Below are positions 1 through 21,681 of a stretch of 21,681 nucleotides of DNA, piece by piece (position 1 is the stretch's first letter; each line of letters begins with the position of its first letter). The notes under the pieces were generated by a model that saw only the letters and a program-made list of their open reading frames with translations, was not told where the DNA came from and did not search any database. A program made the translations under genes and the position numbers. Source of the DNA: a virus; the IMG/VR virus record IMGVR_UViG_3300032267_000071, positions 1-21,681 of that record. One strand, written 5' to 3'.

Positions 1-725
1 ATTGCTAGTAGCAAGCCTTGCATTACTGATGTGGTGTAGTTGTTGTCTGCAACTGTTGCAGCATATTCGTGAGCAGCATTTCCTACTGTTCCACGAGTTT
101 GCTTAACGAATCCAGGCATAATTGAAAGGAAGGCATCTGCGCCTGATCCTAGACCATTAATAGCAAGGTCTTCAATATCGTTAGCGAATGCATTGGTCAT
201 CAAGCGAACTAGATGATCTTCAAGCGCTCCACCTTCAATATTGTCTTCAAGTGCTTCTGTTGATACTTCCCAATCAAGACGAATCTTTTTTGTAGTAAGT
301 TCAACTTTTGTAAATGTTGCACCAATGTTTGTGTAATCTGGTGCGCCTTGTGCGGCAGCACGGATAACACGCTCTCCAACGTTGACCTTTTCGATCTCCA
401 TTGTATTAGCACGCATTGTAACTTTACGACCATCTTTAGCGAGAACTGTTGCATCCCACACATAGTCGATGAAGCGACGAGCCTGCTCTGGTGCTAGAAT
501 ACCACCTGCAACACCTGTTGGTGTTACTGCATTTGCTCCAGATGTTGATCCGAATGCTGCAGTTGCAGTGTTACCAAGTTGTGATCCTACAGACGCTGCT
601 GCTGAATCTAAACCTGTTGCACTACCTACGCCACCAGATACGAACCCGCCTTGAGAGTTAATCTCATTGCCTGCTCCTGCTGATCCTGGGTAGTTTTTTT
701 CTAGGTCTTTATTTTGTTCCGACAT
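1..725 (-). CDS. Major capsid protein, HK97 fold (3' end cut off by window edge)
   Basis: This minus-strand frame is open from ATG 725 to the left edge, giving about 241 N-terminal residues. After a Gly/Ser/Ala-rich stretch of about 70 residues it reads LAPEQARRFIDYVWDATVL, then a basic segment (KDGRKVTMRANTMEIEKVNV), FTKVELTTKKIRLDWEVS, and TEALEDNIEGGALEDHLVR followed by a DIEDLAINGLG segment. This series is the pattern of HK97-fold major capsid proteins in SPO1-like and many actinobacterial phages, covering the N-arm and E-loop/P-domain region. The start is clear: AGGAGG lies 8 nt upstream of the ATG. The gene follows the protease-scaffold gene by 28 nt, the standard portal, protease, capsid order. 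No separate promoter is obvious in the 28-nt gap, so it is probably co-transcribed with its upstream neighbour. Family assignment is from recognised motifs, not a search. Confidence 0.88.
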   Translation of the reverse strand, partial: MSEQNKDLEKNYPGSAGAGNEINSQGGFVSGGVGSATGLDSAAASVGSQLGNTATAAFGSTSGANAVTPTGVAGGILAPEQARRFIDYVWDATVLAKDGRKVTMRANTMEIEKVNVGERVIRAAAQGAPDYTNIGATFTKVELTTKKIRLDWEVSTEALEDNIEGGALEDHLVRLMTNAFANDIEDLAINGLGSGADAFLSIMPGFVKQTRGTVGNAAHEYAATVADNNYTTSVMQGLLLA

Positions 726-753
726 TATTTTCACCTCCTAGTGATTTTATTGC

Positions 754-1314
754 TTATTTAAATAGGTCGGTTGATGTGAGGAAACGACCGCCCCATAGGG
801 ATTTTTGAACTTTTGACGGTTCAAACTGCACGATCTCGCCTAGATCGCCAGACTTGCGGAAAGCGGTGTCTTGTTCTACAAGATCTACTCGCTTGCCAAA
901 CTCATTGAAAGAACCCTTAACATCTTTTACTTCGTCAGATACGGCTTTAACTTCACCTGACACAACGTTAATAGATTTGTTTAATGCAACAATTTGCTCA
1001 TGAAGAGATTTAACTGTTGCTGATAGATCGCCAAAGGCATTTGTAAGAGAATTCTTGATTTCTGTAACTGCCTCAACAGTTCCTTCATCAGACTTTGCTA
1101 CAGCAGTTTCTGTTGCAACAACTTCTCCCTCTTCTGATTTTTCAATAGAAGAATCTGCACTGCCATCTTCTGATACAGCAACAGCAATTTCTTCAACTGC
1201 TGATGCTTCCTCAGCGACTGCAACAGTTTCTTCAACTGCTACTGGCTGTGCCTCTGGAGCGACCTGTACTTCTTCAACTGCAGTGTCAACCACTGCTTCT
1301 GTTGCTTCAGTCAT
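754..1314 (-). CDS. Nested in-frame scaffold protein (predicted internal start)
   Basis: Within the protease-scaffold gene, ATG 1314 (residue 254 of the long product, same frame) is preceded by AAAGGAGG with 8 nt between AGGAGG and the ATG. This is identical in strength and spacing to the capsid gene's own site. Translation from here would give a 186-aa acidic, Ala/Glu-rich protein starting MTEATEAVVD, with the coiled-coil and basic C-terminus but no protease. The start falls exactly at the boundary between the protease part and the scaffold part. Lambda (C/Nu3) and several other phages make a free scaffold this way, so the arrangement is known in principle; that it is used here is an inference from the ribosome-binding site and the domain boundary. 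Confidence 0.6.
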   Translation of the reverse strand: MTEATEAVVDTAVEEVQVAPEAQPVAVEETVAVAEEASAVEEIAVAVSEDGSADSSIEKSEEGEVVATETAVAKSDEGTVEAVTEIKNSLTNAFGDLSATVKSLHEQIVALNKSINVVSGEVKAVSDEVKDVKGSFNEFGKRVDLVEQDTAFRKSGDLGEIVQFEPSKVQKSLWGGRFLTSTDLFK

Positions 1315-2073
1315 AGGACTAACCTCCTTTGTAATCTTAATTGTACTAATGCCTTTAGCACTATCAACTAAGAACTTTATCATTTCTATATTTTCTTTAT
1401 CGCCTTTTTCAATAAAACCAATGTTTTGCATTGTCTTACCAGATGTAGGACTTACTTCATTTTCAGATTCTGAAACCATTACAATACCTGATTCTGAATC
1501 CCAAAAAACGTTTTCTATTTCTGCCTTTGATAAGTATCCACCAAGAACGCTCTGCCCATTTACTTTTTGAACAGATACAATGTTTGCAAATTGATTTGCT
1601 GGATTATCAACCAAAGACAACTCGTGTAAGTCATATTCTTTAATAATACGAATGTTTTTATCTAAATCTTTATTGAATGCGTCATCCCAAGTTTTAATAT
1701 TACCGCCAATTGAAAAACCAGTGTATGTTCCGTCTAAAACTTTTTCCCATGCATCTTGTGCACCTTTGGAAACATATGCAGATACATAGACTCCGCTATA
1801 AAATTTCTTTGTTGATGGATCAAAATAACGATCCTCTTTAAATGATACAATTTTTCCAACAGCACTTGGTTGGTGCATTTCACGTAAATTACCACGGAAG
1901 TTTTTAAAGGCTTGTAAACTTGAATCTGTGGTTACAATATCACCCTGTCTATCAACATTGTCAAGGGTAGCAAAACCAGATACTATGCGACGTTCAACAT
2001 CAACCTTACCAATAGGCATTGATAGACGAACGCTGTCGCCACTTGTTTCCCAGTGTGCTTTATTTATTAACAT
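754..2073 (-). CDS. Prohead protease (XkdF-like) fused to scaffold domain
   Basis: The 439-aa product matures the prohead. Residues about 25-165 resemble the XkdF/S78-type phage serine protease: a strand after RIVSGFATLDNVDRQGDIV, a histidine in EMHQPS (H67), a serine in YTGFSIGG (S121), and the conserved HELSLVDNPAN segment (150-160). H67 and S121 are the probable catalytic pair. Residues about 254-340 are highly acidic and Ala/Glu/Val-rich, and about 335-400 look like a coiled coil (LHEQIVALNKSINVVSGEVK), as expected of a scaffold. The C-terminal tail is basic and aromatic (KSLWGGRFLTSTDLF) and could bind the capsid protein. The start at ATG 2073 has no Shine-Dalgarno sequence, but an extended -10 box ends 9 nt upstream, suggesting a leaderless mRNA. 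A strong internal start (1314) is listed separately. The portal gene lies 40 nt upstream and the capsid gene follows. Confidence 0.85.
   Translation of the reverse strand: MLINKAHWETSGDSVRLSMPIGKVDVERRIVSGFATLDNVDRQGDIVTTDSSLQAFKNFRGNLREMHQPSAVGKIVSFKEDRYFDPSTKKFYSGVYVSAYVSKGAQDAWEKVLDGTYTGFSIGGNIKTWDDAFNKDLDKNIRIIKEYDLHELSLVDNPANQFANIVSVQKVNGQSVLGGYLSKAEIENVFWDSESGIVMVSESENEVSPTSGKTMQNIGFIEKGDKENIEMIKFLVDSAKGISTIKITKEVSPMTEATEAVVDTAVEEVQVAPEAQPVAVEETVAVAEEASAVEEIAVAVSEDGSADSSIEKSEEGEVVATETAVAKSDEGTVEAVTEIKNSLTNAFGDLSATVKSLHEQIVALNKSINVVSGEVKAVSDEVKDVKGSFNEFGKRVDLVEQDTAFRKSGDLGEIVQFEPSKVQKSLWGGRFLTSTDLFK
1323..1328 (-). promoter_or_regulatory. Internal Shine-Dalgarno sequence for the scaffold
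   Basis: AGGAGG on the minus strand, 8 nt before ATG 1314, inside the protease-scaffold reading frame. It encodes part of the residues KEV just before the internal methionine. It is one of the best Shine-Dalgarno matches in the window. Confidence 0.65.
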
Positions 2074-2082
2074 ATCGTTACC

Positions 2083-2091
2083 ATTATACCA
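2083..2091 (-). promoter_or_regulatory. Extended -10 promoter of the protease-scaffold gene
   Basis: TGGTATAAT on the minus strand. The hexamer TATAAT (2088-2083) ends 9 nt before ATG 2073. A possible -35, TTGAGA (2113-2108), sits 19 bp upstream and overlaps the portal stop codon. There is no Shine-Dalgarno sequence between box and ATG, so the transcript would start at or within a few nt of the initiation codon. Confidence 0.6.
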
Positions 2092-2113
2092 AACATTTTT
2101 ACGTATATCTCAA

Positions 2114-3727
2114 TTATTGAGATGATCTTCCTTCACCTTGTGGATTACGACCAGATATGGTAGTTGTAGAGTCTGAGTTGTTATTTACTCGCTCTGCATC
2201 TCTTTCTCTGTTCCCTGCCAAATTTGCTCTAGAATCAGTTGCCTGTCTTGGAGACATAACAAATGGATCATCACCATCTGCTCTTTGTGGCAAATCTAAC
2301 TTTTCACGAGCCTCATTTGGAGTCATTACCTGTGTCTTTACATAGCGTTCAATAATTTGAGACTGGGCAATTTCATCCGTAAGGGTTAGTTCATTAAATT
2401 TAAGTTCAAGAATATCTGTTTTTTCACGAATAATCTTATTAACAACTTTCTCAAGATGTTTCTGTGCTGGACGAGATACCTGCTCTTTAAAGGTACGATC
2501 CTGTGATAATGCTGCTGCTATTCCTGAATCTGCACCACCAAGTTTAGAAATTGGCACTTGATGAGCGATAAGGATATCGTCACGGTTTTGTTTACGATAC
2601 TCTTTAAATGAGCCTTCTTGGATACCGTTTTCAATTGGCTCCATCTTAAACTCAACTTTGTTATTTTCAGTATCACCAGGAAGTGGGATATACAGGGTAC
2701 GGTGAGACTGAGATTTAAGTCCAGTTTGTAAGAATCTAAACATCTTGTCTTCACCATCAGAAGATAGTTTTGCACCTTTTAGGGTTACAATGTATCTTGG
2801 TACAGCCTTATTTTCAAAGTAATCAATATTATATTGTGATGCTAGTTGGTCTCCAATAAGAGATGGCATAGCAGCAATAATATCTGGAATACCATAGAAT
2901 GTATTAAGGGGAGAGTATTCTTTGTAATGAATAATCTCATTTGGACGTGCATCATTTGTCATTGGGTTTGGATTCTTAGCACCAAAGTTTCTAAAGTAAA
3001 CTACTGAATTTCCAATGATTTGGACAAAGCCATCATGTAGGCGACGCACACGCATAGTTGTTGCTGGAATATGACCAACATAGCCAATGTCTCCAGTTAC
3101 TGTTCTACCAATTTCAAGGAAACCATTACCAGTTGCCTGAACATCTGTGTAAAACTTTTCCATAGTTTTTGTAAAAGAATCATCATCATTAAGACCTTCT
3201 AGCCAGTCTTTTAATTCTAGTTTCATTCTTTCAATTCTATTACGAGCACGATTAACTGCTGCTTGATCTTCATTCATTTCAAACCTTAGCATTGTTCTAT
3301 CTGCAATATCAAAACGGTAGCCAAGACCAACCACGTTTTCTACCTTAGCATCAATTGCAGCATGGTTAGCAAATGATGTGTCATAGAAGTTTGCTAGTTC
3401 ATACATGTTATATGGAGGAGTAATTACGTCAAATAATCCGTAACCATTTCTATATACCGTGCCAGGATTGATCTGTTTTGATCCTGAGTCTACACCAGAT
3501 GGAGTAGCATTAGCAGAATCTAAATATTCGTTTGTGGCATAAGTCATTGCCTTTGTTACGTTTCTTGAAGTTTTTCTACGGAAATTTTGATTTAAGCCAT
3601 TTAGATCTTTTAAGTCATCCCAAGATTTATTAAATGGATCTTGTTGAGCAAAGATATTTTCTTCCGTGGCTTGCGTATTTAACGCAACTCTTACATAATC
3701 GTCATTCATCGCTACCATACTTATCAT
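2114..3727 (-). CDS. Portal protein (PBSX/HK97-type phage portal family)
   Basis: The product (up to 537 aa) forms the dodecameric DNA-entry vertex. The central region has familiar portal features: an N-terminal segment leading to FYDTSFANHAAIDAKVENVV, ATGNGFLEIGR, VGHIPATTMRVRR, the IIHYKEYSPLNTFYGIPDI segment, AVPRYIVTLKGAKLS, and HQVPISKLGGADSGIAAAL (the crown/clip region of such proteins). The C-terminal 60 residues are polar and probably disordered. Length is normal for the family. Start choice is uncertain: ATG 3727, 3718 and 3709 are all in frame and none has a good Shine-Dalgarno sequence. All overlap the end of the preceding gene (stop 3704-3702), so translational coupling is likely, and ATG 3709 gives the tightest overlap (ATGAATGA). 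The protease-scaffold gene follows after 40 nt. Assignment rests on motif recognition and on the portal-protease-capsid order. Confidence 0.88.
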   Translation of the reverse strand: MISMVAMNDDYVRVALNTQATEENIFAQQDPFNKSWDDLKDLNGLNQNFRRKTSRNVTKAMTYATNEYLDSANATPSGVDSGSKQINPGTVYRNGYGLFDVITPPYNMYELANFYDTSFANHAAIDAKVENVVGLGYRFDIADRTMLRFEMNEDQAAVNRARNRIERMKLELKDWLEGLNDDDSFTKTMEKFYTDVQATGNGFLEIGRTVTGDIGYVGHIPATTMRVRRLHDGFVQIIGNSVVYFRNFGAKNPNPMTNDARPNEIIHYKEYSPLNTFYGIPDIIAAMPSLIGDQLASQYNIDYFENKAVPRYIVTLKGAKLSSDGEDKMFRFLQTGLKSQSHRTLYIPLPGDTENNKVEFKMEPIENGIQEGSFKEYRKQNRDDILIAHQVPISKLGGADSGIAAALSQDRTFKEQVSRPAQKHLEKVVNKIIREKTDILELKFNELTLTDEIAQSQIIERYVKTQVMTPNEAREKLDLPQRADGDDPFVMSPRQATDSRANLAGNRERDAERVNNNSDSTTTISGRNPQGEGRSSQ

Positions 3728-4073
3728 AGGTTTGTCGTGCTGCTACCCAAGCACCATGATCATTCATGGAAGGAATTAAGCCATTCTTCATTCTATCTAA
3801 TTGCTCAGAATGCTCTTCCTCGCTAATTCTAGTTAATCCAGGTACAAATACTGCCTTGCCTTCACCATCATCGCCATAATGCATAGCAACTTTTTTTAAT
3901 TCTGCAATTTTTGAAATATCTCCACGCTCTGCTGGTATATTTAAAATACTACCGCTTCCATCAGTAAACCATGATCCGCTTGATTTTTTATACACATAAA
4001 GACCCCAATTGTAGTCTTTTTCAATTACTTTGCGACGTACATTGCCAACTTTTTTAAGAATCTCATTATCCAT
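3702..4073 (-). CDS. Small protein of unknown function upstream of portal
   Basis: The product is 123 aa from ATG 4073, or 125 aa from an in-frame GTG at 4079. ATG 4073 is preferred because an extended -10 box (TGCTATACT) ends 7 nt before it, which would make this start leaderless, whereas GTG 4079 would be upstream of the transcription start. The protein is soluble and charged. The N-terminus is basic (LKKVGNVRRKV), followed by an aromatic stretch (YNWGLYVYKKSSGSWF) and an acidic C-terminal half. There is no signal peptide or membrane segment. It overlaps the portal start, so it is co-translated with the portal and could be a head-assembly or portal accessory protein. I do not recognise the family and assign no function. 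Confidence 0.75.
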   Translation of the reverse strand: MDNEILKKVGNVRRKVIEKDYNWGLYVYKKSSGSWFTDGSGSILNIPAERGDISKIAELKKVAMHYGDDGEGKAVFVPGLTRISEEEHSEQLDRMKNGLIPSMNDHGAWVAARQTYDKYGSDE

Positions 4074-4080
4074 AACCACA

Positions 4081-4089
4081 AGTATAGCA
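4081..4089 (-). promoter_or_regulatory. Extended -10 promoter upstream of the 4073 start
   Basis: TGCTATACT on the minus strand; TATACT (4086-4081) ends 7 nt before ATG 4073. A second box, TATAAT (4096-4091), overlaps the stop codon of the 1219-aa gene (4094-4092). No Shine-Dalgarno sequence is present before the ATG. Confidence 0.5.
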
Positions 4090-4091
4090 TA

Positions 4092-7000
4092 TTATACTGG
4101 AATTTGAACAGTGGTCTGCCAAACAGTATTATTATAAATCTTTATTTTTTCAGCATCAAAAATCATACCTTCTTCATCATCAACGATAATCTTATTAGTT
4201 CCAACATACGTCTTATATATGTCTGCAGGGCTAATTCCGTAAAGGTCTGAGGCAGAAATAACAAGCACACCCTCCCAGGTGAAACTGTTTAGCCAAAACT
4301 CCCAATCAAAATTGGTTACGCCATCTGTTTTTACCTTTAGCCAAGGTCTATTTAAGGTACTTTGAACCTGTTGTAGGTTATTAGCCTGATAATAGGCTAT
4401 ATTATTAAATATCATTGGACCAGTTAGGTTAATTGCTCCTAGGAATGAGTCAAAGTTTAAAGCAGTAGAAAATGCAAGACCAAGAACTGCCCATTCCTTC
4501 TTTGTTATTACTGGTTCTCTAACAAGATTACCGTTTAAGAAATATGATAAACCATTAAAATCTTGACCTGTTGATTGATTACGAGCAAAGATTCTTCCTC
4601 TTGCTCCAGTCTCGCTGTCTGCCACCATATAAAACTTTATGGTATCGTCTTTATGTACAACTTCAAATAATTCTGTTGGTGTATTAGGGAAGAAATCTTC
4701 GTCATACCTCATCCAAATTTGTGCAGCGCTTACCTTGTAGGGGTTAGCAGTGCTTTCATTAATTGGAATGGCTATACCACGGTTTACTTGTGATGCAAAA
4801 TCTCCTCTGATCTCAATACCCGTTTTTCTATTTAGATATAGATATGGAGTGCTTCCCTTATAAATACTGAAAGGATTTTTAGCCTTGTAATCATAGTACA
4901 ATCCAGATCTAGTGTATGGGAACATGTTGACACCAAATCTTGTTCCAACAGCATTAAAGGAGTTATTGTTAAAGGCTTGAGATGCTAACTCTAACCTTCT
5001 TAGCGCAATTGGTTTTGTTAGAATATTTCTAATATTAAATTCAAGATGATAAACGATTGCTAAATCATTAAAGTCCTCTGTATTTGTTGGATAAATTAAT
5101 GTATTATCAACCACCTCAAACTTAGTGCTAAGCCAAGAAGGGTAATCATTCATATCAATAATTCGTTTAGATGTAGGATTTACGGTAGTTGTAAAACTAC
5201 TTTGAGGAAGGTTTGCTCCTAAAGCAATATATTGGAAAGTGATATAACTTCTTACAGAAGCACCTTCTGTATCGTACTCATAAGCCTTAATAGATTTTTC
5301 TGCCATATCGGCATAGTTTCTCCAGCCAGTAAATAAGAAATTATCTAACTGATAATAGGTTCTTTGGCTAGGGGTAGCATATTCATCTTGTAACTCTCCA
5401 TAAGTCCAACTTGGCGATACCGTTTCGCTTTCAGCAGATTCTGATGGTGCTGGATATCCAATGTTGAATTGCAAAAAATCTAAATCATAAAATTGATTGC
5501 CCACATCATTTGCCACATATTGAGCAAAATAAGAAAGTGGAAGGTAGTCTTGCCAATATCCAGAAACTCCAATGTCTAAGAAAAACTTGTTGTATGCCTC
5601 TGTTGGCAATAGCGTATAACTAGCGGTATGTTCTATTAATGCAATAGCATTTGTTTCTTCTACAACTCCGCTTTCCGACATATCATCAAATATTGCAATA
5701 CCATCTTCATTAAAATAAACATCAATATCAACAAAATTTGTTGCTGTTGATAAACCAAAAGAGTAGATTTTGCCTGTAAAGGTATTTAATGCTTCTTCAT
5801 CTCCAGCAACATAAATTTTTAAACCATTCTGATTACCAAAAAAGGCTGAAACATTTTCTCCAAAAGCGCTAGTAATTGCAGTAATGTCTATACCAACAGA
5901 GAAAAATTGATTAGACTCAATAGATGCCGTAGTGTATAACTCTTGGTCTATTCCATTATAATTTAAAATATACTTAACAACATCTTCTTCTTGTGTAATA
6001 ATAAAGTAATCCCCAGTTAAAGAGTTGTAAATCTTTATAAGAGTTTGTCCTTGTATTGTTGGTCCAGACTGAGCGTCTAGATCTGTTGTGCTAAACACAC
6101 CATAAATACTTCTAACTTGATTATTTAAAATATTAAAGTTGGGAAAGTTAAAGTAGCATTGTTCTGAATTCCAAGAATTATTTGGTCTAAAAGTAATGAA
6201 CTTGTATGATGGGTCTGTAGATTCGTTATAGCCAACCTGAACTACCTGACAGTCGTCATATAACTCTTGTAATGTTTTGGTGTCTAAAAATATTTCTGGT
6301 AATTGATAGTTTGGAGTAGTAATTGCAGTATCTGTTGTTGTTAAATTATCAAAAGACCCTTGTTGCCATTCAGCAAAATCAGGGTAATTATAGTTAGCCG
6401 TATAATCTGCAAATGGGTAATCAATAAATGCTGAAGTTCCACCATATGCTGAGTTAATTCCCTCTGGAGACAATACTCCTTGTCCATACACCCATCTACG
6501 TTTTGCAACTGTAACTGGAACCTGATATGGATAAATTGCTACACAGTCAATTTCAATAGGCGTAACATCTTGATATGCGTAAAAGCCAAGCCAGTCTTGT
6601 GACTTTGAGTTAACCTTTGGTAATGGTAAATCTAGAGTTTCTGTATTAATAATCATGGATATTACTTCTTCTCCATTTATCAATACCGTGGCTGAGTTCC
6701 TAATTAAACGTATATGAATAAGCATTGGTCTAAACCATTCGCCAACAAAATGTGATGCAAAGTTATTTCCTACTACTAAAGTTAAAAATCCACTTTCTAC
6801 ATAAAGACCATCAACGCTAGAGATAGGACCAAATATTCTTTTAGGAGTTTTAGTATTAGAGTTTATTCTTGCCCAAAACTCTATTGTTTGTTCTTTATAT
6901 CTACCAAGTTCGTTTAAAAATCCTTTACCTGGAACAATTAAAGAAGGTTCGTCAATAGTATTTGGAGAAAGAGTGGTAACTCCAGATGCACCAAAAACCA

Positions 7001-7751
7001 TAGGAACGCTTGAATTTTTTGCAACAAGAGCATTATCATTAACTAAGTAGTAGGCTTCATCAGAAGATATTCCATAGGCTGCTGCAGGAATAACTTCACT
7101 TGATGTTGTTAAAGCAATTGATGCTGGAAAAGATTCTGGGGTTACTCCAAGAGATGTGGCATTAAATTCTTCTGCCCATTGACCAATTGTAAAACCATTA
7201 ATGTGAAATCTATAATCTAATGAAGAAGCCCCGCCTGCAGCAGTTGTTATTTTAATTACTGCTCTTAGATCTGTATTTTCATTTGGTATTTCAAAGGTAC
7301 CTGAAACAAATGCCCAACTTTCAAATACTGTAGTGGGAAATGTTTTAAATTCTTGAACAATAGTGGATGTTGTGGTATCTGTATATTCATATCCAATAGA
7401 AACTGACTGCAGGTATGGGCTTTGAGAATAAAAGTAGGCTCCAACAGAAAATGTTGAAAGAGTTGAATTTAAATTATTAAAATTTACAAGATTAGGACTT
7501 ATACATATTAAATCGTTTGTTGCTCCTACTGGAATAGATCCTGCAAGTCTAGTAGAAATGCTTTCTGAGAATGGTTCATTTCCAAGTACATCTTCTACTG
7601 CTGTGCATCCAGAAATATCCCATTCTGCGGCAATGTCTCTTTCTGCTTCAGAGATTAAGGATATGTAGTCAGCCTGATCGTCTAATGCCCATAACACCAA
7701 TGGGTGTTCAGAATAAATCTTTTCTGCATATAAATTTGATGGGTTAGCCAT
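4092..7751 (-). CDS. Large lectin-like minor tail/structural protein, 1219 aa
   Basis: This is the longest gene in the window. The N-terminus (SNLYAEKIYSEHPLVLWALD, 5-24) resembles a tail-protein leader seen in environmental phages. Several beta-sandwich regions follow. Residues about 90-195 look like a carbohydrate-binding jelly roll. Residues about 280-415 look like a concanavalin/LamG fold (IEFWARINS, GLYVESGFLTLVV, RPMLIHIRLIRNSATVLING). A similar unit recurs near the C-terminus (AAQIWMRYDEDFF, LFEVVHKDDTIKFYM, YFLNGNLVREPVITKKEW). The protein is rich in Asn, Thr, Tyr and Phe and poor in Cys, with no signal peptide or membrane helix, as expected of a virion protein. It probably binds host-surface glycans. 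The start has AGGAG 5 nt upstream and a TGCTATAAT box 17 nt upstream. Its place between nrdJ and the portal is unusual. Fold assignments are by eye. Confidence 0.75.
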   Translation of the reverse strand: MANPSNLYAEKIYSEHPLVLWALDDQADYISLISEAERDIAAEWDISGCTAVEDVLGNEPFSESISTRLAGSIPVGATNDLICISPNLVNFNNLNSTLSTFSVGAYFYSQSPYLQSVSIGYEYTDTTTSTIVQEFKTFPTTVFESWAFVSGTFEIPNENTDLRAVIKITTAAGGASSLDYRFHINGFTIGQWAEEFNATSLGVTPESFPASIALTTSSEVIPAAAYGISSDEAYYLVNDNALVAKNSSVPMVFGASGVTTLSPNTIDEPSLIVPGKGFLNELGRYKEQTIEFWARINSNTKTPKRIFGPISSVDGLYVESGFLTLVVGNNFASHFVGEWFRPMLIHIRLIRNSATVLINGEEVISMIINTETLDLPLPKVNSKSQDWLGFYAYQDVTPIEIDCVAIYPYQVPVTVAKRRWVYGQGVLSPEGINSAYGGTSAFIDYPFADYTANYNYPDFAEWQQGSFDNLTTTDTAITTPNYQLPEIFLDTKTLQELYDDCQVVQVGYNESTDPSYKFITFRPNNSWNSEQCYFNFPNFNILNNQVRSIYGVFSTTDLDAQSGPTIQGQTLIKIYNSLTGDYFIITQEEDVVKYILNYNGIDQELYTTASIESNQFFSVGIDITAITSAFGENVSAFFGNQNGLKIYVAGDEEALNTFTGKIYSFGLSTATNFVDIDVYFNEDGIAIFDDMSESGVVEETNAIALIEHTASYTLLPTEAYNKFFLDIGVSGYWQDYLPLSYFAQYVANDVGNQFYDLDFLQFNIGYPAPSESAESETVSPSWTYGELQDEYATPSQRTYYQLDNFLFTGWRNYADMAEKSIKAYEYDTEGASVRSYITFQYIALGANLPQSSFTTTVNPTSKRIIDMNDYPSWLSTKFEVVDNTLIYPTNTEDFNDLAIVYHLEFNIRNILTKPIALRRLELASQAFNNNSFNAVGTRFGVNMFPYTRSGLYYDYKAKNPFSIYKGSTPYLYLNRKTGIEIRGDFASQVNRGIAIPINESTANPYKVSAAQIWMRYDEDFFPNTPTELFEVVHKDDTIKFYMVADSETGARGRIFARNQSTGQDFNGLSYFLNGNLVREPVITKKEWAVLGLAFSTALNFDSFLGAINLTGPMIFNNIAYYQANNLQQVQSTLNRPWLKVKTDGVTNFDWEFWLNSFTWEGVLVISASDLYGISPADIYKTYVGTNKIIVDDEEGMIFDAEKIKIYNNTVWQTTVQIPV

Positions 7752-7768
7752 TGTTCTCCTATCCCCTT

Positions 7769-7777
7769 ATTATAGCA
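7769..7777 (-). promoter_or_regulatory. Extended -10 promoter of the 1219-aa gene
   Basis: TGCTATAAT on the minus strand, starting 9 nt after the nrdJ stop codon. The hexamer (7774-7769) ends 17 nt before ATG 7751, leaving room for the AGGAG ribosome-binding site (7760-7756). No convincing -35 hexamer is visible. Confidence 0.5.
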
Positions 7778-7786
7778 GGGCAGGAA

Positions 7787-9817
7787 TCAATAAAGTTTAA
7801 TCTCACAGGCATCTGTGCTGCAATAAGCCTCACCCTGTGCTTCTAGATTTTCTACTCCATCATAAATTGCAGACCAGTCAATTTTACCAATTGTTCCAAC
7901 ATATGCATTATATTCTTCTCTAGTTATTTGAGTATAAGGCTGTTGTGGATATGTTTTATTTCCCATTGGCAAAAATGATACTGCTTTTAATTGACCTTCG
8001 TACATATGAAGTGCTGGTGCAACATGCTTTGTTTCAGACTCTTTATCAAATGATAAAGTTACAGATACTCCATTGTCAGACCAATATTTTTGAGCGGTAG
8101 CAGCCAAACCAATCTTTTCAAAAAGACTTACATCTTTTTCAGAGCGAGGATGTCCAGATGCTACTGGGAAATATACTACTGAGGTATTTGCTGATACAAG
8201 ATCTGATTCAATCTTATACCCTGCTGCTTTAAATAAGTGCATCATTGGATCTGTATTTCCAAACCTAATAGCACGAAGATAAAATGCTCCACCTGGACCC
8301 CAATGAACTCCTGGCGTGGCTCCAGATAATAATGAAACAGATCCTGAAGGTTTAACGGTAGTTACACGAATTGATTCTCTAACACATAACCATTCTGAAT
8401 AACTATGGTCATATGAACGAATCTTTTGATACCCTTCGTCCATCCATTGACGCACTGTCGGCATTCCTTTTGTATCTGCAAAAGATGCAATACCAGTTAA
8501 AGATGTTCCAATGCGACGATTACGTTGCATAATTCCATTTGTGGTTTGCCAGTGAGTTGGCATAAGTGTTACGGTTTTTCCATATAGATATGCAAACTTT
8601 AATGTACGAAGAAAGTCTTCTTTATCTTCATGTCGATTAAGGTGAACTTCTACAAGGGTGCAGAGTTCATAACTTTCTAAGGGTTGTTCAGCGCAAGGAT
8701 TGAATCCCATTACACGAGTATCTTTATAGTCTGGAGCATCTGCAAGTCTTCCATACTCTCTTGCTACATCTAGCCAAATAAATCCTGGTTCACCATTATC
8801 TGCAATTAAATTTACATAATCTTCATACTTTGTTCCAACTTGTGCTGAAATAGAATTATTAGACATCCAAGCCCAACCAGGATTATTTGAGTCAAATGAG
8901 TTACGATCTGGAAAAACTTCTGCATTTTTTAAATTAATAAAATCTTTGTCTTCGGCATTTCCTAAAGCAAGGGTAGCGGAACGACGAACATTTCCAGAAA
9001 CAACGCATGTACCAATAAGGTTTACAATGTCTACTATTGCACGAGAGTCAAGTTTTTCTCCTGCTCTACCGCCAATTACGGTATTTATCCTATCATGTAG
9101 TGCTACAAGCGGTGCTGGACCACTAGCAACCCCTCCAAAGCCTTTTATTGGGGCACCTAGAGGACGGATAAGGTCATAGTTAAATTTCTGTATAGCCTGA
9201 TTAGGGCGCAGGTATGAGTTTAAGAGCATTCTAACTGAATCAACCCAACCTTCACGAGTGTCTGGAATATCCCATACATTTTCTGGTTCTGTTGGGGCAG
9301 AGATAACAATTTCTTTATCTTGTCCAATAGTATCAAACCCTACGCCTATTCCCAACATTAATGCATCCATAACCCATGCAAATAAGGCTCCTGGATCATT
9401 GCGATCAATATCACGAGTAGATACCATTGCACAATTTTGAAGGGAAGCAGAGTTTTTCTTTTCCATAGTCATAGGTGTTCCAAATGCCCATAGACCTCTA
9501 CCTGGTGGTGTCCATTTTAAATTAAACATACGGTCATAGGCTTCTTGAGCAGACTTTTGAGCCTTATTGTCATTCCAAGGTAAACGATTATCTTTAGCGT
9601 GGTTCTTTTGAACTGAGTACATTCCTTCAATTACCCGCTTACAAACCTCATGCCATCTTTCTTTTGTTCCATCTTCTTTCATGCGAGAATAAGTACGTAT
9701 AAAGGTAATTTCACCTAATGAGTTAGATCCTGCGTCTGTAAATCCAAACGGTGCTGGGACTCCAACATATTTATTTACGAATTCATCTGATAAACGAAAA
9801 GAAAAGACCTCTGACAT
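7787..9817 (-). CDS. nrdJ: Adenosylcobalamin-dependent ribonucleoside-triphosphate reductase (class II)
   Basis: The 676-aa product should reduce ribonucleotides to deoxyribonucleotides with vitamin B12 coenzyme, feeding phage DNA synthesis in the host cytoplasm. The active-site set of the monomeric Lactobacillus-type enzyme is complete: a cysteine in LQNCAMVS (C129), the NPCAEQPL loop (N373, C375, E377), its redox partner in YELCTLVEV (C386, the usual 11 residues after C375), and a C-terminal cysteine pair CSTDAC (C666, C671) for rereduction. PSGSVSLLSGATPGVH (490-505) is the expected substrate-site loop. At 676 aa it is somewhat shorter than the roughly 740-aa reference enzyme. ATG 9817 has only a weak Shine-Dalgarno sequence (AGAGAG, 11 nt away). 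The leader holds two competing hairpins. A nucleotide-metabolism gene amid structural genes is uncommon and implies expression with, or independent insertion into, the late region. Confidence 0.93.
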   Translation of the reverse strand: MSEVFSFRLSDEFVNKYVGVPAPFGFTDAGSNSLGEITFIRTYSRMKEDGTKERWHEVCKRVIEGMYSVQKNHAKDNRLPWNDNKAQKSAQEAYDRMFNLKWTPPGRGLWAFGTPMTMEKKNSASLQNCAMVSTRDIDRNDPGALFAWVMDALMLGIGVGFDTIGQDKEIVISAPTEPENVWDIPDTREGWVDSVRMLLNSYLRPNQAIQKFNYDLIRPLGAPIKGFGGVASGPAPLVALHDRINTVIGGRAGEKLDSRAIVDIVNLIGTCVVSGNVRRSATLALGNAEDKDFINLKNAEVFPDRNSFDSNNPGWAWMSNNSISAQVGTKYEDYVNLIADNGEPGFIWLDVAREYGRLADAPDYKDTRVMGFNPCAEQPLESYELCTLVEVHLNRHEDKEDFLRTLKFAYLYGKTVTLMPTHWQTTNGIMQRNRRIGTSLTGIASFADTKGMPTVRQWMDEGYQKIRSYDHSYSEWLCVRESIRVTTVKPSGSVSLLSGATPGVHWGPGGAFYLRAIRFGNTDPMMHLFKAAGYKIESDLVSANTSVVYFPVASGHPRSEKDVSLFEKIGLAATAQKYWSDNGVSVTLSFDKESETKHVAPALHMYEGQLKAVSFLPMGNKTYPQQPYTQITREEYNAYVGTIGKIDWSAIYDGVENLEAQGEAYCSTDACEIKLY

Positions 9818-9844
9818 AAAATTTCCAACTCTCTATTAAAAAAT

Positions 9845-9873
9845 ATTATCAATGCTTTGATAATTCCAAAGCA
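9845..9873 (-). promoter_or_regulatory. nrdJ leader: two mutually exclusive hairpins
   Basis: On the minus strand the nrdJ leader begins with TGCTTTG (9873-9867), a 7-nt loop, and CAAAGCA (9859-9853): a 7-bp stem close to the predicted transcript start. Overlapping it is ATTATCAA (9864-9857), loop AGCA, TTGATAAT (9852-9845): a perfect 8-bp stem followed by ATTTTTT (9844-9838), resembling a weak intrinsic terminator. The CAA of the first stem's 3' arm and its remaining AGCA are needed as stem and loop of the second, so both cannot form together. This resembles an attenuator but is short (about 55 nt of leader) and AT-rich, so a passive role is possible. Confidence 0.45.
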
Positions 9874-9878
9874 CTCTT

Positions 9879-9887
9879 AGTATATCA
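9879..9887 (-). promoter_or_regulatory. Extended -10 promoter of nrdJ
   Basis: TGATATACT on the minus strand; TATACT (9884-9879) would start transcription near 9872, at the foot of the first leader hairpin. The flanking stretch 9888-9970 is very AT-rich and carries two small palindromes (AAGTTTAACTT at 9915-9925, AAGTACTT at 9945-9952). There is no clear -35 and no strong terminator for the preceding fibre gene. This 153-bp gap between nrdJ and the gene at 9971 is one of the two largest intergenic gaps in the window. Confidence 0.5.
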
Positions 9888-9970
9888 TAATTTTAAAATA
9901 AAAAAATACGCACAAAGTTTAACTTAAATGTTTACTTTAGGGTTAAGTACTTTATATTTTGAAAAGTAGT

Positions 9971-11353
9971 TTAACTAATTACAAGACCAGACTTACCATT
10001 TTTAACTTCTCCCCATGTAAGGGCTGGTAAGGCTGTTGATATTGCAGTGCCGTTAATTTTATAAGATTTGCCTGTAAGCAAGTTCATGTGTTCTGAAGAT
10101 GTCCAAGCATCAGTAGCATCTACCCAATTAAAAGTTTTACTTGTAGCACCTGACAATGTAATACCGCCACCATCTGCTGAAGCATCTGATGTATTTCCAT
10201 CTGCCAAAACAATGTTCTTATCATCTACTGTAAGAGTGGTTGAGTTAATTGTCGTGGTTGTGCCGTTTATTGTTAGATCACCTGAAAGAGTAAGGCTTGT
10301 TCCTGATACCGCTCCAGTAAATGTTGCACCTGATAGCGCTGCCACATTTTCTGCTAAAGCAACTGTTCCTGTAGCATTTGGAAAGGTAATAGTTCTATCT
10401 GCGGTAGGGTCTGTAAATTGTAGTGTGGTTTCAAATTCATTTGCTGTAGCACCTTCAACTACTATTGAGCCATCTGAAACTGTAAGTCCTGAAACTGTTG
10501 GAGTTGAAAGTGTAAGTCCTGCAATTGTTGTTACGGTAGCACCAGATGCTATTTGGGTAGATCCCAATGTTGGAGGAGAATATCCAATAGGAGCGGCAGC
10601 CCACTCTATGCCAGTTGCTGCTGAAGTATTTGCTGTAAGAATATATCCGTTTGTTCCAACACTTAGTTTTGCTGGAGTGTTATCTGCAGAGGCAACTAAA
10701 AGATCTCCCTTTGCATCAAACAAAGATTCTTCTACTCTGGCATCTAATTGTGTCTGGATTGATGATGTTACGCCATTTAAATATCCAATTTCTGTATCTG
10801 AAACATCAGTTACTCTAAGTTGGACTGTTCCTGTTTCGTCAGGAAATGTAATTGTACGATCAGCGGTTGGATCTCCTGCTGAAAGGGTAAGTTCAAAGTC
10901 ATTGGCTGTAGAGCCTTCCATTGTAATTGTTGAACTAAATACACCAATGTTTGTAATGTCTGAAAGGTTTCCAGTTGTAATAACTGTACCTGTTACGTTT
11001 GGAAGAGTGATTGTTCTATCACCAGTTGGGTCTGTTACCGTTAAAGTTGTTTCAAATTCATTTGCAGTACCTTCAAAAATAATTGAAGCGGGGGCAAGAA
11101 TATTTTTACTAGCATCAAGTTCTGCTACACCACTTACTGCACTTTTTTCACTCTCTGCAATATAAGCGTCAAGACTGGTTGTTAAAGAGGCACCATCAAC
11201 AATATATGAAAGGTCTGACCAAATTGAGGTTCCATCGCCAATTTTAATTTGACCATTTGTTGTATTATAGCCAAACTCACCCTCATTTAAAATTGGGTCA
11301 GAGGTATTCCACTGGGTATTAGTTCCTCTACGGACTTGAATTCTAGTTGCCAT
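9971..11353 (-). CDS. Tail fibre / receptor-binding protein with repeats, 460 aa
   Basis: The N-terminus (MATRIQVRRGTNTQWNTSDP, then EGEFGYNTTNGQIKIGDGT, W45 and the following residues) is the familiar small beta domain that starts many phage fibre proteins and resembles the Mtd N-terminal fold. Three copies of a roughly 36-residue repeat follow, of the form (S/T)I-x-EG-x-A-N-x-FE-TL-x-x-x-DPT-x-DRTIT-F/L-P-x-x-TGTV. A DAKGDLLV...GTNGYILTA module (about residues 212-254) lies between the second and third repeats. The C-terminal block of about 110 residues (LSGDLTINGTTTTINSTTL onward) is also present inside the 644-aa fibre gene. No signal peptide. The start has GGAGG 7 nt upstream of ATG 11353 and a TGGTATAAT box before it. 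Likely a trimeric fibre or tail-spike component; the receptor is unknown. Confidence 0.75.
   Translation of the reverse strand: MATRIQVRRGTNTQWNTSDPILNEGEFGYNTTNGQIKIGDGTSIWSDLSYIVDGASLTTSLDAYIAESEKSAVSGVAELDASKNILAPASIIFEGTANEFETTLTVTDPTGDRTITLPNVTGTVITTGNLSDITNIGVFSSTITMEGSTANDFELTLSAGDPTADRTITFPDETGTVQLRVTDVSDTEIGYLNGVTSSIQTQLDARVEESLFDAKGDLLVASADNTPAKLSVGTNGYILTANTSAATGIEWAAAPIGYSPPTLGSTQIASGATVTTIAGLTLSTPTVSGLTVSDGSIVVEGATANEFETTLQFTDPTADRTITFPNATGTVALAENVAALSGATFTGAVSGTSLTLSGDLTINGTTTTINSTTLTVDDKNIVLADGNTSDASADGGGITLSGATSKTFNWVDATDAWTSSEHMNLLTGKSYKINGTAISTALPALTWGEVKNGKSGLVIS
10040..10290 (-). repeat. Shared fibre module B, copy 1
   Basis: Encodes the block from LSGDLTINGTTTTINSTTL to SYKINGTAIS in the 460-aa fibre protein, including ADGGGITLSGATSKTFNWVD. 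The equivalent block is in the 644-aa fibre gene at about 12577-12838, with obvious DNA-level similarity. Boundaries are approximate. Confidence 0.7.
10361..11088 (-). repeat. Three copies of fibre repeat A (about 108 bp each)
   Basis: Copies lie at about 10361-10468, 10823-10930 and 10981-11088. Each encodes one 36-residue unit with the core FETTLxxxDPTxDRTITFP and ending in TGTV. The middle copy has diverged (FELTLSAGDPTADRTITFP). Three related copies lie in the 644-aa fibre gene. Repeats of this kind in trimeric fibres usually form stacked beta segments. Confidence 0.75.
10592..10722 (-). repeat. Shared fibre module C, copy 1 (DAKGDLLV...GTNG)
   Basis: Encodes about 44 residues, FDAKGDLLVASADNTPAKLS through GTNGYILTA to EWAAAP. 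Related copies are in the 644-aa fibre gene (about 13548-13681) and in the 171-aa gene (about 18730-18859). Confidence 0.7.
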
Positions 11354-11377
11354 TATTAAACCTCCATAATATTAATC

Positions 11378-11386
11378 ATTATACCA
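11378..11386 (-). promoter_or_regulatory. Extended -10 promoter of the 460-aa fibre gene
   Basis: TGGTATAAT on the minus strand, 4 nt beyond the stop codon of the 140-aa gene. The hexamer (11383-11378) ends 24 nt before ATG 11353, with GGAGG (11365-11361) in between, so this would be a short-leader transcript, not a leaderless one. Confidence 0.5.
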
Positions 11387-11390
11387 GTCT

Positions 11391-11813
11391 TCATGCTGCG
11401 CTACCGCCATCAATAACTAAAGCAAATGATGTTGTTGCTGGAGTTCCTCCGTCTAAAGATGTTCCTAACCATGGACCTGAAACGCCATTTCCTTGATACT
11501 CATAAATATCTTTTACGAATCCACTTTCATCAATACCTGAGTAGTGATTGTGATCTGTAACTGAGGCGGTATCGTCATAATTAGCAATAGCAGACCAACT
11601 GTTACTATAGTAATAATAAATGCGATTTGTGTTTGTGTCTAAATGCATTGCTCCATTTGATGGGCTAACTGGAAAAGAACTAGCAACCGTAATTGCACTT
11701 CCAGTAAATGCTGTTGTTTGTACAGAGTTGTCAGGGAACGTAACTCCAGTGGCGACCTTAAGTCCTTGTTTTACAACAAAGTCTTTATTGGTTCTTGTGC
11801 TACCTGCTACCAC
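11391..11813 (-). CDS. Tail fibre-type protein, 140 aa
   Basis: The frame opens at GTG 11813; an in-frame stop lies two codons further upstream, so no longer version is possible. A weak Shine-Dalgarno sequence (AAGGGA) lies about 11 nt upstream. The N-terminal half (NKDFVVKQGLKVATGVTFPD, then NSVQTTAF) matches the conserved start of many phage fibre and head-decoration-like proteins. The middle, GAMHLDTNTNRIYYYYSNSW, is a typical strand-turn-strand motif of fibre proteins, and the C-terminus is Gly/Ala-rich. It lies 27 nt after the 644-aa gene and before the 460-aa gene, both repeat-bearing fibre proteins. Probably a virion accessory; exact role unknown. Confidence 0.65.
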   Translation of the reverse strand: MVAGSTRTNKDFVVKQGLKVATGVTFPDNSVQTTAFTGSAITVASSFPVSPSNGAMHLDTNTNRIYYYYSNSWSAIANYDDTASVTDHNHYSGIDESGFVKDIYEYQGNGVSGPWLGTSLDGGTPATTSFALVIDGGSAA

Positions 11814-11840
11814 TGAAGTTCACTGTCCCTTCAGTCCACA

Positions 11841-13775
11841 TTACGCTTCGATAAGCGTTTTGTGAACCTTTACTGTTGTACCATCTGTTGCTGTTACTAG
11901 CAGGCGAACATTGCCACCTGAGTAATCTGCATCTGTTGTACCAATTTGTGCGTTGCTCTGAACATCAGCATACTCTGTAATATAAACGTTGTTTGCTCCA
12001 TTAACAGTTACTAGAACTTCTAGAACTTCAATGTCGCCACCATTTTTCATTTGTACAATATATTTTGCAGATGAATAAGTTGATGCTGACCATGAGTCAA
12101 CTACTGTTGCACTAGTTGTGCTTAGGCTAGTTGTAGCAGAACCAATAAGAGCGTCTGCAAGTGTAATAGATGTTGCAGTTGCTACTCCAATGTTTGGGGT
12201 AGTAAGTGTTGGAGATGTTAAAGTTTTGTTTGTAAGTGTTTCTGTTCCTGCAAGTGAAACAAAATCAGCGTCTGAAAGTGCAGTATTAAATTCTGCAAGT
12301 GTTCCAGTTACTGTATTTGTTGATAATGCAATTGACTTGTTTGTAAATGTATTTGTTGATGATGCACTTACTGTAATATCTGAAGTAAAGGCTACTGTAC
12401 CGCTTGCATCTTTAAATGTAATTGTACGGTCTCCAGTTGGATCAGTTACTGTAAGTGTGGTTTCAAAGGCATCTGCTGTAGAGCCTTCAATAACAATGCT
12501 TGCATCTGAAAGTGTAAGTCCTGAAACTACTGGTGATGTAAGAGTCTTGTTTGTAAGAGTTTCTGAGACATCTTTAAGTGCTGTACCATTTGCATAGTAT
12601 GACTTTCCAGAAGCAAGGTTAACATGCTCAGAGAATGTCCATGCATCAGTTGCATCTACCCAGTTGATAGTCTTGTCTGTAGCACCCTTAAGAGTAATAC
12701 CACCACCGTCAGCGCCTGCATCTGTTGGTGTTGCTACTGAGCCAAGTGTAAGGTTCTTGTCATCAACTGTGATTTCTGTTGAGTTAATTGTAGTTGTTGT
12801 ACCATTAACTGTTAGGTCCCCTGAAAGAACCAAAGATGTACCAGTTGCTACACCAATGTTTGGTGTTACAAGTGTTGGGGTATTAGCAAAAACAAGTGCT
12901 CCAGTACCAGTTTCGTCAGAAATAACTCCTGCTAATTCTGCTGAAGTAGTTGCTGCAAAAACATCTAACTTATTATTTGTAAGAGCAACAGTACCTGTAG
13001 CGTCTGGCAAAGTAATAGTGCGATCTCCTGTAGGGTTTGTTACTGTAAGAGTTGTTTCGCTGGCATCTGCTGATGAACCTTCAAAAACAATGCTTGAGTC
13101 ATTAAGAGTAAGACCAGTTACTACTGGACTTGTCAGTGTTTTATTTGTAAGTGTTTGTGTATTTGTTGTTCCAACTACCGCACCTGTTGCACCGTGTGCT
13201 TCTGTAAGATTTCCGTGTGTTGTTACGTATCCTGAAGCAGTTGATTCTGCTGCTGACTGTGCTGCAGATGCTGCACCGTATGCATCATAGGTATTTGCTG
13301 TTACAGATATAGCACCTGTTGTGTCGTTATATGAAAGACCAGTTCCTAATGCATTTCCAATAGCATCTTGTGCCATTTCATCTGTATATTGTGATGGAAG
13401 ATCTGAAGTAAGTGCCACTGTACCAGTTGCATTTGGAAGTGTAATTGTACGATCTGCTGTTGGGTCTGTTACTTGAAGTGTTGTTTCAAAAGAATCGGCT
13501 GTTGCACCTTCAAATACGATTGAAGTTTCAAATGATCCGACTGCTGGGGCTGCTGCCCACTTAACGCCATTTGTTTCGTTTGAGTCTGCAGTAAGAACAT
13601 ATCCGTTTGTTCCTAGTGCAACTCTGGTACCAGTGTTTGATCCTGTACCAACTAACAAGTCACCTTTTGCGTCAAAGATTTCTTTTGTAATTACATCATG
13701 TGTGTTGACGGTAGCCGTAGCACCTTCAACCACTAAGCCATTTTTAATTCTAAAGGCTTTATCTACTGTTGCCAT
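11841..13775 (-). CDS. Repeat-rich tail fibre protein, 644 aa
   Basis: The product is a long Thr/Ser/Ala/Gly-rich beta-repeat protein. It opens with DKAFRIKNGLVVEGATATVN, then module C (FDAKGDLLVGTGSNTGTRVA to GVKWAAAP), repeat A (SFETTLQVTDPTADRTITLP), a linker with LTNKTLTSPVVTGLTLND, repeat A again, module B (LSGDLTVNGTTTTINSTEIT onward), a third repeat A, more LTNKTLTSP units, and a C-terminal domain of about 95 residues beginning SATTSLSTTSATVVDSWSAS and ending VKVHKTLIEA. That C-terminal domain resembles the 145-aa protein encoded just upstream. There is no signal peptide. ATG 13775 has AAAGGAG 8 nt upstream; the preceding gene ends 18 nt before. Likely an elongated fibre shaft with a distal head; the receptor cannot be inferred. 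Confidence 0.72.
   Translation of the reverse strand: MATVDKAFRIKNGLVVEGATATVNTHDVITKEIFDAKGDLLVGTGSNTGTRVALGTNGYVLTADSNETNGVKWAAAPAVGSFETSIVFEGATADSFETTLQVTDPTADRTITLPNATGTVALTSDLPSQYTDEMAQDAIGNALGTGLSYNDTTGAISVTANTYDAYGAASAAQSAAESTASGYVTTHGNLTEAHGATGAVVGTTNTQTLTNKTLTSPVVTGLTLNDSSIVFEGSSADASETTLTVTNPTGDRTITLPDATGTVALTNNKLDVFAATTSAELAGVISDETGTGALVFANTPTLVTPNIGVATGTSLVLSGDLTVNGTTTTINSTEITVDDKNLTLGSVATPTDAGADGGGITLKGATDKTINWVDATDAWTFSEHVNLASGKSYYANGTALKDVSETLTNKTLTSPVVSGLTLSDASIVIEGSTADAFETTLTVTDPTGDRTITFKDASGTVAFTSDITVSASSTNTFTNKSIALSTNTVTGTLAEFNTALSDADFVSLAGTETLTNKTLTSPTLTTPNIGVATATSITLADALIGSATTSLSTTSATVVDSWSASTYSSAKYIVQMKNGGDIEVLEVLVTVNGANNVYITEYADVQSNAQIGTTDADYSGGNVRLLVTATDGTTVKVHKTLIEA
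12392..13524 (-). repeat. Three copies of fibre repeat A in the 644-aa gene
   Basis: Copies lie at about 12392-12500, 12986-13095 and 13416-13524. They encode FETTLTVTDPTGDRTITFK, SETTLTVTNPTGDRTITLP and FETTLQVTDPTADRTITLP cores, homologous to the three copies in the 460-aa gene. The stretches between them are not repeats of the same kind. Confidence 0.75.
12577..12838 (-). repeat. Shared fibre module B, copy 2
   Basis: Encodes LSGDLTVNGTTTTINSTEIT through ADGGGITLKGATDKTINWVD to SYYANGTALK. It matches 10040-10290 over most of its length; the most variable part is a short segment after DDKN, where the two copies also differ in length. Confidence 0.7.
13548..13681 (-). repeat. Shared fibre module C, copy 2
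   Basis: Encodes IFDAKGDLLVGTGSNTGTRV to NGVKWAAAP near the N-terminus of the 644-aa protein. In the 460-aa protein the same module is internal, so its position in the fibre is not fixed. Confidence 0.7.
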
Positions 13776-13793
13776 TGTGTTGCTCCTTTGGTG

Positions 13794-14231
13794 TTATGCT
13801 TTCAAACCAGTTCGATAGTATCGAATAGTTATCGGCGATAGTACGGGGGTTACCGTCATACTTATTATACCAGAATTTAAATTAGCAGTGATATTTCCAA
13901 TAGCATTGTTGCTGTTGGTTACCGTGCCAAACTCTGTTATATTTTGATTTGTTCCATCAAAAACTAGATTGATTTCAGTGCTCTTATATACGTTTGTAGA
14001 TGGGTGTGATACCTGAATAAGGTATTTTATTGTTCTAAATACACTTGTATCGATTGTGTCAAATACCGTGGCTGTTTCAATACCAGTTATTGTCGCTGAG
14101 TTATTTCCATCTCCACCTAGTGCTTCTGCACGGTATGAAGTGGTATCAATTAAATCTGTAAAGTCTTGTCCAGTAGGTCTGTCTCCAGATTCAAATTTTG
14201 TTTTTAACGTAGAAATCGGGATTATAGCCAT
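13794..14231 (-). CDS. Small virion-type protein, 145 aa
   Basis: The start is placed at ATG 14231 (MAIIPISTLKTKFESGDRPT), not at the longer frame's ATG 14270. An extended -10 box, TGATATAAT, ends 7 nt before ATG 14231, and the longer start would overlap the upstream gene by 26 nt. The N-terminal segment STLKTKFESGDRPTGQDFTD is a recurring opening of small phage tail proteins. The C-terminal part (VFDTIDTSVFRTIKYLIQVS to IRYYRTGLKA) resembles the C-terminal domain of the following 644-aa fibre protein (VVDSWSASTYSSAKYIVQMK to VKVHKTLIEA), suggesting duplication of one receptor-binding or trimer-capping fold. No signal peptide or membrane helix. Confidence 0.7.
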   Translation of the reverse strand: MAIIPISTLKTKFESGDRPTGQDFTDLIDTTSYRAEALGGDGNNSATITGIETATVFDTIDTSVFRTIKYLIQVSHPSTNVYKSTEINLVFDGTNQNITEFGTVTNSNNAIGNITANLNSGIISMTVTPVLSPITIRYYRTGLKA

Positions 14232-14238
14232 ATAAGTG

Positions 14239-14247
14239 ATTATATCA
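14239..14247 (-). promoter_or_regulatory. Extended -10 promoter at the 14231 start
   Basis: TGATATAAT on the minus strand. Its TGA is the stop codon of the upstream 74-aa gene (14247-14245), and TATAAT (14244-14239) ends 7 nt before ATG 14231. No Shine-Dalgarno sequence is present. Confidence 0.55.
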
Positions 14248-14469
14248 TAAAATATAAAAAGTACTACCAATAACTGCTATGCCAATGCCTGGTGTATTGT
14301 TAGTAGAAAAACCAGGGTATCCCAAATCTTTAAACCTTACACGAAAAGGATATACACCAATAACCTCTGATACTGTTGTACCAATTCTTTTAATGTTTAC
14401 TTTAGTGTATTGTTTTGGATTTATATCTACCTTCGCAATTTCAAGGGTAGTTACTTTTTCTACTGGCAT
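14245..14469 (-). CDS. Small conserved-looking phage protein, 74 aa
   Basis: The frame starts at ATG 14469, 2 nt after the stop codon of the preceding gene, with GAGAG 6 nt upstream. The C-terminal half (GVYPFRVRFKDLGYPGFSTN, ending IGIAVIGSTFYIL) matches a short conserved ending that I associate with small tail-region proteins of environmental phages. The name of the family is not known to me. The protein has no signal peptide. It lies in a tight group with the 136-aa and 172-aa genes, and its stop codon forms part of the promoter for the next gene. Confidence 0.7.
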   Translation of the reverse strand: MPVEKVTTLEIAKVDINPKQYTKVNIKRIGTTVSEVIGVYPFRVRFKDLGYPGFSTNNTPGIGIAVIGSTFYIL

Positions 14470-14471
14470 GA

Positions 14472-14882
14472 TTAACTCTCTGCAGCAGTTACATCTTCAA
14501 TTACTGTTACAGTGCCTTTGCAAATTGTCCATGTGCGGGTAGTATCAGATAATTGAATATCAAAAATATCTCCTGTTTCAAGATCTTCAGATTCTCCAGC
14601 AGAAAGTGAAACTGTAAATTCTCCATCGGTATCATCTAAAGTTGCTTCTGGACTTAATGAAACAATTACTGGATAAGTAACCACATTAGTATTTGCATTA
14701 ACGGTTCTCCTAGCAATATCCATTGAAATAGTCCAGTCATCGATAGTTAATGGTTGACGATTTTCATCTGTAACATAAACTCTAAATGCTGCTGTGTCTC
14801 CACGAACTAATGTCCATAAAACATTTGGTGGGGCTGCTCCAATTGAAAAAGAGTCTGTGCCTTGTCCTCTATATGTTGCCAT
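14472..14882 (-). CDS. Baseplate/fibre N-terminal-like protein, 136 aa
   Basis: The product has the layout of a BppU N-terminal-like or Ig-like beta-sandwich: LVRGDTAAFRVYVTDENRQP, an IDDWTISMDIAR strand, an acidic middle (SPEATLDDTDGEFTVSLSAG) and IFDIQLSDTTRTWTICKGTV. Proteins of this pattern sit in baseplates and join fibres to the tail, so that is the likely role. ATG 14882 overlaps the stop codon of the upstream gene by 1 nt (TAATG), with GCAGGAT just upstream, so translation is coupled. The fold assignment is by eye. Confidence 0.7.
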   Translation of the reverse strand: MATYRGQGTDSFSIGAAPPNVLWTLVRGDTAAFRVYVTDENRQPLTIDDWTISMDIARRTVNANTNVVTYPVIVSLSPEATLDDTDGEFTVSLSAGESEDLETGDIFDIQLSDTTRTWTICKGTVTVIEDVTAAES

Positions 14883-15400
14883 TATAATCCTGCCTTTACT
14901 GCACCCCAGGTGCCGTTGCCTTTTGCTGGTATAACAAGTATAACTCCTGTTGTTGCATTAGCCTTTAAAACCACCCCTGTAGCCCCTGAACCACCTGCTG
15001 GCTGTGTTGCAGTAAGTCCTCCAGATGTTCCTACATAGAGTCTATCTCCAGCGGTATATGAAGAAGTATTTACATCACTAAAAATACCATAAACAATAAC
15101 AACACCATCGCTACCATTTGTAATTGCTGTAGTTGCTAATCCCATTACTGGAAATGTTGCAAGGTTTGTTGCTACCGATTTTGCAACGGTAGTTTTAGTA
15201 GAAAACCCTGTAACATAAACTGGATCACCTTTAGCAATAGTGACACCGCTAACATTTTTTACTTCATGAGTAAAATATGGTAAGCCTAGACTTGGTAATA
15301 CCGCCTCAATACGCTCTGCTAATGCCTGGATATCGCCTACTACGTCTACTGGAGAATCATTTGTAGGAAAAGGTAAATCGTATATAGTGGTTTGTGCCAT
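14882..15400 (-). CDS. Tail/fibre protein, 172 aa
   Basis: The N-terminal 35 residues (TTIYDLPFPTNDSPVDVVGD, then IQALAERIEAVL) form a short extended segment plus helix of the kind often found at the base of phage fibres. The rest is a Thr/Val/Gly-rich beta domain with NVSGVTIAKGDPVYVTGF and SYTAGDRLYVGTSGGLTATQ, resembling small head- or fibre-associated domains. The C-terminus is GTWGAVKAGL. ATG 15400 lacks a Shine-Dalgarno sequence; an extended -10 box ends 9 nt upstream. It is the first minus-strand gene after the plus-strand lysozyme gene and its terminator, so this promoter is needed to restart transcription of the block down to 9971. Confidence 0.7.
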   Translation of the reverse strand: MAQTTIYDLPFPTNDSPVDVVGDIQALAERIEAVLPSLGLPYFTHEVKNVSGVTIAKGDPVYVTGFSTKTTVAKSVATNLATFPVMGLATTAITNGSDGVVIVYGIFSDVNTSSYTAGDRLYVGTSGGLTATQPAGGSGATGVVLKANATTGVILVIPAKGNGTWGAVKAGL

Positions 15401-15409
15401 GATAGTTTT

Positions 15410-15418
15410 ATTATACCA
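15410..15418 (-). promoter_or_regulatory. Extended -10 promoter restarting the minus-strand block
   Basis: TGGTATAAT on the minus strand; TATAAT (15415-15410) ends 9 nt before ATG 15400. A weak -35 (TTTAAA) lies 18 bp upstream. It is divergent from the plus-strand promoter at 15466-15495, and the two -10 boxes are about 75 bp apart with an A/T-only tract (about 15434-15456) between. Confidence 0.6.
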
Positions 15419-15465
15419 CTTTCAAGCGTTGCATTTAAAATAAAATAAAAAAATATTACCCAAAC

Positions 15466-15495
15466 TTGCTTTTTATCCCAAATTCGTGCTACAAT
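15466..15495 (+). promoter_or_regulatory. Promoter of the plus-strand lysozyme gene
   Basis: TTGCTT (15466-15471), 18-bp spacer, TACAAT (15490-15495) preceded by TGC, making an extended -10. Transcription would start near 15502. A second TACAAT lies at 15499-15504. The -35 matches consensus in only three of six positions. Confidence 0.6.
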
Positions 15496-15503
15496 TAATA
15501 CAA

Positions 15504-15521
15504 TGCTACCGAAGGGTAGCA
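15504..15521 (+). promoter_or_regulatory. 5'-end hairpin of the lysozyme mRNA
   Basis: TGCTACC, loop GAAG, GGTAGCA: a perfect 7-bp stem placed at or within a few nt of the predicted transcript 5' end and 10 nt before the AGGAGG (15532-15537). Such hairpins can protect mRNA 5' ends from decay. The nrdJ leader hairpin has the same TGCT...AGCA outer arms. Confidence 0.55.
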
Positions 15522-15545
15522 ATTTGGCTCTAGGAGGTAATTTCA

Positions 15546-16094
15546 ATGAGAGACAAGAATAAAGGAATGTGGTTGGGTTTATTAGCGTTGGTTGGGCTTT
15601 TTGCACCATTTTTAAATGCCGCTAATGCTCTTGAAACTAAAACTTTAATTACTATGCCAGTAGCAGCCGAAACCCCTAAAGGGGTTTTTTTGGTTTCTAC
15701 GGCTAAAACATTAGAAAAATATAAAAATGCTCATTCTTTAAACGATGGGCAGTTGGTTGACCTTTTAAAGGCAGTAGGCTTCAAAGGAAAGGCTTTACAA
15801 AGTGCATGTGCAATTGCTAAAGCGGAATCTAATGGAAGACCATTTGCTTTTAATGGCAATCTAAAAACTGGAGATAGTTCTTACGGCATGTTTCAAATCA
15901 ACATGATCGGTGAATTAGGTCTAGATCGTAGAGAAAAGTTTGAACTAGATTCAAACGCTGAGTTATTTAACCCAGTAGTAAATGCACAAGTGGCGCACTT
16001 TATGACCAAGGGCGGAAAAGACTGGTCATCATGGACTTCCCTCAATGGGAAACGGTATCAGGAATGGTACAACAAATATCCATGTAAAGCATAA
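15546..16094 (+). CDS. Exported SLT-type lysozyme / lytic transglycosylase
   Basis: This is the only plus-strand gene in the window. The 182-aa product should cleave peptidoglycan glycan strands. Residues 1-28 form a signal peptide: a basic start (MRDKNK), a hydrophobic core (WLGLLALVGLFAPFL) and an AxA-type cleavage site at ANA (26-28). A linker follows, then a lysozyme-like domain from about 65 with the catalytic glutamate in AKAESNGRPFAFN (E94), SSYGMFQINM (111-120) and a C-terminal helix pair (VVNAQVAHFM, WSSWTSLNGKRYQEWY). A lone cysteine near each end of the domain (C88, C180) could pair outside the cell. The start has AGGAGG 8 nt upstream. The gene has its own promoter and terminator and faces against both neighbours, so it is regulated apart from the virion genes. 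It may be an endolysin exported by the host's Sec pathway, or a cell-wall enzyme of another role. No holin is visible in the window. Confidence 0.85.
   Translation: MRDKNKGMWLGLLALVGLFAPFLNAANALETKTLITMPVAAETPKGVFLVSTAKTLEKYKNAHSLNDGQLVDLLKAVGFKGKALQSACAIAKAESNGRPFAFNGNLKTGDSSYGMFQINMIGELGLDRREKFELDSNAELFNPVVNAQVAHFMTKGGKDWSSWTSLNGKRYQEWYNKYPCKA
15670..15691 (+). terminator. Intrinsic terminator-like hairpin inside the lysozyme gene
   Basis: AAACCCC (15670-15676), loop TAAA, GGGGTTT (15681-15687), with an uninterrupted run of seven T (15685-15691). It covers codons 42-49 (TPKGVFL), in the linker between signal peptide and enzyme domain. It is oriented to stop plus-strand transcription only; in the other direction there is no T tract beyond the stem. 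By composition it is at least as canonical as the gene's end terminator. Function is unproven, since translating ribosomes would normally prevent folding. Confidence 0.6.
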
Positions 16095-16111
16095 AATTTA
16101 ATAAATAAAAT

Positions 16112-16141
16112 ACCCCCCTTGCTTTTGGCTTGGGGGGTTTT
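16112..16141. terminator. Probably bidirectional terminator between convergent genes
   Basis: ACCCCCC (16112-16118), a 13-nt loop, GGGGGGT (16132-16138), then TTTTG on the plus strand. On the minus strand the same stem is followed by TATTTTATTTATT. It lies between the lysozyme stop codon (16094) and the stop codon of the convergent gene at 16158, and can end both transcripts. Confidence 0.8.
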
Positions 16142-16157
16142 GTTATTTAATTATTTA

Positions 16158-16508
16158 TTACTCAATCCAAGATTGAGTTTCTTCGTCCCACATAGTAGAG
16201 TTAGTCATAACTTCTGGATATGGAATTGGTGGGTCCCAAAGATATGTTTCTTCATTTAATGCCCATGAAGGATATGGTTTTGGTGGAATAAATGCATTTT
16301 TTGTTTCATCATATTTATAGCCTATTCCTGCAAAATGTTTTCTAAATCTTTTATTATATGATGTTTGTTTCCAATTAGAATGACCAAAAAGGTTATTTAA
16401 AAAGTCAATGCCTGATGCTTCTTGATTAGTCTCATCTAAAGAAAAATTACTTACAACTAAAACTTGTTTAACAATATTATTATCGTCTAGTTCCGCAAAG
16501 TGTGCCAT
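16158..16508 (-). CDS. Short FAxxENN-type phage protein, 116 aa (cassette 3 partner)
   Basis: The start is ATG 16508 (MAHFAELDDNNIVKQVLVVS); it overlaps the stop codon of the upstream glycine-rich gene by 1 nt (TAATG), so the longer in-frame start at 16538 is unlikely. The protein has the layout of a small family common in cyanophages and other aquatic phages: the FAELDDNN start, a middle with WKQTSYNKRFRKHFAGIGYK, and a proline/tryptophan-rich C-terminus (FIPPKPYPSWALNEETYLWD). The family's function is unknown to me. The 87-aa gene at 19221 is a clear paralogue, sharing the start and the WxQTSYN...FR...YAGxG segment. Each member follows a glycine-rich adhesin-like gene, which suggests a dedicated assembly or capping partner. 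No signal peptide. Confidence 0.78.
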   Translation of the reverse strand: MAHFAELDDNNIVKQVLVVSNFSLDETNQEASGIDFLNNLFGHSNWKQTSYNKRFRKHFAGIGYKYDETKNAFIPPKPYPSWALNEETYLWDPPIPYPEVMTNSTMWDEETQSWIE

Positions 16509-17641
16509 TAGAAAGTTATACTCCCAGTTCCAGTCCATTTATAATATCTATATCCACCAGATGTTGCAGTTGTTGGTGATCCAGTTGTTGTTTTTTCTGG
16601 AATAGAGTCAACGTGTCTAATCATTACAATTCCAGATCCTCCTGTTGATGATCCAGTACCGCCTGAACCAACAGTAACAGTATAAGTATTTCCTGGTGTA
16701 GGAGAAGTTCCTGATGTATATACTAATCCACCTGCACCGCCGCCACCGCCGCCGTATTGATTTCCACCATTAGATCCTCCGCCTGCTCCACCACCTGTGT
16801 TCGCAGTTGCAGAATCTCCAGCACTTCCGCCGCCTCTACCAGTTCCGCCACCACCGTAACCTCCTGCAGCAGTTGCACCTCCAGAAGTTCCACCTCCACC
16901 GCCACCTGCAAAATAATAAGTTGAAGAAACATTTTGTCCAGCAGTTAATGCTGCACCCCAAGCAGAATAAGTTGAAGATCCTACTCCACCAACACCACCA
17001 ACTGAACTGCCTGAGTTTCCATTAGAACCAGCAGCACCCGCACCGCCACCGCCTCCGCCAGTAGATGATGCGCTACTTCCACCAGCATTACCCTGACTAG
17101 CAGTTCCAGATCCTCCGCCATAAGGTCCACCGCCAGCAGAGCCACCTCCACCACCAGAACCACCAGCACGACCAGTGCTATTAACATTGTGTCCACCACC
17201 ACCTACTGCGGCAGTTAAAGAAATACCAGTTCCAGTTATACTTGAGTTAGTTCCATCACCATTTGATCCATCATATCTACTTGAGCCTCCACCACCAGCA
17301 ATTACAACTGAATCAAATAATAATGCTGTACCACTTGTAGCAGCAGATGCTGCAGATACTGCACTTGATCCAGTAGAGTTATTTGCTTTTACTGTAAATG
17401 TATATGATGTTCCTGCTGTAAAACTTGTTACAGAAATTGGACTTGATGTTCCAGTTGTCTCTGCGCTTCCTGGTGAAGCAATAACTGTATAAGATGTTGG
17501 TGTTCCTCCAGTAGTTGCAGGAGTAAATGCTACAGATATTAATCCAGCACTACCAGTTGCTGCTCCAATTGTTGGTGTATTTGGAATATCTGGAATTTTT
17601 TGTCCTGGCTCACTTGAAGTTGATCTATTATGGCTAGGCAT
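16508..17641 (-). CDS. Glycine-rich tail adhesin with Fn3 domain, 377 aa (cassette 3)
   Basis: After about 16 polar residues comes one fibronectin type III domain (about 17-105: TPTIGAATGSAGLISVAFTP, SYTVIASPGS, SYTFTVKANNSTGSSAVS). The rest is a glycine-rich domain (about 113-340) starting FDSVVIAGGGGSSRY, with many GGGGG runs, then NTYTVTVGSGGTG and GGSGIVMIRHVDS. It ends with GGYRYYKWTGTGSITF, a motif found at the start of the glycine-rich domain in the 280-aa protein (IYNFTGSGSITV). Glycine-rich tail proteins of this type can pack as polyglycine II sheets and act as adhesins, as in phage S16 gp38; that role here is an inference. ATG 17641 has GAGGAA 6 nt upstream. The 16158-16508 gene overlaps its stop codon. 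Confidence 0.75.
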   Translation of the reverse strand: MPSHNRSTSSEPGQKIPDIPNTPTIGAATGSAGLISVAFTPATTGGTPTSYTVIASPGSAETTGTSSPISVTSFTAGTSYTFTVKANNSTGSSAVSAASAATSGTALLFDSVVIAGGGGSSRYDGSNGDGTNSSITGTGISLTAAVGGGGHNVNSTGRAGGSGGGGGSAGGGPYGGGSGTASQGNAGGSSASSTGGGGGGAGAAGSNGNSGSSVGGVGGVGSSTYSAWGAALTAGQNVSSTYYFAGGGGGGTSGGATAAGGYGGGGTGRGGGSAGDSATANTGGGAGGGSNGGNQYGGGGGGAGGLVYTSGTSPTPGNTYTVTVGSGGTGSSTGGSGIVMIRHVDSIPEKTTTGSPTTATSGGYRYYKWTGTGSITF

Positions 17642-17644
17642 GTG

Positions 17645-17842
17645 TTATTCCTCTAAACTATTTGTTGGTAATGGAAAAAATGTATTTCCATCAATTCCTT
17701 CTGGGTATAACCATCCATGTGTATATTCAATATACTTACCTGGATTTTCTTCAACAACTTTTTCTTCTACTCCTGCAATAGTATTAATAACTGTGTTATT
17801 TTCAATTACTGCAAACAATCTTTTTGAAGGATCTAAAGACAT
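17645..17842 (-). CDS. Short FAxxENN-type protein, 65 aa (cassette 2 partner)
   Basis: The product starts SLDPSKRLFAVIENNTVINT and continues with IAGVEE, a PGKYIEYTHGWLYPEG segment and an acidic end (NSLEE). The FAVIENNTV segment aligns with FARVENNVV of the 87-aa protein and FAELDDNNIV of the 116-aa protein, but the later WxQTSYN part is missing, so it is a minimal or distant member. Start ATG 17842 has AAGGGG 6 nt upstream. It lies 10 nt after the glycine-rich gene at 17853 and 3 nt before the next glycine-rich gene. Probably an accessory to its neighbour; function unknown. Confidence 0.68.
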   Translation of the reverse strand: MSLDPSKRLFAVIENNTVINTIAGVEEKVVEENPGKYIEYTHGWLYPEGIDGNTFFPLPTNSLEE

Positions 17843-17852
17843 TTTTTACCCC

Positions 17853-18320
17853 TTATTGCCAATACTCTAATTCAATTCTACCAGCACCACCAGCAGCACC
17901 TACAAATGAATAATATGTTGATCCAGCAGTGCCACCAGCACCAATAGCATAAGCAATAGATGCACCTGGAGTTGTTGTTACAGTTGTAGTAACCATTTGT
18001 CCACCAGCACCAGTTCCAGTTCCATCGGCTGCACCAGAAGCACCCATTGCGCCATTGTTTGCACTATTACCAGCAACTGAGCCAGGGCTACTGTATGCGC
18101 CTTGTCCTGCAACGCCACCAAGAGCACTTGTTGCACCAGTAAATGTTGTAGTTCCTCCAGTGCCACCAATTCCTTGGCTTGATCCACTACCGCCACCGCC
18201 ACCAATAAGAGTTGCGTTAACGTATGTAACTCCATCTGGAACAGTCCAAGAAGTTCCTGAAGTTAAAACTATAAGTTTTCTAATTCCAGAAAAACCTGGT
18301 GTTGCACTTGATACTGACAT
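17853..18320 (-). CDS. Glycine-rich tail protein, 155 aa (cassette 2)
   Basis: The N-terminal part (IRKLIVLTSGTSWTVPDGVT, then YVNATLIGGGGGSGSS) is the classic opening of phage glycine-rich tail proteins. A Gly/Ala/Ser/Thr-rich body follows, then SIAYAIGAGGTAGSTYYSFV and the terminal strand GAGRIELEYWQ. It is the smallest of the three glycine-rich proteins and has no additional Fn3 domain. ATG 18320 overlaps the upstream stop codon by 1 nt (TAATG) and has only a weak ribosome-binding site, so it depends on coupling. Likely a tail-tip or fibre adhesin. Confidence 0.72.
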   Translation of the reverse strand: MSVSSATPGFSGIRKLIVLTSGTSWTVPDGVTYVNATLIGGGGGSGSSQGIGGTGGTTTFTGATSALGGVAGQGAYSSPGSVAGNSANNGAMGASGAADGTGTGAGGQMVTTTVTTTPGASIAYAIGAGGTAGSTYYSFVGAAGGAGRIELEYWQ

Positions 18321-18652
18321 TAGGCTATCTCACTTCCAAAAGCATTAAATGAAAGAGTTGCAGTTGATGCATATACTCTAATTAAATCTCCTGTTGCAAG
18401 TGTAACGCCTAGAGTTAAAAATGTTGAATCTGAGGCAGCAACTGTTGCGCCATACACAATCCAGTGTTTTGCTGTAGTCGATGCATCTGCTGAAGGACGA
18501 ATAGCAATTCTGTATGTTGCTGCTGTTCCTGCTTGATTTGCAATTGCAATTGTTGATACTACTGTGCTGCTTGATGCAGGCACAGTGTAAAGAGTTGTTT
18601 CTGTTGTCGCTGCTGGGTTGCTTTGCCCAAGGACTTTATATGTAGTTGCCAT
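18320..18652 (-). CDS. Small virion-type protein, 110 aa
   Basis: The product, MATTYKVLGQSNPAATTETT onward, has the compact beta pattern of a small phage structural protein: LYTVPASSSTVVSTIAIANQ, YRIAIRPSADASTTAKHWIV, and a C-terminal LATGDLIRVYASTATLSFNA. This series (VPA-x-STVVSTI ... GDLIRVYAS) recurs in small proteins encoded beside fibre genes in aquatic phages. ATG 18652 has GAGGAG 7 nt upstream. A poor -10 (TGGTAAAAT) lies in the 33-nt gap before it. It precedes and overlaps the glycine-rich cassette 2. No signal peptide; role unknown beyond the virion. Confidence 0.68.
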   Translation of the reverse strand: MATTYKVLGQSNPAATTETTLYTVPASSSTVVSTIAIANQAGTAATYRIAIRPSADASTTAKHWIVYGATVAASDSTFLTLGVTLATGDLIRVYASTATLSFNAFGSEIA

Positions 18653-18674
18653 TAGTTATTCTCCTCGTTAGTAT

Positions 18675-18683
18675 ATTTTACCA
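18675..18683 (-). promoter_or_regulatory. Weak extended -10 candidate before the 110-aa gene
   Basis: TGGTAAAAT on the minus strand, with an overlapping TATACT (18675-18670) just downstream, in the 33-nt gap before ATG 18652. It deviates from the TATAAT consensus of the other sites. Confidence 0.3.
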
Positions 18684-18685
18684 TA

Positions 18686-19201
18686 TTATGCACCCATCAA
18701 CATAAATGGACTAAATGATTCTCCAGATACCGCTTGCCATTTAACACCATTGGTTGCAGTAGAATCTGCTGTTAAAACTGTTCCATTTGTACCAACTGTA
18801 AGTTTAACTGGTGAGTCATCTGCTCCACCAACAATAAGGTCTCCCTTAGCATCAATAATAGTATCACTTGTGATACCTTTCCAAGCAGATCCATTGTAAA
18901 ATTGAATTTGGTTTAATGCACTTCCACCTGAATCTTGACGAACAAATACGATTGTTCCTCGTACTGGTGTAGCCAATGCTGCATCTCTTGCTGCTGGGTT
19001 TAGGAAGTTATTCCAACCTGCAGTAGCAGTAACTGCATCATCAAATAAAACGGTATTGATAAAACTATTCGCTCCAGTAAACTCATAAGCAGCAGTAGTA
19101 TCAATTTGAGCCCCTACTGGATACCATACGCCATCAGATGAGGTTGCCCCACCTTTAAACATGTATGCTGGTCTACCTGATGTATCGAATGTAATTGCCA
19201 T
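18686..19201 (-). CDS. Fibre-type protein with module C, 171 aa
   Basis: The N-terminal two-thirds (TFDTSGRPAYMFKGGATSSD, PVRGTIVFVRQDSGGSALNQ, IQFYNGSAWKGI) look like a small domain found near fibre bases. The C-terminus carries module C, IIDAKGDLIVGGADDSPVKL, then GTNGTVLTADSTATNGVKWQ, and ends SFSPFMLMGA. Module C links it to the two large repeat fibres at 9971 and 11841. ATG 19201 has no Shine-Dalgarno sequence; an extended -10 box, TGTTATAAT, ends 6 nt upstream, so a leaderless start is predicted. It follows cassette 1 after 19 nt. Confidence 0.7.
   Translation of the reverse strand: MAITFDTSGRPAYMFKGGATSSDGVWYPVGAQIDTTAAYEFTGANSFINTVLFDDAVTATAGWNNFLNPAARDAALATPVRGTIVFVRQDSGGSALNQIQFYNGSAWKGITSDTIIDAKGDLIVGGADDSPVKLTVGTNGTVLTADSTATNGVKWQAVSGESFSPFMLMGA
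18730..18859 (-). repeat. Shared fibre module C, copy 3
   Basis: Encodes the DAKGDLIVG...VGTNGTVLTADSTATNGVKW block at the C-terminus of the 171-aa protein, about 5 kb from the copy in the 644-aa gene and about 8 kb from that in the 460-aa gene. Confidence 0.65.
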
Positions 19202-19207
19202 AGTGTT

Positions 19208-19216
19208 ATTATAACA
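19208..19216 (-). promoter_or_regulatory. Extended -10 promoter at the 19201 start
   Basis: TGTTATAAT on the minus strand; TATAAT (19213-19208) ends only 6 nt before ATG 19201, with no Shine-Dalgarno sequence. It lies in the 19-nt gap after the 87-aa gene. Confidence 0.6.
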
Positions 19217-19220
19217 GATT

Positions 19221-19484
19221 TTACTCTGGTACTTCCTCCGTTACCGTTGGTGTTGTGAAAATATCTAATACTGGATCATAGGTCATTCCTGATCCTGCGT
19301 ATGTTCCTCTAAAATTTGAGTTATATGAGGTTTGTAGCCAATCAGTATCAGCACCATATAAGGACTTGCAGAATGCAATACCAATTGCTTCTGATTCTGG
19401 GAATGATTTATTTTCTAGTACTTCATTATTAATTACAATAACTTCTCTAACAACATTATTTTCTACTCTTGCAAAGTGTGCCAT
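19221..19484 (-). CDS. Short FAxxENN-type protein, 87 aa (cassette 1 partner)
   Basis: The product starts MAHFARVENNVVREVIVINN and has FCKSLYGADTDWLQTSYNSN followed by FRGTYAGSGMTYDPVLDIF. It is a paralogue of the 116-aa protein at 16158 over almost its whole length but lacks that protein's Pro/Trp-rich tail. ATG 19484 is 2 nt after the stop codon of the 280-aa glycine-rich gene, with GGAT upstream, so it is translated together with it. Function unknown; the pairing with glycine-rich genes points to assembly of, or binding to, the adhesin. Confidence 0.76.
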   Translation of the reverse strand: MAHFARVENNVVREVIVINNEVLENKSFPESEAIGIAFCKSLYGADTDWLQTSYNSNFRGTYAGSGMTYDPVLDIFTTPTVTEEVPE

Positions 19485-19486
19485 AA

Positions 19487-20329
19487 TTATCCAATCACCA
19501 CTATCACTACGCCTGAACCACCAGAACCACCAGTTCCTGATGACTGACCAGCAGCACCACCACCACCGCCAAGATTAGTTGTTCCAGATGTTCCATTAGT
19601 TGTTAGTGAAGCAGCACCTCCACCACCTGAGCCACCTGAACCCGCTGCAGCACTTCCACCACCACCGCCACCACCTGCATAAGTTACAGATGTGCCAGTA
19701 ATTGAGTTTGCTGAACCAGCACCTCCAGCGCCACCATTACCATTTACAGTTGTTGCAGTCCCAGCAGCACCAGCACCGCCACCACCAGGGGCAGAAGAAT
19801 TAAAGTTAGAAGCGTTAGCACCACCATTGTTACCCTGTCCAGGAACACCTAAACCTACTGTTGGTGGTGACCTAAAACTAGAATATCCACAACCACCACC
19901 TGAACCGCCTGAACGACCATCAGGGTTAAAAGAACCAGAACCAGAAGTTCCACCGCCACCGCCACCAAAAGCGTAATAATCTCCTAAGCGTGATGATGTG
20001 CCATTTATCCCATCACTTTGTGCGTTGTAACTACCGCCTCCTGCGCCTACTGTTACAGTTAAAGTTCCAGAAGGTAAAATTGCTGATGTGTTGTATAAGT
20101 ATCCACCCGCTCCTCCACCGCCTCCGCCACGACCCGCACCGCCACCGCCACCGCCTACAACTAAAATTTCACAAGTGCCAGGTGTAGCAACAGTAATAGA
20201 GCCACTGCCAGTAAAATTGTAAATAGTTTTTCCAGCACGAGAGGAAGTATCAATAGTTGGAGAACCAGTAGTAGCAGTTACTGTTGCTTTACCAATTCCA
20301 CCTGCAGATACTAGGTTCATTAATGGCAT
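19487..20329 (-). CDS. Glycine-rich tail adhesin, 280 aa (cassette 1)
   Basis: A short N-terminus leads to IYNFTGSGSITV and CEILVVGGGGGGAGRGGGGG, the signature opening of the glycine-rich tail domain. Residues about 60-275 are dominated by GGGGG, GGSGGG and GAGGAG runs, including GYLYNTSAILPSGTLTVTVG and a DYYAFGGGGGGTSGSG segment. It closes with GGSGGSGVVIVVIG. No domain besides the glycine-rich one is visible, and no signal peptide. ATG 20329 has AAGGAGA about 4 nt upstream. The run-rich coding sequence makes the complementary strand look like proline-rich genes, which are artefacts. Likely a receptor-binding tail component; the polyglycine fold is an inference. Confidence 0.76.
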   Translation of the reverse strand: MPLMNLVSAGGIGKATVTATTGSPTIDTSSRAGKTIYNFTGSGSITVATPGTCEILVVGGGGGGAGRGGGGGGAGGYLYNTSAILPSGTLTVTVGAGGGSYNAQSDGINGTSSRLGDYYAFGGGGGGTSGSGSFNPDGRSGGSGGGCGYSSFRSPPTVGLGVPGQGNNGGANASNFNSSAPGGGGAGAAGTATTVNGNGGAGGAGSANSITGTSVTYAGGGGGGGSAAAGSGGSGGGGAASLTTNGTSGTTNLGGGGGAAGQSSGTGGSGGSGVVIVVIG

Positions 20330-20338
20330 TATGTCTCC

Positions 20339-20899
20339 TTATGCGTACTTCACTGGTCCCGCACCAAATACGGTATAGGTAGGTGTTGCTGCTGTCTTAA
20401 AAATTGTAAATGAGTAAGCATCTTTTGCAGATACGTTTCCTGCTGCAGGGGCTGTGCCACCTGACCAGTTTACTGTTTGAGCATTACTATCAATTGTCAT
20501 GGCTGAGTGCTTATATGCTGTAGCACCATTTGTTGAAATAAAAATAATTGACATTGAATCACCAACGGCTAGTTTAGAAGCCAGGGTAGTGGAACCAGAT
20601 CCTCTTACATTAAGAGTCCAGTCACTAGTATTAGATCCTGTTAAATATAATACCCCTTGAGTATCGGCATCAAAATTTGTAGTAGCAGTAGCAGCAGAGG
20701 TAGACACTGTTGTGCGCTCTTCTGGAGCAATTAATACCTTGTTTGAAAGGTTTTGGGCAGTTGCTAAATCTACAGTTGTTGCTGTATCAATTGCTAATGT
20801 TACGGTTCCGCTTGTACCGCCACCTGTTAACCCTGTTGAGGCTGTTATGCCTGCAATATCAGCGGTAACGTTATCAGCGTTCGTTCTTGCTTTGGTCAA
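20339..20899 (-). CDS. Tail fibre-type protein with TTG start, 186 aa
   Basis: The frame has no ATG near its 5' end; TTG 20899 has GGAG 6 nt upstream and an in-frame stop is not needed to exclude ATG 20915, which is in another frame and closes after four codons. The N-terminus (TKARTNADNVTADIAGITAS) with STGLTGGGTSGTVTLAIDTA is the usual start of many phage tail fibre tips. Residues about 60-186 form a beta domain (TQGVLYLTGSNTSDWTLNVR, SMSIIFISTNGATAYKHSAM, AYSFTIFKTAATPTYTVFGA) common in distal fibre proteins. An extended -10 box lies 26 nt upstream. The glycine-rich cassette 1 follows 9 nt later. Confidence 0.72.
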   Translation of the reverse strand: MTKARTNADNVTADIAGITASTGLTGGGTSGTVTLAIDTATTVDLATAQNLSNKVLIAPEERTTVSTSAATATTNFDADTQGVLYLTGSNTSDWTLNVRGSGSTTLASKLAVGDSMSIIFISTNGATAYKHSAMTIDSNAQTVNWSGGTAPAAGNVSAKDAYSFTIFKTAATPTYTVFGAGPVKYA

Positions 20900-20925
20900 T
20901 TTATGCTCCGATCATTCCTTATGCT

Positions 20926-20934
20926 ATTATAGCA
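20926..20934 (-). promoter_or_regulatory. Extended -10 promoter of the 186-aa gene
   Basis: TGCTATAAT on the minus strand, 2 nt after the stop codon of the 77-aa gene. The hexamer (20931-20926) ends 26 nt before TTG 20899, leaving a short leader containing GGAG (20909-20906). Confidence 0.5.
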
Positions 20935-20936
20935 GA

Positions 20937-21170
20937 TTACTTAACTAAAGCGTTTGCTTCTGCTTCAGTTAGTCCTAGTGCTAGTAGTTTTGCAATACCG
21001 CTGGCTTTTGCTTCCGCTGCTGCTTCCGCTGCTGCAACTGCTGCTGCCTCTTGTTCTGCAAATGCTGCTGCATCTACTTCACGTTGAGCGATTTCTTCAG
21101 CGGTAAGGGGAAGAATTTCTGTTACCCCAGTCTCACAATTAACTACAACTTTTGTTAATGTTTCTGACAT
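20937..21170 (-). CDS. Small helical protein, 77 aa
   Basis: The N-terminus is VVVNCETGVTEILPLTAEEI, followed by a long Ala/Glu helix (AEQEAAAVAAAEAAAEAKAS) and a short helix-turn ending LGLTEAEANALVK. Small Ala/Glu-helical proteins with an LTxEEIAQRE start are common next to fibre genes in phages and may form a coiled coil. The helix is encoded by alternating GCA/GCG/GCT triplets and is locally repetitive. ATG 21170 has AAAGGAG 8 nt upstream. Function unknown. Confidence 0.68.
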   Translation of the reverse strand: MSETLTKVVVNCETGVTEILPLTAEEIAQREVDAAAFAEQEAAAVAAAEAAAEAKASGIAKLLALGLTEAEANALVK

Positions 21171-21188
21171 GATATTTCTCCTTTCTTC

Positions 21189-21681
21189 TTAAGCGTTGGA
21201 TATACCGTATAGATAAAATGATGAGGATGTAAGAAATTGTTTTGTTGAATTATTCAAAAGCGAAATAGAGGTAATTGCGCTAGTTAAATCAATAAGACCT
21301 GCATTTGCCGCCATTGAAGGCGACGGGGAAGTATTACCTTCAGAAGCACCATAAGACGCAACTGGTTTTTTTGCTGTACCAGCATAATTGGGAATATAGA
21401 TTTCTACAATTCCAAAAGTATTAGCATCTGTTAAATTGCCCGCTAGATAAATATCCGTAATATCAGTTGTTGCACTTGCTCTTGCAGATGAACTTGCTGA
21501 ACCATTGCCATAAAGAGCAGTAAATGAATATATGCTACTTGAAAGTCCATTTACTTGAAGCCTAAGAACACCAGTAATGGTTCCAGAGTCGTCATTTCTT
21601 ATGCTTGCTCTTAACACTAAATCTGTATAGGTAGCAGGTATTGATGAGAAGGTAACCGTTGCCGCACTTGATGATAAAACA
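21189..21681 (-). CDS. Distal tail/fibre protein, N-terminus cut off by window edge
   Basis: The frame is open from the right edge to its stop codon at 21189. Translation above GTG 21617 continues without a stop as LSSSAATVTFSSIPATYTDL, so the true start is outside the window. The segment FSSIPATYTDLVLRASIR, followed by LRLQVNGLSSSIYSFTALYG, IYLAGNLTDANTFGIVEIYI and an ending ITSISLLNNSTKQFLTSSSF, is a pattern I know from distal fibre domains of aquatic phages. At least 163 residues are present. The 77-aa gene follows 18 nt later. Confidence 0.72.
   Translation of the reverse strand, partial: VLSSSAATVTFSSIPATYTDLVLRASIRNDDSGTITGVLRLQVNGLSSSIYSFTALYGNGSASSSARASATTDITDIYLAGNLTDANTFGIVEIYIPNYAGTAKKPVASYGASEGNTSPSPSMAANAGLIDLTSAITSISLLNNSTKQFLTSSSFYLYGISNA

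Follow-up and report, generated by a model that had tools for sequence, protein, structure and literature searches.

The closest studied homologue of the small proteins described here is gp25 of cyanophage Pam3, whose structure is known from a 3:3 complex with gp24, a tail fibre with a glycine-rich tip (PDB 7YPX; PMC9608196). The N-terminal beta-sandwich of gp25, which spans residues 1-55 and has five strands and a single helix, holds gp24 where the jelly roll meets the polyglycine loops, while the C-terminal helices of gp25 trimerise, and the published mechanism makes use of this trimerisation domain (PMC9608196). When gp24 is expressed alone it goes largely into inclusion bodies, and when gp25 is co-expressed gp24 becomes soluble (PMC9608196). 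It has also been reported that gp25 sits over those loops of the tip for which receptor binding has been proposed, that mass spectrometry did not detect it in virions, and that gp24 resembles gp38 of phage S16 (PMC9608196). In addition, V22 gp27 and A5 gp9 are Alteromonas fibre chaperones for which a transient cap has been proposed (PMC7289586, PMC10579305). The chaperone principle as such is already known, from Pam3 and from the tail fibre assembly (Tfa) proteins.

The window, that is, the whole stretch of DNA that was analysed, is a viral sequence of 21,681 nucleotides (IMG/VR record IMGVR_UViG_3300032267_000071). Since the rest of the window holds genes for a portal, a head protease, a tail fibre and a ribonucleotide reductase, the locus is assigned to the tail region of a tailed phage. 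The original prediction held that three glycine-rich genes (here adhesins A, B and C) are each directly trailed by a small gene (partners A, B and C); the coordinates, the adhesin lengths (280, 155 and 377 aa) and the gaps all check, and the partner openings FARVENNVV, FAVIENNTV and FAELDDNNIV are all present. The features are as follows, in the order of transcription on the minus strand, with the two parts of partner C listed after it:

19487..20329, minus strand: adhesin A (P0007), glycine-rich, 280 aa; Pfam Gly_rich_2 (PF21722, 7.9e-18)
19221..19484, minus strand: partner A (P0004), 87 aa; putative client-binding core domain alone; phrog_7759, 1.9e-23
18686-19201 and 18320-18652, minus strand: two other tail genes, between pair A and pair B
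17853..18320, minus strand: adhesin B (P0006), glycine-rich, 155 aa; weak Gly_rich_2, under the cut-off
17645..17842, minus strand: partner B (P0003), 65 aa; apparent divergent short form of the N-domain; phrog_14370, 0.0083
16508..17641, minus strand: adhesin C (P0005), glycine-rich, 377 aa; N-terminal fn3 (4.3e-6); Gly_rich_2 3.4e-4, under the cut-off
16158..16508, minus strand: partner C (P0001/P0002), about 116 aa; core domain and Trp-rich tail; phrog_7759
16278..16508, minus strand: core (putative client-binding) domain of partner C, about residues 1-77, from the alignment and the secondary structure of the model
16161..16277, minus strand: Trp-rich C-terminal tail of partner C (KPYPSWALNEETYLW...MWDEETQSW), about residues 78-116, from the alignment
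16112..16138, no strand assigned: terminator-like hairpin flanked by T-rich sequence on both strands; -18.3 and -16.7 kcal/mol, z -3.1 and -2.6

The spacing from adhesin to partner is 2 nt in pair A and 10 nt in pair B, and pair C overlaps by 1 nt (TAATG); the hairpin closes the string of adhesin genes. Partner C starts at the ATG at 16508, from which a protein of about 116 aa beginning MAHFAELDD is read, and the listed 126-aa ORF carries a 10-codon upstream extension.

Among the partners, PHROG 7759 is matched by partner C (1.4e-40 to 6.3e-42) and by partner A (1.9e-23); both also match PHROG 14370 more weakly, to which the core domain corresponds, and the function of both PHROGs is given as unknown in their annotation. 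The motif predicted for these two longer partners was recovered as WxQTSYNxxFRxx[YF]AGxG, with the correction that one copy reads FAG, not YAG. Partner B fails PHROG 7759 and is marginal by the PHROG profiles (phrog_14370, 0.0083), and a direct search for its relatives in IMG/VR and phage records found none. A profile of the N-terminal domain (N-domain) gives it 13.4 bits, a score reached by 0 of 20,000 shuffles, and because of this score it is placed in the family, as what appears to be a divergent short form of the same N-domain as in partners A and C. The first family alignment (A1) proved too diverse to be turned into a pattern for scanning the collection. A search of bacterial genome contigs with partner A found no relatives, so there is no prophage evidence from this side. 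The small family and its close relatives are distributed among phages of Pelagibacter, Synechococcus, Prochlorococcus, roseobacters, Methylophilales, Burkholderia, Pseudomonas and enterobacteria.

AlphaFold2 models, built from an alignment of IMG/VR relatives, have a pLDDT of 95.8 for partner C and 91.6 for partner A. The modelled core domain, of about 60-80 aa, consists of a beta hairpin, a helix and then three short strands, and the only helix in either model lies within it. A helical C-terminal trimerisation domain was looked for in the window partners (65-116 aa; models of A and C) and not found, and none of the three matches Caudo_TAP (PF02413) or Phage_tail_APC (PF16778) above the Pfam cut-off; the window partners are therefore not classed as two-domain chaperones of the gp25 type or as members of Tfa. 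The Trp-rich tail is present in partner C, absent from partners A and B, and duplicated in the 170-aa partner of locus L009. As a separate observation, the Trp-rich tail tends to accompany adhesins with an extra terminal strand: a C-terminal strand is carried by the adhesins of 27 of 93 Trp-tail partners and of 4 of 71 short partners, as raw counts with relatedness ignored. Natural fusions of adhesin and partner were not found: the long ORFs that looked like fusions in loci L126 and L006 are alternative-frame extensions over the glycine-rich gene.

In the PDB, no sequence relatives of the small family were found. When the core model of partner A was compared with the PDB by Foldseek, the first-ranked structure was 7ypx_a (probability 0.77; the next at most 0.08), which has the 162-residue length of Pam3 gp25, and the separate model of partner C also gave 7ypx_a (0.66). 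The E-values of these matches, 0.45 and 0.65, are not significant alone, and in a viral structure library the matches were mainly to uncharacterised phage proteins. By sequence, early comparisons of the family with gp25 were weak (102 of 4,674 scored shuffles as good; P 0.0035 in a second comparison), and significance was reached only with an enlarged N-domain set: the profile of 29-30 members scores 16.1 bits on gp25 residues 1-64, which 0 of 50,000 shuffles equalled, and hhalign gives P 2.6e-5 over 54 columns. Profile and predicted fold together thus identify, as a shared homologous domain, the client-binding domain of gp25 in the small family.

On the adhesin side, the window proteins match, to varying degree, the families of the gp25 client gp24. 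With a cut-off of 24.3 bits for Gly_rich_2, adhesin A is above it (65.7), and adhesin B (17.5), adhesin C (21.1) and Pam3 gp24 itself (23.8; 5e-5) are under it. Moreover, phrog_863, annotated as tail fiber assembly, is matched by adhesins A and B and by Pam3 gp24, the last being encoded 11 nt upstream of gp25. Adhesin C has an extra C-terminal strand motif. The PDB matches of adhesin A, an scFv and a lipid transfer protein of plants, seem to be noise from low-complexity sequence and were set aside.

The pairing seen in the window is general and exceeds chance. A glycine-rich gene was defined by at least 35% Gly within some 60-aa stretch. In 87 IMG/VR loci that had been fetched for the small gene alone, such a gene lies immediately upstream of 95 of the 107 small-gene copies with a readable neighbour, and 34 of 38 clusters at 70% identity hold at least one paired copy. 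As background, the same loci contain 116 glycine-rich genes among 927 called genes, and 93 of these 116 precede the small family. Partner C found 21 distinct cultured phages, 16 of them with a glycine-rich gene directly in front of the small gene. In the opposite direction, a partner-blind sample was collected through the C-terminal motif of glycine-rich genes; among 109 usable genes, the next gene was a family member in 57 cases, another glycine-rich gene in 25 and something else in 27, the figure of 57 being a lower bound because family members missed by the profile used at that stage are not in the count. A scan with a short member of the family gave a set in which 22 of 27 follow a glycine-rich gene. 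The condition named beforehand as fatal to a functional link, namely a family commonly sitting away from glycine-rich genes, is not what these surveys show.

The relatives from the scan with the short member carry varied C-terminal parts behind the N-domain: none at all, the Trp-rich tail, Phage_tail_APC or other longer tails. In locus L250 the N-domain is followed by Phage_tail_APC (PF16778, 5e-9); in Goslar it stands ahead of Tfa-type domains, with gp89 matching phrog_14370 at 7e-10; and gp24 of Pantoea phage AH07 starts with it, according to the N-domain profile. Tblastn searches seeded with N-domains from L023, Bcep1 and Goslar reached seven distant cultured phages, whose relatives are Bcep1 gp32, the proteins of Magia and Voja-6, the Goslar tail fiber assembly protein, and those of Salmonella phage Arash, Pantoea AH07 and Klebsiella Kp4865-2. 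Their annotations differ widely, and glycine-rich tips played no part in finding them. In all seven, the N-domain gene lies directly behind a fibre with a C-terminal glycine-rich domain (60-aa glycine maximum 0.30-0.50). That is to say, the N-domain goes with polyglycine tips across unrelated phages.

These surveys also bear on the reading that the two genes are neighbours by module inheritance alone, the small protein being some other tail protein or an accessory factor independent of the adhesin. Five of the 21 cultured phages are unpaired; DSL-LC04 has its glycine-rich gene three genes upstream, and S-SSM5, S-CAM8 and S-MS29 have none adjoining the small gene, which in the first two lies within a cluster of 2OG-Fe(II) oxygenase genes. 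In the IMG/VR sample, locus L085 has an HNH-endonuclease-like gene in the adhesin's place. S-SSM5, S-CAM8 and S-MS29 speak for mere neighbours, but the pairing spans unrelated lineages and hosts with varied C-terminal domains on one N-domain, it holds in every member of the distant set, and the shared domain is homologous to one proven to bind its client. There is also a suggestive sign of co-inheritance: in a matched-swap test confined to phages that carry two pairs, agreement was seen for 15 of 20 matched quartets, a value reached by 6 of 200 permutations, which suggests, no more firmly than that, that partners and adhesins travel together. Module inheritance alone is accordingly regarded as very improbable.

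The reading preferred here, to which a probability of roughly 85% is given on sequence, models and analogy, is that each of the three small genes codes for a chaperone dedicated to assembling the glycine-rich receptor-binding tip whose gene directly precedes it. During folding, the core domain would most likely bind the adhesin at the junction of jelly roll and polyglycine, as gp25 does. As folding and trimerisation of the adhesin proceed, the partner probably keeps the polyglycine strands, which are prone to aggregate, in register, and it would then depart or remain for a time as a cap. The partners would thus keep the client-binding domain and do without the helical trimerisation domain of gp25 and classical Tfa, partner C having a Trp-rich tail instead. 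The suggestion of a small protein acting on a polyglycine adhesin as its specific chaperone or cap gains support by analogy from the experimental Pam3 precedent and from the client-binding domain shared in fold and profile; the accompanying remark that no function had been described is true of the small family and not of its relative gp25. Points against the chaperone reading include the reliance of the published gp25 mechanism on the trimerisation domain that the window partners lack, and the minority of phages in which no glycine-rich gene stands immediately in front of the small gene.

The small protein might instead be a permanent component of the virion, that is, a tip cap, a co-adhesin or an adaptor between adhesin and fibre shaft, as with Tfa of Mu or gp38 of S16. 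The homologous domain of gp25 binds the distal tip (PMC9608196), and Tfa of Mu remains fibre-bound (as cited in PMC7289586 and PMC10579305). By its sequence, adhesin A is almost without an N-terminal region for attachment, which requires an adaptor of some kind. The absence of gp25 from virions by mass spectrometry and its position over the proposed receptor-binding loops, however, weigh against a permanent place, which is judged improbable.

As for the origin of the pairs, a recent duplication of one adhesin-partner unit inside the window phage would be compatible with the chaperone reading, and it would account for three pairs within 4.2 kb and for the phrog_7759 core common to partners A and C. 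However, partner B falls in a different, short subfamily, and pairs A and B have two other tail genes between them. Identity between partners A and C is only about 40%, against 89-91% between partner A and copies from other phages, which is better explained by exchange between phages or by an old duplication. A recent duplication is thus considered unlikely, and the proposal of the original prediction that the pair was duplicated as a unit finds no support, given partners of different subfamilies and a co-inheritance that is only suggestive.

On a wider view, there may be a widespread class of phages with stripped-down chaperones of the client-binding domain only, specific for polyglycine tips and working without a trimerisation domain, in which variable C-terminal additions, whether none, a Trp-rich tail, helices or Phage_tail_APC, tune the chaperone to the tip architecture and one phage holds several cognate, non-interchangeable pairs; this is offered tentatively, at somewhat less than even odds. 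The chaperone reading would give a testable function to two function-less protein families, PHROG 7759 and 14370, and the small gene could serve as a marker that points out the receptor-binding tip where the fibres of environmental phages are otherwise hard to recognise. In practice, the small gene could be co-expressed when a glycine-rich tip is produced for binding assays. Moreover, a chaperone without the trimerisation domain would reveal on which half of the gp25/Tfa machine the activity depends. Among open-licence papers, nothing was found on the PHROG numbers or on the adhesin-partner gene pair.

Compared with the known systems, Pam3 gp25/gp24 is the nearest. In both, the gene lies directly downstream of a glycine-rich fibre (3 of 3 in the window), the N-terminal beta-sandwich that binds the client in gp25 recurs in the window family by fold and profile, and the client tips match Gly_rich_2. 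They differ in that gp25 has 162 aa with the helical C-terminal trimerisation domain, which the window partners (65, 87 and 116 aa) do not have, and in that Pam3 has one described pair and the window phage three. Tfa and other tail fibre assembly proteins, such as Goslar gp89 and AH07 gp24, have the same N-domain and follow fibres with glycine-rich tips, but the C-terminal chaperone domains of Tfa (Caudo_TAP) and Phage_tail_APC are absent from the window partners. V22 gp27 and A5 gp9 are likewise small proteins directly downstream of a receptor-binding fibre, and in V22 needed for fibre function; however, they have a helical fold like that of intramolecular chaperones, of the DUF4376 type, and their clients are not described as polyglycine adhesins. 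With the polyglycine adhesin gp38 of S16 and the T-even phages, the kinship, seen in the common phrog_863 match of adhesins A and B and Pam3 gp24 and in the resemblance of the latter to S16 gp38, concerns the adhesin and not the small partner. PHROG 7759 contains partners A and C, and PHROG 14370 corresponds to the core domain, but neither had a function recorded before, and partner B is marginal by both profiles. What is new here is the proposed function for PHROGs 7759 and 14370, the putative minimal form that lacks a trimerisation domain, the way in which the N-domain accompanies polyglycine tips in different phages, and the presence of three pairs in one phage.

In many cultured phages, the pair formed by a glycine-rich adhesin gene and its partner, the small FAxxENN gene directly after it, is adjoined by 2OG-Fe(II) oxygenase genes, some of which carry a leprecan-like annotation, and it is conceivable that such an oxygenase is a hydroxylase acting on fibre proteins. 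In the compared phage loci (L-numbers), these oxygenase genes are located as follows:

L090, 2394-3014
L094, 3504-4115
L099, 5308-6327
L104, 4047-5317
L107, 4616-6339
L109, 4149-5390
L110, 3589-4817

A second small unnamed family (72-94 aa, motif YxLYGIDxAMHLLRPGAxWEISN..FSxWDDxRPCPTMEEV) lies immediately downstream of glycine-rich genes, sometimes in the order adhesin, small gene, partner; its members are found in L090 (2113-2397), L003 (47-265), L135 and L130. In L085, the position expected for the glycine-rich gene, immediately upstream of the partner gene, is taken by an HNH-endonuclease-like gene (1753-2226).

Other genes of the window are:

4092-7751, 1219-aa protein
7787-9817, ribonucleotide reductase (phrog_367), with tail and portal genes around it
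15546-16094, plus strand, lone gene with a signal-peptide-like start, pointing towards the adhesin gene string

The PHROG search at 0.001 gave no match at all for the 1219-aa protein, which is probably a large structural protein, fibre or lectin-like, and none for the plus-strand gene, which has a lysozyme/transglycosylase-like look.

The strand motif TGSPT...Y.F/W.GSGSITx is located at the C-terminus of adhesin C (window 16508-16650) and at the N-terminus of adhesin A (window 20200-20300), both of them glycine-rich tail genes, and each placement is found again in other phages; these opposite ends look as if the jelly-roll had been circularly permuted.
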